Origin: Cheiracanthium punctorium
Lineage: Eukaryota > Arthropoda > Arachnida > Araneae > Cheiracanthiidae
DNA: 64,000 nucleotides
Assembly (NCBI GenBank): GCA_038373885.1
Contig: JAWZYV010016546.1
Coordinates: 186,001 to 250,000, forward strand
Direction of reading: 5' to 3'
Part shown: positions 1-64,000 of the stretch, one piece after another
How positions within the stretch are numbered: position 1 is the first letter of the stretch
How the letters are laid out: each line of letters starts with the position of its first letter
Notes under the pieces: generated by a model
What the model was told of the DNA's origin: nothing
What the model saw: only the letters and a program-made list of their open reading frames with translations
Databases searched by the model: none
Program-made: the position numbers and the translations under genes

Positions 1-1100
1 GTCAGTTTTTAGTAATATGTTTGTCCATTCTGTGCTAATTTAATTAATTTGTTAGTTGAGAAATTGTTAGGATTCCTTTTGCACAATTCACATGTTTTCA
101 CAAAATGCAGTTTCGAGGGAATTCGTGAATTTTCAGGCCTAGGGCCCGGATGGTCAGTTTTCGGTTATGCGTTTGTCCATTTTGTGCTAGTTTAACTGGT
201 TAGTTGAGGAACTGTTAGGCCTTCTTTTGCACAATTCGCATGCTTTCACAAAATTCAATTTCGAGGGAATTGGTGAATTTTCATGCCTAGGCCGGATGGC
301 CAGTTTTTAGTAATGTGTTTGTCCATTCTGTGCTAATTTAACTGGTGCTGGTTAGTTGAGAAACTGCTAGAATTACTTCCATGAAAAAGACAATGGCTTA
401 TTATGTTTCTCAAAGAAAGTACAATGAAAAATATTTTCCTCACACCAGCGATGTTGACCGATAGTGCCTTGCAGTTTGCGATGCCTTTTTTTCATTTTAC
501 TCTAATTTAATTGGGTTATTGAGAAGTAGTTAGGATACCTTATGGGAACGAGAGATGGGTCAGTTTATATTTTTGAAGGTACCAAGACAAAAATACTTGC
601 TACAGGCTAGTCTGCTGTTCACCATCTGTACAGTGTAATTAACATTGCATTTGTCCATCATATGCTAATTCAAATGGAAAAATTGATAGGATCCCTTCAA
701 TGAAGAAAAGCAATTTTTTAATATGTCTGGACTACGATGAAAATATTCCCACCACACCAGCAGTACTGAACAATTGTATATACAACTCTAAACGTATAAG
801 TTCATTTTTTGCCAGTTTAACGGGTTAATTGGGATTATTTTTAAGAAAGAGGCAGCCACTTGCTGCAAAAGTACTACTACAATGAGAATATTTGCTGCAA
901 CCCACAGTAGTACTGACCACTGTTCCCACGGAGGCACTTAAATACAAACATACTAGGTATAATTTGTTATAGGTTGATTTGTCTGAACACCAAACAGTTA
1001 GATACTTTTTCGAGAAAGTGGTAACAGTTTAATATGTCTCAAAAGAGTATGCACGTGAAAATATTTGACGTAGACTGGCTTTTGACTGTATAGTCCACAT
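1..1100. repeat. Degenerate tandem array, unit about 146-152 bp
   Basis: The first ~450 bases hold three copies of one unit, starting near 1, 153 and 299 (steps of about 152 and 146). Each copy has a TTTGTCCATTCTGTGCTAAT segment, then TTAGTTGAGAAACTG, a TTTTGCACAATTC segment and a GAGGGAATT...GTGAATTTTCA tail. After 450 the unit decays: recognisable GTCCAT...GCTAATT pieces recur near 480, 650 and 800. The array continues off the left edge, so its full size is unknown. No coding sense is visible. Confidence 0.8.
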
Positions 1101-1755
1101 AAAAAATACCAGGACGTTCTTTTGTCGTTTGCAGGATATCAAAATCAGACTTCATCATCAAACAGTTGCTGAAGAATTTTCCTATAGATGTCCAACTAAA
1201 CCATTCATCAACAGCTTATTCTTGTATATAGGTTATCTTGTGTTTAAGTTTTTATTTACTTTATCGTTTAACACCAGTATTTTGAGTCTTTTTTCCGATG
1301 CTTCAATGTTTTAGCTATCGGTAGACTGATTGTTTAAAACTAAGATTCTTCAAAAAACAGTGGCTTACAGTTGATTTTTTCTTTATTTTCTCCCCCTTAC
1401 ACTACGATCAAAAATGTTATGTATAGTAAAAACTTCGTAGCATTGCTTTTATAACTTGGTTTAAAAATGTGATATTCTATAATATGGAAAATAAAAATAA
1501 CATATCCTTAGATTTTAGACTTTTGTACACGTGTATGTATGTATGTGTTGATAAATTTCATCAATATTTATGAAGCAAAGATCTGACATTTCTCTGTATA
1601 GACTCATTACATTTCTCTAGTTCCATAAACGAATTTTTCGTCATACTTCGATTTTTACGTCATACTGCATTCCCGTTCGACTTCTTAAAAGTTTTTTTTA
1701 AAAAAGATCTCTGTCGACAACTTTACCTCAGTGTCTGAAAAGAATTTTTTTAACT
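1101..1755. other. AT-rich spacer, nothing recognised
   Basis: AT-rich sequence with frequent stops in all frames and a short ATGT microsatellite-like stretch near 1535. The 61-codon open frame at 1129-1314 has no recognisable domain and an AT-driven composition. I see no repeat family or regulatory motif worth naming. Confidence 0.6.
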
Positions 1756-2600
1756 CTTTAAGTGACGTTCTTCTCTGGAAGCGAGACGGAAAATAAGCTT
1801 GTCTCGTCTCGCATCCATCGCATCGGCAGCTTGCGTCAATCACCAGCTCCGAAGGCGATGCCAATATAGCTCACAAACAACTCAACTCAGCTCACTCCAC
1901 TTATTCCAGGAAGCGAACCACGCGGCGAAAGTGAAAATGGCCGCCGCGTCCGCTTTTTGGGGACATAGAACAAACACGCTGGCAGGCAGGCAGGCAGGCA
2001 GAAGCTTGTTAACCGCATACATGTGGCCCAAACGCGTGTCCGTAACCGCTCGCTTTACGAAAACGTGTCCGAACCACGAAAACAGAACGTTTACAAGCAA
2101 GGTGGAATGATGAGGAAAGGCCCATGCACCGAAAATCGAGGCCACACGTGAGATCGTCGAATTAGACCGGACACGGGGCTGCTTTTTCCACAGGTGTAGA
2201 TCGTACACACACAGCACACACTTGTTTCTTTTCATTCTCTCACGTGATTAGATGTAAATGAAAGGAGTGTTTTATTTTCCTTTCGTTTCGTTTCGTTCCT
2301 TGGAAGGAGGAGGGTGTGGGACTCTTTATGTCAACACCTTGTCATCTTCCTTGTTTTTCGTGTCACTTAACTTTGCCTCGCGTAATCGCATTTGGGATGT
2401 TTGAAAAGTTTTGACTGGTATCGTGTTGATTTTTTTTTTTTTTCATCTTGTGTCACGTGATCGGGGTGGTCTGCTGTAACATGTGTAAATGACGTCGCCT
2501 TTCTTGTACGTTACGTCGCTTGCCCGTAATTGTGGTGGCTGCTTAAACGGGGCTTGGAAAACGCTGATTGCTGGTGGTTTTGGGGCTGTTTCACGTGACA
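1756..2600. promoter_or_regulatory. GC-richer island with E-box cluster
   Basis: The base composition shifts to GC-richer with many CpG between about 1780 and 2240, against AT-rich DNA on both sides. It has a YY1/initiator-like AAATGGCCGCCGCG near 1936, a (GGCA)n run near 1981-2000, and a cluster of E-boxes: CACGTG at 2145-2150 and the palindromic octamer TCACGTGA at 2240-2247, 2453-2460 and 2591-2598. That octamer suits bHLH-zip factors of the USF/MITF/TFEB type. Whether this is a promoter or enhancer is inference: no confident exon lies next to it, and the open frames here (1799-2110 plus, 1882-2235 minus) overlap each other and resemble no family I know. Confidence 0.4.
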
Positions 2601-2875
2601 GGGTCAGTATGGTTCGTGTTGGTTGTATAAATTAGGTGTATATTACGTTAGTATACAGTTTGATAGTTGTTTAATTGCGTAGTTTATTATTGTTTTTATC
2701 TAATCATTGCGGCATAATTCGCCATTTTAGTGCCCATTTTCTCGTACTTCATATAATTTCTTGTACTGAGATTAAAGTACTTAAAGAAATTTCTGTAATT
2801 CTATATTTTGAACCGTTTATTCATCTAACTTGCGCAAAATAATTGTGTATAGGAAAAAACTTGTACCAGAATATA

Positions 2876-3078
2876 CAGGCCTCTCAATTTATCCTCGTTT
2901 TTTAAAATTCCTACCTCTATAAATAATAGAGTAAAATGTTCCGCTTCTTCAACAGTTGTTAAATGTTCTTTTTGGATGTTAAGGTTTCGTCCATCAAACC
3001 ATTAAAATACCAGGCTTTATAAATAAAACTTTGATGAAGGTAGGAATTTTAAAAAAAGAGGACCAATTGAGAGGCCTG
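2876..3078. mobile_element. Foldback MITE, hAT-like
   Basis: Perfect 14-bp terminal inverted repeats CAGGCCTCTCAATT / AATTGAGAGGCCTG extend into about 45-bp imperfect arms (TCCTC, TTTTTTAAAATTCCTACCT). The flanks share AATATA, as expected of a decayed target-site duplication. The interior is AT-rich and non-coding. The CA...TG ends suggest the hAT superfamily, but the duplication is not a clean 8 bp, so the assignment is tentative. Confidence 0.65.
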
Positions 3079-3231
3079 AATATAAAGCAGCATTTTCTCG
3101 TCTTTCCTTTTTGTCTCCATCCCCTGCCCCCCCCCCCCCCTCCTGCCAAAAAAGAAGAAGTGCCAACTAAATATTCTTAAGATTTTGTGGTTGCATAGTT
3201 TGCATATTATTTGTCCAATAGCAACTAAATA

Positions 3232-3407
3232 CAGTCGAACGCACTTAATACAATACCCAATTTGCCGCGAACATTTATTCTAATAAGCGGGGTATTTCAT
3301 TATCCGGGATCACATTGAGAAATTACAACGGTTTCGTGCATTGTACATTTATTACAATAAACGATAGGTTCCTTTAACCCCGATATTTCATTAAGCAGGT
3401 TCGACTG
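3232..3407. mobile_element. Tc1/mariner-like MITE (CAGTCGAAC family), copy 1
   Basis: The 176-bp element has inverted termini CAGTCGAAC / GTTCGACTG, flanked on both sides by TA, the mariner target duplication. Inside are inverted stretches on the theme 'cttaatacaata ... ttaataagcgggatatt'. No transposase. Copies 2 and 3 are at 33790 and 35738, and related ends lie inside the element at 48075-48849. Confidence 0.75.
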
Positions 3408-3435
3408 TACATAATACTTTTTGTATGTGACTGAG

Positions 3436-3617
3436 TTAACCCTTTGAGGCGCAACCCTTTCCCAATGCTGAAAAAAGAGCAGCCGTTGCCATCGCTCGAC
3501 TTAACTACCAGCAAGATGGCGGACGATCGAAACGTTCATCGCGTGCCACAGATCTAGAGATCCTTTTTTTGACGCAGCTGGCTGTGCCGGGCACAATCGT
3601 GTCTATCGTATAATCGT

Positions 3618-3669
<52 letters not shown>

Positions 3670-3826
3670 GGGAAATGGCGTGCTAAAATGTAAAGGGGAT
3701 TCTCGTGGAGCTATGTCACCCTCAACTATTTTTATAGAAATCAAATCTATTCTTCGTGACTGGCAACAGTCAAAACGTCAGAGTTTGGTGTTCCCAGAGC
3801 GGGAACACTGCACGTTAAAGGGTTAA
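3436..3826 (+). mobile_element. piggyBac-like foldback element, copy 1 (A end to B end)
   Basis: Flanked by TTAA at both ends. The A end reads TTAACCCTTTGAGGCGCAAC; the B end reads, inward on the minus strand, TTAACCCTTTAACGTGCAGTG. TTAA duplications with CCCTTT termini are diagnostic of piggyBac-like elements. The interior shares with other copies the GCCATCGCTCGACTTAAC, AGCAAGATGGCGGACGATCG and CCACAGATCTAGAGA blocks, the central GCTGGCTGTGCC piece and the B-end hairpin. A long poly-T (about 3620-3667) interrupts the middle. There is no transposase, so this is a non-autonomous copy. The open frame at 3505-3744 is a by-product of the element. Confidence 0.85.
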
Positions 3827-5200
3827 GGAGAGGACATCATTTTGAGGATATACAAATCCGATAGTTACACCTTATTGGAATTAATTACTTTATTTTTTCA
3901 GCATCAACTATGCTCTGTTAAAAAACAAACCTTCGTAAAAAAAAAGCTGAAACTCCAGTTTGAAACTATGCTTTCGTCTTCAGTTTCGTTCAATCGCCCC
4001 GAAGAGCTGGCTGGGTTCAGTGACCTATTGGTTTTCGCTCGCTCCGCTGGGAAAAAAAGAGCTTTTAATGTATAACATTTTTCCGATTTCCTTTTTAAAC
4101 CCTGGAAAGGAATAATATCGTCAGCTTTTCTCCAAATTTCTGCAATACGTGATATAATAATAATAATAATTCTGACGTTTAAGTTCTGGTAAAACTATGG
4201 GCAGTTATAGTTATCTTCTGCTGCATTGATGGCTTTATATTGATATCTACATGTTTCCGTGCCTATGCAGTTTAAGACAAAATTATTTCTAAAGAAGAAA
4301 ATTTTGCTTTTTTAAATAAATGGATGCTTGACAAAAACGATCGGCAAGTTATCGGCTTTGGGATATGTTTGAGATGAAATAATCGACCGACAAAAAATAA
4401 TGATGCCAAATTTGACTGGAAATTTGCAGCTGATAGTCGACGAATTTCTAGGCCTGAAGTTTAGGAAAAAAATTTCTGAAGAGTATTTTTTTAAATAACT
4501 AGTTGATTAATGCAATGATAGGCAAGCCATCGGCTTTTGGTATGTTTCTAATGAAATAAATGACTAACTGAAATAATGATTGGCAAATTATCTATTGGAA
4601 AATTGTAGCCGACGGTGATAAAAGGGGTAAAAAATATATCATTTAATAAACTAAATGAACAATTTTTGCTTATACAACTTAAAATTAGATGAAATCTATG
4701 GCATATTCAAAAGCACTTTCAACACTTAGCCAATGCTGTTCCAGTGTTTTGCAATGTATTGATGATAATGTGCGTTGGCTGTATATGTTTCATTAATTCT
4801 CATTAGGGTGCTGTAGTTTAATTCTGCAAAAGCATACCAGAGTTGAGAAGAATGGTTATCGTGATATGATCAGTAACAAAAGATTTTACAACGCAGTGGT
4901 TTTCAAATAGTTTATCGATATTATAGTTAATTATGTGGCTTTACTTTTGTAGCACTGCGGTCAACTATAAGCTCAGTACATCAAAATCTTGTTATAAAGA
5001 ACTTCAAATTAACGAATACGATATTTCTATTAAAAGAAAACCGTATTGTACAAATTCAATCCTAATGAAATTTTTATGAATTTTGTTAAAGTTACGAATT
5101 CGATTTTCGGTAATGGCATCATTCGCTGTACAGAAATTTTATTCATTTTCAGATTTGAATTTAAATGCATTAAATGCTAGGTTTTAAAAATGCTCCACAA
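3827..5200. other. AT-rich spacer with one nuclear-receptor-type palindrome
   Basis: Mostly AT-rich non-coding DNA, with a short (AAT)n near 4151. From about 4970 to 5160 it resembles the 'ttataacgag / cgttaatttgaaatattt' theme seen at 55.7-56.2 kb, so it may hold an old mariner-type remnant. The only precise motif is the palindrome at 4014-4026. The open frame 3842-4075 shows no recognisable domain. Confidence 0.5.
4014..4026. promoter_or_regulatory. Exact IR-1 nuclear-receptor palindrome (EcRE type)
   Basis: GGTTCAGTGACCT fits every position of RGKTCANTGAMCY, the published consensus for EcR/USP inverted repeats spaced by one base. Its local context (GCTGGGTTCAGTGACCTATTGG) resembles the conserved core of the array starting near 5.2 kb, so it may be an outlying copy. 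Confidence 0.5.
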
Positions 5201-6814
5201 CGTACATAACTTGCGAGGGTGAAGGGTTCACAGAAGAGTTCATCGACCCACTTAGACTGCGGTATCGGTGGTACAGATGTTACGTCAGTGGGGTACAAAG
5301 GGTAATACGGGGTAATGGGAAAAGTGGGTTATTTATACCGGCGTCCTATGATGTCAGTTCAACGTGCATAAAAAAAAGACTTTTTTTTTTCTTCATTTTA
5401 TTTGAAATGTATACCAAAAAATTAAAACCAATAATTAATTAACGAACATGTGACAGATTTTTGAGATTTTGGTGCCTTATATAAATTAGTGCATATAAAT
5501 GTGTCGTTGTTCTGTTGTGTATGATGGTAAAATAAAACTAATTTACTGTTATTAATTAATTAAAACTGATAAGTTAGTGTTAATACATTTAAAGATTTAC
5601 TTAATTTATCAGTTTATAAAAACTTTTATAAAGTACATTTATAAGCACATGCTTACATAATCAATAAGTATTGTTAAAGTTCGTTGACCTCTATCGGCTA
5701 TATTCATCTGTAGAGTAAATTATATAGTTTTATTATTTAAACATTTTTTACATTATTTCAGAACACATGTCATCTTATTAAAGGAAATTTGTCTTAAATT
5801 TTATTGCTTGTTAATTAATTAATTAATTAATTTTGTATTTAAAACCTGAAGATATTTTTTTAATGCTAGCTTGCATCACTACTGGCAATATAATTTATAA
5901 AATTAATCTAGTTCACACTTTCCTCATGTACATATATATACTTTCTGCTTTTACTAAATGTACGAAATAAAAGGAATGTGGTAAAATTTGAACTATCATA
6001 GGTCATTGACATATAATACTATGACAAGTAATATAGCAAACTTCTAAATTTATTTTGCTTACATTTACGATAGTTACATTGCATGTACATGATCTCCTAT
6101 TTCTTCAAAATATCATTTATCATACATTTTTTTTAAATTTGAAATGCTGTCTTTTTTTTATTAAATGGAATCAATAACGTAAAAAAAATGTCTCAAGTTC
6201 CTTTAAAAGTCACGAAATTACTTTTAGGTGAACTTTGAAAGTTATGAAAATGTATTAAAATTATATTGTAGTATATCCAATTAAAAGGCATTGATAAAGA
6301 TCATTATCATGCCATAAAAAATGTTATAATTTTTACTGGAACTATAACAGAATGTCTGCAAAGATTATACAAAAAGACGAATGTAACACAGTAAGTAAAA
6401 CTGGTTCATTATAAAGAATCATTTAAGAATACAATTATAGTTTCTTTTCCACACAGGGTTCAACAACCTGATCATTTTACACCCTGAACTAATTTCTTAA
6501 ATTGAAAGAAAAATTAAAACTGTATCTAAATTTGTATTGTAAAACATTAAATTTCATAATCGCAGTTTACAATGTACACCCTTTAGGTCGTTAACCTTTA
6601 AACGAGATGCAATATAAGCAGTATAGTTATGCTTACAATTTTAACTACTAATTATTAAAAATGTATGCAATGTATAATCCTGGAAATCACTTTAAAAATA
6701 ACTACTAGTGAATTAAAAATCAATTGTATGTAAGCACATGCATACATTTGTACAAATGTATAATTTCATAAGTTTTCTCTGAAAATTCTACAACGTTCCT
6801 GCTTCCCTTGCGAA

Positions 6815-6827
6815 AGTTCAATGACCT
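6815..6827. promoter_or_regulatory. Exact IR-1 palindrome (EcRE type)
   Basis: AGTTCAATGACCT matches RGKTCANTGAMCY exactly. The spacer base is A, whereas the other array cores carry G. Confidence 0.5.
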
Positions 6828-7845
6828 AACGGGGTTCTGTAAAGCGAATATGCATTTCACTATAACAGAGTGCACTTTGATGTGTCATTACGTACATTAC
6901 TCGGTAAAAAATAAGATAATCCAAATTTAATAAAGTATTTTTCAATCTTTAATAAGAAGGGAATTTTTAAAAAGAAACCTTTAACTATTATAATAAAGAA
7001 AGTAAAGAATCCCAATAAAATACACAAGTTTGCGGAACCACCTTTCAATTTGAATAATTGACATTAATTCTTAAGATATTATCGTTGTAAATCTCTTTTA
7101 CAGAAAATGCCCATTCAAAAATTAATTTCGAGTTGGAAAGCTTCCAAACTTCTCGGCTTTTCTGCATCTTAGTTCAGTAACCCAATAACCTCACAAAACA
7201 TATAAGCAATTTAAAAAAAAAGCGAGAAATATCCAGTTGTGTTAAAAATTATCTTAGCTTCAATAAGCTTTCATAGTTTAGAATAATCTTAACACCCGCT
7301 CAAAATTTAACTTCGATAATTGCAGGTGATGATACTTTGAAATATGTATACATAATAAGCCTAGGAAAAAATATCTTTATCTAATTATTTGTATGCATAA
7401 TTTTTATTTTTAATCATTTTATGAAACGCTTAAAGCATACATTCAAAATATCACTATTAAATTGTATTATATAATATAGTAATTCATGTATTGAACTCAT
7501 TCTAATATTTCTATTTCCTTTTAATTAGAGTTCAATACCCAAATATTTTAACAAAAAATGTAAGAAAATTAAAAAATAAATTAACGAAGTACAAGTATGT
7601 ATGTGATGGATTAACAGTGCTACAAATTACATACATTTATTTTGAAAAATTAATAGATCAGTTTATTTACATATTTATTTTAACTTTGTTTGTTGGTTAT
7701 GTATCAGGATCCATGATTTGAAACCTATGTTTGAAATTATTACACGCAATTTTAAAATTAAATTTTTGTAATAATAAAATTGTTGTAATTTTATAATTGA
7801 TTGCCCTAGTTTGTATCATATATTCCTAAGATCACGCTTTGTCTG

Positions 7846-7858
7846 AGTTCAGTGACCC
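7846..7858. promoter_or_regulatory. Exact IR-1 palindrome (EcRE type)
   Basis: AGTTCAGTGACCC matches RGKTCANTGAMCY exactly. It is followed by the array's TACAGAGTAAATGAT segment after a small insertion. Confidence 0.5.
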
Positions 7859-8295
7859 TATAACTACACAGTACACAAAATGTTACAGAGTAAATGATAG
7901 GAAAAATCTGTCCTAGCAACATATGCATATTAAAATTATAATTTTTAAAAGTTATATTGATAGACTAAATTTAATTAATTAATTAATGAGCTTCTAAAGA
8001 TTTTACTTTATTGTATTCATTTATTCCTATATTTACCATTATTTAAGAAAGTAATTCTTTATTTTACCTTATGTAAATTCGGGAGTGCTGCATTGTAAAT
8101 CATTGCACGCTTAATTTACCCAAACAATTCTAAAGTATAAAATAATTAAAACTTTGCAAAATAACACCATAAAAGTTACTTGTCAGTCTTTGGTCATTGT
8201 ATTGTGTTATTTTATAAAGTCTTGATTATTTTTGTTTTAAACACGTTATTTTGAGTGTTTTATTGTTAGTCCAAAATATCCAATGTATGAACTAG

Positions 8296-8308
8296 AGTTC
8301 AGTGACCT
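8296..8308. promoter_or_regulatory. Exact IR-1 palindrome (EcRE type)
   Basis: AGTTCAGTGACCT matches RGKTCANTGAMCY exactly, and is followed by AATAGTGGCA as in the other array units. Confidence 0.5.
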
Positions 8309-8616
8309 AATAGTGGCATAGCATACGAGTAGTTCCAGATTAAACGATTAAAATAAATAATTAATTAATGCATAGTATATTTAAACATTAATATAAGTTT
8401 ATATAAATATTTAAAATTTATTTTTGCTAATTACACAAAATAAATTAATTATCAGTTATCTGTTACTTTATTGAATTCCGCTTTTTTTTTTTTTTTTTTT
8501 TTTTTGTTGTTAATGTATACCTCCCAGTATCTAAGAGGAACATCGATAATTATTACAAGCTCGGTTAATTAGCCTAATCCAACCAAACTTTAGTCTTCAC
8601 CTACTCTATTAGTCAA

Positions 8617-8629
8617 AGTTCAGTGACCT
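8617..8629. promoter_or_regulatory. Exact IR-1 palindrome (EcRE type)
   Basis: AGTTCAGTGACCT matches RGKTCANTGAMCY exactly, and is followed by AATTGTTGCACAGGATTAC, the array's downstream flank. Confidence 0.5.
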
Positions 8630-9467
8630 AATTGTTGCACAGGATTACTCAATAAATTATTGAAAAGCAAAATGTTACCGTAATAGTATTTAACTGTGTA
8701 TGTTTAAAAATCCATTTATTTAATTAATAATCACACAAAATACCAATTATTTATTAATAAACTAACTATTCTCTAGATTGAATTTAATTGTTACATGAGC
8801 TCTTTTGACGCATTTCATAAAGTGTAAAATTCCGCAATATTTCGAAAATAAATTGATAGTGAATTTTTGACTATGAACGTAACTCAAGCAGACTGCTCTG
8901 GAATTTCCTAAATCATCTTTTTATCTATAAAACTAATTATACATAGAATTGCAGAGTGAAGGGGTTCAGTGGCCTAATGATTGCATGGAGTTGCAGAGTA
9001 AAAACGATTATAAAAAATCCTTTACCTTTATAACATATAAATATGTTATTAAGGTAGTAAGATATTCAAAAATACAGAATAATTAAACGAATTTAATTAA
9101 TTAATTTTTTAATTTAATAACATATTGGTACATGTTTCAAAGTATACCATGCCCCAAATTTGCTATAAAGCGTATTGGGGCATGATATAAAGTATAATAA
9201 GTACATTATTTTAAAAATATATTGACAGTTAACATACCTTATGTTATCTTAATACATTATTAATACGTATATTCAAAAATACATATTAATTAAACGAAAT
9301 TAATTAAGTAATTAAATATTTTTAATTGTATAACTTTGTTTTATAGCTTATTGGGATATAAAGCGTGACTCGTTCAATATTTAAAAAATATATTGACAGT
9401 GAATATGCAAGTAATTAACGCAAACTATTTCAAGATTACCAAAGTTTTCATCTTCACTATCAACCAG

Positions 9468-9480
9468 AGTTCAGTGACCT
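9468..9480. promoter_or_regulatory. Exact IR-1 palindrome (EcRE type)
   Basis: AGTTCAGTGACCT matches RGKTCANTGAMCY exactly. It is preceded by TATCAACCAG, the upstream flank shared with the 9762 and 10311 units. Confidence 0.5.
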
Positions 9481-9761
9481 TATAGTTGAACAGGAATGCA
9501 GAGTAAATGATTGAAAAAAACCTAAGCAACATATTAAAATGTAGATTTAGAAATTTATATTAATTACGCGAAACGAATATTAGTAAACTAATTTTTTTCT
9601 TAATTAATTCATTAATTTTTGATTATTTTTTGTTTTTTATTTTTCTTTAATTGATAACTTTGTTACATACATAAAATATTCTTAGTTAACGCGCTAGTAA
9701 TTAACGCAACCCACGTAAACTATTTTAAAACTTTCTTGAGCTTTTACATTTTATCAACCAG

Positions 9762-9774
9762 AGTTCAGTGACCT
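9762..9774. promoter_or_regulatory. Exact IR-1 palindrome (EcRE type)
   Basis: AGTTCAGTGACCT matches RGKTCANTGAMCY exactly. Both flanks (ATCAACCAG upstream, AATAGTTGCTCAGAGTTACA downstream) are nearly identical to those at 10311. Confidence 0.5.
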
Positions 9775-10310
9775 AATAGTTGCTCAGAGTTACAGAGTGA
9801 ATGATTAAAATAAAAAACTACCTGAAACCGCATATTAAAATGTTTAAAAATACATATTAACATGCGTTAAATTAATTATTAATGAATAAATATTTTTTTC
9901 TTATTTTGATAGTGACTTTCATGTATAAATATAATTAAAATGTATTAATAGTTAGCACGCGACTTATTAACTATCCTTGCCCAGATTACCTCAACAACAT
10001 ATTAAAATATATATTTAAAAATATATAATAATTATAACGAAATTAATTTTTAATGAACTAATTAATTCTTTATTCAAGTGATAAAATTTAGCAGTATCTT
10101 TGTTATTGTGAGAAAGCTATACTTAGTTATACTAATAGTTAAAAAACTAGTTATAATTACTTATAAATAGTTAACGTTTATAATAGTTAATGTAAGAGTT
10201 AACTATTAACATATTTCAAATGCATTAACAGCTAAAGCTCGACTAATTAACACGACCTACGCAAACTATTTCTAAAATTTCTCGAAAACTTCACCTTCTC
10301 TACCAACCAG

Positions 10311-10323
10311 AGTTCAGTGACCT
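10311..10323. promoter_or_regulatory. Exact IR-1 palindrome (EcRE type)
   Basis: AGTTCAGTGACCT matches RGKTCANTGAMCY exactly. This is the last full unit of the array; a weaker GGTTCGTTGACCG follows at 10512. Confidence 0.5.
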
Positions 10324-10530
10324 AATAGTTGCACAGAGTTACAGAGTGAACGACGTGAAAAAAAAAAAAAAAACTACCCTAGCAACATATAAAAGATTTT
10401 TTTAGCTCCGCTCTCGCAGTAGGTTAGAAATTCTCCCCCCACTAAAAAAAGAAAAAAAGAAATTCGACGAATGTTACGCACACACATTACACACTGTGAG
10501 CTCGGAGTAAGGGTTCGTTGACCGCTGCTT

Positions 10531-11155
10531 CAGGGTCAAGACCGATGAACTAAGAGAAACTTCAGGGTGGAACGTCCGAAGTTGACTTAGGGAATCGGTT
10601 TTCGGAAGTTTGCATCTTTTTAAAAAAAAAATAAAATAATAATAATAGTAGTACAGAAGAATATGTGTCCACGTAACTTCCAGACTGGATGAACTCTCGG
10701 CTGGCTACTAATGGCAAATCTGCGTGGCTAAGGGATGTGTCCGATAGCATGGTATTATAGCACAGTTATGCCATTACGTATTTTTTGAAAAGAAAATTTC
10801 TGCCAATCATGTGTATTCTTTCGTTTAACGCTTCCTCGTTTGAGTAAAAGAGGTAATACAAATTGCTAATAGTTTTCGAAAAAAAAAAAAAAAAAAAAGA
10901 AAGAAAACATTTCTCCATGTGGCTTCCGTTTTTGATTTGCTATTTAAGAACAGCGCTCGGTGGACGGCCCGAGAGGTCATAAGTTTGAGAGAGTCACGTG
11001 ATCTGGAGTTGGTGGGTGGAAAATCGTGACCAAAAACACCCATCTCATTTCGCATAATGGTTGGTGCATTGGCGAAAGAAATATGGTGTTCCTACATTGC
11101 ATTGCGTTGTCCTGCAGTGCAATGCTTCCTGTATAAAAATAACTCAATTCAGTTT
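10531..11155. other. Non-coding spacer with a TCACGTGA box
   Basis: Mixed-composition DNA with two poly-A-type runs (near 10621 and 10880) and a TCACGTGA E-box at about 10995. The minus-strand open frames at 10562-10750 and 10825-11055 include homopolymer-derived Phe or Lys runs and show no domain, so I do not call them genes. Confidence 0.5.
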
Positions 11156-11159
11156 TAAA

Positions 11160-11565
11160 AAATCACTAAATTTCCATAAAAGTCGCTAATTTCTTGTTTC
11201 ACGTAAAGCGTCGTATTGGGTCTAAATGCAATGTAAAGTCGCTAAATTTAGCGAAAAGGGCAGTGTAAAGTCGCTAAATGTAGAGACTCTCAAAATACAT
11301 TGGAAAATCGCCAAATTTAGCGACTACTCCCAAAATGCAATGAAAAGGCGTTAAAATTAACGACAAATCTCAGAATTCAATGAAAAATCGCTAAATTTAG
11401 CGACAAGGGCAATGTAATGTCGCTAAATTTAGAGACTACCAAAATACATTGGAAAATCGCTAAATTTAGTGACTACTCCAAAATGCAATGAAAAGTCGTT
11501 AGAATTAACGACAAACCTAAGAATTCAATGAAAAGACGCTAAATTTAGCCATAAATCCTTTGAAC
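11160..11565. repeat. Higher-order tandem array of a palindromic ~37-bp monomer
   Basis: Monomers of about 37 bp are built on the 16-bp palindrome TCGCTAAATTTAGCGA, joined by links such as AATGTAAAG and CAAAATACATTGGAAAA. Four monomer types follow in fixed order, giving a higher-order unit of about 149 bp: the GCGAAAAGGGCAGTG step at 11251 returns as GCGACAAGGGCAATG at 11400. About 2.7 higher-order units are present. The monomers differ from each other, but the same type matches closely between units, which is the mark of higher-order amplification. Confidence 0.85.
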
Positions 11566-12394
11566 TAGCATCCATAGTTGCACACTAGTGACATAAGCGA
11601 GAAAGGAGGTTTGGGATGATATTTGGTTAACTATACTTAAATTCAGAATGGAAATCTCCACTGCTGCATCTTTGCAAATATGACAGCTAACAAGATAAAT
11701 TAAGCAGGACATTAAAATGCATAATGTACCGAGTTTTATTTTTCAATTGTATTTTCAAGTTTCATTCTTGAAAAAGCAACCAAAGTAAAAAAAGTAATAT
11801 ATTTTCACACACTTGCTTATTTTTTAATTTCATGAATTTAATTTTTTTAAAGAAAAGTTAAATAAATGTATAATTAATATTTGATTTACTTTAGTCTCAG
11901 TCCAGTATTTTTCTGATGCCGTAGGTAATGTTTTTGTAATTTTTATAATAAAAATAATTTACATAATTTTATCTGTAATTTAATATTCTTTAGAACAATT
12001 TCACTGTGTACGCTTGTATTTTATAATGTTAAACACAAAATAAATTCAAACCTAAATGCTGTTACTTTAATAGAATTTTTTTTAATTAATTGTGTTAAAG
12101 AATTCTTCATAAAGTTTCAACAATTAAATTAATTAATTATATTTTGAATAAAATAAGTTAAACTGCTTAACTTAAACTAAAGAATGTTTTAACACGCTTA
12201 AATATGTTAATACATTTACTGAATAAAACTGAATATTAAACGTTTTACCAGCAAAATTAGAAGGTAATTTTTAAAAAATAAAATTACCGATAAAGGCTAT
12301 GATCAAATTTCTATAACACAAATACTTGATATGCCTTATTAAGATTACAATTCAATAAATTTCTCAAATTTCTACACGAAATACCCTGCGCATG
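11566..12394. other. AT-rich spacer, nothing recognised
   Basis: Strongly AT-rich DNA with TTAATTAATT-type filler. I see no open frame of note, no repeat termini and no regulatory motif. Confidence 0.6.
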
Positions 12395-14000
12395 TCAAAG
12401 AGCAGAGGTCACTAACCTTCAACAAACTCAGGTAATGTACTGACGTAGAGTTTTAAAATCGTTAAATTTTAACTTTTTTTCAATCTTCTAAAATTGTTTA
12501 ACACTAAATAATTTTTGTAAGCAACCTGATTGTTACACCTTTATTTAGCATAGATAGGTTTTTGTATTATTACTAAATATATTATTTATTTAAAATTGTT
12601 ATTACTATTTAACAGTATTTGAAATCCCTCTTACCCTTGTAACACTGAACGGGGGGAGGTCATTCACCCCTCCGAGAACAGTTTAGTTTAATTTAATATT
12701 GCAGTTTATTTACTGCATGAAGTTAAACATTATTGAAAAGTAAACTTAAGCCGGTGAATTAACTAACTTTTATTCTGAATAATGAAATTAATTAAGCATT
12801 TTAATTAATAATTTTACTTCGTAAATCTATTATTTTAGCCACTAACTTAAAAAATTCAGTTTATACAAGTAGTAGCTAAATGTAACCTATTTTAGTATTT
12901 TATTTTGGAAAGGAGGAGGTTACATAGCATTTTTTTATAATTTTTCTCGTACATTTTATTGTACTGAACTAAAAAACAATTAACTAGACAATAAAATTTA
13001 TATTTAAGAAACTTTTTGACGAAAATTGTGCAGAATCAATGTTAATTTGAAAATCAGTCTTTTTTTAAATTCGCTGGTTAACTTAGTTTTAGATAACCTA
13101 CATAACGAGGTCATTCACCCTGAGATATTACATATAAGTACTCTTTAATTTTAAAATATGAAACGTATAAATTTCTTATACATATCATATTAAATCTTAT
13201 AAAAAATAATTTTATGCTTAAATATTTTTTATGTTTAATATTATTTTTGTTAGTGACATTGGTTTTGTTTAGTAATATTGTTTAATATTAATAAAATTAA
13301 TTAGTTTAATATACAAAAAAGTTGCTGTTGAAGAAACTTTTGACGGAAAGTGTGCAGAATCAAATTTAAAAATCAGTTTGTTTATTATTATTATTATTAT
13401 CTGGATAACTTATATATAAATCTTTTAGATAACCTACATAACGAGGTCATTCACCCTGAGATTTTACATATAGGTATTCTTTAATTATAAATGCGAAAAA
13501 TTAATAATTTATTATACGCATCATATGAAATCTTGTCATAAATAAGATTAAATAGTTTTATTTTCTGTGGCTTCAATTTTTAATTAGTGTAATTTAGATG
13601 ATTATTCTCAAAATTGATTTATAGGTAAATGCTTTGACATGTTCTATATAAAATCCAATAAATTTTATAAAATTAATTGGATTTTATAATTTACAAATTA
13701 TTAAAAATATTCAAATTAGTAAAGAATACTTGATTACTATAATAATGAGGCTATAATGGCAAAGACAACAATAAAAGTAGTCAAAATTTCAAATAACCGT
13801 AAGCTGAATTATATACTTAGTGCTTAAAATAAAAAAATGAGTTTTATATAAACAATAATTTAACAATTTCTACTACTATCTATGTATTATTAGGTGAACT
13901 TATTGACCTAATCATACAGAAAGTTCACATCCGTTCTAGTTAACCCTTCGAGGTCTCGAGTTGGGGTCGTTCACCCCCTGTCGAACATTTAGTTTTCTTT
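12395..14000. repeat. Second degenerate array, GGTCATTCACC core
   Basis: Two well-matched units lie about 337 bp apart, at 13095-13160 and 13432-13497. Both read GATAACCTACATAACGAGG, then TCATTCACCCTGAGAT, then TTACATATA and CTTTAATT. Related cores occur at 12402 (GAGGTCACTAACCTT), 12657 (GGAGGTCATTCACCCC) and about 13967 (GGGGTCGTTCACCCC). The core AGGTCATTCACCC is one base from the IR-1 consensus that marks the 5-10.5 kb array, so the two arrays may share an origin or a binding partner. The rest is AT-rich filler. Confidence 0.65.
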
Positions 14001-14714
14001 GAATATGCCCTTTTCGAAAATACTTACCATTGCAAAATTTAATATATACCTTTATTTAAAATTTGGGTATGTTTGAGTAAAAAATTCATTTCACAAGTTT
14101 TATTTAATGTTATTGCTTCATGTGGATCAATTAGTTAAGTAAATCAAAAAATAAAATTTCATGATACAAATAAAACTTAAGTTCATATAAAGTGTTCTTC
14201 TTTTTCTTTTTTTTTTTTTTCTTTTTTTCAACGAAACAACTTTCGTGGTATGATGCAATGTCTGAAAAAATACTACTTTTTTGCACTTGCCTCCTTTTAA
14301 AAGTGAAAGCAATAAATTAAAACACTCTTTCACTAATTGTAACGTTAGTTTGGGATTTGCATTTTAGAAACAGTCGCTACAACCCTTCCTAAAGAAATAA
14401 CCTTTCATAATACTGCAATTTCAGACTTGTATTTTCTTACATAACATTCTTAAGTGTGACTTGAACTTGTAAATTCATGTTCAGACAGCAGGAAAAATTT
14501 GCCAGTGATTGCTAATAATTAGGCACCTAATTAAGAGTGGCTATTGTAAAAATTGCCGATAATCCTTTGAAAACAATCATTCATTTTAATTCTCAAGCGA
14601 AATTTCTTCCAAGTGATTTTACACGTTTTGCTAACTTAATCCGATTTGCTGGTTTGGATTTGAAACGCGCTCCACTTAATCCTTCTAATCCACTGTTCTT
14701 GAGGTCGTTCAACC
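14001..14714. other. AT-rich spacer, nothing recognised
   Basis: AT-rich with a poly-T/poly-A run near 14200. The open frame at 14537-14776 starts at a non-ATG codon and runs into the transposon at 14715, so I do not call it. Confidence 0.55.
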
Positions 14715-14965
14715 TAGTGATGTGCCATTCGAATGATTTTTATAATCGATTACTACTGTTTGGATATAATCAATAATCGATTAATAGAATAGTGAATACT
14801 CGCGATTTTTACTATTCGAATATAATTCGAGATTTCAAATGCCATATACTATTTGAATACTATATGTGTATGAGATTTCAAATGGAATTTTTCAAAATCG
14901 ATTGTCTTGAATGCATGTGATAATCGATTGATTAGAATAATTTCATTAATTCATGTCCGTCACCA
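14715..14965. mobile_element. hAT-like MITE, TAGTGATG family, copy 1
   Basis: Begins TAGTGATGTGCCATTCGAAT and ends near CATGTCCGTCACCA. TCAACC flanks both ends (a decayed 8-bp duplication), which fits hAT. The interior consists of AATCGATTA, ATTCGAATA and AATAGTGAAT palindromic steps shared with the copies at 17239, 20439 and 32544. Confidence 0.6.
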
Positions 14966-15606
14966 GATCAACCTCAAAAAAAAAAAAAAAAAAAAATCTC
15001 TCGCTTTCGCGTGAGACGATAGTAATTTAACAAATTACCAATTTAACTTCAGTAGAAGCTTCATCTTCAACGCTACCAACATCTTTTTTTATATATATCT
15101 TTAGTTTATTTTACTTTATTGGTTTTGTTTTTATTGGTTTTCCGTGTAAAAAGTATTCTGGAATTCAAGATTTCGTTTCAAGAAATCTGGAATTTAAATC
15201 ATGCGTACACAGAAAGAAATGCTTTGTTGATTCAACAATTCTTTGAGTGGTCTCTATTTCAAAGAAATATTTTTGTTGAATCAAAAATATTTTCTTAATT
15301 TAACAAAAATTTTGTTATAAACAACAAAATTATTCGGCTGTAAAAGCGTCAACCAATTTTTTCGAAACAGCAAAATTTCGTTCAATTCGACAAAACATTT
15401 CCGTGAAGCTGCTATGAGTAAATAACAAAGATTTTTCTTCCTTTTTTGTTTTGTTTTTGTATAAATAATTGGAATTTTTTTTTATAATTAAAATGATAAA
15501 ATAAGGTGCGTCATCATCACGCCACAAGTAAACAACTTTTTTTACACAAACACCAAGTGAAATCAACACTCCTTCACTTTCACGTGAGACAGCATTGTGC
15601 AATGAA
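14966..15606. other. AT-rich spacer, nothing recognised
   Basis: Poly-A near 14978, then AT-rich DNA with a locally repetitive TTGTTGAATCAAAAAT / AACAAAATT stretch (15220-15400). A TCACGTGA box lies near 15583. No gene call. Confidence 0.5.
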
Positions 15607-16387
15607 TTGACCCTTTGAATCGCAACCCTTTCCCAATGACGAAAAAGGGGCAGCGGTTACCATCGCTCGATTTAACTACCAGCAAAGATGGTGGTCGATC
15701 GAATCGTTCATCACGTGCCACAGATCTATTTTCACAGCTGGCTGTGCGGCACAGCCAGCTGTCGTCAAAAAAAGGATCTCTAGATCTGTGGCACGCGATG
15801 AACGTTTCGATCGTCCGCCATCTTCCTGTTAGTGAAGTCGAGCGATGGCAACGGCTGCCCTTTTTTCAGCATTGGGAAAGGGCATAGGCGTAGAGTTATA
15901 TGGGCCCGTGGGGCTCGAGCCCCCCAATAAATTATGAATAGGGGCTGAGCCCACCCAATAATTTATCACTAAATACAGAAAACTGATTTATACTAACATA
16001 AAAAAAAGTATTCACGCCATTTACAAACGTTTAAAAAAAACCTTTACTTGTACGTTTAAAAATTTTCTTCTTTTGATTTCAATCATATTTTAGTATTCAT
16101 TGTGACGCCACGTAACACACAATGTTACTATAAGCTGCCCTCGCCAGGCTTTGGTTAATTAAAATCAGATTATGCTTGTAAAGTATGAAATGAAGAAAAG
16201 TCCATATGTGTCTAAAATGCACTATCTCATCGAAAATGTTTCTTTTTTTCCTCCTTTGTATTTTTTACTTTGCTTCTATTTTTAACTTATAACATGGTAG
16301 GAACATACTAACTTGGATACTTACCTTACATAGGTGTAGAATTCTATGGACCCATACAGCTTGAGCGCCTCCAATAATATAGTAAGT

Positions 16388-16568
16388 CATAGCTGCCAAC
16401 TACTACGGAATATAATTAACCACTTTTTGTAAACAATATATTTCTTAATTATTTTTTTCAAAATAGTAACCAGCTCGCGCGCGCAGCAGAAAAATTTTGC
16501 TATATTTTAAGCCGAAAAATCATGTAGAAAAAGTGGTTAATTACATTCCGTAGTAGTTGGCAGCTATG
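16388..16568. mobile_element. Palindromic MITE nested in the hAT-like element
   Basis: The ends are long inverted arms of about 42 bp, starting CATAGCTGCCAACTACTACG and ending in its reverse complement. AGTAAGT flanks both sides (16381-16387 and 16569-16575). It is 181 bp and AT-rich in the middle, with no coding capacity. Confidence 0.8.
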
Positions 16569-16590
16569 AGTAAGTTATATGTACCTGAAT

Positions 16591-16752
16591 CAGTGGCGTA
16601 GCCAGAAATTTTTCATGGGGCGGGGTTACGACTTCTGAGACTCACACATACATATACCTGTGTATGAAAAGGGAGTGAAGAATATACATTTTGTGTGTCA
16701 AAAAATTCCTCATGGGGGTGGTTATGACCCCCCCCCCTTGGCTACGCCACTG
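16591..16752. mobile_element. hAT-like MITE, CAGTGGCGTAGCCAG family, nested
   Basis: Inverted termini CAGTGGCGTAGCCAG / GGCTACGCCACTG, with an ACCTGAAT / ACGTGAAT flanking pair (7 of 8 bases). It has a G-rich left subterminus and a poly-C right subterminus. The 162-bp element sits 22 bp beyond the previous nested element. Confidence 0.8.
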
Positions 16753-16843
16753 ACGTGAATATATGTGGTTGTGGGGCCCGGCCCCCCCAATAATTTTGAA
16801 AACTTTACGCTTATGGGAAAGGGTTGCGCCTCAAAGGGTTAAC

Positions 16844-17238
16844 TTCGCGAAACAAATAAGAGCTTCATCTTCGGCGCTGTGCAACTGAAACGGGCGTTTC
16901 ATCGTTTTAGTTAGGCCCTTCACCTCTGTCTCTCCAGATTCCTTCCAAAACTCGACGAACAGAAAAGGGAGTGTAACGACCCCCGTGCAGCATTCGAGAA
17001 TCTGCAACTCAACAACAGAGAGAGCTTTTTTTCCACAGATCGGCCTCGGAAGCGATTCACCTGTGTGTGTTCACACTGATGGCCCATTGACAAGATAAAG
17101 AGGAGAAATTGCTCTCGGATGAGTTATGAATTATGGCACAATATGGGCCGGCGAACTCGGAGGGTTGGGAGGTGGGTGAAATTCGTGAATGGGTTTTTCT
17201 TTGAGCTGATGCCGCACTCTCTCTCTTTCTGTTTTAGA
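16844..17238. other. GC-richer non-coding patch
   Basis: Higher GC than its surroundings, with the pieces AAACTCGACGAACAGAAAAG, GTAACGACC and GGCCCATTGACAAG, which recall the GGTTGAACGACC-type pieces seen in other GC-rich patches (22.9, 24.5, 36.5 and 44.5 kb). No open frame or splice structure that I would call. Confidence 0.4.
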
Positions 17239-17728
17239 TAGTGATGGGCATGAATGGATGAATCTGTTCGAATGAATCGATTATAAAATGCATTAGCAAG
17301 AACCGATTTTTAAAAAATCCATTCGAGCGTTCAGCACATGGCATTCGAATAGCATACGGCATTCGAAATCTCGAGTGCTATTCGAATAGTGAAATCGCGA
17401 TTACTATTCGAATATTCAAAAAGTAAAATCGCGATTTCTATTGAAATATTCGAAAAGTAAAACCGCGATTTCTATTCAAATATTCGAAAAATAAACTCGC
17501 GATTACTATTCGAATATTTGAAAAGTAAAATCGCGATTTTTATTCGAATATTCGAATCGCGAGATTGTGAGTAATATTCGAATAATGGAACCAACGATTA
17601 CTATGCGAATAGGAATGGCGAATACTATTCGAATAGTGGAAATCGCGAATATTCTCGATTAATCGATTATTGGTTCTATTCGAACAGTAGTAATCGATTA
17701 TAGAAATAATTTAAATGGCACATCACTA
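17239..17728. mobile_element. hAT-like MITE, TAGTGATG family, copy 2 (with inner subrepeats)
   Basis: Starts TAGTGATGGGCATGAATG and ends GGCACATCACTA, an inverted pair; TTTTAGA lies on both flanks (imperfect 8-bp duplication). The middle holds a run of about 43-bp subrepeats of the form ATTCGAATATTCGAAAAGTA plus AATCGCGATTNCT, four to five times. This is the longest of the near-complete copies apart from the one at 20439. Confidence 0.75.
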
Positions 17729-18304
17729 GCTTTTAGAAGAAGCGGCATGATTAATAGAGCGTATTGGGGAGATTTAAAATAATACATCTGGAGGGGTAAA
17801 CCCTATCCAAAGCATCAGTTTGGCAATGCTTTCCAACACAATTGTTTTTTTCATATACAGGGAGAGGTTTAAGAAAGCTGTACCGATAAATGAGCTTCTA
17901 GTAAACTACTTTCACTTTAATATTTTCAATTTATTTAAGCGTTAAATAATGCTTTTTTTTAACACTAAAACTACATTAATTGACCCGTAGTCGCTATGCT
18001 TTTATTTTAGTTACATATTTTAGTTAAAAAAATAAAATGCATTAAAAAAAACTAAACAGTGATTTTAGTTTTTTCTTTTTGTTTCATTATCAGACATAAA
18101 TCAAATTATTACCACGATATTATCATAAAGTTCTTATGAAGTTTTAATAATGCAGAAACGTTAAAATAAAAATAAAATAATCCTTGAAATTAATTCTTTT
18201 GGAAAACAAAATAAAATGAATTATTATCAGCAAAATTTGAAAGATGCAAAAACGTAATGTATGGGTTATCTATTTGCACAAATTGTTATTCTTTTTAACA
18301 TTCG
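17729..18304. other. AT-rich spacer, nothing recognised
   Basis: AT-rich, stop-rich DNA with no repeat termini I can identify. It leads into the 150-bp duplication at 18305. Confidence 0.5.
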
Positions 18305-18640
18305 AGATGAGAGAACCACGCGGAATCCATTTGCACAACTTACTGATATCAGTATCTCCTCATAAACAGTAATAGAAGCAAAACTGAATTATTACATTAC
18401 AATCTCATAAATTAAAATTATGAGAATCAACAACGTCGTTTCGCTAAGTCTCTGCGACGAGAGAACTACGCGTAATCTATTTGCACAACCTACTGATATC
18501 AGTATCTCCTCATAAACGATAATAGAAGCTAAACTGAATTATTATATTACAATCTCATAATTTAAAATTATGAGAATCAACAACGTCGTTTCGCTAAGTC
18601 TCTGCGACGAGAGAACTAAGCGGAATCCATTTGCACCTAA
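18305..18640. repeat. Recent 150-bp tandem duplication (about 2.2 copies)
   Basis: AGTATCTCCTCATAAAC occurs at 18351 and again at 18501, exactly 150 bp later. Each unit has ATTTGCACAACNTACTGATA, GAAGC(A/T)AAACTGAATTAT, CAATCTCATAA and the CAACGTCGTTTCGCTAAGTC / TCTGCGACGAGAGAACTA stretch. Only a handful of differences separate the units, so the duplication is young compared with other arrays here. A partial third unit ends near 18636. Confidence 0.85.
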
Positions 18641-20438
18641 TTATGAAGCACCAGTGATTTTGAAAACGACAAACAACGAAAAATGCCATTCACAACCACT
18701 TTATTCTGTTAACAAGATGTTAAAATAATCTCTTGAGCGCGAAAAATCTCGCAACGTAAGCGACGAAAAGCGGAGTCATTCACCTTTTTTTTCGGGAATG
18801 AAGTGCGAACACGCCATGGGAAGCGATATTCAACGATCATGGTTAAGGAGTATTAAAGGCGTAATTCTTAGTTGATGTTGGTTATTTTATACCGGGAATT
18901 ACGTTAACGAGGAGCTGTTTGTCGTAATTCGTGTGATTATGTTAGCATGCATCCTGTAATAGTATTTTTTTCTTTTCTTTTTCGAATGCGAAATAAAAGT
19001 GCATTTGTTTTATTAGTTTTATGTGAAAGAACTTTTTGAAAATTCTAGAATTTAAATCATGCGTGCCTTTTTTAAATCGCAGAATCAGGTGTCGTTCAGG
19101 AAATCTTTTTCAAGGGTCCCATTTTTGTGAATTTGTGAATTTTAATACTTAATTTTGTGAATTTCAACATTTATTTTATGGAATTTTCATACAAATTTTT
19201 AATAAAAGTCACTTTTTGAAAAAAAAATAATTGATAAAACAGATTAAAATGTCATTGAAGGGGTCGTTTTTAATCGATTATATTTTTGTTAGGGGACCGT
19301 TGTAATCGATTGTAATTTTGTGAAGGGGCCGCAAACGGGCCCAATTTTCGTCTGCATTGACCCCTGATAATGATAAAGAATTTCTTTGCTTTCTTTTTTA
19401 AAATAAATAATTAGAAAAAAGTTTGTGTTTCATAATTAAAAGATCAGATTATTTTTTTATGCACAATCAGTGTTTAAAATGTTTCGAAAACAAAATTATT
19501 ATTGTTTCCAATTAGTTTGATAGTTTTTTTAACTTTAAAAATTATTCTCAAAGTCAATTTTAGTTTATTAACATTCAGATTTTAGGTCCAAATTTGAGGA
19601 CACAAAGTACTTATACTATCGCACAGGATGGATATCCTAATTTGTGCACATAAAGATGAGCCAGTTTTCCCGCAAAATTTAATAATCAGGATTTTTAAAA
19701 TTGTTAATTACAAAATTAATCTCTATTATAGAAAGAAGAATTATTTAATTCAAAGAGAAATTATTTAAATCGACGAGACATTACTTAATCAGATCTCAAA
19801 GAAATAAAAAAAATTAATGATTAATTTTGTGAAGACGCTTTTTTTTTAATGCAAGTTTAACTTTAAAAAAAATGTATTTTAGTTTAATTTTACTTGCCAT
19901 TTAATTGCTGAGTAATATATAATTTTTTAGATTGAAACTCTAGTTATTGATTCGCTATTGCTGTATGCTCATTTTAGTTACATCTTTATTAAAAAAAAAC
20001 ACATAATTTTTTAAACAGAACATTCTTTTTATATTTATTTTTTTCCCTCATTATTATAGATAATTTCATCATCTAAAGAGTTCTTTAAAACTTGCATTTC
20101 ATGCCTAAAACAAATTTTATTTCCGTTATTGCGTGAAAATATTTTTGTAATTTATGTAATAAAATGCAGTTACGTCAAATACTAGAAAATTTTTGAATAT
20201 ATCCGTTTAGAATAATTTAATCCAATTTTCATCACAGATGAATTTTGATTTGCGAGCTTGGTGCTGCAGATTGATGGAGGAAATTCTGCTACCGAGCTAA
20301 TGTCGAGAGTATTTTATTTACCCTTCGATATATTTTTACTTTACCTTTAAAACCCTCTTCACTGCCTGCACGTGTCACTCGCTTGGAAAACCGCCAGCTT
20401 GTGAAGCTGTGCACAATAATATTCGCTGTCGCTCAGGT
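18641..20438. other. AT-rich spacer, possible old transposon scraps
   Basis: Mostly AT-rich. Around 19090-19375 are GGGTCCC, GGGGTCG, AGGGGACCG and GGGGCCGCAAACGGGCCC pieces spaced by TAATCGATTRTA-like steps, which look like a decayed element, but I find no termini. No coding region recognised. Confidence 0.45.
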
Positions 20439-20957
20439 AGTGATGGCGATGGGCATGAATGAATGAAAGTATTCGAATGAATCGATTATTAAATGCATTA
20501 GAGATAATCGATTTTGAAAAATCCATTCTAGCGCTCAGCAAACATTGCATTCGAATAGCGAAATATAGTTTTCGAATAGTGAAATCGCGGAAATTATTCG
20601 AATAATAAAACTGCAAAAATATTAGTCGAATAGAAATCGTGAATACTATTCAAATAGAAATTGCGAATATTCACTATTCGATTAATCGATTACTGAGTCT
20701 ATTCAAATAGTAGTAATCGATTATAGAAATCATGGCACATCGCTACATAAGACTATGACAATCTCGAATAGAAATCGCGAATACTATTCAAATAGTGAAA
20801 AATCGCGAATGCTATTTGAATAAGAAAATAGCGAATATTCACTATTCTATTAATCTATTATTGACTATCTTTTATTGAGTCTATTATTAAATCTATTATT
20901 GATTCTATTCGAATAGTAGTAATCGATTTTAGAAACCATTTGAGTGTCAGATCATTA
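20439..20957. mobile_element. hAT-like MITE, TAGTGATG family, copy 3
   Basis: Starts TAGTGATGGCGATGGGCATG and ends AGATCATTAG; GCTCAG lies on both sides (20432-20437 and 20958-20963). An internal CACATCGCTA near 20737 looks like the end of a shorter copy, so this may be two copies fused or an internally duplicated one. The interior has the family's AATCGATTA and ATTCGAATAG steps. Confidence 0.65.
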
Positions 20958-21767
20958 GCTCAGAATGCTTTCTTTGGAATTTTACTGTCCGATGCTTTAC
21001 GTAGCCAAAATACACAAAGTACGACTTGGTGTACTTTCTGGAGCATTTAGTAGAAAATTATTTATGATTTCGGTTTTGACTGACTTTCTGTGTTCTATAA
21101 CTGTCTTAAATACATACGGATTTCTACAAAATTCCTGCATTTTATTGTTATACACTGTGCACCATGTAGCCTACTAAAAAGGGCATATGAAGCATTTATA
21201 GTTTCTTACAGGAATACCCGAAGTTATTCCAATAAATTATGCTCTATGGGCAGTCATTGTTCAGAGCGTATTTTAGAAATATTTTACCTATTTCAAGAGT
21301 AAGTAAATCGATGTAAGTTGTTAAACATGTCAAAATAATGCTCTCCATCGAAAACACTGTATGCAGCATTTATAGTTCTTTTACAGGAACACTCAACAAT
21401 TATCTTATACATTACGGTCTGTGGCAGAATAGAGACATTCATTCATTCCAAGCACAACACTAAAGAGCCCTGCTTATTGTTCTAGATGAAAATATTATTT
21501 AAATTTATTTTGCAGAGTCTCAAACACAAAAATATTTGAATAGTTATACAGCATTTTTCAAGTTATACCCAAAATCTCAACAAGTTTGGTGGCATTACAT
21601 CATCAAATTTAGCGCAAAAAGAGAGTTTCATTGATAATCGATGTGCTCAAAGCTATTTATTTAATCTTTATACGTTTATTTTTAATTCTAATTGCCAAAA
21701 CTTATTTAAATTCAAATTACTGTACAATCTGAAATCTTAATGCACGAAAACCAAAATCCTAAACACA
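20958..21767. repeat. Dispersed repeat pieces (GCATTTATAGTTC family)
   Basis: Two copies of a ~90-bp piece lie at about 21185-21270 and 21358-21440: GCATTTATAGTTTCTTACAG, then GGAACACTCAACAATT, TACATTATGCTCTRTGG and CATTCATTC. A third copy is at 35637-35720. This looks like a fragment of one dispersed repeat of unknown class. The overlapping open frames at 20965-21302 coincide with these copies and show no domain. Confidence 0.5.
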
Positions 21768-21915
21768 GGGACGTAGCCAGGGGGGAGGGGGCTGAGCACC
21801 CGAAATTTTAGATTTTTGTTAATTGGATATCAATAAATCAAGCATATTTGAGAGAAATTCTCCCTTTTCCACCTTTTGTACACTCCACAATTTTCCCCCC
21901 TTGCTAAATCCCTGA
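21768..21915. mobile_element. hAT-like remnant (CAGGGACGTAGCCAG end)
   Basis: Left terminus CAGGGACGTAGCCAGGGGG; a possible right terminus is GCTAAATCCCTG. The inner piece ATTGGATATCAATAAATCAA matches, in reverse complement, the piece at about 50260-50310, so the two loci share a family. No clean target duplication. Confidence 0.5.
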
Positions 21916-22059
21916 GTCAACTTTTTTGAAATATATAGACATAACATCTGAAGCACTGAAATTTATAACTTCATACTGACAAAATACTAACTATAAAATC
22001 TAACTATACGATGGAAAAACAGTAACTTTTCATCTGAATTTCTAAATGATTTCTTTCAC

Positions 22060-22547
22060 TTAACCCTTTAAAGCGCAGTGTTCCCGCTCTGGGAACACCA
22101 AACTCTGACGTTTCGACTGTTGTTAGTCACAAAGAATAGATTTGATTTCTATAAAAAATAGTTGCGAGTGACATAGCTCCACGAAAATCCTTTACTTTTT
22201 AGCACGTCCTTTCCCGTAAAAAAATGGTCACCATTATTTTTAACAGCACTGAGATCTGCTGAAAAATTGAAGAATGCGAGAACAGCTGGATACATTGCCC
22301 CATGCTGGAAAAAGGGCAGCTGTTGCCATCGCTCGACTTAACTACCGATGGCAACGGCTGGCTTTGGCACAGCTGGTTTGGCACAGGCTACCTTTGGCAC
22401 AGCCAGCTGTGCCAAAAAAGGGTCTCTAGATCTGTGGCACGTGATGAACGTTTCGATCGTATGCCATCTTGCTGGTAGTTAAGTCGAGCGATGGCAACGG
22501 CTGCCCTTTTTTCAGCATTAGAAAAGGGTTGCGTCTTAAAGGGTTAA
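22060..22547 (-). mobile_element. piggyBac-like foldback element, copy 3 (B to A)
   Basis: TTAA at both ends. The plus strand begins with the B terminus (TTAACCCTTTAAAGCGCAGTG plus hairpin GTGTTCCC..GGGAACAC) and ends with the A terminus (GGGTTGCGTCTTAAAGGGTTAA). The A half contains an extra partial inverted copy of the GATGGCAACGGCTG block. It is 488 bp and non-coding; the open frames at 22199-22611 are by-products of the inverted repeat. Confidence 0.85.
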
Positions 22548-22559
22548 AACATTGTAAAT

Positions 22560-23220
22560 ATTTCCGGAGACGAGAGGTCAACCAACTCTGGAAAATCCGG
22601 GGAAATCCCACATACTTTTCTCACTCCTACAAACGACCAAAAATTCCATTTTCACGAGAAACGACGTTATTTTTCCGGAGCTTTCATTAACAAGCCCCCC
22701 TCCTCCCACACTTACTCGCTCCCTTGAGCTAAAATAATCGGGGAAGGTCATTACCCTAATTCGGAAGTTGTTCTCTCTCTCTCCCAATAATGTGTGTGCT
22801 CTTTGCTCGCGCACGCGTGGAACTGGAGCTTAGCTACCTTGCTCCGAGTTTACGCCAGGTAATCTACCTTGTCAAGGGTTGAACGACCGACAGATTTTGA
22901 AAAAGTGAAAGTGTTACAATGCCCCAGCGCTCACCAAATACCGTAGGATTTGAGCAGGGAAGGGTTCGAACTGCGATATCTTTGGTTTATTTGTTTATGA
23001 AAAGGTTAGTTAGTTATTTAACTGAACGCCATCTATAACAGTGCGTTTCGCGTACCAAACAGGGCCGTAGCTCAGCCTTTTACAGGCCAATGTTCCCAGT
23101 TGGGAGCATCCTGGCCAGGTCGGTTGGTCGGCGACTGCCAAGGATCCCCCGGCTGTACGGGGGCCCAGAGAAGCCCTTATGGGTGCCTTAGTACCTGGAT
23201 TTTGAGAAATGATATCGGAA
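22560..23220. other. GC-richer patch sharing a module with 24.3-24.5 kb
   Basis: Between 22738 and 22925 the order is AAGGTCATTACCCTAATTCGG, a TGTGTGTGCTCTTTGC-CGCGCACGCGTGG piece, CAGGTAATCTACCTTG, AAGGGTTGAACGACCG and GTGAAAGTGTTACAATGCCC. Much the same order recurs at 24310-24520. From 23060 to 23215 a CAGGGCCGTAGCTCAGCC start resembles one hAT-like end without a partner. No convincing coding exon. Confidence 0.4.
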
Positions 23221-23463
23221 GGCATAACGCATGAAAACTCAACAACATTTTTTTTTTTCGGAAAGGGTCAAATTCATGTAAATAACGAAAATTAAAAGCG
23301 CTTTTACCTAGTCCTGATTAGAAAAGATTAAATTACCATGACCCCACCCGCAAAAGGTGCCCGGTCAATGACGCGAAGGTTAATATGATAATGATGTTAC
23401 ATGTTAAACACATAAACTTATTGTAATTCAACACATAAATTTATTTGTAGAAGTGTATTGAAA

Positions 23464-23545
23464 AAACTACTAATAGTATTCGATTATCTCGAATGCATTT
23501 AATAATCGATTAATTCAAATAGTTCCATTCATTCATGCCCATCAT
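23464..23545. mobile_element. TAGTGATG-family fragment
   Basis: Contains CTCGAATGCATTTAATAATCG and ends in ATTCATTCATGCCCATCATTA, the reverse complement of the family's TAATGATGGGCATGAATG terminus. Only one end is present. Confidence 0.55.
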
Positions 23546-23663
23546 TAAGTGAATGTTTATTATGCAGCATATCGATCTGTTTGTATATGCTCGAAAGCCC
23601 GAGATATGAACCCTTATTTTTACAAATAAAAGAGAACCCCCCCCCTCTAAAAATAGTCATATG

Positions 23664-23912
23664 CAGTAGCGGATCCAGGGGAGGGGGAGGGGGGCTTCTG
23701 CTCCCACCCAAAAGAGATTGCTAAAGAGTAACATTCTACTTTATTCTACACTTTAAGTAGACATTTTTTTTTAAAAATAATTTTGCGCCTCCCAAAAAGT
23801 TTTACATTACTTTGGATTAAAATTTTGCTTTATTGTACATTTTGTTTGGGTGAAATAAGCTTTTTTCAAAATTTAGCCCCTCCCCCCCAAAATATTTCTG
23901 GATCAGCTACTT
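23664..23912. mobile_element. hAT-like MITE, CAGTGGCGGATCCAG family, copy 1
   Basis: Left end CAGTAGCGGATCCAGGGG; right end TTTCTGGATCAGCTACTTG. Flanks GTCATATG / GTCATATA agree in 7 of 8 bases. Inside are TTTACTTTATT and GTGAAATAAGC pieces common to the copies at 33335 and 41078. About 249 bp, non-coding. Confidence 0.7.
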
Positions 23913-23945
23913 GTCATATATGAGTGCCTATGCCCGACAGAAAAC

Positions 23946-24229
23946 TTAACCCATTTATGCCTAGTGTCCCTTTTTTGGGACGGCATTTTCGCTATTAGTC
24001 GAAAACGTTATTTATTTTTCCTAGCCTTTATTCATGAGTATTGAGCCTCAACTTTACAAAATATTTTAACATGACCTAGTAGGATGTTGATATTTCGATT
24101 TTTATGCAAAATGATTTTAAAAGAAATCATCCTTTGTTCAAGAAGTTGACATCAGAAATTTATCTATTATTTCTGTTATCAGTGAAAATCGAAGAAATTC
24201 GCAAAAATATCCAGGCACAAATGGGTTAA
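23946..24229. mobile_element. Second piggyBac-like MITE family (CCCATTTATGCCT)
   Basis: TTAA flanks both ends. Inverted termini are TTAACCCATTTATGCCTAG and (reverse of the right end) TTAACCCATTTGTGCCTGG, 17 of 19 matching. Just inside the left end lies a GTGTCCC-TTTTTT-GGGAC hairpin, in the same place as the hairpin of the larger piggyBac-like family. 284 bp, AT-rich, no open frame. This is the only copy I see in the window. Confidence 0.8.
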
Positions 24230-24309
24230 GCGAAAGTTACATGGACATGGAACTCCTGTCATATCGACCAATTTCGTCAATGTTGGAAATTTCGGCCCAA
24301 GATTTTTTT

Positions 24310-24570
24310 TTTTAAGAGGCCATTCCTCCATCTCGGAAGTGCTCCTATATGGTTTTTCGTCCGGCTATATAGTGTGTGTGCCCTTTACCTGCGCATGCGT
24401 GGCGAGCACGAGATCTGCCTTTCTCGCTGGCAGTTCTTTTCCGCACAGGTAAGTGACCTCGCGAAAGAGGGTTCATCGACCGCGGTCGCAGTGAAAGTGT
24501 TACAATGACCCAAACTGCTTGGCTCTGGCACGGCTTCTGAACGCAGCAAAGGGTTGAGTTGAGAGAGAGA
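24310..24570. other. GC-richer module, second copy, with receptor-like half sites
   Basis: Matches the 22738-22925 order: GAGGCCATTCCTCCATCTCGG, a GTGTGTGCCCTTTACCTGC / GCATGCGTGG piece, CAGGTAAGTGACCTCG, AGGGTTCATCGACCGCGG and GTGAAAGTGTTACAATGACCC. AGGTAAGTGACCT at 24447-24459 is one base off the IR-1 consensus. The 189-codon minus-strand open frame (24345-24914) begins at a GTG, shows no domain and ends beside the next transposon, so I do not call it a gene. Confidence 0.4.
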
Positions 24571-24919
24571 GAAAAAATAAGAACCAGAGCAAATGCGATT
24601 TTTGGCCTCTTTCCCTGGACGATTATACAAATGTTGCTCGTAATGGCCGTGGGTGAGGTAAGGTTAGGTAAATTAACTAATCGGCAGAATGTCGTATTTG
24701 CATTGTTTTGAAATAGTTTCCTATGTCTTTGAACAGATGGAATTGTTGTCCGATCGATGCTAACTAGTGGGAATGCCTTATCATACACGTGATTTAGAGA
24801 TGTGACTTTTATTTTATTTTTTTCTTGCACTTTTTCTCTCTTCAAGATGGCAACATTCTGTTTCTTGTTCGTCTTTTGCTTCGCTTTTCCCTCTTTGCTA
24901 CCAATGTGTAGCACAGTGG

Positions 24920-25336
24920 TTAACCCTTTAACGCGCAGTGTTCCCGCTCTGGAAACGCCAAACTCTGACGTTTTGACTGTTGCCAGTCACGAAGAATAGA
25001 TTGGATTTCTATAAAGATAGTTGCGGGTGACAGAGCTCCACGAGAATCCTTTACTTTTTAGCGCGTCATTTCCCGTCAAAAAATGGTCACGAATATTTTT
25101 AACAGCACTGACATCTGCTGGAAAGTGGAAGAATGCGAGAACAGCTGGATAAATTGCCCAATGCTGAAAAAAGGGCAGCCGTTGCCATCGCTCGACTTAA
25201 CGACCAGCAAGAGGGCGGACGATCGAAACGTTCATCGTGTGCCACAGATCTAGAGCCCCTTTTTTGGCGACAGCTGGCTGTGCCAACGGCTGCCCTTTTT
25301 TCAGCATTCGGAAAGGGTTGCGCCTGAAAGGGTTAA
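24920..25336 (-). mobile_element. piggyBac-like foldback element, copy 4 (B to A)
   Basis: TTAA at both ends. B terminus at left (GCGCAGTGTTCCCGCTCTGG, hairpin partly decayed to GGAAACGCC); A terminus at right (GGTTGCGCCTGAAAGGGTTAA). All internal blocks of the family are in order. 417 bp. Confidence 0.85.
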
Positions 25337-25530
25337 AGTCACTGACACTGGTAGATGGCTCAAGTGGAGGTACAGGGTTCTGCCCTCTCGCGGGGCCGTC
25401 GGTCTAGCGGTCTGGAGTTTTGGGTGGTTTTCTCCAGATGTAGCGTGAATACGCGCTAGACTCCCATAAGTCCTCCCCCAAGGCATTTGCTCCCCCCCCC
25501 CTTGTGGTTGTCCTTTCTTTGACGTGGATT
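25337..25530 (+). repeat. Dispersed repeat family X, copy 1
   Basis: Carries GACACTGGTAGATGGCTCAAG, AGGGTTCTGCCCTCTCG, GTCTGGAGTTTTGGGTGG, TTTTCTCCAGATGTAGCGTG and CCCAAGGCATTTGCT. The same order recurs at 27425 and 31818, with a short reverse-strand piece near 46715. The steady order in unrelated surroundings points to an interspersed repeat, perhaps a SINE tail or LINE end; I could not decide the class. Confidence 0.6.
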
Positions 25531-25599
25531 TATAAGCGGTTCCTCGTGTACAAGCACACAAATCCCAATACACTTTCCAACAACAACAACAATAACCCG

Positions 25600-27420
25600 C
25601 TTTGCTTGGGGTTGGCCAGTCCTCTGCTACTGAAGAAGAAAGAAATTTTGCAGATTTTCCAACGTATGTTAGTGCTACTTAAAGCTGTTTTATTTTAAAA
25701 TCTGCTGTTTTAAGAATGAATCAACAAATTAAAAATATGTTTTCATGAGGTGTACTATGCATGCACACAAACTTTACGATTTATAAAACATATAGTAAAA
25801 AAAGAAACTGATAAAAGCAGTGTTTTCTGAAATAGATGCCATTTAAGACTTTTGGGTTTTAATATATAAGAAGAACTCTATTTTCTTTTTTAAATGCGTG
25901 GTATAGAATAAGTTTATCAAGAGTGAATAAAACTGTTTGTGAAAAAAAAAAACTAATTTTTTTCAAGTCATATAATTTTGTGATTTTTAAAACAATGCAA
26001 GTGTCATGTGGCGAGTTTAGGTTTTTTTTTTTCAAAAGTTTTCTTAAGTACATATTTCGTGTTTCTTAATTGAATAAAATCATTAAAAATAGTTTTGCAC
26101 TCATTTATAATATGTTTTAATTTCTATGTTTTAATTAAGGGTGGGTGTAAGCTATTCGTTTTTCATATATTAAAATTTTTCCCTGTATAGTTCATTGCAA
26201 GCTGTTTAATAGTGAATAATTTTTTTCAGAAAAATGTTTCTGCATAAAGTAATTCCAAAGTTAAATTCATCTGATGCTTTAGTGAAATTTCCCATTTATC
26301 ATATTTTGACATAAAAGAAAAGCAAATAGTTTTGCACAAGTAGTTTCATAAATTTTGATTTAATAATGTGTAAGATTTCCACCTTCCGGAAAAGAACTTT
26401 CGAATATAGATTTGACATCTAACTCCTAGTCAACCACGACTTGCCAATTTCTTCCCGCAAACGACACCAATAAACATACTGTTGCCAGTCCTTACGTACT
26501 AATTTTCCACAGCAAACATTTACCAAACAAAACCCTCGGTGATTACCCCATAAACAGTGCATAAAGTGATAACAACACAAAAGACAAAGTAGTATGCAAT
26601 CATAAGCTGGCGATTTTTGGTACAGTGTTGCAAAGGGAGAAAGGGGATAAATTTGAATGACCAGTCGCGCAGACAACTCAGCACCGCACGCAAATGCGGA
26701 AAAGAAAAATAAAAAAATGAAAAGAAGGGGGTTGGTTCCATCTATTTACTCTCTGAAGTAGTTAGTTGCGGATTTTTCGGGGTTGAACTGTTCGGCCGGC
26801 GGGAAAAAAAAAAAAAAAAAAAAAAAAATGAATGAAAACTGTGTCAGTGTCCCAATTTTTCTGTCGAAAATTCCACTTTCACTTCATTCTATGGTTGTGT
26901 CCGATGCAGTCGCAAAAAAAACTGGGTTACGAGGAAGGGGGAAAAAATAAATAAAGAAAAAAAAATGTTCGAATTCGAATCAGGAAGAAAAATTCGTCTG
27001 TCCTTATACCACTGTAGGTAGGCAGCAGAGAAAAAAAGGGGGTCAGAGCAAGGGAAATCGAGAGCAGAGAATCGGGGACGCAATTACGTCTTAGGGGTGG
27101 TTAAATAATAACAATTGCAAGTTGCGGATATCTAGTATGGGTTGTTTACACTTTCACTGAACGTGATCTGGTCGTCTGGTTCAGATCTTGAAGGGAAATG
27201 TAGGCTGTTGGCACATTATGCTCCAAATACGTGAATTGAACTCTCTTTTGCTTTATTTGTTCTGAAGAAAGTGGCATCAGTGCGTGATTCGTGATTCTAG
27301 ATTGTTTGAATTTCTTGCATATTTTATCAGCTTTGCGTTGTGTTTCAAGAGCTTTGTGTATTCCCGTAATATGTAGCTGCGATATTCAATTAATTATTTC
27401 CAGTCAGAGTTCGCATATCA
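25600..27420. other. AT-rich spacer and a G-rich/A-rich patch, no gene
   Basis: AT-rich from 25700 to 26400. From 26420 to 27120 composition is mixed, with poly-A at 26807-26827 and many A-rich runs. The overlapping minus-strand open frames at 26419-26741 and 26889-27083 lack any domain I recognise. Confidence 0.5.
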
Positions 27421-27424
27421 GTGG

Positions 27425-27605
27425 GCGAGTGGCTGACACTGAACGTTTGTAGATGGCTGAAGTGTGTTCTGGGTTCTGGCCTCTCGGAGTTTTGGGCGGC
27501 TTTCTCAAGATGTAACGTGAATAAGCGTTAGAGCCCTTTAAAAAGTGCTGCCCCCCCCAAGGCATCCCCGCTTAGACAGATCGAACTAGTGTAGCTTTCC
27601 CTGAA
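27425..27605 (+). repeat. Dispersed repeat family X, copy 2
   Basis: Same order as the 25337 copy: GCTGACACTGAACGTTTGTAG, GGGTTCTGGCCTCTCGGAG, TTTTGGGCGGCTTTCTCAAG, ATGTAACGTGAATAAGCG and CCCCCAAGGCATCCCCGC, ending near an ATAAATAAATAA tail. Confidence 0.6.
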
Positions 27606-27709
27606 TAAAAATAAATAAATAACACCCAGTCAGAGTTTTAGTTTGCTTGTAAAATTACTTTAGTATGAATGTAAGAAATAGGAGAAAAACTCATACGGTA
27701 ATTATAAAC

Positions 27710-27712
<3 letters not shown>

Positions 27713-27751
<39 letters not shown>
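27713..27751. repeat. (TA)n microsatellite
   Basis: An uninterrupted AT dinucleotide run of about 38 bp within the first unit of the surrounding tandem array. Confidence 0.95.
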
Positions 27752-27752
<1 letters not shown>

Positions 27753-28149
27753 CAGCTTCCTTATTTGTCTGCAATTTTACTTGCGCTATAATATACATCA
27801 GGTACGGTATAAACTCTCCCTTTTTTTAAGCAGTATTCTAATTTGTCTGTAAACTACTTACACTGCAGTATACATCGGATACGGAAGAAATCCCAGAATA
27901 GTAATTATAAACCACTTTTTTAATCAACATTCTAATTTTTCTATAAAACTACTTAAACTGAAGTACACTTTGGAAACGAGAGAAGGTAATTATAAACCAC
28001 GTAGTTTTTTTTTTTTTTTAATCAGCATTCTAGTTTGCCTGTAAAACTACTTACATTGCAGCATACATTCAAGGATCAGAGAAAAGTTAAAATGGTTAAA
28101 AAAGAAAAACTGTACACTTATAAACTGTTTTTTTAATTCTAGCTGTAAA

Positions 28150-28712
28150 ACTATCTTATAACGAGCATGAAGGGACCGCGATATTTGCTCGTTATAACCG
28201 AGTACTCGTAAAAAATGGGTTCATGAAAAAAATCATAAAAATTTTTACATGCTTACTATGTTACTTACTCTTTTTCATTTCTGTACTGTACAAAGGAAGC
28301 TATTTAATTTATTTTGAAAGGTCTTATTGTCCTTTTCTTGTGTTGTTTGTTCATTGGATGCCCTCAAAACATCGTCATTTGTAACCCCTGGCTTTAAAAA
28401 AAGTTTAAAGTTTTCCTGGGCACTAAAAAAGCCATCGACTATGTTTCAGAGAGGTTTAGGTTAAAACTCGTCATATTCGTCTCTTTCATTGACTTCCGAA
28501 TGTTAAAGGAATTTTTCCAAAAATGGATTAGCTGGGTTGGAGTCAATAAAACTACTATGAATCATAAACCGATTGCTCGCTATAACCGGGGTTTACTCGT
28601 TAAAAGCGAGTTGTGGTCCCACAGACTTAACATTGTACCAACCAAGTGCCTCCAATTTCCTCGTTAAATCAGGGCTCGTTATGAAACGAGTCCAACTCTG
28701 TTGTTTCAAACA
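28150..28712. mobile_element. Tc1/mariner-like fragment splitting the array
   Basis: Holds TTATAACGAGCATGAAGGG, GCTCGTTATAACCGAG, GCTCGCTATAACCGGGG and, at the right end, CGTTATGAAACGAGTCCAAC / CTCTGTTG. These 'gctcgttataac' inverted pieces are typical of pogo/Tigger-type ends (CAGAGTTGGACTCG read inward). The left terminus is not clear. The open frame at 28573-28782 is not a recognisable transposase piece. Confidence 0.55.
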
Positions 28713-29445
28713 ACATCTATATTTACCTGTAAAACTACTTACACTGCGGTGTACGTTGGAAACGAGAAGCTCAAAATGGTGACTATAAACCGCATATATG
28801 AAGCTTTTTTTTAAATCAGCATTCTAGTTTGCCTGTAAAACTACTTACACTGCAGTATACAATGAAGGACTGGAAAAAAAATCAAGATAGTAGTTATAAG
28901 CAATTTTTTTTTTTTTTTTTTTTTTTTTTAATGGGATGTCGGAATTAAGCTTTAAATCGGCATTCTCATTTGCCTGTAAAACTACTTACATTGCAGTATG
29001 CACTGAGAGCACCAGAAAACTCAAAATGTTAGTCGCATACTACATTTTTTTTTTTTTTTTTTTTTAAGTTTTAAACATGAACCTCATTTGCCTGTAAAAC
29101 TACTTACCCTGCAATATTAATTAGAAGGGTGGAAAACTTAAATAGGTTATTTTTTTTTCTCTTCATCATACACTTTGTTTAAGTCACTTTAGCTTTTTCG
29201 ATAACTTAGTCCCTCCCAAAAATTTTTCATGCATTGCTTTAGGGACACGTTTTACTTCGTTTTATATTTTGTTTAGGTCGAACAAACTTTTCTTGAAAAT
29301 TAAACCCTCCCCAAAATTTTTCTCTATCCTCCACTGCCCCCCTATACCTTTTCTGTGCGTGTGTGGGGGGGGGGGAGATTTCCGCCCACAACTGAATGCA
29401 TACTTCTTTTAATCCAATAAAAAAATTGAAAGAAATGCCAGTCAC

Positions 29446-29609
29446 TGGCTGATCCTAGGGGAGGGGGGGCACATGGGCACGTGCCCCAAACAAACTAAAT
29501 TTGCGCTGAAGAAGATTTACTTATATTTGGTAAATTTGAATGAATATATGAGAAAGAGGAGACAGAAATATTTCGAGCCTCAAGAATTTTTTTTCGATAT
29601 CCGCCACTG
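29446..29609. mobile_element. hAT-like remnant, CAGTGGCGGATCCAG family
   Basis: Left CACTGGCTGATCCTAGGGG; right GATATCCGCCACTG. It has the family's G-rich left subterminus. Target duplication not clear. Another degenerate scrap of the family (29160-29345) lies just upstream. Confidence 0.5.
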
Positions 29610-29749
29610 ACGTCAGTATCTGAATGAGAGACAAAAATCTCATACAGATAACAGTTCCCACAAATAGACTGCTGCCACAAAACGTTTATTAACTTCTGAT
29701 TAAAAAAAAAACAAAAGACCCCCCACACACACCTCTCGAGATGACCCCC

Positions 29750-30112
29750 ACCCCCCACCCTGTTTACGATTTCTCGGTCGTCCACTCACCTCGCATTTTT
29801 GCCCAGTTTTCTTCTCTCTCGCGGTCGGCCAATGGCCCCTGACTCCGGGCCCTCCCCCCCTCACTCCCCCACGTGACTTCCTAGCCTCGTGCCCAGGACG
29901 TTGACACTCTCTCTCGTGCCATCTTAGCAACGACGCAATCTCTAGACACGGAGAGAGAAAAGAAGAGAGAAGAGAGAGAGACTTTGGCGCAGTTTATCTC
30001 CCCGGAATCCGTCGCCAAGTGGTCGAGGGGTTGCCGGAATTATCTTTGGAGAGAGAAAAGCGGAGACGGGTTCTTATTTTTTTTTTCGAGGTCAAGGTCT
30101 CCGTTCCCGAGA

Positions 30113-30160
<48 letters not shown>
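29750..30160. promoter_or_regulatory. GC-rich island with an RFX X-box match
   Basis: CpG- and C-rich between 29750 and 29960. GCCATCTTAGCAAC at 29918-29931 fits the RFX X-box pattern RYYNYY(N1-3)RRNRAC exactly, with a 2-bp spacer. GGTCGGCCAATGGCCCC near 29825 contains a CCAAT and resembles the 44.5 kb island. A (TC)n run closes the segment. The candidate role is promoter or enhancer. The open frames here are short, overlap on both strands and include simple-sequence Arg-Glu or Ser-Leu runs, so I call no gene. Confidence 0.35.
30116..30158. repeat. (TC)n microsatellite
   Basis: About 42 bp of uninterrupted TC repeats. It generates the spurious repeat-rich open frames on both strands. Confidence 0.95.
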
Positions 30161-30161
<1 letters not shown>

Positions 30162-30558
30162 GAATGTTCTCTGGACAGTATATCTGAAATAGTTCCTTCC
30201 AGGAAAAAATATAATAATAAATAAAATAGAATAAAAATGGAGAGATATTGGAGGGAGCAAATCGAACAGGCTATTGGCAATAACAAGTGAGAGACTCTTT
30301 TGGTAAAGGAAAGAAATTCGTCACGTAGGCCCAGTGCGGAGCTATGTGGAAAACAACAGGATCCCATGGCGGATCCAGAAGTTTTAAGATCCACTTTATA
30401 TTAGTGAGCGCCTTTTACCTAATGTAAATATATTTTTCCCGGAGGGGCGCGCGTCTCCTGCGTTCTGCCTTTGGATCTGTCCTTAGACAGATGAGAGGGG
30501 CTTGGAAGCTTCAACCCCACCACCACAAAAAAACATTGCGTAACCCTTTTAGACCTGA

Positions 30559-30915
30559 TTAACCCTTTAACGCGCAGTGTTTCCGCTCTGGGAACACCAA
30601 ACTCTGACGTTTCGACTGTTGCCAGTCACGAAGAATAGATTGGATTTCTATAAAAATAGTGGCGGGTGACAGAGCTCCACGAGAATCCTCTACTTTTTAG
30701 CACGTCATTTCCCGTAAAAAAAAAAAATGGCCACGATTATTTTTAACAACACTGACATCTGCTGAAAAATGGAAAAAAATGCGAGAACAGCTAGATAGAT
30801 TGACCAATGCTGAAAAAAGGGCAGCCGTTGCCATCGCTCGACTTAACTACCAGCAAGATGGCGGACGATCGAAATGTTCATCGCGTGCCACAGATCTAGA
30901 GACCGCCAGCCAGCT
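30559..30915 (-). mobile_element. piggyBac-like element, copy 5 (B end, other end lost)
   Basis: Starts TTAACCCTTTAACGCGCAGTG with the B-end hairpin (GTGTTTCCGC..GGGAACACC, one arm base changed) and runs through all family blocks to CCACAGATCTAGAGACC. It then breaks off around GCCAGCCAGCTGCGTC; there is no second TTAA terminus. What follows is a hAT-like remnant. Confidence 0.8.
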
Positions 30916-31120
30916 GCGTCGAAGAACTGAAGAGTAAAATTCATTGTACACTGTTTTAAAATGAAATGAGTTTTTTTTTTTTTAATTAACCCCTCCCCAA
31001 AATATCGATACTGTTTTCGGGTAGCAATTTGCTTTATTACATTTTGATTGAGTCAAATTAGATTTTTAAAAAGATAACCTCGTCAGCAAAAAAAAAGGGA
31101 AAAAATCACTGTCCGCCATT
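30916..31120. mobile_element. hAT-like remnant, CAGTGGCGGATCCAG family
   Basis: Contains the family's CCCTCCCCAAAATAT, GTAGCAATTTGCTTTATTAC and TTGAGTCAAATTAGATTTTT pieces and ends near CACTGTCCGCCATTG. It appears to have replaced or interrupted the distal part of the piggyBac-like copy 5. Confidence 0.45.
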
Positions 31121-31815
31121 GCTGAAAACCGTTTTTTTTTTTTTTTTTTTTTTTTTTATATATATATAGAAGGTTAAACTTAGGGAATTCGAATTTTTAA
31201 AAATTGGAATTGTAGTTGAATTAGTTTTTATCATTAGTATTATTATTAAAGATTTCGAGCCAGATAGCTTCTTCTTTTTTTTTTTTTTTACTTAAAGCTA
31301 ATAAAGGCAGATTATTTTATAAATCGAAGCCTATGTAATTACCACCCACCACCCCCAATCTGGTGGAACTGGAGTTTTTAGATTCTAGAATTACTGCAAA
31401 TTATTTAGAAATTATTAAGTGATTTATTGTATTGTATTTATTAAGGAATTTATTGAATTTGTAAAAAAATTTACCCATAAGAGTTTTTTGCATTATCTTT
31501 GTGTTCATTAAGTAGTATTAAAGTATAAATTGATTGTTTAATTGCAAGAAAAATTAATTGTAGAAATACAATTATTGTCTGAAAATGATGAATTAAATTC
31601 TAATTAAAGCATTAAAATTAAAGGCTGAAACCGGATCACCGTGAAATAAAATACGTACTGCTAAAACCAATAAACGTAATAAGGGATTTATTTTCGATGT
31701 CTTTACGCATTAAAATGGTTAAATTTATGAAATACGAACACATATAAAACGTATGAACGAATAAACTAAATGACAAAATTTCGAAATTATTTTACTCCTT
31801 TTTATCAGTTATGTA
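31121..31815. other. AT-rich spacer
   Basis: Poly-T at 31131-31157 followed by TATATATATA, another poly-T near 31275, then AT-rich DNA. No genes, termini or motifs recognised. Confidence 0.55.
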
Positions 31816-31817
31816 TT

Positions 31818-31995
31818 ATATGTCATAAGGTTTAGGGTTCTTACCTTTCGCACAGCTGTCGATTTAACGGTCTGGAGTTTGGGGCGGTTTTCTCCATATC
31901 TAAAGAGAATATTCTTTAGAAGACCCTTAAAATGACCCCCAAGGCTCCCCTTTAGGTAGATAGCTTTCGTGCAGCTTTGTTTTAAAACAAGGCAT
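31818..31995 (+). repeat. Dispersed repeat family X, copy 3
   Basis: Same order as the 25337 copy: AGGGTTCTTACCTTTCGC, GTCTGGAGTTTGGGGCGG, TTTTCTCCATATCTAAAGAG and CCCCCAAGGCTCCCC. The minus-strand open frame at 31809-32042 overlaps it and is a by-product. Confidence 0.6.
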
Positions 31996-32543
31996 AACCC
32001 CTTCCCTATGACCACCAATAGAAATAAATTGATTTCTTCCATTTGCGCCTAGATGGCATCACCTGTACTTACACGACTCCCATTTTTTTCCCCTTCTCAC
32101 TTTCAAAAATTTCAGTCCCAAGAAAAAATATCTTAATTTCTAGCATGGGCCGGTTCATCCGGGTTCATTTCTTATCCTATTAGCTGTCAAGGCCACGTAC
32201 CTAGAGAGAAGCCCCACGCTACACATCTGACTTATATGTCGCAAAAAAAGAGGCGTATGATGTATGAGGATACACGTCAGCGTGTTAGAGGAAAGTGGTT
32301 TTTACTGACAGGTGCCGAAATTACCCGCGGTTGCTGATTGCAGCAACCTTTAAATCCCTCTCCAACGAATGGGCGTTATTTAATTGCTAGGCAGTTTTGC
32401 AAGCGTCACGCAAAAAAAAAAAAGTGAAACGGCTGTTAGGTGGTGCATAGTGATTAAATATAACGATTTGTTAATGCGAATTAGTGGCAGCCAAAGGTGT
32501 GTATTTTTACGAGAGGTAGTTTTTGCTTTATAATGTCTCAAAA
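31996..32543. other. Unclassified non-coding DNA
   Basis: Mixed composition with a poly-A at about 32411. The stretch 32200-32400 is somewhat GC-richer (ACACGTCAGCGTGTTAG, AATTACCCGCGGTTGC) but has no recognisable exon, repeat terminus or RNA gene. Confidence 0.45.
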
Positions 32544-32901
32544 TAGTGATGCGCATGAATAAATGAAACTGTATCGAATTAATCGATTATTACATGCATT
32601 CGAGATAATCGATTTTGTGAAATTCATTTGAACGCTCAGCACAAAGCATTCGAATAGCACATGTCATTCAAAATATCAAATAGTAATGGCGAATACTATT
32701 CGAATAGGGAAATCGCCATTACTATTCATACAGTGAAATCGCGAATATTATTCGATTAGAAATCGCAAATACTCTTCCAATCGTAAAATCGCGAATATTC
32801 ACTGTTCGATTGATCGATTACTGTTTCTATTCGAATAGTAGTAATCGATTATAAAAATTATTACAATGTTATAGAAATTATTAGAATAATTTACATCCCT
32901 A
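32544..32901. mobile_element. hAT-like MITE, TAGTGATG family, copy 4
   Basis: Starts TAGTGATGCGCATGAATAAA and ends near TTTACATCCCTA, with the family's AATCGATTATT, ATTCGAATAG and GAAATCGC interior. I do not see a matching target duplication. Confidence 0.65.
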
Positions 32902-32918
32902 ATTTCTAAATACAAGAG

Positions 32919-33074
32919 CAAGGGCGCATTAAAGGGGGGGTGGAGGGGGCAACCGCCCCCCTGAGAATTATGAAGTTAATGTAAAAGATCCTATTTTACT
33001 TCCATAAAATGGGTGTATATGTCAATCTTCCAAGTAACCCCCCCCCCCGACAAACTTGCATTAATACGCCACTG
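32919..33074. mobile_element. hAT-like MITE with exact 8-bp duplication
   Basis: TACAAGAG is duplicated exactly at 32911-32918 and 33075-33082. Ends are CAAGGGCGCATTAAAGG and TGCATTAATACGCCACTG; the subtermini are G-rich and C-rich. 156 bp. It inserted 17 bp beyond the end of the TAGTGATG copy 4. Confidence 0.85.
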
Positions 33075-33334
33075 TACAAGAGACAGTATTAGGTGTAATT
33101 AAAGTGTCTGAATTACAAAATGTAGTTTTTACTATTGCTTTTTATCATTTTCTCTAACTATTGATCCTTCCTTTTCAACGGTGAAAGTTGGTTCATTTAC
33201 TAAACTAGCATAAATGAATGCAGAAGACCTCAAAACGTGTCAATACACCAAAATCTCGAAGTCGAATTTTTTCATGATTGCAATACTTTCCTTACATGGT
33301 ACATGTTCGGAAAGTAAAAATGTCGGGTGAAGGG

Positions 33335-33596
33335 CAGTGGTGGATCCAGAGGCTTCTGCCCCCCCCCCTCTTAAAAGGCATTGCTAAAGGGTAACATTTT
33401 GCTTTACTGTACGCTCTACGTGTGTGAAATGAGCTTCTTTTATGCAAATTAGTCTCTTTACATTTGCAAAAAAAATAACCAAAATTTTTTTAATTATTTT
33501 AAAATAACATTTTATTTTATCGTGCATTTGCTTAGATCGAATAAATTTATTTTAAAAATTAGACCCTCCCCACAAAAATGTCTGTATCCGCCACTA
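33335..33596. mobile_element. hAT-like MITE, CAGTGGCGGATCCAG family, copy 2
   Basis: Left CAGTGGTGGATCCAGAGGC; right TCTGTATCCGCCACTAG. GAAGGG lies on both flanks (partial duplication). Interior pieces GCATTGCTAAAGGGTAAC and GTGTGAAATGAGC match copy 1 at 23664. Confidence 0.65.
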
Positions 33597-33789
33597 GAAG
33601 GGGGAAGTATGACCCTCCCCCTCATTACTTAACACCTGGCTCCGCAAAAAGCTCTGCTTGATGATTTTCATGTTTAATTATCATTTAATTTGTTGCCTAA
33701 TAAATATTTTATTTCATTGTATATTTGCCTTTAATTATTTATTAAAATATTTACTACCTTAAAAAAAGAGATTAATACTTTTTAGAGTA

Positions 33790-33947
33790 CAGTCAGACCG
33801 CTTAATGGAATATCGGTTGAAGGAATATCTCGCTTAATGTACTAAACCATAATAATTAGTGAATGTGATCCAGGATAAGGTAACATCCCTCTTGCTAGAA
33901 TAAATTACGTGGAAAATTGGCTATTCCATCAAGCGGATATACGACTG
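33790..33947. mobile_element. Tc1/mariner-like MITE (CAGTCGAAC family), copy 2
   Basis: Ends CAGTCAGACCGCTTAATGG and GCGGATATACGACTG, with TA on each side. Internal GGAATATCGGTTGAAGGAAT and ATCTCGCTTAATG link it to the ends within 48075-48849. 158 bp. Confidence 0.75.
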
Positions 33948-33969
33948 TACAACTAATTAAAAAAACGAA

Positions 33970-34356
33970 TTAACCCGCAGCTGGCTGTGCCGCACAGCCA
34001 GCTGCGTCAAAAAATGTTCTCTAGATCTGTGGCACGCGATGAACGTTTCGATTGTCCGTCATCTTGCTGGTAGTTAAGTCGATCGATGGCAACGGCTGCC
34101 CTTTCTTCAGCATTGGGCAATCTATCCAGCTGTTCTCGCATTCTTCCATTTTTCAGCAGATGTCAGTGCTGTTAAAAATAATCGAGACCAATTTTTTTAC
34201 GGGAAAATGACGTGCTAAAAAGTAAAGGATTCTCGTGGAGCTCTGTCACCCGCAACTATTTTTATAGAAATCCAATCTATTCTTCGTGACTGGCAACAGT
34301 CAAAACGTCAGAGTTTGGTGTTCCCAGAGCGGGAACACTGCGCGTTAAAGCATTAA
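33970..34356 (+). mobile_element. piggyBac-like element, copy 6 (A end lost, B end intact)
   Basis: Starts directly at the central GCTGGCTGTGCCGCACAGCC palindrome after TTAACCCGCA, then GTTCTCTAGATCTGTGGCAC and the family blocks to the B end: hairpin GTGTTCCC-AGAGC-GGGAACAC and GCGCGTTAAAG, then CATTAA instead of GGTTAA. The outer A half is missing. Confidence 0.8.
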
Positions 34357-34644
34357 CACTCCATAATACACACAATAAAAAAGAATAACTATCCTTCTTC
34401 TATTCCCCGATATCGGAAAGCAGTTTTCGCCCCCATCACCCTGTCGGGGAAAAACAGTATTGTTTCCGACAGACATTCCGACATCGTAACGATCTCGACG
34501 GCTTCGTGGTAGCACAGAGAAATGTTCTTTCAATGACGTCATGATGGGAGAAGTTTGATTTCGCTATGGGGAAGCTTTCCGATATTGGGGAAGCTTCCGA
34601 GTTTGGTGTTCCCAGAGCGGGAACACTGCGCTTTAAAGGGTTAA
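34357..34644. mobile_element. Inverted piece plus a solo B terminus
   Basis: A stretch with an inverted GATATCGGAAAGC (34411-34423) / GCTTTCCGATATTGGGG (34573-34589) pair, ending in a second piggyBac-family B terminus at about 34600-34644 (GTTTGGTGTTCCCAGAGCGG, then CTTTAAAGGGTTAA). Either copy 6 was extended by a duplication of its own end or a second copy was reduced to its terminus. Confidence 0.55.
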
Positions 34645-35737
34645 AGTTTTATCAAAGAAAAAGAAAAAAACTACCAATTTATGAAAGGGGCACTTGACCT
34701 GAACGTATTGTTAAAGAAAAGAAAAAAAAAATTAAGTGTAGATGCCACTAACCCTTTTTTCCCCCTTCACTTAGAAAATAACAACCATTCCCTCCAAACA
34801 TCAAAACGAAAAAAAAAAAAAAAAAAAAGTTTAATAACATTTTACGAATACTAAATGAGCTTTCGTGACTTCGGAAATTGCGTTCATTAACTAGACCCCA
34901 CCGAGAGAACACCCTTTTTCAAAGATCTCGATAACACTTTCTTAACACACATCAATCACTTTCCGTCCACCCGAGAGAGAGAGAGCCCAGATTTTTAAAA
35001 ACCGAGAGAGAGAGGAGTGTTTTAAAAAACGCCCCATAAGTATATTGCGTTCTTGCGTTTGTGTCAAAGACCGATCAAGTTCGTTGACATGGCATTTCGT
35101 TCCTTTTTCGCCGAATTTCTGTCTTCTCTCGCGCCCGTTGCCAGAAAGAGGAACTTAATATATCGACCGATCGATGCACACAGCAGCAGGGGAATGATCT
35201 TGATTTCACCCAAAATGGCATCACTCCCTTGTTTTATTTTTATTTAGGGGGGGAGGGGAGGGGGGGAGATGAACGGGATTTTTGAGTGCAGTCACGTGCC
35301 TGCGGACATAATTAGCAACGTGCGTGTTACGTCCCTCCCTGCCGCGTGGGGATTTTTTTTTTCAAATAAGGATTTCTTAAAGTATATTTCGGAAATTAGT
35401 CTTAATGAAGAATACAAATGAGTGAATAGGTCACTTCAAAAACCACGTAAGGCATCACTTTTTCAAACACCGTCAATTATATATATTTCAACATTATATC
35501 AAGGTCAAAAAATGTTTTTGATTTCGATTTGTCTGTCTGTCTGTACGTCCGTGATGTAACTCCCGTAAATATGTGTCGATTACTACGAAATATATATATA
35601 TATATGTTATTTCTATGTACCCTATATAGATAATGGGGTATGTAGCATTTATACATAGTTCTACAGGAGCACTCAAAAAATTTCAATACATTATGCTCTA
35701 TGGCCATTCATTCTTTAAAAGGTATTTCAGGTAATTA
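34645..35737. other. Spacer with purine-rich runs and dispersed repeat piece
   Basis: Poly-A near 34810, GAGAGAGAG runs near 34975, a GC-richer patch 34900-35350, and a repeat piece at 35500-35720 that shares GATTTCGATTTGTCTGTCTG with 41360 and 50515, and GCATTTATACATAGTTC with 21185/21358. No gene that I would call. Confidence 0.45.
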
Positions 35738-35904
35738 TAGTCGAACCTGATTACTGGAATGGCCATTTTTCCATTATTCTTATGAGCAGCATTTTTCATT
35801 ATCCGAGATCTTAATAACAGATTGCTATGGTTTGGTAAATTGGAAATTTATTACATTAAGCGGGATATTCTTTTAACCGATATTCCAGCAAGCGGGTTCG
35901 ACTG
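35738..35904. mobile_element. Tc1/mariner-like MITE (CAGTCGAAC family), copy 3
   Basis: Left TAGTCGAACCTGATTACTGG (C to T at its first base); right CAGCAAGCGGGTTCGACTG. TA on both sides. Inside are TTATTACATTAAGCGGGATA and related pieces. 167 bp. Confidence 0.75.
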
Positions 35905-38900
35905 TATTTATGACAAACTGAGTTACGTTTATAGTGGGCTAATGTTCTACGGCCGAGTGACATAGAATATTTCGACATTATAACAGAGTTGTTGCTTGCA
36001 AATGAAATCATTATATCCGAGTTCAACAGTATTAGTACCCCCACCTCTCTTTAAACTAAGATCCTGGGTGTGCCACTAGCTTGTACCATAACCTGCCGTC
36101 ACATTTATGCGTAAGTAAACACCATAACGTTTTATGTAACGCCACAAAACTTACGGCCAATCCCAGATTCCTTCTTCATAACTCTTCAGGAAAATAATAA
36201 AAAAAAAGAAAAGACTCTAGACCTTCTAAACTCAAACAGAGTCACTCCCGAGCTGTTATTATTAAACACTTCTTTTCTTTCTTTGCGTTGCATAATTAGC
36301 GAAAGACGTAAATGTAACACTTTAAGAACGTCGCTTGGCTTCTAAAAATATATATTAACGAACTTACTGCCCTTCCCCAGCGGGAAAAAAAAAAGAAACC
36401 TGCGCGTGCGATAAAAAGGAGTGGAATAAAACAATAATAAAAAAGTTATCTTGGTGGCAACAACCCTTTCGCGAAGCAGAAGGTCATGGCTTGCTCAACT
36501 CTTCTGCTCGGAAGGGTTGAACGACAAACCAGGAATGGAAAATATAAAAAAAGGATAGAAAAAAGCGCTATTTCTTGAGAAGTTTTAGAATGAAAAAGCC
36601 TGGCTTAGGTCCAGGATATATTTTTTATCCCCTCTTCTACTTTTATTACTTTCTATTAAGTGTTTCAGGGAGTGGCAATTCAATTGTGGATCGTGCTTTA
36701 TGAGAAGTTTTTTGTATGTTAATTTTTTTCTCTGTCGAACCTTTATCAAACTTTACTTTTCTCGGTTTTTTTTTTTTTTTTTGACAAAAGGCTTTTTATT
36801 CTTCGCACTTGCCGTTCTTTTTAAATATCAAATTGACATCATCGTTCATTTTAGAATATTGACTTAAACATTTTTTTTTTAATTATAAATTATTGGCATT
36901 ACTTTTATATTATATTATTTTTTTTCGGTGATAGTGTCGATTTCGTGTTTTTTTTTTATTAATTGCTTTATTTATTCTTTGTATTTCGAAAGTTTCCTAA
37001 AACTTGAGTAAGAACTCATTTTAGAATTCTTGTTTTTGTCTGCTTTCTTCAAACCAGTTTTTATTAAATACACATGTAGTACAAACAATGCAAATGTTTC
37101 TCTGAACGATGAATTTTTTTACTTGTGTATAAGTTAGTGAATATTTCGTTTGACCTGTAACAAAAAATGCTTATGCACCTCTATTGTGCTTTCAATTATA
37201 TAAGTAAAAACAAGTGATTTTTTTTATATTCTGACTACAATTTCTTTAATATTCTATCATCACTGGCGGATTCAGAGGGGCGCACTCTACCCCACCCTAG
37301 ATGAACTAATTATAGAAGACTGACTTATTTTGTAATTTCAAATGAATTTATCAGAAAAAGGAGACACAAAATTTTTGTGCCCCCTCCAGAATTTAGTTCT
37401 GTATCCACCTCAGTCTATAACTCAAAGGAAAAAAAAAAATAAGGAAAAGAAAAATTTTTTCGAAGAATCACCGAGATTTTTCACTGACAAAATTTTTACG
37501 AAGTTACATTTCAGTAAGTATGTAGCATTCAGCCAGCACGCCAAAAGCTGAACGTAAAAAAATAAAAAAATTAATTAAAAACAAATTCCTCGCTCAAAAC
37601 ATCTAATCCGTCATAACATTTTCTCTATTCTTTCTCCAGTTCGACTAAACGGATATGATGGATTACACCGATTCGTTCTTAGCTCGGCAAACGGCAAGAA
37701 CACATAAAAAAAAAAAAAAAAAAAAAAACCGAAAACAAACCCGTTTAAAAACTTGATCAATCAAAACTAACCAACGACGGGGGCCCTTGTTTTCCAAGAC
37801 ATTGCGATGACTGAATATCGCCACGTCACGACAGCCACAGAACAATAACCGTAATTCATAGGCATACGCATCTGTGAAGACAACAGAACTCCTCTCGGAT
37901 TTTCCACCCAAGACGGTGTGTGTGTGTCTTTTGCAATTCGTAAGGGAGTCAACGCTCGCGCCTGACACTTGGAAATGCTTTTGTGTCCCCCCCCCTTTGT
38001 TTTAAGTTTTATTTGGATCAAAGGGTTAGCATCCATTCCTCGCTCGTCTCCTCTCCTCTGCCCGTTTTGCAACAACCCTCGAAGTGAAGTGAAAGGAGCT
38101 GGCGCAACAACAACAAGCGATCCGGGCGTCAAAGTTGCGAATTGCGCCATACCTTTTTTTTTTTTTTTCTGGAGTTCAAGAGTGGCCATTGCCACCTCTA
38201 TGAAATTGCGCCAGAAACTACTTGCGTGGGATAACATATTTTTTTTTTCTCCTATATCATAGTTCGTCTACCCTCGCTCCCAGTGTTTTATGACGGTAAA
38301 CCTTCTTTCCCCCCTATCTTACCCAACGGACATGTTTTAAGTGTGTTTTTGAAAGTTGAGGCAGTGGGTTATTGCTTAAGGTGTGCGATTAAGGTCTGTT
38401 GTCTTGTGGATATAAATTTATTGGAGTTTCCTTTACCTAGAAGGCGGGGGGTGCCTCTTTGCTTTAATAGGTGGAAGAAAGCAATAAAATGTTAAGCAAA
38501 ACTAACAAGCATTGATTAAAACTTAAGTTAATGCGTTTTGAGATCTCGATGAAAGCCACTTTTTTTTTTTTTTTAAGTCACAGCAAAACGATTTTCACTC
38601 AGTTTTTCTGGGTTTTTTAGATTTCGCAATTTTAATGCACTCTGAAGACAGTTGTGGTTCAATGTGTTTCATCATAAAATGGCTCTGAATTAGCCGCAAC
38701 ACCATTTTTGGAAGAAATCTTACTCCATGAATTGGCTAAACGATGTCGCAAACCTTGGGTTGAATACCACTGCTGTGTGTGTGGCACTAATTACGTGGGA
38801 AATAGTGGTAAAAAATAAGGATGCCTCTTTGGAAGCTGTACTACACAGCGATAAACCTCCATCCGTTGCGAAACTTTCAGAACGAATTTGAAAATTTTGT

Positions 38901-39100
38901 CAAAATGTGTCTAAGAATTTTTTCTGAATTTTTCATAGGCTTCTTAAAGTTTTATAATTCCATTTGTTATGTGGCACAGAATATGAATCAAACAGAACAT
39001 TAATTTACCGGTGATTATTGATGTCAATCATTAACACCCATTAACACCGTCGAGGACGCACAACAAGGGGGGCGGGGACTTGCCGTCCAAATCTTTGTCG
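35905..39100. other. Spacer with GC-rich patches, no confident gene
   Basis: AT-rich with many homopolymers. Points of note: a paired AAGGTCATGG / AAGGGTTGAACGAC piece at 36480-36525, a hAT-like remnant at about 37262-37410 (CACTGGCGGATTCAGAGGGG ... TATCCACCTC), and a GC-richer patch at 37760-38240. The open frames in that patch (37663-37968 and 37767-38237 minus, 37969-38262 plus) overlap, include poly-Lys or poly-Phe from homopolymers and resemble no family I know. Confidence 0.45.
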
Positions 39101-39816
39101 AAATTCTTTCATTTAGAACATCTAATGATAACATTTTACCTTAAAAATCCACTGTAAAAACGAGGTACTTAGAAATAAGCAAAATGCATTCATTTCTGAG
39201 TACTCTGTCGTCTTGTAATAACTACGTGTACTTTACACTTAAATTTAAGCAACACATGTACTCCATAAGCACTCTCAACATTCAAGGCTAAACACCTGAT
39301 TCCAAAAGCAGGCAGTCATATCGTTTTAGACGCCATTTTCAAACCCAAAAATGGAACAATGAACGACATAATCATCCAAACAACAACCAATTAGAATTTT
39401 AAAGAAGAAAATAGAAGAAGAAATAACGCCTTAATTTATTCGAAATCGCTTAAAGAATTATCCCTTTTTTATCTTAAAGATCAGCATTCCAATCAAATTC
39501 TTCAAAAATTAAACGCTTTTTCTGAGCGTTACAGTAAAGATATCTCTACTTTCACTTTTACCATCTCGTTCCAATTCTATAAGTAAAAAAAAGTCAAATA
39601 AGCAGATATACCCACCAATCAAGTCAAATCGTATCAATCAAACAAGTACAAAACACTTCCATAAACACTGCCAAAATTCAGGCTAAACCATTGATCCGAA
39701 AAACTGCAGCCGTCTCGTGTTCAATTTTTGATATTTGAATATGCCATGTACTCATTTAAGACGCAGATGTATTTGAAAAGTACGAATACATTTAAGTACT
39801 CATTTTCATGTAGATT

Positions 39817-40226
39817 TTAACCCTTCGAGGCGCAACCCTTTCCCAATGCTGAAAAAAGGGCAGCCGTTGCCATCGCTCGACTAAACTACCAGCAAGATGG
39901 CGGACGATCGAAACGTTCATCGCGTGCCACATATCTAGAGACCCCTTTTTGACGACAGCTGGCTGTGCTGCCCTTTTTTCAGCATTGGGTCATCTGTCCA
40001 GCTGTTCTCGCTTTCTTCCATTTTTCGGCAGATGTCAGTGTTGTTAAAAATAATCGTGACAATATTTTACGGGAAATGACGTGCTAAAAAGTAAAGGATT
40101 CTCGTGGGAGCTATGTCACCCGCAACTATTTTTATCGAAATAAAATTTATTCTTCGTGACTGGCAACAGTCAAAACGTCAGAGTTTGGTATCCTCACGGT
40201 GAGGACACCGCGCGTTAAAGGGTTAA
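39817..40226 (+). mobile_element. piggyBac-like foldback element, copy 7 (variant hairpin)
   Basis: TTAA at both ends. A end TTAACCCTTCGAGGCGCAAC; B end ACCGCGCGTTAAAGGGTTAA. All family blocks are present. The B-end hairpin at 40188-40208 reads GTATCCTC-ACGGT-GAGGACAC instead of GTGTTCCC-AGAGC-GGGAACAC: the arms changed together. 410 bp. Confidence 0.85.
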
Positions 40227-40569
40227 CAGTCTCCACACGAGCGAAACTGGACCATTCTTCAAATTTTTAAGTCATCGAAAACAGCCCCTTGCCCCGTCCT
40301 AGCTTCAAACGCAAGCACCTACCTGTTCGATGCCCTTGATGCCGAGGCGAACCTGCCAGACATGAACAGTCCCCCCTTTTTGTTCCAGGTATTTACGGTC
40401 ACTTTCTCTCTGATGCCGAAAAAGCACAGAGGCGGCGGCGTCGGGCGTTTGACCCCAATCCATATTCATCAGAGAAAAAATCGCTCAGGAAAAAGAAAAA
40501 GGGGGGGGGGGGGAGAGATCAAGGATGGGTCGCCACAGCATTTGCATAGAATGTCAGTGGCACTCCTTT

Positions 40570-41071
40570 TTAACCCTTTGAAGCGCAAACCTTTTCCTAA
40601 TCCCGAAAAAGTGCAGCCGTTGCCATCGCTCGATTTAACCACCAGCAACATGGCGGCCAATCGAATCGCCCATCGTGTGCCGCAGAGCTCAAGAACATTT
40701 TTGACACAGCCGGCTGTGTCAAAAAATGTTTCGATCGTCCGCCATGTTGCTGGTAGTTAAATCGAGCGATGGCAACGGCTGCACCCTTTCGTCATTGGGC
40801 AGCCTATCTAGTTTCTCTTTTACATCGATGTATGTTTTTATCACATTCTCCAGTTCTCGGAAGATGCCGGTACTGATAAAAATAACTCTGACACCCATTT
40901 TACAGATAATCCATCATTTTTACGGGAAATTTTGTGCTAAAAAAATTCTCGCGTGAACTATGTCCTCCTTAAGTAATTTCATTGAAATCAAATTTATTCT
41001 TCGTGAATCAAAGCACTCCAAATGTCAGAGTTATGTCCTCATGGCGAGGACACCGTGCGTTAAAGGGTTAA
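40570..41071 (+). mobile_element. piggyBac-like foldback element, copy 8 (divergent subfamily)
   Basis: TTAA at both ends; A end TTAACCCTTTGAAGCGCAAAC, B end ACCGTGCGTTAAAGGGTTAA. The internal blocks are present but more diverged (AACATGGCGGCCAATCG, CCGCAGAGCTCAAGAAC). The B hairpin at 41033-41053 is ATGTCCTC-ATGGC-GAGGACAC, the same changed arms as copy 7. It contains a second, inverted set of the GATCGTCCGCCATGTTGC block. 502 bp. Confidence 0.85.
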
Positions 41072-41077
41072 CGCTTT

Positions 41078-41326
41078 CAGTGGCGGATCCAGAAATTCGC
41101 TTTTGGGAGGGGCTAAATTTTGAAAAAACTTATTTCATCCAAACAAAGTATACAATAAAGCAAAATTTTAGTCTAAACCAATGTAAAAACTTTTGGGAGG
41201 GGCTAAGTGATGAAAAAAGGTCACTTTACATTTTCAAAGTGCTTAATGAAGCAGAATGTAACCCTTTAGCAATCTCTTTTGGGGGGGGGCTGAAGCCCCC
41301 TAGCACCTCCCCTGAATCCGCTACTG
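41078..41326. mobile_element. hAT-like MITE, CAGTGGCGGATCCAG family, copy 3 (exact duplication)
   Basis: AACGCTTT is duplicated exactly at 41070-41077 and 41327-41334. Ends CAGTGGCGGATCCAGAAATT and CCCCTGAATCCGCTACTG. The interior TTGGGAGGGGCTAAATTTTG is repeated about 100 bp later. 249 bp. It lies directly against the end of piggyBac-like copy 8. Confidence 0.9.
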
Positions 41327-42690
41327 AACGCTTTCCAGCAACGTTGAAAAGTGTTTATAATTTCGATTTGTCTGTCCGTCTGTGCTCTTACTGTCTTAAA
41401 TATAACCCAAACTTTATCTGACTTGGTCTTTACCAAACGGGGACAAATCAAAATGGTACGACAATATTCCAGCAACGGGAAACAGTAACGTAGAACAACA
41501 AGGAATTGAAAGTAAAAAGAAAAAAAAGAAAGAAAGAAAGAAAAAGCTGCATTAATCAATAACTAAACCTCAGATCAGCATTCACAAGAATTCAAGAATT
41601 AACGCCTTTTTACACGCGTTACAGTAAAGATTCTCTACTTTTACCGTCGTCTTCCAATCTAAGTGGAAAACACTTCCATAAACAATCTTAAAATTCAGGC
41701 TAAACACCTGATTCCAAAAGCCGCATTCATCTCGTGTTTATAGGCCATTTTCAAACCAAAAATGGAACAATCAACGACATAATCATCCAAAAAATAACCA
41801 ATAAGAATTTTAAAAAAGAGAATAGAAGAAGAAAGAAACAGATCCTTAATTTATTTGAAATCTCCAGAAGAATTATCTGTTTTTTATCTTAAAGCTCAGC
41901 ATTCCAATCATATCCTACAAGAAATAACGCATTCCAATCATATCCTACATAATCCTAACGCATGCGTTAGAGTAAAGATTCTCTACTTTTACTTTTACCA
42001 TCACGTTCCAATCTAAGTAGAAAACACTCCCATAAGCATTCTCCAAATTCAGGCTAAACACCTAATCCCAAAAGCCGCAGCCGTCTCATGTCCGACGCCA
42101 TTTTCAAACAGTAAATGGAACAATAAACGACGATCATCCAAACAACAACCTATTAGAGTTTTAAAGAAGAGAATAGATGAAGAAAGAAACGGCATTTTAA
42201 TTTATTCGAAATCTCTTGAAGAATTATCCCTTAAAAATCAGCATTCCAATCGAGTCCAAGAATTAACGCTTTTCACATGCGTTTCAGTAAAAAAGATTCT
42301 CCACTTTTACTTTTACCGTCGCGTTCCAATCTACGAGTAAGTGGAAAACACTTCCTTAAACACTCTCAAAATTCAGGCTAAACACCTGATCCCGAAAGCC
42401 GCAGTCATCTCTTAATGGACGCCATTTTCAAACTAAGAATGGAAAACTAAAAATCCAAACAACAACCAATTATAGAATTTTAAAAGAAAAGAATAAAAGA
42501 GAGAAGAAAAGAATGGCATCTTAATTTATTCGAAATCTCTTGAAGATGAGCTCTCCAATCAATCCTTTCAAAGACCGGACGCCTCTCGGCAAAGCGTCAC
42601 TTTCCCTCTCGCTTGTTTCGACAAGCTGCCTGTCTGAAAACATGACGCTTCCCTAAACACCCCGAATTCAGGTCATACGCCTGATCCCGA

Positions 42691-43883
42691 AAAAACTACA
42701 CAGAAGAAAGTGGACACACGTTCGGGAAAAAAAAAAAAGTGGGACACATGGGTATAACGCTCGCGTGAAGCTGTGCTCGTGTTTCTGTCAGTCTCGTGAT
42801 GCCATCCTCGTGTTGTTAAATAAACGCGTGGCGTCTTTTGGGCGTGAACACTCGCGTTCGTTTCGCGTGAACTTGGCCGTCCGAAGTTCCAAGGGTTGTA
42901 ATTTTTTGAATGGGTCGGCTTCAGCGATGGAGGCTGAAATGTTTTGTCTTGCATTGTGGCTTTCTGATTTGTGGTAAACTTAGCAACCTTTGAATTTTTT
43001 TCTCCCCTTTAATTTTATATTTTGTTTTTTGGATGTGGCAACAACTCAAGTTTAAGAGGCGCTATGGCTTCTTGTTGCGAATCCATTTGCTGCGTTTGGC
43101 GTGAATATCGGTGATATTATCCGGCACAATAAATATTTAAAAACTTTCTTCATTCTAACGAAATAATATAAGGATTCAGCTTCACGGCATCTTAGCTAAC
43201 GTATTGTGACGTCAAGTATATTACTAGTGAGATAGACGTCATTTTGGTATTCCGAGTTTCTTAATGGCCAACGCCTGAGATCCGTTATTGGTCTCAATAA
43301 AATGGCCAACGTTTCAGTCCTTAGTAATAGCAAATGCCTATTCAAGTATCTTGCCCCTGGAAGGAAAAATCTAATACAGTAATCATGTTGGTAGCGACGC
43401 TGGGGCGAAGGCACACTCCGTCACATCACAAATGTGCTGTAAATGCATGTACTTCTGCTACATACTTTCGTATCAAACATCTGACTTTGTAGAGTTACAT
43501 CGTAGTCTAATTGATAATTAGTCTCAGTGTGACGTTGATGCGTGATGAGCATGTGACGTTGATGAAACGTTCATGCAGGTAACTATATGACGTCGTAAAA
43601 GCTGTCTGGGCGGCTACTTGTCCATTGCCGCAACCTCTCTGTGACTTGCAAGTACTGTCACATGAAGTCACAATGTGACTAGTATGAATTTATGTTGTGA
43701 GGTTGCAGTGCTTTATGTGTTTACATACTATTCATATATCACCGCAATGTTATATGGATTGTATATAATACTCCTTAAGTTAAGTCATTACTGGACGTTC
43801 TTTGTTCAAACTGCAAGCATCCAACATTCAGATGTTAGCCAATGTGGATTGCATTTCTATTGGTGAGTTAGAACGAATAAAAA
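42691..43883. other. GC-richer patch and spacer, no gene called
   Basis: 42690-42970 is GC-richer with CGCG-containing pieces (AACGCTCGCGTGAAGC, AAACGCGTGGCG) but no repeat or domain. 43200-43700 has several TGACGTCA-like half sites (TGTGACGTCAAG, AGACGTCATT, TGTGACGTTGATG). Open frames on both strands overlap and are not convincing. Confidence 0.4.
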
Positions 43884-44057
43884 CTGTGGAATCTCCTAAA
43901 GTTGGACACCCCATGACTTAGACACCTCCCTCAGTTGGACACTTCTCTGGGGAACAAAACGAGTCCATAATGTAGAAATATACCTGTAAAAGTTGGACAT
44001 CTCTGAATGTTGGACACTATTTCAGAGAACCGCAGGTGTCCAACTTAGGTTTCACTG
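43884..44057. mobile_element. Tc1/mariner-like MITE (AAGTTGGACA family)
   Basis: Left CTGTGGAATCTCCTAAAGTT; the right end, read inward, is CAGTGAAACCTAAGTTGGAC, followed by TA. GTTGGACAC/T recurs several times inside in both orientations. About 174 bp. Its left TA is decayed. Confidence 0.6.
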
Positions 44058-45440
44058 TACCGTGAATGTTTGAACTGAATTACTTCCCACGGCCTCAGAA
44101 GAAAAGGGTTAAACATAAATTACATAAAAGCTGTTCAACTTATCGAACTTGTGAAAAAAAAAAAAAAGAAATCACCTACAACTTTTTTAGAATAAGACCC
44201 CCCCCCCAGACCTCACACGACATCTAGTCCTCCCTTCACAAAATAACCAAGGCCCCTTTTCTGGAAGTCTGCACCTCGTAGCGCCCCCTCGGATTTTTTT
44301 TTTTGGAGAGTGTGGGGCGAATTCACTTGAGCCCCGTCCAAAGTGTGTGCACCTCGCCACCCTAACGGTCCTCTCTCTCCACAGAGTCCTCCTCCTCGCA
44401 ATCCAAAAGAACCAAGGTTAAAGTGCCCCGGCGCTTCTTCTCTGTACATTCTCTCTCTCTCTCTCCCAGGGACCAAGGGTTGAACGCACTTGGCGCGAAA
44501 AAATCTTCTCTGTCCAAGGTCGGTCGGTCGTTCTCCAATGGCCGGGGTGCTTCGAACCCTAGGATTTAAAAAAAAAAAGGAAAATCGTCTGCCGGTGACC
44601 TTGGCGGGATGACACACTGATCGAGAGAGAGAGGGAGAAGAGAACTGAGGCAGGTCGAGTTGAGAGGAGGGAGAACAAGAGGCTGAAGATGGATTTTTCT
44701 ATGGGGAGGGGGGGGAGGGGTGATGGGTGTTGGCGACGACGCTGCATTTTGGAACCAACTCCTTGGCGCGCGGAGCGTTTTCGGTGGTAAAGAAAGGATT
44801 GAGGGAGACAAAGAGGGGAGAGGTTTCCGAAGGTTGGTTGGTTGGTGGATATTTTTTTTTTTCCCGTCTAGTCGGTTCGATGCAGGTGAAAATGTCGGTG
44901 AAATGAAACTGTGGTATTTGATTCAATCAAGGATGTTCCCTTTACAAAATGATAAACGTCACATAGTTTTAACTATAATACAACAACAGGACTTTTGAAC
45001 TGCTTTTCAAAATGAACCAGTGACGTCAAACGCTCGAAAAAATTAATACAGTCGAACCATGTCTATCTCGAATCTCATGGAAAAGAAAAATTATCGAGAT
45101 AAAGAAGTTTTAAATACGGTCGATTAACCTTTTCGGGACGGGAAGTTGTTTTTTATCATGTTACCTAAAAAGACGGGAAAATTCAGATCGTGCAATCGTT
45201 CTTTCACTCCTCCTCTGTTGCCCTATACCTTTAAAAAATATTTTTATAGAAGATAGGGAACAACCTCAAACTTCGTATGCTTTTTCTACTTAAAAAAAAA
45301 TCAGTACACTGCTGTAAAAGGAAGATTGGGATATTAATGAGTATGATATCAATTTCATGAAATAATTTTTTAAAAAATCATAATTTTTAAACCTTCTATT
45401 AATTTAAGATTTCAGAACTTTATTGAGTAGAACTTTCTAG
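44058..45440. other. GC- and purine-rich patch, then AT-rich DNA
   Basis: 44200-44900 is GC-richer with GAGAGAGAG, G-runs and a CAAGGGTTGAACGCACTTGG piece (44470). GGTCGGTCGGTCGTTC with CCAATGGCCGGGG (44519-44547) recalls the 29.8 kb island. A single mariner-type end (ACAGTCGAACC) is at about 45052, and a TTAACCTTTTCGGGACGGG at about 45125 looks like one piggyBac-type terminus without a partner. No confident gene. Confidence 0.4.
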
Positions 45441-45448
45441 TTTTTTGT

Positions 45449-48066
<2,618 letters not shown>

Positions 48067-48074
48067 TTTTAGAC

Positions 48075-48849
48075 CAGTGGCTCCCAACCTTTTGATCTTG
48101 TGCCATCCCCTTATGTACTTTCCTCAGCATACGTACAGTTTTTTATTATTCAACTAAACATTCAGTCGCTTTCTCTACAAAATAATGTTATCGGTCAAGT
48201 TTGAATAAATATTTTAAGCAAAAATTGTTATGTTTTGGAGTAAAAATAAGAAATAAATGAGATGATTTTTTAAAACATGCACTATCACTTGGTCTCTCCC
48301 CACCTCTTCGGTTGGGAACCGCTGCACTATATACTTATGCCATATAGGTGATAGTACGCAGTCGAAGAGAATATCGGTTAAAAGAATATCCCGCTTAATG
48401 GAATCAGTTTTTAATGTATCCAACCCTTAGTAATGTATCAATGTGATTCTGATTAATTGAACAACCTACTTATAAGATTAATCTGTCTGCCGGTGGCAAA
48501 TAGCTAATGCCATATGCCGTATAGGTGATTGTACACAGTCGAACCCGCTTAACAGAATACCGGCTAAAAGAATATCCCGGTTAATGGAATATCCCACTTA
48601 TAAGAATATTTTAAATTTTCGTGTCGTGTTTAAATCTGTCTGTCGGTTGGGAGCAGCTACACTATGTCATATGCCGTATAGGTGATTGTACACAGTCGAA
48701 CCCGCTTAACAGAATATCGGTTAAAAGAATATCCCGCTTAATGCAATCAATTTTTTAATGTATTGAACCCTAGTAATTTATTAATGTGATCCCGGTCAAC
48801 GGAATATCCCGCTTATTAGAGTAATCTGTCTGCCGGTTGAGAACCGCTG
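48075..48849. mobile_element. hAT-like element with internal triplication
   Basis: TTTTAGAC is duplicated exactly at 48067-48074 and 48850-48857. Ends are CAGTGGCTCCCAACCTTTTG and GCCGGTTGAGAACCGCTG. Inside, a block of about 160-176 bp is repeated three times from about 48320: an imperfect copy of the right terminus (CGGTTGGGAACCGCTG), CCATATAGGTGAT-like, then a mariner-type end (CAGTCGAACCCGCTTAAC, GAATATCGGTTAAAAGAATA, TCCCGCTTAATGGAATC). 775 bp, no transposase. Confidence 0.85.
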
Positions 48850-49549
48850 TTTTAGACCATTCCGAGACTTTACTGCGAACTTTTTCTTATTTCATTCTGG
48901 CAACGCAACACGCGCCTCTATTTTCGAATAAAAAAGAGAAAAGTTTATTTTGTTACCGAGCGGCGGATGCCATACAACAAAGAAGACACCTTGTCGCGGA
49001 GGCAAATAAACGCCTAGTGTCACACTCCTCTTGAATGTCAGAGCATGTGACGCTCTTTTGTTTTTGTGACGCAACGGAATTGTTGCCTCTCTTGTGAACA
49101 CAAGAGCGCATCCACACACACCAACCAACCATCACAGCAGCAGAGACAAATCGGACCGCTCTTTTCCCGCATAGTTATCCTCTCCCCGGTGTCCTTGCCC
49201 GGGAAAAAGTAAAAGGGTTAACGGTACGAGCCCCGGCCCTGGCCTTGAATAAATTGCTGCAAAGCGCGATTTCAAGGCTATCGTCGCGATTATGTGTTGC
49301 GGACGCCACCAACGAGTTTTAAATGTTGGCGATTTTTTTCTTTTCCCACTTTCACCTCCAATGCCGTAATGAATGAAAACGCACAGCCAGCGAACATGAA
49401 GGACTAGTTGTTGCCATTCTTGTCTTACTTAATTCTTTTCTTTTATTTTTCTGGGAATTTTCTTTCCTCTGGGGCCAGTAAAAATAATAAAGGGAAATTT
49501 TTGGAGGTTGAAGAAACGTAAATATGTGGAGGAAGTATGTCGATTGGTG
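48850..49549. other. GC-richer non-coding patch
   Basis: 48890-49330 is GC-richer: GAGCGGCGGATGCCATAC, GTCGCGGAGG, CACACACACCAACCAACC, TTGCCCGGGAAAAAG and AAAAGGGTTAACGGTACGAG. The last piece resembles AGAAGGGTTAACGGTATGGAG at 53870. Open frames on both strands overlap (48837-49034 plus, 48892-49135 minus) and show no domain. Confidence 0.4.
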
Positions 49550-50062
49550 TTAACCCTTTGAGGCGCAACCCTTTCCCAATGCTGAAAAAAAGGGCAGCCG
49601 TTGCCATCGCTCGACTTAACTACCAGCAAGATGGCGGACGATCGAAACGTTCATCGCGTGCCACAGATCTAGAGACCCTTTTTTGACGACAGCTGGCTCA
49701 TAGCCAGCTGTCGTCAAAAAAGGGTCTCTAGATCTGTGGCACGCGATGAACGTTTCGATCGTCCGCCATCTTGCTGGCAGTTAATTCGAGCGATCGCAAC
49801 AACTGCCCTTTTTTCAGCATTGGGCAATCTATCCAGCTGTACTCGCATTCTTCCATTTTTCAGCAGACGTCAGTGCTGTTTAAATATGATCGTGACCATT
49901 TTTTGACGGGAAAGGACGTGCTAAAAAGTAAAAGATTCTCGTGGAGCTATGTTACCCACAACTATTTTTATAGAAATCAAATCTATTCTTCGTGACTGGC
50001 AACAGACAAAACGTCAGAGTTTGGTGTTCCCAGAGTGGGAACACTGCGCGTTAAAGGGTTAA
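49550..50062 (+). mobile_element. piggyBac-like foldback element, copy 9 (most complete)
   Basis: TTAA at both ends. A end TTAACCCTTTGAGGCGCAAC, B end CTGCGCGTTAAAGGGTTAA. The order is A terminus, TTGCCATCGCTCGACTTAAC, AGCAAGATGGCGGACGATCG, CCACAGATCTAGAGACCC, central GCTGGCTCATAGCCAGC, then the same blocks inverted, then the unique B-side segment and hairpin GTGTTCCC-AGAGT-GGGAACAC. The inner inverted repeat has arms of about 115 bp. 513 bp, no coding capacity. This copy best shows the family's full design. Confidence 0.9.
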
Positions 50063-50626
50063 AGACAGACGAAGGAAAAGGAACAAGTGCCCTGGCTGCG
50101 TAACGGTTATTCTATAATCGTGGAAAGTTAATCACCAGTGATAATGAGTGAAGCAGTGTTATATAACGTTACGCCACTGCAACAATTGTTCGTTTCGCTT
50201 AAGTTCTCACCAGGGACGCAGCGAGAAAAAAATTTCGGGAGGTGTCTAAAATATGAAAATTTCTCTCAAAAATACTTGATTTATCGACATCCAATGGATA
50301 GAAGTCCAAAGTTTCGGGGGTGGCCTTCCCCCCATGTAACTACCATGGGTGCCCATATAATTGATTGTACGGAAGGGGGTTAAGTTAGGGGGTCTTGCCC
50401 TATCTTTTAGTGTTGAACCACTTCTACGTTACACCAGTTGCGCATAGGTGTGTGCGTCTATGAAAGGAGCACCGCCTTTACATCTCCCAACAAAATTGAA
50501 AATTTTGTTTCATGATTTCGATTAATCCGTCTGTCCGTACTCTAACCAGTGTCGTATTTACCTCTATGGTGGTCTTCAGGGGCCCAGGCCCCACAAATTT
50601 GTAGACAATTTCGGATGACCGAAGAG
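50063..50626. other. Scraps of hAT-like elements
   Basis: CAGGGACGCAGCGAG at about 50212 opens a remnant related (in reverse) to the 21768 element; GGTGGCCTTCCCCCCATG and a later GTGTGCGTCTATG follow. CAGTGTCGTATTTACCTC at about 50548 looks like one hAT-type end without a partner. TTTCGATTAATCCGTCTGTC at 50515 is shared with 35.5 and 41.4 kb. No gene. Confidence 0.4.
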
Positions 50627-51814
50627 CAGAGCCTGATCATAAGTGATCGGGGCCCCGGGGCAAGAGGTTATTTTGGGGGCCCTATACTATATATCACAAG
50701 CATTTTAACTTATTTTTGTTTGCTGTTGCATTTTCCCGACATAAAAATAAAACATTTTTAAAGAATACTAAAATTGAATTAAAAATTACCTATATATGTA
50801 TTGTGACAAGTTACTACTCCCCCCAGAAATGTACCGAGGACTCGATGTGTTTCCCACGATGCGGAAAGCACGCTTGACCAGTGCACATTCCAAGAGCAAA
50901 GGGGTCCTTTGATTTTGCCGGCCGACCCCACACGACGAGTGCAAACGCACAGGGGGCTTGGGGGAAGATCGGAGGCGAGGCCTTTGGATTTTGCCGACCG
51001 ACCCCACACGAATGTGGAAACGGTAGACTGGGCGCTGACAGAGAGCCTCAGAGTCGTTTTGGAGACTGTTCGAGGAGGTCGGACAGAGATCGGCTCTCAG
51101 AGGGACGAGAGTTCCCGAATTTCAGAGCGGAAGTTGATGCTTGTATTTAAGTCTGCAGAATGCAGTCAATGTTTGTAAATGTGTATTTTAATAATCAACG
51201 TTAAACAAAAACCTCAACTCCTGTCTCGAGTCTCTTCAATTTTGTTTGTGTTTCCTGTTTAGCACTTGTGGCGAGTCCAAAACGCCACAGTATATTTATT
51301 TAGAACAAGACTATGTCTTTAAAAGTAATTTTAATATTTTTTTAGTGCGTTTGTATTATTAGCGCATGGGTGCGCAAATTCCAGGAATAGCAATTACGAG
51401 GCATGGGAGCAAAATTTCTCACTCCAAAAAACTTTCTTGATACACCAAAAAAGTTCGAAATTTTCTTTCCTTCATCACGAAATAAAAAATGTTAACGAAT
51501 GGATATTTTGGGATAAGCATATATATGGCCACACCATACGTTTTCAAAAACTCTTAACTTCTTGTTTATGGATCCATGAGTCTTAAAGACCATTGAATTA
51601 GAACAAAAAAATAAATCTCTAAGTCCATTTATTGTTAAAAATTATGCTATAGATAGATATTACAAATGAAATTTAGTTGCAAAAAATGTATCATTGCTGC
51701 ATATATGAATATGTAATAAATCATGATAACAATAAATCGGGAGATTTGGGGGCCCTTATTTTTCCGGGGCCCAGGGCTATTTGCCCCGCATGCCCGTGTG
51801 ATAATCAGGCTCTG
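50627..51814. mobile_element. hAT-like element hosting a solo LTR
   Basis: Ends CAGAGCCTGATCATAAG and TGATAATCAGGCTCTG (inverted). Flanks CCGAAGAG / CCCAAGAG match in 7 of 8 bases. Subtermini GGGGCCCCGGGGC and GGGGCCCAGGGC also form an inverted pair. The interior is AT-rich and non-coding; a 488-bp solo LTR is inserted at 50802-51289. Without the LTR and its duplicated GTAT the element is about 696 bp. Confidence 0.8.
50802..51289 (+). mobile_element. Solo LTR of an LTR retrotransposon
   Basis: The segment starts TGTGACAAGTTACTACTCC and ends GTCCAAAACGCCACA (TG...CA), with GTAT repeated immediately outside both ends (50798-50801 and 51290-51293), a 4-bp target duplication of Gypsy-like size. 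It is GC-rich compared with its host. It contains a TATA-like GTATTTAAG near 51144 followed by GTCTGCAGAATGCAG, and a TTAATAATC / AAACAAAAACC segment further on, which would fit promoter and polyadenylation regions; strand is inferred from that order. No internal region or second LTR is present, so it most likely arose by LTR-LTR recombination. Open frames at 50779-51178 fall inside it and are not genes. Confidence 0.8.
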
Positions 51815-51956
51815 CCCAAGAGTTAGAGAGTTATAGCGTTAGTATCGACAGTGAAGGAGTTTTGAACATTTACAGTTTTATTTCTTCTCTCTAAACTGTC
51901 AAGATTAAAAATAGACATTCTTAATTTATTACTTGGGATGTATATAAAAGGGTGTC

Positions 51957-52174
51957 TTTTTTTTTTCTCAGTAGGCGTGCGCTGGCCGCAAGCCTTTGCC
52001 ACTACTAAGGCCCCAACTATATTGACCATTTTATCATGGGGACACCCAATGAGCGGCCAGCGTTACCCCCTATGAAGGGGGGGACAGTTTAACATCCAAC
52101 CCCAAGTTGGGAATCGAACCCGGGACCAAGGCGTGGTAGAATGGTTCTTAAACCACTACACCACCTAGGTGGCT
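51957..52174 (-). mobile_element. tRNA-derived SINE, copy 1
   Basis: Read on the minus strand it begins with a tRNA-like head: an A-box-like TGGTGTAGTGGTTTAAG, then B-box GGTTCGATTCCC in GTCCCGGGTTCGATTCCC, then a body with CCCCCTTCATAGGGGG and TTGGGTGTCCCC, and ends in a ~10-base A tail. TGTATATAAAAGG / TGTATATGAAAGG flank it (12 of 13). It shares its whole layout with the copy at 52572. The head has a changed cloverleaf and no CCA context, so it is a SINE and not a tRNA gene. Confidence 0.85.
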
Positions 52175-52224
52175 GTATATGAAAGGTAGAGAAAGCGAAA
52201 AAGAAAGTGTGCGCTTGATAAGTG

Positions 52225-52470
52225 GCAACTATTAAAATAAATAAAAACTTTGTGAAAAAACACATGTAAAATGATACTTATAACAATGTATGATCGTTTC
52301 GACTGAAAATGTATCCAGTCTTCATCAGTCAAAGCTCGTCGTCTCACAAAACAGTGGGAACTTATTGAAAATTTTGTAGATTTAAAATAATCATACAGTA
52401 CCCATTCAGTCATTGTGAAATTTCTTTGTAATGGATTCTTCAGAATTACCAATTGGATCTATAGCTATTA
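52225..52470. mobile_element. Foldback element fragment with hammerhead-like core
   Basis: Its left arm (AAATAAATAAAAACTTTGTG, ACACATGTAAAATGATACTT, ATAACAATG, GATCGTTTCGACTG, CAGTCTTCATCAGTC) matches the arm of the element at 60779-60993. The right arm is missing. A separate inverted pair links 52412-52464 with 52801-52847 (TGAAATTTCTTTGTAATG / CATTAAAGAGAAATTTCA). Confidence 0.6.
52296..52328 (-). ncRNA. Hammerhead-like core, copy 1
   Basis: On the minus strand: CTGATGA, A, GACTG, a 10-base loop, CAGTC, GAAAC. GACTG/CAGTC would be a 5-bp stem II between the two invariant hammerhead boxes CUGAUGA and GAAA. Next come ACGAT-CATAC-ATTGT (a 5-bp stem III with a 5-base loop, one G-U pair) and T, the cleavage-site pattern GUU followed by ATAAG. 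I cannot find a stem I partner immediately before CTGATGA, so self-cleavage is not established. Confidence 0.4.
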
Positions 52471-52571
52471 ACTTGAATTGATTGAATTAACGTTTTTTAA
52501 AAATAGAGGTACAGTAAACACCTGGTATGGTGAATTTCAAAGGGGAGGGGGGGGGGCTGTAGATCCAATTG

Positions 52572-52789
52572 TTTTTTTTTTTTTTTTCTAATGGGCAGGC
52601 ACTGGCCACAAGCCTTTGCCATCAACCGCCCTAGTTACTGTCCATTTTATTATGGGAGCACCCAGTGGGCGGACAGCACTACCCCCTATGAAGGGACGGA
52701 CAAGTTAACATCCATGCCCAAGCCGGGATTCGAACCCGGACCCACGGCGTGATAGAATGGTTCTCTAGCCACTACACCACCTGGGCGGC
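52572..52789 (-). mobile_element. tRNA-derived SINE, copy 2, exact target duplication
   Basis: AGATCCAATTG is repeated exactly at 52561-52571 and 52790-52800. On the minus strand: GCCGCCCAGGTGGTGTAGTG (A box within), GCTAGAGAACC, GGTCCGGGTTCGAATCCC (B box), a body with CCGTCCCTTCATAGGGGG and TGGGTGCTCCC, and an A tail of about 16. It is inserted into one arm of the inverted repeat that spans 52412-52847. Intact A and B boxes make it a plausible RNA polymerase III transcript. Confidence 0.9.
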
Positions 52790-52847
52790 AGATCCAATTG
52801 GTAATTTTGAAGAATTCATTAAAGAGAAATTTCACTATGATTGATTC

Positions 52848-52971
52848 TCGTGGAGCTATGTCACCCGCAACTGTTTTTATAGAAATCAAATCTATTCTTC
52901 GTGACCGGCAACAGTCACAACGTCAGAGTTTGGTGTTCCCAGAGCGGGAACACTGCGCGTTAAAAGGTTAA
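52848..52971 (+). mobile_element. piggyBac-like family, B-end fragment
   Basis: Begins at GATTCTCGTGGAGCTATGTC, runs through the B-side unique segment, hairpin GTGTTCCC-AGAGC-GGGAACAC and GCGCGTTAAAAGGTTAA. The A half is absent. It abuts the inverted repeat that contains SINE copy 2. Confidence 0.8.
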
Positions 52972-53146
52972 AAACTAACTTTTTTTTTTTTATATAAAGT
53001 GCTTTAGAAATAATTTAAAGGCAATTTTTAAAAAAGAAAAAATTGATTCATTTGGGACAAATTTCATTTTTTAATGCTGTACACTTCTAACTTTCCATCT
53101 TTAGGTGGGGGAGGGGGGCTTGAGCCCCCATAGCCCCTCCGTGGAT

Positions 53147-53648
53147 TAGAGATGAGACGGGCTCAGCCCGAGCCCGGGCCCCGAACCGGGCTCGGGCTCG
53201 TGAAAAATTTTTCTTTTATTGAACATACTGCTTGAAACAGATTTTAAAAAGTGATTCATGAAGAAAATAAAAGTACTTATAAAAAAATAAATAAATCAAT
53301 AAAAATAGCGGCACGGGCGCCTAGAAGGTGCGTGTAGCTCTTTGGGTATTTTAGAACGGCGGTTTCTATTCCTTAGTGAGTCATGAGATCCTACATTTTT
53401 TGATAAAGGAAGGATACAACGAATTAGAAAGTGCATTGGGAGTTTGCAACTCTATTTGTCTTGTAATTTGCACAAACGGCAAGATTTATTGTATTCTATC
53501 AATGAAGTAATTGAATTTTTTGTTTTTTTATCTTTAGCTGAAATTTCGGGCTCGGGCTCCGACTTTAATAATATTGCTCGGGTCGGGCGGGCTCGGATTA
53601 GAAGTCCTCGGGCTCGGGCTTCAAAAAATGAGCCCGAACTCATCTCTA
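53147..53648. mobile_element. hAT-like element with exact 8-bp duplication, GGGCTCGGGC family
   Basis: CCGTGGAT is duplicated exactly at 53139-53146 and 53649-53656. Ends are TAGAGATGAGACGGGCTC and GAGCCCGAACTCATCTCTA. The subtermini repeat CGGGCTCGGGCT in both orientations. The target looks like the end of another hAT-type element (GCCCCTCCGTGGATACGCC). 502 bp. Open frames at 53444-53860 cross its right half and are not genes. Confidence 0.9.
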
Positions 53649-53656
53649 CCGTGGAT

Positions 53657-54116
53657 ACGCCTATATTCCCCAAACCCGGACAGTCGCTAGCAGCCTCGGA
53701 GATAACTGTATCGCATATCAGCCATCTCTCAACGCAACAGGCATATTTTAACAATTTTTTCCGCTCAATGTTTTCGCATCGCTTTCCTAAACTCAAAACC
53801 CCCAGTTGCACCATGCACGCACGCGCTCTCTGTCCTTGGCCGCTAATAAAAAAAGGCTGAGGGAAGGAGAAGGGTTAACGGTATGGAGAATCCTCTGCCC
53901 TTGAACGGTTTCGTTGATCCTTGGCCAAGAGCGAGCGGCAAAGCGTAATCAGCTAACTCCCCGATAACACAAAAAGAAAAAAACCAGGGAGCCCGGCCTT
54001 TTTTTCTTTTCAAGGTTAAGGTTCTTTTCTCTCCTTCTAGCCGAGTTGCCAAGCCAGCAAGCACCAAAGAGTCTCTTCTCTCGGGTTTGTTTTGGCACTA
54101 GGGCCCCCACCCCTTT
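53657..54116. other. GC-richer non-coding patch
   Basis: Includes AGAAGGGTTAACGGTATGG (53870), CCCTTGAACGGTTTCGTTG and GGCCAAGAGCGAGCGGC. It resembles, in single pieces only, the patch at 49.2 kb. The minus-strand open frames 53843-54311 run into the next transposon; no domain is recognised. Confidence 0.4.
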
Positions 54117-54525
54117 TTTACCCTTTAACGCGCAGTGTTCCCGCTCTGGGAACACCAAACTCTGACGTTTCGACTGTTGCCAGTCACGAGGAATAGATTG
54201 GATTTCCATAAAAATAGTGGCGGGTGACAGAGCTCCACGGGAATCTTTTACTTTTGAGCACGTCCTTTCCCGTAAAATATTGGTCACGTTTATTTTTAAC
54301 AGCACTGACATCTGCTGAAAAATTTAAGAATGCGAGGGCAGCTGGATAGATGGCCCAATGCTGAAAAAAGGGCAGCCGTGCCAGTGTCGTCAAAAAAGGT
54401 TTTCTAGATCTGGGCACGCTATGAACGTTTTCGATCGTCCGCCCTCTTGCTGGTCGTTAATTCGAGCGATGGCAACGGCTGCCCTTTTTTCAGCATTGGG
54501 CCAGGGTTGCGCCTCAAAGGGTTAA
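54117..54525 (-). mobile_element. piggyBac-like foldback element, copy 10 (B to A)
   Basis: Left TTTACCCTTTAACGCGCAGTG (TTAA decayed to TTTA) with hairpin GTGTTCCC-GCTCT-GGGAACAC; right GGTTGCGCCTCAAAGGGTTAA. All blocks are present, with several small deletions in the centre. 409 bp. Confidence 0.85.
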
Positions 54526-55689
54526 TGTAACTAGAAAATTTATAATGCTTCTTTCATTCAAAGAATATAGAAGTGTGACTGTGTATATAAGAGAGAGCAA
54601 GAAAGCATGAGCAAAGCAAAATAGAGAAATTAATTTCATTATTTCTCCTTGTGCATTTTTTTTTTATGTTAAAATGTCTATAATATACTCTTAAATTAAA
54701 CTTTCGAGAAACTATTTCGGAGCTACTATTTTGGTTACTAAAATTAAGAAAAAGTCAGATATTTTGGCTACTTTTTTGTAAGGCTACTAATGCTACTATT
54801 TTTGTCTCTTGACGGTAGTGGACAACCCACGTATGTTAAATATCGGCAATATTCGACTTTAAATCATAATAAAAGAGTTCCCTGTGGAAGTAAATCACTA
54901 GATTTATTTTTCTTTCACGGAACAAATCACAACGAATATAAGAATGTTTTATACTTCATCTTTATCACTTCTTAAAAGAAAGAAATAGGTTTCATAAAAT
55001 GAAATATAATACATTGACAAGCTATTTTAAGGTTAAAAAAGTGCTTATATTTTCACTCAAAACTCATCTTAACAATCTTCAAATATAGAAGATACATATT
55101 TATTTTCTCCTGTTGTTGCTAAGGTGACTACCAGACTTCAACTTTGAAAAGTGAAAACTTTCGAACTTGAAAAGAAAAGCATAAACTGGGCATTGCACCA
55201 GTGGATCCTATCGAAACTGACGTATGTAGCATTTGTATAAAAAGTATACGCAGTGAATCGAATAAGTAATGAAACAACTTTAGGACCATAAGGCTTACTT
55301 GCAATTCTTTTGTAAATATAATAAGCCTTATGTCTTATCCACTCGGCTATTGGTCTCAGCACAGAAAAACTCAAGTTTTTTTCGAAGACGCGGTTGATCA
55401 AAATGATTTTGTTTTTACAATCAAAAATTGATTAATTATACAAAAATTAACATTAAACAACTAGAAAAAGACTAACTTAGTTAATTTATTGTATGAATCA
55501 ACAGGAAAGCAATCACTAAAAAATAAATAAAACTTGGCCTTACAGGTAAGATCTGCACTATCAGCGTGCGATTTAAAGTGTTAAAAATAAATAGTTTTAC
55601 GTAAAATTTCGGTACACAGAACTTAATCCTATAAATAACCTGAAAAATTCGTTTAAGTCAAAATTTCTTATGACTGCATCAGTACATAT
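54526..55689. other. AT-rich spacer, nothing recognised
   Basis: AT-rich DNA. The short open frames at 54790-54975 and 55138-55401 show no domain, and no repeat terminus is seen. Confidence 0.5.
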
Positions 55690-56240
55690 TAATTTCTTTT
55701 GATCGAAATATCTATATTTCGTTCGTTAATCTGAAATATTTGTAAAAATGAAACTCGTTGTAGAGCGATTTTAGAGAGTTTCAATTTTCTTTCAATAGAA
55801 ATATGAATCAGAAATATTGGTAGAAGGGAAGTTGACATAATGAGATTAAACTGTGATTTTCTTTTTAAAGAAACATCATATATTTCGTGAATTTGAAATA
55901 TTCGTAGAAACGAAGCTCATTATGGCGAGGTTTTTAACGTATTCTCATTTAAATATTTTGTTTGTTAGAAATATACCTAAGAGTGAAGTCCATTTTAACG
56001 ATACTTTATATATGATTTCCTTTTAAGAGAACAATTTTGTTCGTTAATCTGAAGTATTCCTAAAAGTGGAAGTTCGTTATAAAGAGACTTCTCACGATTT
56101 CCTTTCAAGAGAATTATTTTTTTCGTAAATCTGAAACATTTGCAAAAGTGAAGTTCATTATAACGAGACTTTACTGTACATAATTTTCCCTTGAAAGAAC
56201 TATTTTGTTCGTTAATCTGAAATATTTGTAGAGAGAGACT
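55690..56240 (+). repeat. Degenerate tandem array, unit about 90-100 bp
   Basis: About six units of TTTCCTTTCAAGAGAA, TATTTTGTTCGTTAATCTG, AAATATTTGTAAAAGTGAAG, TTCATTATAACGAGACTTTA and CTGT. The 'ttcattataacgag' piece recalls mariner-type ends, so the array may have grown from one. Related single pieces are at 4.97-5.16 and 47.7-48.0 kb. Confidence 0.65.
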
Positions 56241-56271
56241 AGAGTAGAGAACGTCAATAACCATTGAGGGC

Positions 56272-56577
56272 CCTTCCTCTAGATCTGTGGCACGCAGCAG
56301 ATGAAACGTTTTCGATCGTGCCGTCTCAGTCTTGCTGGTAGTTACGTCGAGCGATGGCAACGGCTGCCCTTTTTTCAGCATTGGGCAATCTATCCAGCTG
56401 TTCTCGCATTCTTCCCTTTTTCAGCAGATGCCAGTGCTGTTAAAAATAATCGTGACCATTTTTTTTACGGGAAATGACGTTCTCAAAAGTAAAGGATTCC
56501 CGTGGAGCTATGTCACCCGCAACTATTTTTAGAGTTTGGTGTTCCCAGAGCGGGAACACTGCGCGTTAAAGGGTTAA
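56272..56577 (+). mobile_element. piggyBac-like element, copy 11 (A end lost)
   Basis: Begins at TCCTCTAGATCTGTGGCACG, then GCTGGTAGTTACGTCGAGCG, the GATGGCAACGGCTGCCC block, the unique B segment, hairpin GTGTTCCC-AGAGC-GGGAACAC and GCGCGTTAAAGGGTTAA. About 40 bases of the unique B segment (ending CAACTATTTTTAGAG) are deleted compared with copy 9. Confidence 0.8.
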
Positions 56578-57525
56578 GCTTACGCATATAAGATCGTGTC
56601 GGAAAGTTTTTCATAATCCACGAGTTCGGCGTGATTCATTTTCCTTGTTTTTCCCCTTCCCCTCCCTTTTTCTGTACAGCGTGCGTGTAACTACATGATT
56701 ACGTTCTCCAACAAATTTTTCCTTATTTATCTATGAAGGAGCAAACCTTGAGGCGACACGTCCTTGTGAACGAAAGACACCTTCCTAATGGATTACTAAA
56801 CTTGCGTAACTGGATGATCGAAATTATTTAAAGCACTGGAATACATTATCTTAGCGTCTATTTGATTTCGAATTTACTCACTCACACTGTTGTTTTCAAT
56901 GCCGCAGTGTTTCCGTTTTACAGTGAGGATTAAATAAAATATATAATTAAAATGATTAGTTAGTCATGTTTCTTGGTAAAAATTTTTGAATACTACCAAG
57001 TGTAATTTGGATTTCATATTACTGCTGTCATCGGCTTCGAAGTATTTAATGTTTGATTTGTAATTAAATTTTGAAATTATTTATGCTTCTTATCTCAATT
57101 TTAGAGGGACTTGATTTAATTTGGATTCAATAATTAAACAAGTAATTATTATAATAAATTAGTGAATTATATTTAACATCGGTACAGCATCATAGCAAAG
57201 TCGATTTCAATAATTAAAAATAATTTGAGATGGCTTTGGGTTTTAATAATTAAACTCGTAATTATTATTAAAAATTAAGTGATAATGTTTCACATCACTA
57301 TAACAACATACCAATGTAAATTTCAAACAGATAATGATATCTACAATGTGGCACTCAGTATCAAAGGGCAAATAAATGAAAGTGAAATTTAAAATAATTA
57401 ATCATATTATGATTGCCCATTTTGGAACACAGTGAAAAAATAATTTGAGTTTAAAAAAGCATTTTTTAAAAAGTAAACAAGGGAAAGGTTCGTACATTAT
57501 CACTCGCTGACTAATAGTTAGAGTT
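56578..57525. other. AT-rich spacer
   Basis: AT-rich. At 57100-57300 a ~100-bp piece (TTCAATAATTAAACAAGTAA, TTATTATAATAAATTA, ACATCGGTAC) is repeated once with changes. No gene. Confidence 0.5.
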
Positions 57526-58060
57526 TTCAAGGTTCATCAACACCTGACGAGAGGTCATTCCTCCCTGACTCCTCTTGTATAATCACTCCGTCTCATCCAT
57601 AAAATAAATACTTCTGTTGCCATTGAGCGCGCATAAAAAATCAGAAATCGATCCTCGCTCACAGAACGTGCGCACTTTTGTTTACATCCCTCCAATTTTA
57701 GCTAAGCCCCCCCGCGACATTCCTGAAAATAAAAATCAAAACAAACCCCTGCCTCTCACTCTTCAAAACAACGCGATTCATCCGCCAGAAAAATCCTCGG
57801 GAAATCGTCATAATAATAAAAAAAAAAAAAAACGAGAGTGGATGTTTTGACTTTCGCCAACTCCGATCGCCAAGCTAACTCTGACACACTGCTGCCTGTG
57901 ACTCGGTCATTGAACCTCCTCTCCCGGGGGGCGGAGCCTCCTCTACCCATCTTCCAATCAGCGGAAGCTCCGCGCTTCCGAGCCGCTCTCTCATTGGTCG
58001 AACCGGAAGCTTCTCACTAGCCGCACGGGAAGCAAGCCGAATCCCAGTGTTTGAACTTGA
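57526..58060 (+). promoter_or_regulatory. GC-rich promoter-like island
   Basis: A sharp rise in GC and CpG from about 57840. It carries a forward CCAATCA (57954-57960), an inverted ATTGG (57993-57997), ETS-type GCGGAAGC (57961-57968), CTTCCG (57975-57980) and ACCGGAAG (58002-58009), and a GC box near 57927-57937. CCAAT, GGAAG and GC boxes within 90 bp are the usual make-up of a housekeeping-type promoter. There is a one-mismatch IR-1 palindrome at 57904. About 320 bp downstream lies the candidate start codon at 58376. No TATA box is obvious. Function is inferred. Confidence 0.5.
57904..57916. promoter_or_regulatory. IR-1 palindrome, 12 of 13 (EcRE type), in the promoter-like island
   Basis: CGGTCATTGAACC: the 11-base core GGTCATTGAAC fits GKTCANTGAMC completely and only the outer purine is missing. 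It lies about 40 bp upstream of the CCAAT/ETS cluster, a natural place for a receptor site. Confidence 0.45.
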
Positions 58061-58375
58061 GGCACTCTAGCTAGATTCTGGTCTGTACCGGTTTGTTCAC
58101 CACACCTGGGCGAACATTCGAAAAAGACTACCCCCGGCAGACGACTTTCGCTGTCAGTCGAGACCTTGAAACAGAGCTGTTCGTTTGTTCCATGACACTT
58201 TCGGCTATGTTCGGTTCGAGTGCATCTTCTACCGTACTATATTTCCCATTGGATACTATCACTGTGGACTACCACTATACCATTGGAGTTATATTTTGCT
58301 AGTGTGTTGTTATAGAAGCATCAGTTCTATATTTTTATACAAAGACTTTGGATTTTTTATTTCAACTCTTTCACC

Positions 58376-58463
58376 ATGATTCTAAGTGAGAAAGACTTGC
58401 AACTACTTAGTTCTATGCCTGCCTCCGTGCCTGAAGAAAAACGAGAAATGGATTTAAAAATAG
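58376..58463 (+). CDS. Candidate first coding exon, product unknown
   Basis: ATG at 58376 in a good context (TTCACCATG) opens a frame of 29 codons plus one base, starting MILSEKDLQLLSSMPASVPE and ending in an EKREMDLKI stretch. The peptide is hydrophilic, with a possible short amphipathic helix at residues 20-29 and no signal peptide or membrane segment. A donor-like ATAG|GTGAAT follows at 58463/58464. The frame stays open to 58621, but beyond the donor the sequence becomes the degenerate repeat of the downstream stretch, so I end the exon at the donor. Codon choice is mixed rather than AT-extreme, and a promoter-like island lies 320 bp upstream. I do not recognise the protein and cannot see exon 2. 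It could also be a chance open frame. Confidence 0.4.
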
Positions 58464-59690
58464 GTGAATATGGATCTTGTTTACCTTTGATTTTGGATGC
58501 ATTTGGATTCTGTTTTTGCCCTAACCTTAAAATGTGCCCCAAAGTCCCAAAACTTCCTCCAACGAGGTTTGGACCCTCCCAAGCTGTTCCATGGACATTT
58601 TTCACTTTCGATTTTTACTGAGTGCCCTAACAAGATCCCAAGTGCCCCTAATAGAACATCAAAGGCAAAATTATCAAGAAACTGCTCAGTTTCCTTAAAA
58701 CAGTATCATGGATCTTGTTTACTTTCGGTGTTAAAAATTACTCGAAAATATTTAAAAAGAAATTTCAGCTAGAACCTATTAGGTTCCCTCAAAAGAATAT
58801 TGTGAATCTTTTTTATTTTCGATTCTGGATCCCAAAAAATTATTGTAAGATCTTATTGAAGTCTCAAAAATCAAAATTTCCTTGTGACAGCTTCATAGAT
58901 CCTGTTTACTTTCGATTTTGGATGTCAGTAGAAATTGTTTGTGCCCCAAAAAGTGATTCTGAAGCCTAAGTTCCCCTAAAGTTTAAAAGTGAAAATTTTT
59001 TTATAACAGCTCCATTATTATTATTATTATTATTTTCACTTTCCATGTAATTGGAGAATATCATGTTCTTACATGTTAATAAAAAAATTAAGTCCCCTTC
59101 CTCCAAAACCTCAAAGATAAACATTGCCTTGAATCTTCCAAAAATGGTATGTACAATGTATTTTGGATGTGAAGAAAAATATTAGTGCTTGAATAAGTTT
59201 AAAATTATATGTCTAATTTCTATGAAATAATTTATAAGATAATAATTTCTATGGAAAGTTTTAGTTTGCCTTACATGTTCTGTAAATATTGTTTACTTCT
59301 GATTTGGATGTAATATGTAACAATTTGCTAAGTATCAGGTATTGCTATTTTTACATGTTCTCACAAAACTAAGTGAAGTGTTACCTAGAACTAAAATAAA
59401 AATTCATATTAAGTACCACCTTTAAAAAAAATCCTATATAGCATCTAGTTGCTTAATATGTAAACAAAAAGATACGTGCCGGTACTAAAATTAATAATAT
59501 TATCGATGTAAATATTGTGTAAATCGTATAATAACATTTCTAAGATTGTTCTTAATAATGTGCCGTTAAATTATCTTTCTCTATTGATCGCTTTATTAGC
59601 ATAAATACGTAAAGCTCTAAAATATTTCAACGTTTGCCCTTCTCCCTTAAATTTCAACCACAGAACATTGCATAATAGTTACGATATTCT
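58464..59690 (+). other. Probable intron with degenerate tandem pieces
   Basis: From 58464 to 58990 pieces such as GGATCTTGTTTACTTTCG, ATTTTGGATG, GTGCCCCAAA and CCTTAAAACAG recur every ~110-150 bp in worn form. The open frames at 58497-58969 simply follow these pieces. A (TTA)n lies at 59013-59034, then AT-rich DNA to 59640. No acceptor with a convincing exon after it is visible before 59700. Confidence 0.4.
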
Positions 59691-59735
59691 TCAGAAATCC
59701 TCTCTTGTTTAACTACGGGCGTCGCCATTACTTGG

Positions 59736-59753
59736 CGAGGTGCATGCTGGGAG
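59736..59753 (-). promoter_or_regulatory. Staf/ZNF143-like site
   Basis: The minus strand reads CTCCCAGCATGCACCTCG, agreeing with the published Staf binding consensus YNCCCRNMATSCMYYRCR at 17 of 18 positions. In animals this site lies in promoters of small-RNA genes and of many mRNA genes. Confidence 0.5.
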
Positions 59754-59792
59754 TTCAGCGCGCTCTCCAAGGTCAATGGCCGGATACGCCGG

Positions 59793-59806
59793 GTTTCCAT
59801 GGCGAC
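59793..59806. promoter_or_regulatory. RFX X-box
   Basis: GTTTCCATGGCGAC fits RYYNYY(N2)RRNRAC at every position and is close to the palindromic high-affinity form GTTNCCATGGNAAC. X-boxes usually mark promoters of ciliary or RFX-controlled genes. Confidence 0.5.
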
Positions 59807-59924
59807 GCAGTTGTCGAGGGAACCAACATGGCCGCCTGCGACGAAAGATAGCATATGACACAAACTGTTTTCTTGTGTATGCTATGCCCCCCCCCCCCTT
59901 CGGAACTGCGATTTTGACCCATAA

Positions 59925-59937
59925 AGGTTACTGACCT
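59925..59937. promoter_or_regulatory. IR-1 palindrome, 12 of 13 (EcRE type)
   Basis: AGGTTACTGACCT differs from RGKTCANTGAMCY at one base (T for C). It lies about 120 bp from the X-box. Confidence 0.35.
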
Positions 59938-60778
59938 ATTGATATTTGTAGCCGCTGTTGATTCTGACAGAGCCATTTATTTATTTTGTTGGACTGATAA
60001 AAGTATTTAGCACAAAAATAAAGTTGAAATAAATTGCATGGGGGCTTTGACCTGCTGTGTAACACTTCACTCTGATAAGATTTCATTTTTCGAATGATAA
60101 GTTGTTTACACAGTACAACACACACATAAAAGAGTTAACAGATATGAACTGGTTCTAAAAATGCAGCTTATTTTATCTTATTTCTGTACGCGTGTAATCT
60201 GACATAAAATACTTATGTGAACAATTATTTATTGTTAGGATTAATGTTAGCTTTAAGATAAACATACTGTGCTTTTTGAACGGAAATTTCGTATAATTAA
60301 TCGTAAAATAATAATAATAATAACAATCAGTTTATGTTTCCTTTTAATGTTGCTTAAATTAGGAAAAACTCTTATCTTTATTTTCTTGACTATTCCATAC
60401 CGCGAAAATTAATCGGTTTTAAGTAATGAAATATGTAAAATAAAAAAAAAAAACGGTTAGGCCAATTAAAGACTTTTCAATATTTAAATATATTATTAAA
60501 TGATTTCTTTATGTAAAGACATGACTAAACTTTCTTTTGTTATAAATTTATAATAGGCTTGTAACTTTAAGCTAAGGAAAAATCAAATGCACCATGAAAA
60601 GTCATTAATAACATATATTTCTATATAATATTCAATTTTATCAATAATGTTTAATTTAACTTGAACAGCTAGATATACATAAATCTAAACTTCTCAGAAA
60701 TGTTAGTTAGCATAACAGTAACCAGTTTTTAAGTTAACAAAAAAAAAAAAAAAGAAAGAAAGAAAGAAAAGAAACTGG

Positions 60779-60993
60779 TGTTAAAAGATGAGATAAATAA
60801 AACTTTGCATAATAATACACATAAAAAGGTACTTATCGCACTAGATGATCGTTTCGGCCGAATAAATAGTCAACCTTCATCAGCAGTCAACTTGAAGAAG
60901 GCTGAATATTTTTTCACCCGAAACAGTCGTTCACTGTTATAAGTACCTTTTTATGCGTGTTATTATACAAAGTTTTATTTATCTCAGTTTTTA
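60779..60993. mobile_element. Foldback element with hammerhead-like core
   Basis: Two inverted arms of about 100 bp: GAGATAAATAAAACTTTGC, AATACACATAAAAAGG, TACTTATCGC, GATCGTTTCGGCCG, CCTTCATCAG on the left, and their reverse on the right (GAAGAAGGCTG, CCCGAAACAG, TAAGTACCTTTTTATGCG, CAAAGTTTTATTTATCTC). The gap between the arms is only a few bases. A truncated relative is at 52225. No open frame. Confidence 0.75.
60851..60883 (-). ncRNA. Hammerhead-like core, copy 2
   Basis: On the minus strand: CTGATGA, A, GGTTGA, loop, TCGGCC, GAAAC. GGTTGA and TCGGCC can form a 6-bp stem II with two G-U pairs, different in sequence from the stem of copy 1. The opposite arm (plus strand, about 60919-60945) reads GAAAC then ACAGT-CGTTC-ACTGT, a perfect 5-bp stem III, then TATAAGTACC. 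No stem I is adjacent to CTGATGA. Confidence 0.4.
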
Positions 60994-61222
60994 AGATATT
61001 AAGGTCCAGAGATGTGTATGATCTGAATTATCCTTGAATTTAACGATATTTATCTATAAACAATTATTAAAATTATTAATAAGTTTCATTTGCCACACAA
61101 TGCAAGATGAACTTTTAAAGTTGTAATAATATTGTATTTGGTCAAGTAAATCGTAAAACGCTACTCTAATATCTATTTAACAAAAATAAAGTCACATTGC
61201 GCAAGCCATAATTTTGTATGTA

Positions 61223-61389
61223 CCGTGTTTACTCGCGTAATAGTTGCACTTTTTTGCTTTGCTAATTTTTCATAGTGAAAGTCTAGATGCGACTATTATG
61301 CTGGGAAAATCTATTACTTAATATTGTAACTCTAAAGCTATTTTTTCTGCTTCAAAATGGGGGTGCGACTATTACGCAAGTAAACACGG
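61223..61389. mobile_element. Tc1/mariner-like MITE (CCGTGTTTACTCG family)
   Basis: Inverted ends CCGTGTTTACTCGCGTAATA and TATTACGCAAGTAAACACGG, with TA on both sides. Internal GTTGCAC / GTGCGAC and GATGCGACTATTATGC pieces repeat the terminus. 167 bp, non-coding. Confidence 0.85.
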
Positions 61390-61569
61390 TAAATATTGGA
61401 GGAAAGTTTTTTTTAAGGATAGCTTATTCTGTAAATACTAAATCACAGTCTCAGCCATCTCGACTTTTTTATTAGAAGGATGAAAAATAGTTTTGTGAAA
61501 CAAATACTTTTAAAATTATATCGGCACCTCTCACAGTATTTATTTATCAAATCAAATCATTCCATCAGT

Positions 61570-61960
61570 TGTTTGTTACTCAGTATCCGTTGCTTTACTT
61601 GTGGGTAATTACGGCGATAATACTGCCATTCATTATCACCCACTGAATTACGTAAAGCGAGCGCAATTCGCAATTCTAATTTTAACAACACCCTTCCGTT
61701 ACGAAACTTGACTCGTTTCCACAAAGTTAACAGCAGGCGAAGAAAGAAGCGAAAATTCCCCCCGATTTCGAATCATCCCGTTCGAAAAAACCGCGGCGAA
61801 TCTCGGGTCAAACCAGTTCGCAGTGTCCATCGTGACGTCACCGCTTGTAGGTCAAACACGTTCCATAGGAGGCAAGATCGAACAAAGAGAGTTCACCGAG
61901 TATTGCGTAATTACGGCTCAACCATGGACCTTCAGGAGTAGGCGTTGTATAACCCGTTTA
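61570..61960. promoter_or_regulatory. CpG-richer island with palindromic CRE
   Basis: The composition is clearly richer in CpG (CGCGGCG, TTCGAATC, GCGAGCGCAATTCGC). The CRE TGACGTCA lies at 61833-61840. The open frame 61708-61941 (77 codons, very Arg/Lys-rich) starts at TTG and matches nothing I know. A promoter or enhancer is possible; no start codon with a good context follows. Confidence 0.3.
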
Positions 61961-63480
61961 TATGAACTTGAAAAATAAAAACCAAATTGTTGGAGTTGTA
62001 ATTATTGGCGTCATCGGGGTTGCCAGGTTTTAACATTATGGTCTTCTTTTTCGTATACGTATTGTGGAATGAGCGTTGCGGGTTGAAACTTTTTGCAAAA
62101 TGTGGTTTGCATCTTAAGCAGAATTTAAACGTTGAGTAATGGAACTGTTAAGTCGTAAATTATGCATTTAGTTTGGATGCTTTATTGAAGATTTTGTAGC
62201 TAAAATATATTATGTTTAGTATCAAATGGATTTGAAGGGATGGCATTAAATTATTTATTTTTATGGAAATAGGTATTTGTTAGGTAAAATGTTCTTTGCA
62301 ACTCTGGGGATCATTTGAAGTCAAAATATATATCAAAATGGAATAATCGTTTTTTTAAATAATGATAGTATATGTGTTGTTATGTTTTAGTGGTTGTGTT
62401 TTTTAAGACACTTTCTTATAAAAATGCAATTAATCATAGACTCGGGGGTCTGAAAAATACATATCTGATAATGTACTGCTTGTACTATAATTCAAAATAT
62501 TTTTTTTTTAATCTCAAAAAGTTATTTAAAAAAAACGTCATTTATCGTTTTTATGTTTACGGTATATAAAAGTTGCATAGCGATGGCTCAATAAAAATTT
62601 CAGGAAAATGTATTCAAGAGCAACACTTTTTGCTTTGTGTTTTTCATTTGATTAAATTCATCGATAACATCTATTTACAGCAAACAATAATTAAGGAAAA
62701 TATCTAACAAAAAAATTAAAAATTAATCGCGATCCTTACGTCTTAAATAAAAATATGAATTAGTGTAGCAAAATTTAGTTTGCTCATTTACTTCTTTTGA
62801 TACCTGCAGCCACGTGAAATTTATAAATTTAAATGTTAGATGAAATTAATGTGATCTCGAAACATTTTTTAATAAACAAATGTTTAATACTATTTATCAC
62901 ATTTCGAATGTATCAAGTGATAAAAATTTATTTATTAAAAAGTAATATATTTGATCCTTATTGCAATATTTTTGGCGACAGAGCCCAGCTCTGTAAAGTG
63001 TGTTGCACTCTGGCTCTGGACGTATGGACTTGATTCATACAACTTTTGAAGTATCAAGTTTTCTGAGTATTATTAATAAGTTTGAATTAAAAATATTAAA
63101 AACTATTAAAAATATTATAAACTATAATTAAAAATATTAAAAACTAATTTTAAACTATAATTAAAAACTATTAAAAATAGTAAAAACGAATTTTGTTTGA
63201 TGCAATATTGCAGCAACCACCAATATGTTACAAAATAACACTCATTATTTATTAATATTCAAAATTATGTATGCTACGAAAATTACGAAAGTGTTATGTA
63301 AATTATTGTTTATTGGTAGCCGTGTAAATTATAATTTTCATGGCTACCAGTCTTATTATTTTTGTTACTTCAAAAAATCTATCAAAATTAGGGGGCAGTT
63401 ATCGTTGCCATCTTCCATCTTACAAAGTTACACAACCTAAACCTCCTTACATATTCACTGTCTTCTGGTAATCACGTGGT
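61961..63480. other. AT-rich spacer
   Basis: AT-rich and stop-rich, with short TTAAAAACTATAATTAAAAA-type repeats at 63085-63185. The open frames at 62372-62569, 62833-63033 and 63225-63440 are AT-driven and show no domain. Confidence 0.5.
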
Positions 63481-63860
63481 TTGTTCTCTTTCCCCGTTTC
63501 CTCTCCCTCATTTTTAGGTATCCCCTTAAACTACTTTTGTTCTTATCCCGGGAGAAATATTTTTTTCCCCCTTCAGGCTACTTAAGCTTTGAGGCTACAT
63601 CTTACGCTTCATTGGATACGTTTGGCAACATAACGTGATTTTTGTGTCAAATTTTTTTTTAGGTCTTCTCTGTTTATTTAAATTTTTAGGTATCTTTTAT
63701 TCTACTAATTGTGAGTTACAATTAATAAAATAATAGTGACGGACATGCATTTCGTATGCATTTAGTTGGTATAGTCAAGTTTAGCTAAGAGGTCATTCAC
63801 CTCTTCCTCACACCATTACAACATGGAAGGGTTGGTAAAGGTTCAATGACCCGAGTTCTT
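63481..63860. promoter_or_regulatory. Segment with paired receptor-type palindromes
   Basis: Pyrimidine-rich at 63490-63590. At 63790-63802 AGGTCATTCACCT is one base off IR-1, and 38 bp further on is an exact site (63840). The pair brackets CTTCCTCACACCATTACAAC. Confidence 0.4.
63840..63852. promoter_or_regulatory. Exact IR-1 palindrome (EcRE type), outside the arrays
   Basis: GGTTCAATGACCC matches RGKTCANTGAMCY at all positions. It is more than 50 kb from the array copies and has different flanks, so it is an independent occurrence in this window. Confidence 0.5.
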
Positions 63861-64000
63861 TGTATAGTTACTCTGTAAATCATAGATTCTTTATTTCTTT
63901 CTGTGGCCGTAATAAATTGGATTTTTGTAAAAATTTACGTACTATGAGAATAATATTTGTCATCAGTAAAATTATTTAATAATTATTTTACGAAGTGCAA

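Follow-up and report, generated by a model that had tools for sequence, protein, structure and literature searches.

The EcREs described so far generally number one or a few in a given promoter, and the CENP-B box of alpha satellite provides an example of a conserved protein box in a satellite. The canonical Drosophila EcRE consensus is given as RGKTCANTGAMCY (PMC3498158), and in Bombyx the promoter of KRP contains AGTTCAGTGACCT as a predicted EcRE (PMC7905918). Homotypic nuclear-receptor clusters are reported in Drosophila cis-regulatory modules (PMC4097164), and tapiR is a satellite piRNA locus of Aedes (PMC9962485). In a search of open-licence papers, no report of EcRE cores in tandem repeats was recognised.

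Occurrence of the 13-bp palindrome

In the window, i.e. the whole 64-kb stretch of DNA that was analysed, an AT-rich stretch holds old, decayed repeats with a 13-bp palindrome. The majority word of this core, AGTTCA-G-TGACCT, is an IR-1 palindrome of nuclear-receptor half-sites and agrees with the site to which the moulting-hormone receptor of insects (EcR/USP) binds. An earlier note on the same DNA had listed eight exact and five one-mismatch copies, and all of them are present (Table 1), the copy that it placed at 5236 starting at 5237; a ninth exact 13-mer, at 63840, was absent from its list. The pattern that it had proposed coincides in full with the EcRE consensus regarded as canonical in Drosophila (PMC3498158), and the EcR/USP IR-1 sequence RGKTCANTGAMCY is matched by 8 exact and 5 one-mismatch copies from 4014 to 10323. 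Its estimate that such a pattern should occur about once per 1.05 million positions is arithmetically correct. When one mismatch is tolerated, the window contains 22 such 13-mers, as against a mean of 1.26 and a largest value of 6 in 100 dinucleotide shuffles. A wider motif extends to 14.7 kb and resumes at 63.79 kb. Searches of viral contigs (two patterns) and prokaryotic contigs (one pattern) gave no match, zeros that say little given the viral and prokaryotic scope. The CpG observed/expected ratio is 1.04; vertebrate genomes are CpG-depleted, and the DNA is probably from an animal other than a vertebrate.

Table 1. Cores, related sites and associated parts in the window
Feature	Positions	Strand	Remarks
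Core GGTTCAGTGACCT, exact	4014..4026	+	flank profiles: no match
Core AGTTCATCGACCC, 1 mismatch	5237..5249	+	
Core AGTTCGTTGACCT, 1 mismatch	5678..5690	+	downstream element at 5707
Core AGGTCATTGACAT, 1 mismatch	6000..6012	+	
Related palindrome AGGTCGTTAACCT, outside EcRE consensus	6585..6597	+	wider motif
Core AGTTCAATGACCT, exact	6815..6827	+	downstream element at 6862
Core AGTTCAGTAACCC, 1 mismatch	7171..7183	+	
Flank-profile stretch	7689..10499	+	profiles from the seven copies at 7846-10311, whose cores lie 294 to 549 bp apart; includes two remnants devoid of core; held-out support for 8963-10311 only
Core AGTTCAGTGACCC, exact EcRE consensus	7846..7858	+	
Core AGTTCAGTGACCT, exact	8296..8308	+	
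Core AGTTCAGTGACCT, exact	8617..8629	+	
Core GGTTCAGTGGCCT, 1 mismatch	8963..8975	+	held-out flank support
Unit remnant without core	9201..9338	+	flank profiles: weak upstream match at 9201-9235 (E = 0.21), downstream match at 9259-9338 (E = 0.0004)
Core AGTTCAGTGACCT, exact	9468..9480	+	held-out flank support
Core AGTTCAGTGACCT, exact	9762..9774	+	held-out flank support weak
Unit remnant without core	9893..10071	+	upstream and downstream flank profiles adjoin (E = 0.0006 and 4e-6)
Core AGTTCAGTGACCT, exact	10311..10323	+	held-out flank support
Related site AGGTCACTAACCT	12406..12418	+	
C-type site AGGTCATTCACCC	12657..12669	+	
C-type site AGGTCATTCACCC	13108..13120	+	336-bp direct duplication with 13444 site
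C-type site AGGTCATTCACCC	13444..13456	+	336-bp direct duplication with 13108 site
C-type site GGGTCGTTCACCC	13964..13976	+	
Related site AGGTCGTTCAACC	14702..14714	+	
C-type site AGGTCATTCACCT	63790..63802	+	near window end, 50 bp ahead of 63840 core
Core GGTTCAATGACCC, exact	63840..63852	+	
Downstream element GTTACTCTGTAAATCATA of 63840 core	63867..63884	+	P = 0.0003; alignment A1

Conservation of the core and relationship between the copies

Over the seven copies from 7846 to 10311, mean pairwise identity is 0.934 in the core, 0.718 in the next 28 columns, 0.622 in the 3′ flank and 0.495 in the 5′ flank, and none of 20 000 column shuffles matched the conservation of the core. A second alignment of the same copies gave 0.934, 0.711, 0.612 and 0.486, respectively, with 1 of 20 000 shuffles. 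When 8963, 9468, 9762 and 10311 were considered alone, the core stood at 0.923 and the 5′ flank at 0.594, and 244 of 20 000 shuffles equalled the core; the corresponding values for 7846, 8296 and 8617 were 0.949, 0.396 and 10 of 20 000. Conservation runs on for some 30–40 bp beyond the core. The earlier note had argued for selection on the core, to be abandoned if core and flanks diverged equally. Alignment of the seven copies does not show such equal divergence: in every copy set the core is 92–95% identical against 40–59% for the 5′ flank, and its departures are of the kind permitted by the EcRE. Since the core is kept and the neighbouring letters have largely diverged, selection on the site is probable, and it is probably by selection that the 13 bp were retained.

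The relationship between the copies was assessed with flank profiles. Their training set was the seven copies that carry a core, and these they find by construction. Held-out profiles recovered 8963 (E = 0.0035), 9468 (E = 7e-6) and 10311 (E = 0.006), 9762 weakly (E = 0.029), and failed to recover 7846, 8296 and 8617 or any copy to the left of these. Because this recovery is limited to 8963–10311, a tandem array is independently supported for about 8.9–10.4 kb only. Both units newly detected via the flank profiles are devoid of core, and Tandem Repeats Finder, with periods up to 500, gave no array spanning the cores. Some copies are related tandem duplicates. The word ‘satellite’, used in the earlier note, fits poorly: a tandem relationship is supported for part of the copies only, and the units are not homogenised, with a flank identity of about 0.40–0.62.

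These tandem duplicates, together with the 244 shuffles that equal the core in the four copies having independent flank support, are what one could expect of decayed repeats evolving neutrally, in which the core would owe its conservation to chance, to a recent spread or to gene conversion over short tracts. We consider this very improbable. Across the seven copies the shuffles fall to 0 or 1 in 20 000, cores remain where the flanks are past recognition, the pattern of tolerance is non-random (see below), and gene conversion confined to 13 bp would be unusual.

The prolongation of conservation past the core, including the 0.718 identity of the next 28 columns, could also mean that the conserved block acts as RNA: as a microexon, as a small RNA with a structure or, in the manner of tapiR in Aedes, as a piRNA derived from a satellite. 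Such a role would suit the co-orientation of the majority of copies, the slight enrichment of pyrimidines upstream (mean 0.539 versus 0.497, P = 0.046) and the frame TTC AGT GAC, which is open across the block in several units. However, we find it improbable: that frame is stopped in unit 8296 and in several further copies, the consensus structure of 9 aligned blocks has 0 pairs, the strictly conserved 13 bp are shorter than a piRNA, and no Rfam family reaches its gathering score there, the match to mir-891 at 9019–9062 being sub-threshold. No structured RNA, tRNA or miRNA candidate was accepted in the core region. A splice acceptor or microexon was rejected as well, the pyrimidine bias being weak and the frame open in some units and stopped in others. 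A tRNA-like Rfam match lies far from the cores, at 52715–52786.

As for protein-coding genes, none of 20 open frames, out of the hundreds in the window, passed the curated Pfam cut-off. No target gene of the sites was recognised among these 20 frames. The best score in a coding-potential scan was 26.9, against best scores of 16.7, 16.8 and 19.8 in three shuffles; the peaks at 50.8–51.2 and 44.2–44.9 kb were rejected as genes (both strands score), and a candidate exon at 59657–59881 on the minus strand has no match in solved structures or Pfam. Many sites in a window where a partial search recognised no coding gene might suggest a receptor sponge, i.e. sites that bind the receptor to titrate it and not to regulate a neighbour. 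We give this idea hardly any credit, about a dozen sites being few for the titration of an abundant receptor.

Tolerated variation and additional elements

The tolerance of the core is EcRE-like. In 16 copies, 17 of the 24 departures from the majority word are permitted by the published EcRE consensus, for an expected fraction of 7/39 (18%); the resulting P of 2e-8 overstates independence, because the copies are related, and the comparison of distinct substitution types is safer, 6 of the 7 allowed types being seen against 6 of the 32 others (Fisher P = 0.0017). Leaving aside the dyad centre, 3 of the 4 allowed types are seen, as against 6 of the 32 others (P = 0.04). When tolerance patterns of equal shape were drawn at random, 15 out of 200 000 matched the EcRE fit (46 when transition-weighted). 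The 16 copies lie on the + strand and were picked by likeness, no more than 3 letters being allowed to differ from the majority word; the set therefore omits 6585, 12657, 13108, 13444, 13964 and 14702, which differ in 4 or more. All 9 minus-strand matches in this test are these very sites read in reverse. In two sets picked by motif, allowed and other departures number 32 and 14 (21 sites), and 21 and 9 (sites 12406–14702 plus 63790). The 21 sites were selected with a free centre, which biases their information content.

Since T at position 3 faces C at position 11 in 13 of the 21 sites, the palindrome is imperfect at a constant place. Positions 5 and 11 are C throughout the 21 sites, whereas the positions that pair with them across the dyad, 9 and 3, are variable; at position 9, where IR-1 requires G, several sites have C or A. 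The C-type sites at 12–14 kb, several of which read AGGTCATTCACCC, fail the IR-1/EcRE consensus. Read as hairpins (AGGT-CATTC-ACCT), C-type sites show arms that, by eye, are extended at 63790 and 12657. Wider-motif copies found on one strand only are distributed in the clusters as 10 on + and 1 on −, the motif having been drawn up after viewing the copies.

One could propose that the core is the selected site of a protein other than a nuclear receptor, a zinc-finger or insulator protein for instance, recognising an asymmetric RGKTCRNTNACCY that covers IR-1 and C-type copies alike. A single consensus, read in one orientation, does span the two kinds, the invariance of C5 and C11 next to variable partners agrees with it, and GGTCATTCACC occurs four times on the + strand of the window and never on the − strand. 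We nevertheless judge this proposal somewhat unlikely, given that the variation in the 16 copies fits an independently published EcRE consensus far better than random patterns do, and that half-sites are in excess outside the cores.

This excess amounts to 23 RGKTCA half-sites outside 20 masked cores for 11.8 expected (0 of 1000 resamplings), compared with 64 for 81 expected in the remainder of the window; the enrichment ranks 11 of 720 letter permutations, ten others being more enriched. Some copies also carry a second element, approximately GTTACAGAGTAAATGATT, which begins 27–47 bp past the start of the core. Outside its defining set it recurs in 3 of 17 copies, 63840 (P = 0.0003), 6815 (P = 0.011) and 5678 (P = 0.019), with significance at 63840 only after correction for 17 copies; the resemblances at 63840 and 5678 had been noticed by eye before testing. 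It is not significant in the 14 other copies, 4014 and 7171 being at background (P = 0.84 and 0.75). In a grouping of our own making, eight copies of A-type or akin to it (without 6457 and 10512) give a combined P of 1.3e-4, and six sites of C-type or akin to it (without 13444) one of 0.6.

A putative receptor platform and its closest counterparts

The reading that we tentatively prefer is that of a homotypic IR-1 nuclear-receptor cluster, most likely for EcR/USP, set in old, partly tandem repeats and serving as a hormone-responsive platform. The repeats would have decayed except for one DNA element, the main part of which is the 13-bp IR-1 palindrome, with the second element downstream in some copies. 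By inference, the cores are occupied by a dimer of nuclear receptors, EcR/USP being the likeliest, and the dozen or so sites over 6 kb may act jointly as a regulatory platform responding to the hormone, either a distal enhancer or a silencer. From the earlier interpretation, this keeps selection on the core and the IR-1 consensus and drops the satellite. A broader version, which we regard as unlikely, holds that ancient repeats were kept only as the scaffold of a receptor module (IR-1, in part with a partner site), and that the clusters at 4–15 kb and from 63.8 kb would form a genomic ecdysone-response hub or a receptor reservoir rather than a single-gene enhancer. Should the receptor bind, repeat DNA past recognition would have been retained for receptor sites alone, and the locus would offer a clean example from nature of a regulatory element derived from satellite-like repeats, as well as a test of whether clustered hormone-receptor sites gauge hormone pulses by site number.

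When compared to the canonical EcRE, the locus has nine exact matches, eight of them within 4–10.3 kb, its variation tracks the degeneracy of the consensus, and its majority word is identical to the EcRE predicted for the promoter of KRP in Bombyx (PMC7905918); the difference is that the putative sites are here the cores of old repeats. Like the CENP-B box in alpha satellite, they form a short conserved box within diverged repeat units, but these units are not homogenised, the array is short (∼10 kb) and the box differs. With tapiR (PMC9962485) they would share the principle that satellite repeats carry a short sequence with a function; here, however, the strictly conserved stretch is 13 bp long and palindromic. 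As in the homotypic nuclear-receptor clusters of Drosophila (PMC4097164), one type of NR site is repeated at close range, with the difference that the sites of this locus are mostly 300–500 bp apart and that some arose via tandem duplication.

Core sites and their divergence from the flanks

The cluster of core sites is real. All eight exact copies of the 13-bp IR-1 palindrome RGKTCANTGAMCY that the earlier note had claimed, starting between 4014 and 10311, are present in their places, one-mismatch copies are confirmed at 5237, 5678, 6000, 7171 and 8963, and a ninth exact copy lies at 63840. With up to one mismatch allowed, the window contains 22 matches; 100 dinucleotide shuffles averaged 1.26. 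The region is AT-rich (G+C of 24-32% over 4-14 kb, in 2-kb steps).

As the earlier note held, the core is less diverged than its flanks. For seven copies, identity was 0.934 in the core, 0.718 in the next 28 columns, 0.622 in the 3′ flank and 0.495 in the 5′ flank, and none of 20000 column shuffles gave an equally good 13-column window; a second alignment gave 0.934, 0.711, 0.612 and 0.486, respectively, with one shuffle in 20000 equalling the core. For the four copies with supported flanks the values were 0.923, 0.732, 0.542 and 0.594, and 244 of 20000 shuffles matched the core, whose conservation is only moderately significant in this cleanest subset. The three remaining copies (7846, 8296, 8617) gave 0.949, 0.583, 0.500 and 0.396 (10 of 20000 shuffles). 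Since the best window was the core, or began one column earlier, in all three copy sets, equal divergence of core and flanks, which the earlier note had named as a refutation, does not hold. The core is probably under selection, and the barely recognisable flanks suggest that the repeats may be of great age.

Tandem kinship and neighbouring elements

No array spanning the cores was called by Tandem Repeats Finder at periods of up to 500. Seven copies (7846, 8296, 8617, 8963, 9468, 9762 and 10311) served to train flank profiles covering -150 to -5 upstream and +50 to +190 downstream; these copies are found by construction, and beyond them the profiles revealed two unit remnants, both devoid of a core. 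When each training copy was left out in turn, the upstream profile recovered 9468 (E 7e-6), 8963 (0.0035) and 10311 (0.006), weakly 9762 (0.029), and missed 7846, 8296 and 8617 (best E 7.7). Independent support for tandem kinship is thus limited to 8963-10311 and the two remnants; four of these six units keep the core. Copies 4014-7183 have the core in common, with no significant flank-profile match.

The alignment also displayed GTTACAGAGTAAATGATT 3′ of the core. Scored on 17 copies left out of its construction, it was significant at 63840 (p 0.0003), 6815 (0.011) and 5678 (0.019), where it begins 27-47 bp past the start of the core. The remaining 14 copies gave no significant score, and after correction for 17 tests only 63840 stands. 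Under groupings that we drew up ourselves, the combined p was 1.3e-4 for eight A-type or related copies and 0.6 for six C-type or related sites.

A wider motif, RGKTCRNTNAMCY, runs on between 12406 and 14714, in the forms AGGTCACTAACCT, AGGTCATTCACCC (three times), GGGTCGTTCACCC and AGGTCGTTCAACC, and begins again at 63790. Ten cluster sites match this motif, defined after the sites had been seen, on the plus strand only, and one on the minus strand only; GTTCAGTGACC (seven times) and GGTCATTCACC (four times) occur on the plus strand and never on the minus. Some of the C-type sites (12657, 13108, 13444, 13964, 63790) have extended inverted arms around CATTC or CGTTC, e.g. AAGAGGT-CATTC-ACCTCTT at 63790; judged by eye, the arm sequence varies among copies and complementarity is largely retained. 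The C-type sites are possibly a separate element. Near them, at 13895-13909, TGAACT-TAT-TGACCT comprises two receptor half-sites in direct repeat with 3-bp spacing.

At 3436-3826 lies a TTAA-flanked element with ends CCCTTT...AAAGGG that looks like a piggyBac-type MITE; in the ORF list, translated fragments similar in sequence turn up at several points of the window. The tRNA-like match (table) may represent the head of a SINE of tRNA origin.

A structured RNA found no support: zero base pairs were predicted for nine aligned blocks, and in this region no Rfam family exceeded the gathering score. Nor was a microexon supported, as several units contain stop codons. No coding gene was recognised in the window, the Pfam comparison covering 20 frames only.

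Unit remnants and other repeats in the window
Feature	Position	Strand	Method	Remarks
Unit remnant without core	~9201-9338		Flank profiles	Upstream part weak, E 0.21
Unit remnant without core	9893-10071		Flank profiles	
Tandem array	11267-11548		Tandem Repeats Finder	~40-bp units with AAATCGCTAAATTTAG
Recurrent 24-34-bp units	17365-17584, 20618-20837, 32685-32799		Tandem Repeats Finder	AATCGCGA and ATTCGAA-type words
150-bp tandem duplication	18309-18636		Tandem Repeats Finder	2.2 copies, 93% matches
tRNA-like match	52715-52786	minus	Rfam	33.5 bits; no ARAGORN call

Kind of constraint and candidate receptor

The canonical ecdysone response element (EcRE) consensus is RGKTCANTGAMCY, drawn from dozens of Drosophila genes according to PMC3498158. 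Independently of this consensus, the stretches 3.9-14.8 kb and past 63.7 kb were searched for every plus-strand word differing from the majority word AGTTCAGTGACCT at three positions or fewer. The 16 copies carry 24 departures, 17 of which the EcRE consensus permits, versus an expected fraction of 7/39; nine minus-strand matches in the same area are the same sites in reverse reading. When each substitution type is counted once, 6 of 7 allowed types are seen versus 6 of 32 others (Fisher p 0.0017), or 3 of 4 versus 6 of 32 (p 0.04) without the dyad centre. Of 200000 tolerance patterns drawn at random with an identical shape, 15 captured as many events (46 with transition weighting). Sites 6585, 12657, 13108, 13444, 13964 and 14702, having more mismatches, fall outside the set, and several have C or A at position 9, against the EcRE consensus. 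Half-sites (RGKTCA/TGAMCY) between 20 masked cores number 23 versus 11.8 expected (0 of 1000 resamplings), and 64 versus 81 expected in the rest of the window; this enrichment ranks 11th among 720 letter permutations, ten being more enriched.

A CpG observed/expected ratio of 1.04 speaks against a vertebrate origin, and hence against FXR, an IR-1 receptor of vertebrates, but does not prove an arthropod one. Judged from sequence, the best-supported ligand would be a nuclear-receptor dimer, EcR/USP being the likeliest in an arthropod; we place this reading slightly short of an even chance, lowered from an even one because of the held-out test. It accounts least well for the C-type sites nearby, for the strand bias and for the remnants that have no core. 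No report of tandem repeats with EcRE cores was recognised in the literature searched. AGTTCAGTGACCT is reported as a predicted EcRE of the Bombyx KRP promoter (PMC7905918), and homotypic nuclear-receptor clusters have been described in Drosophila (PMC4097164).
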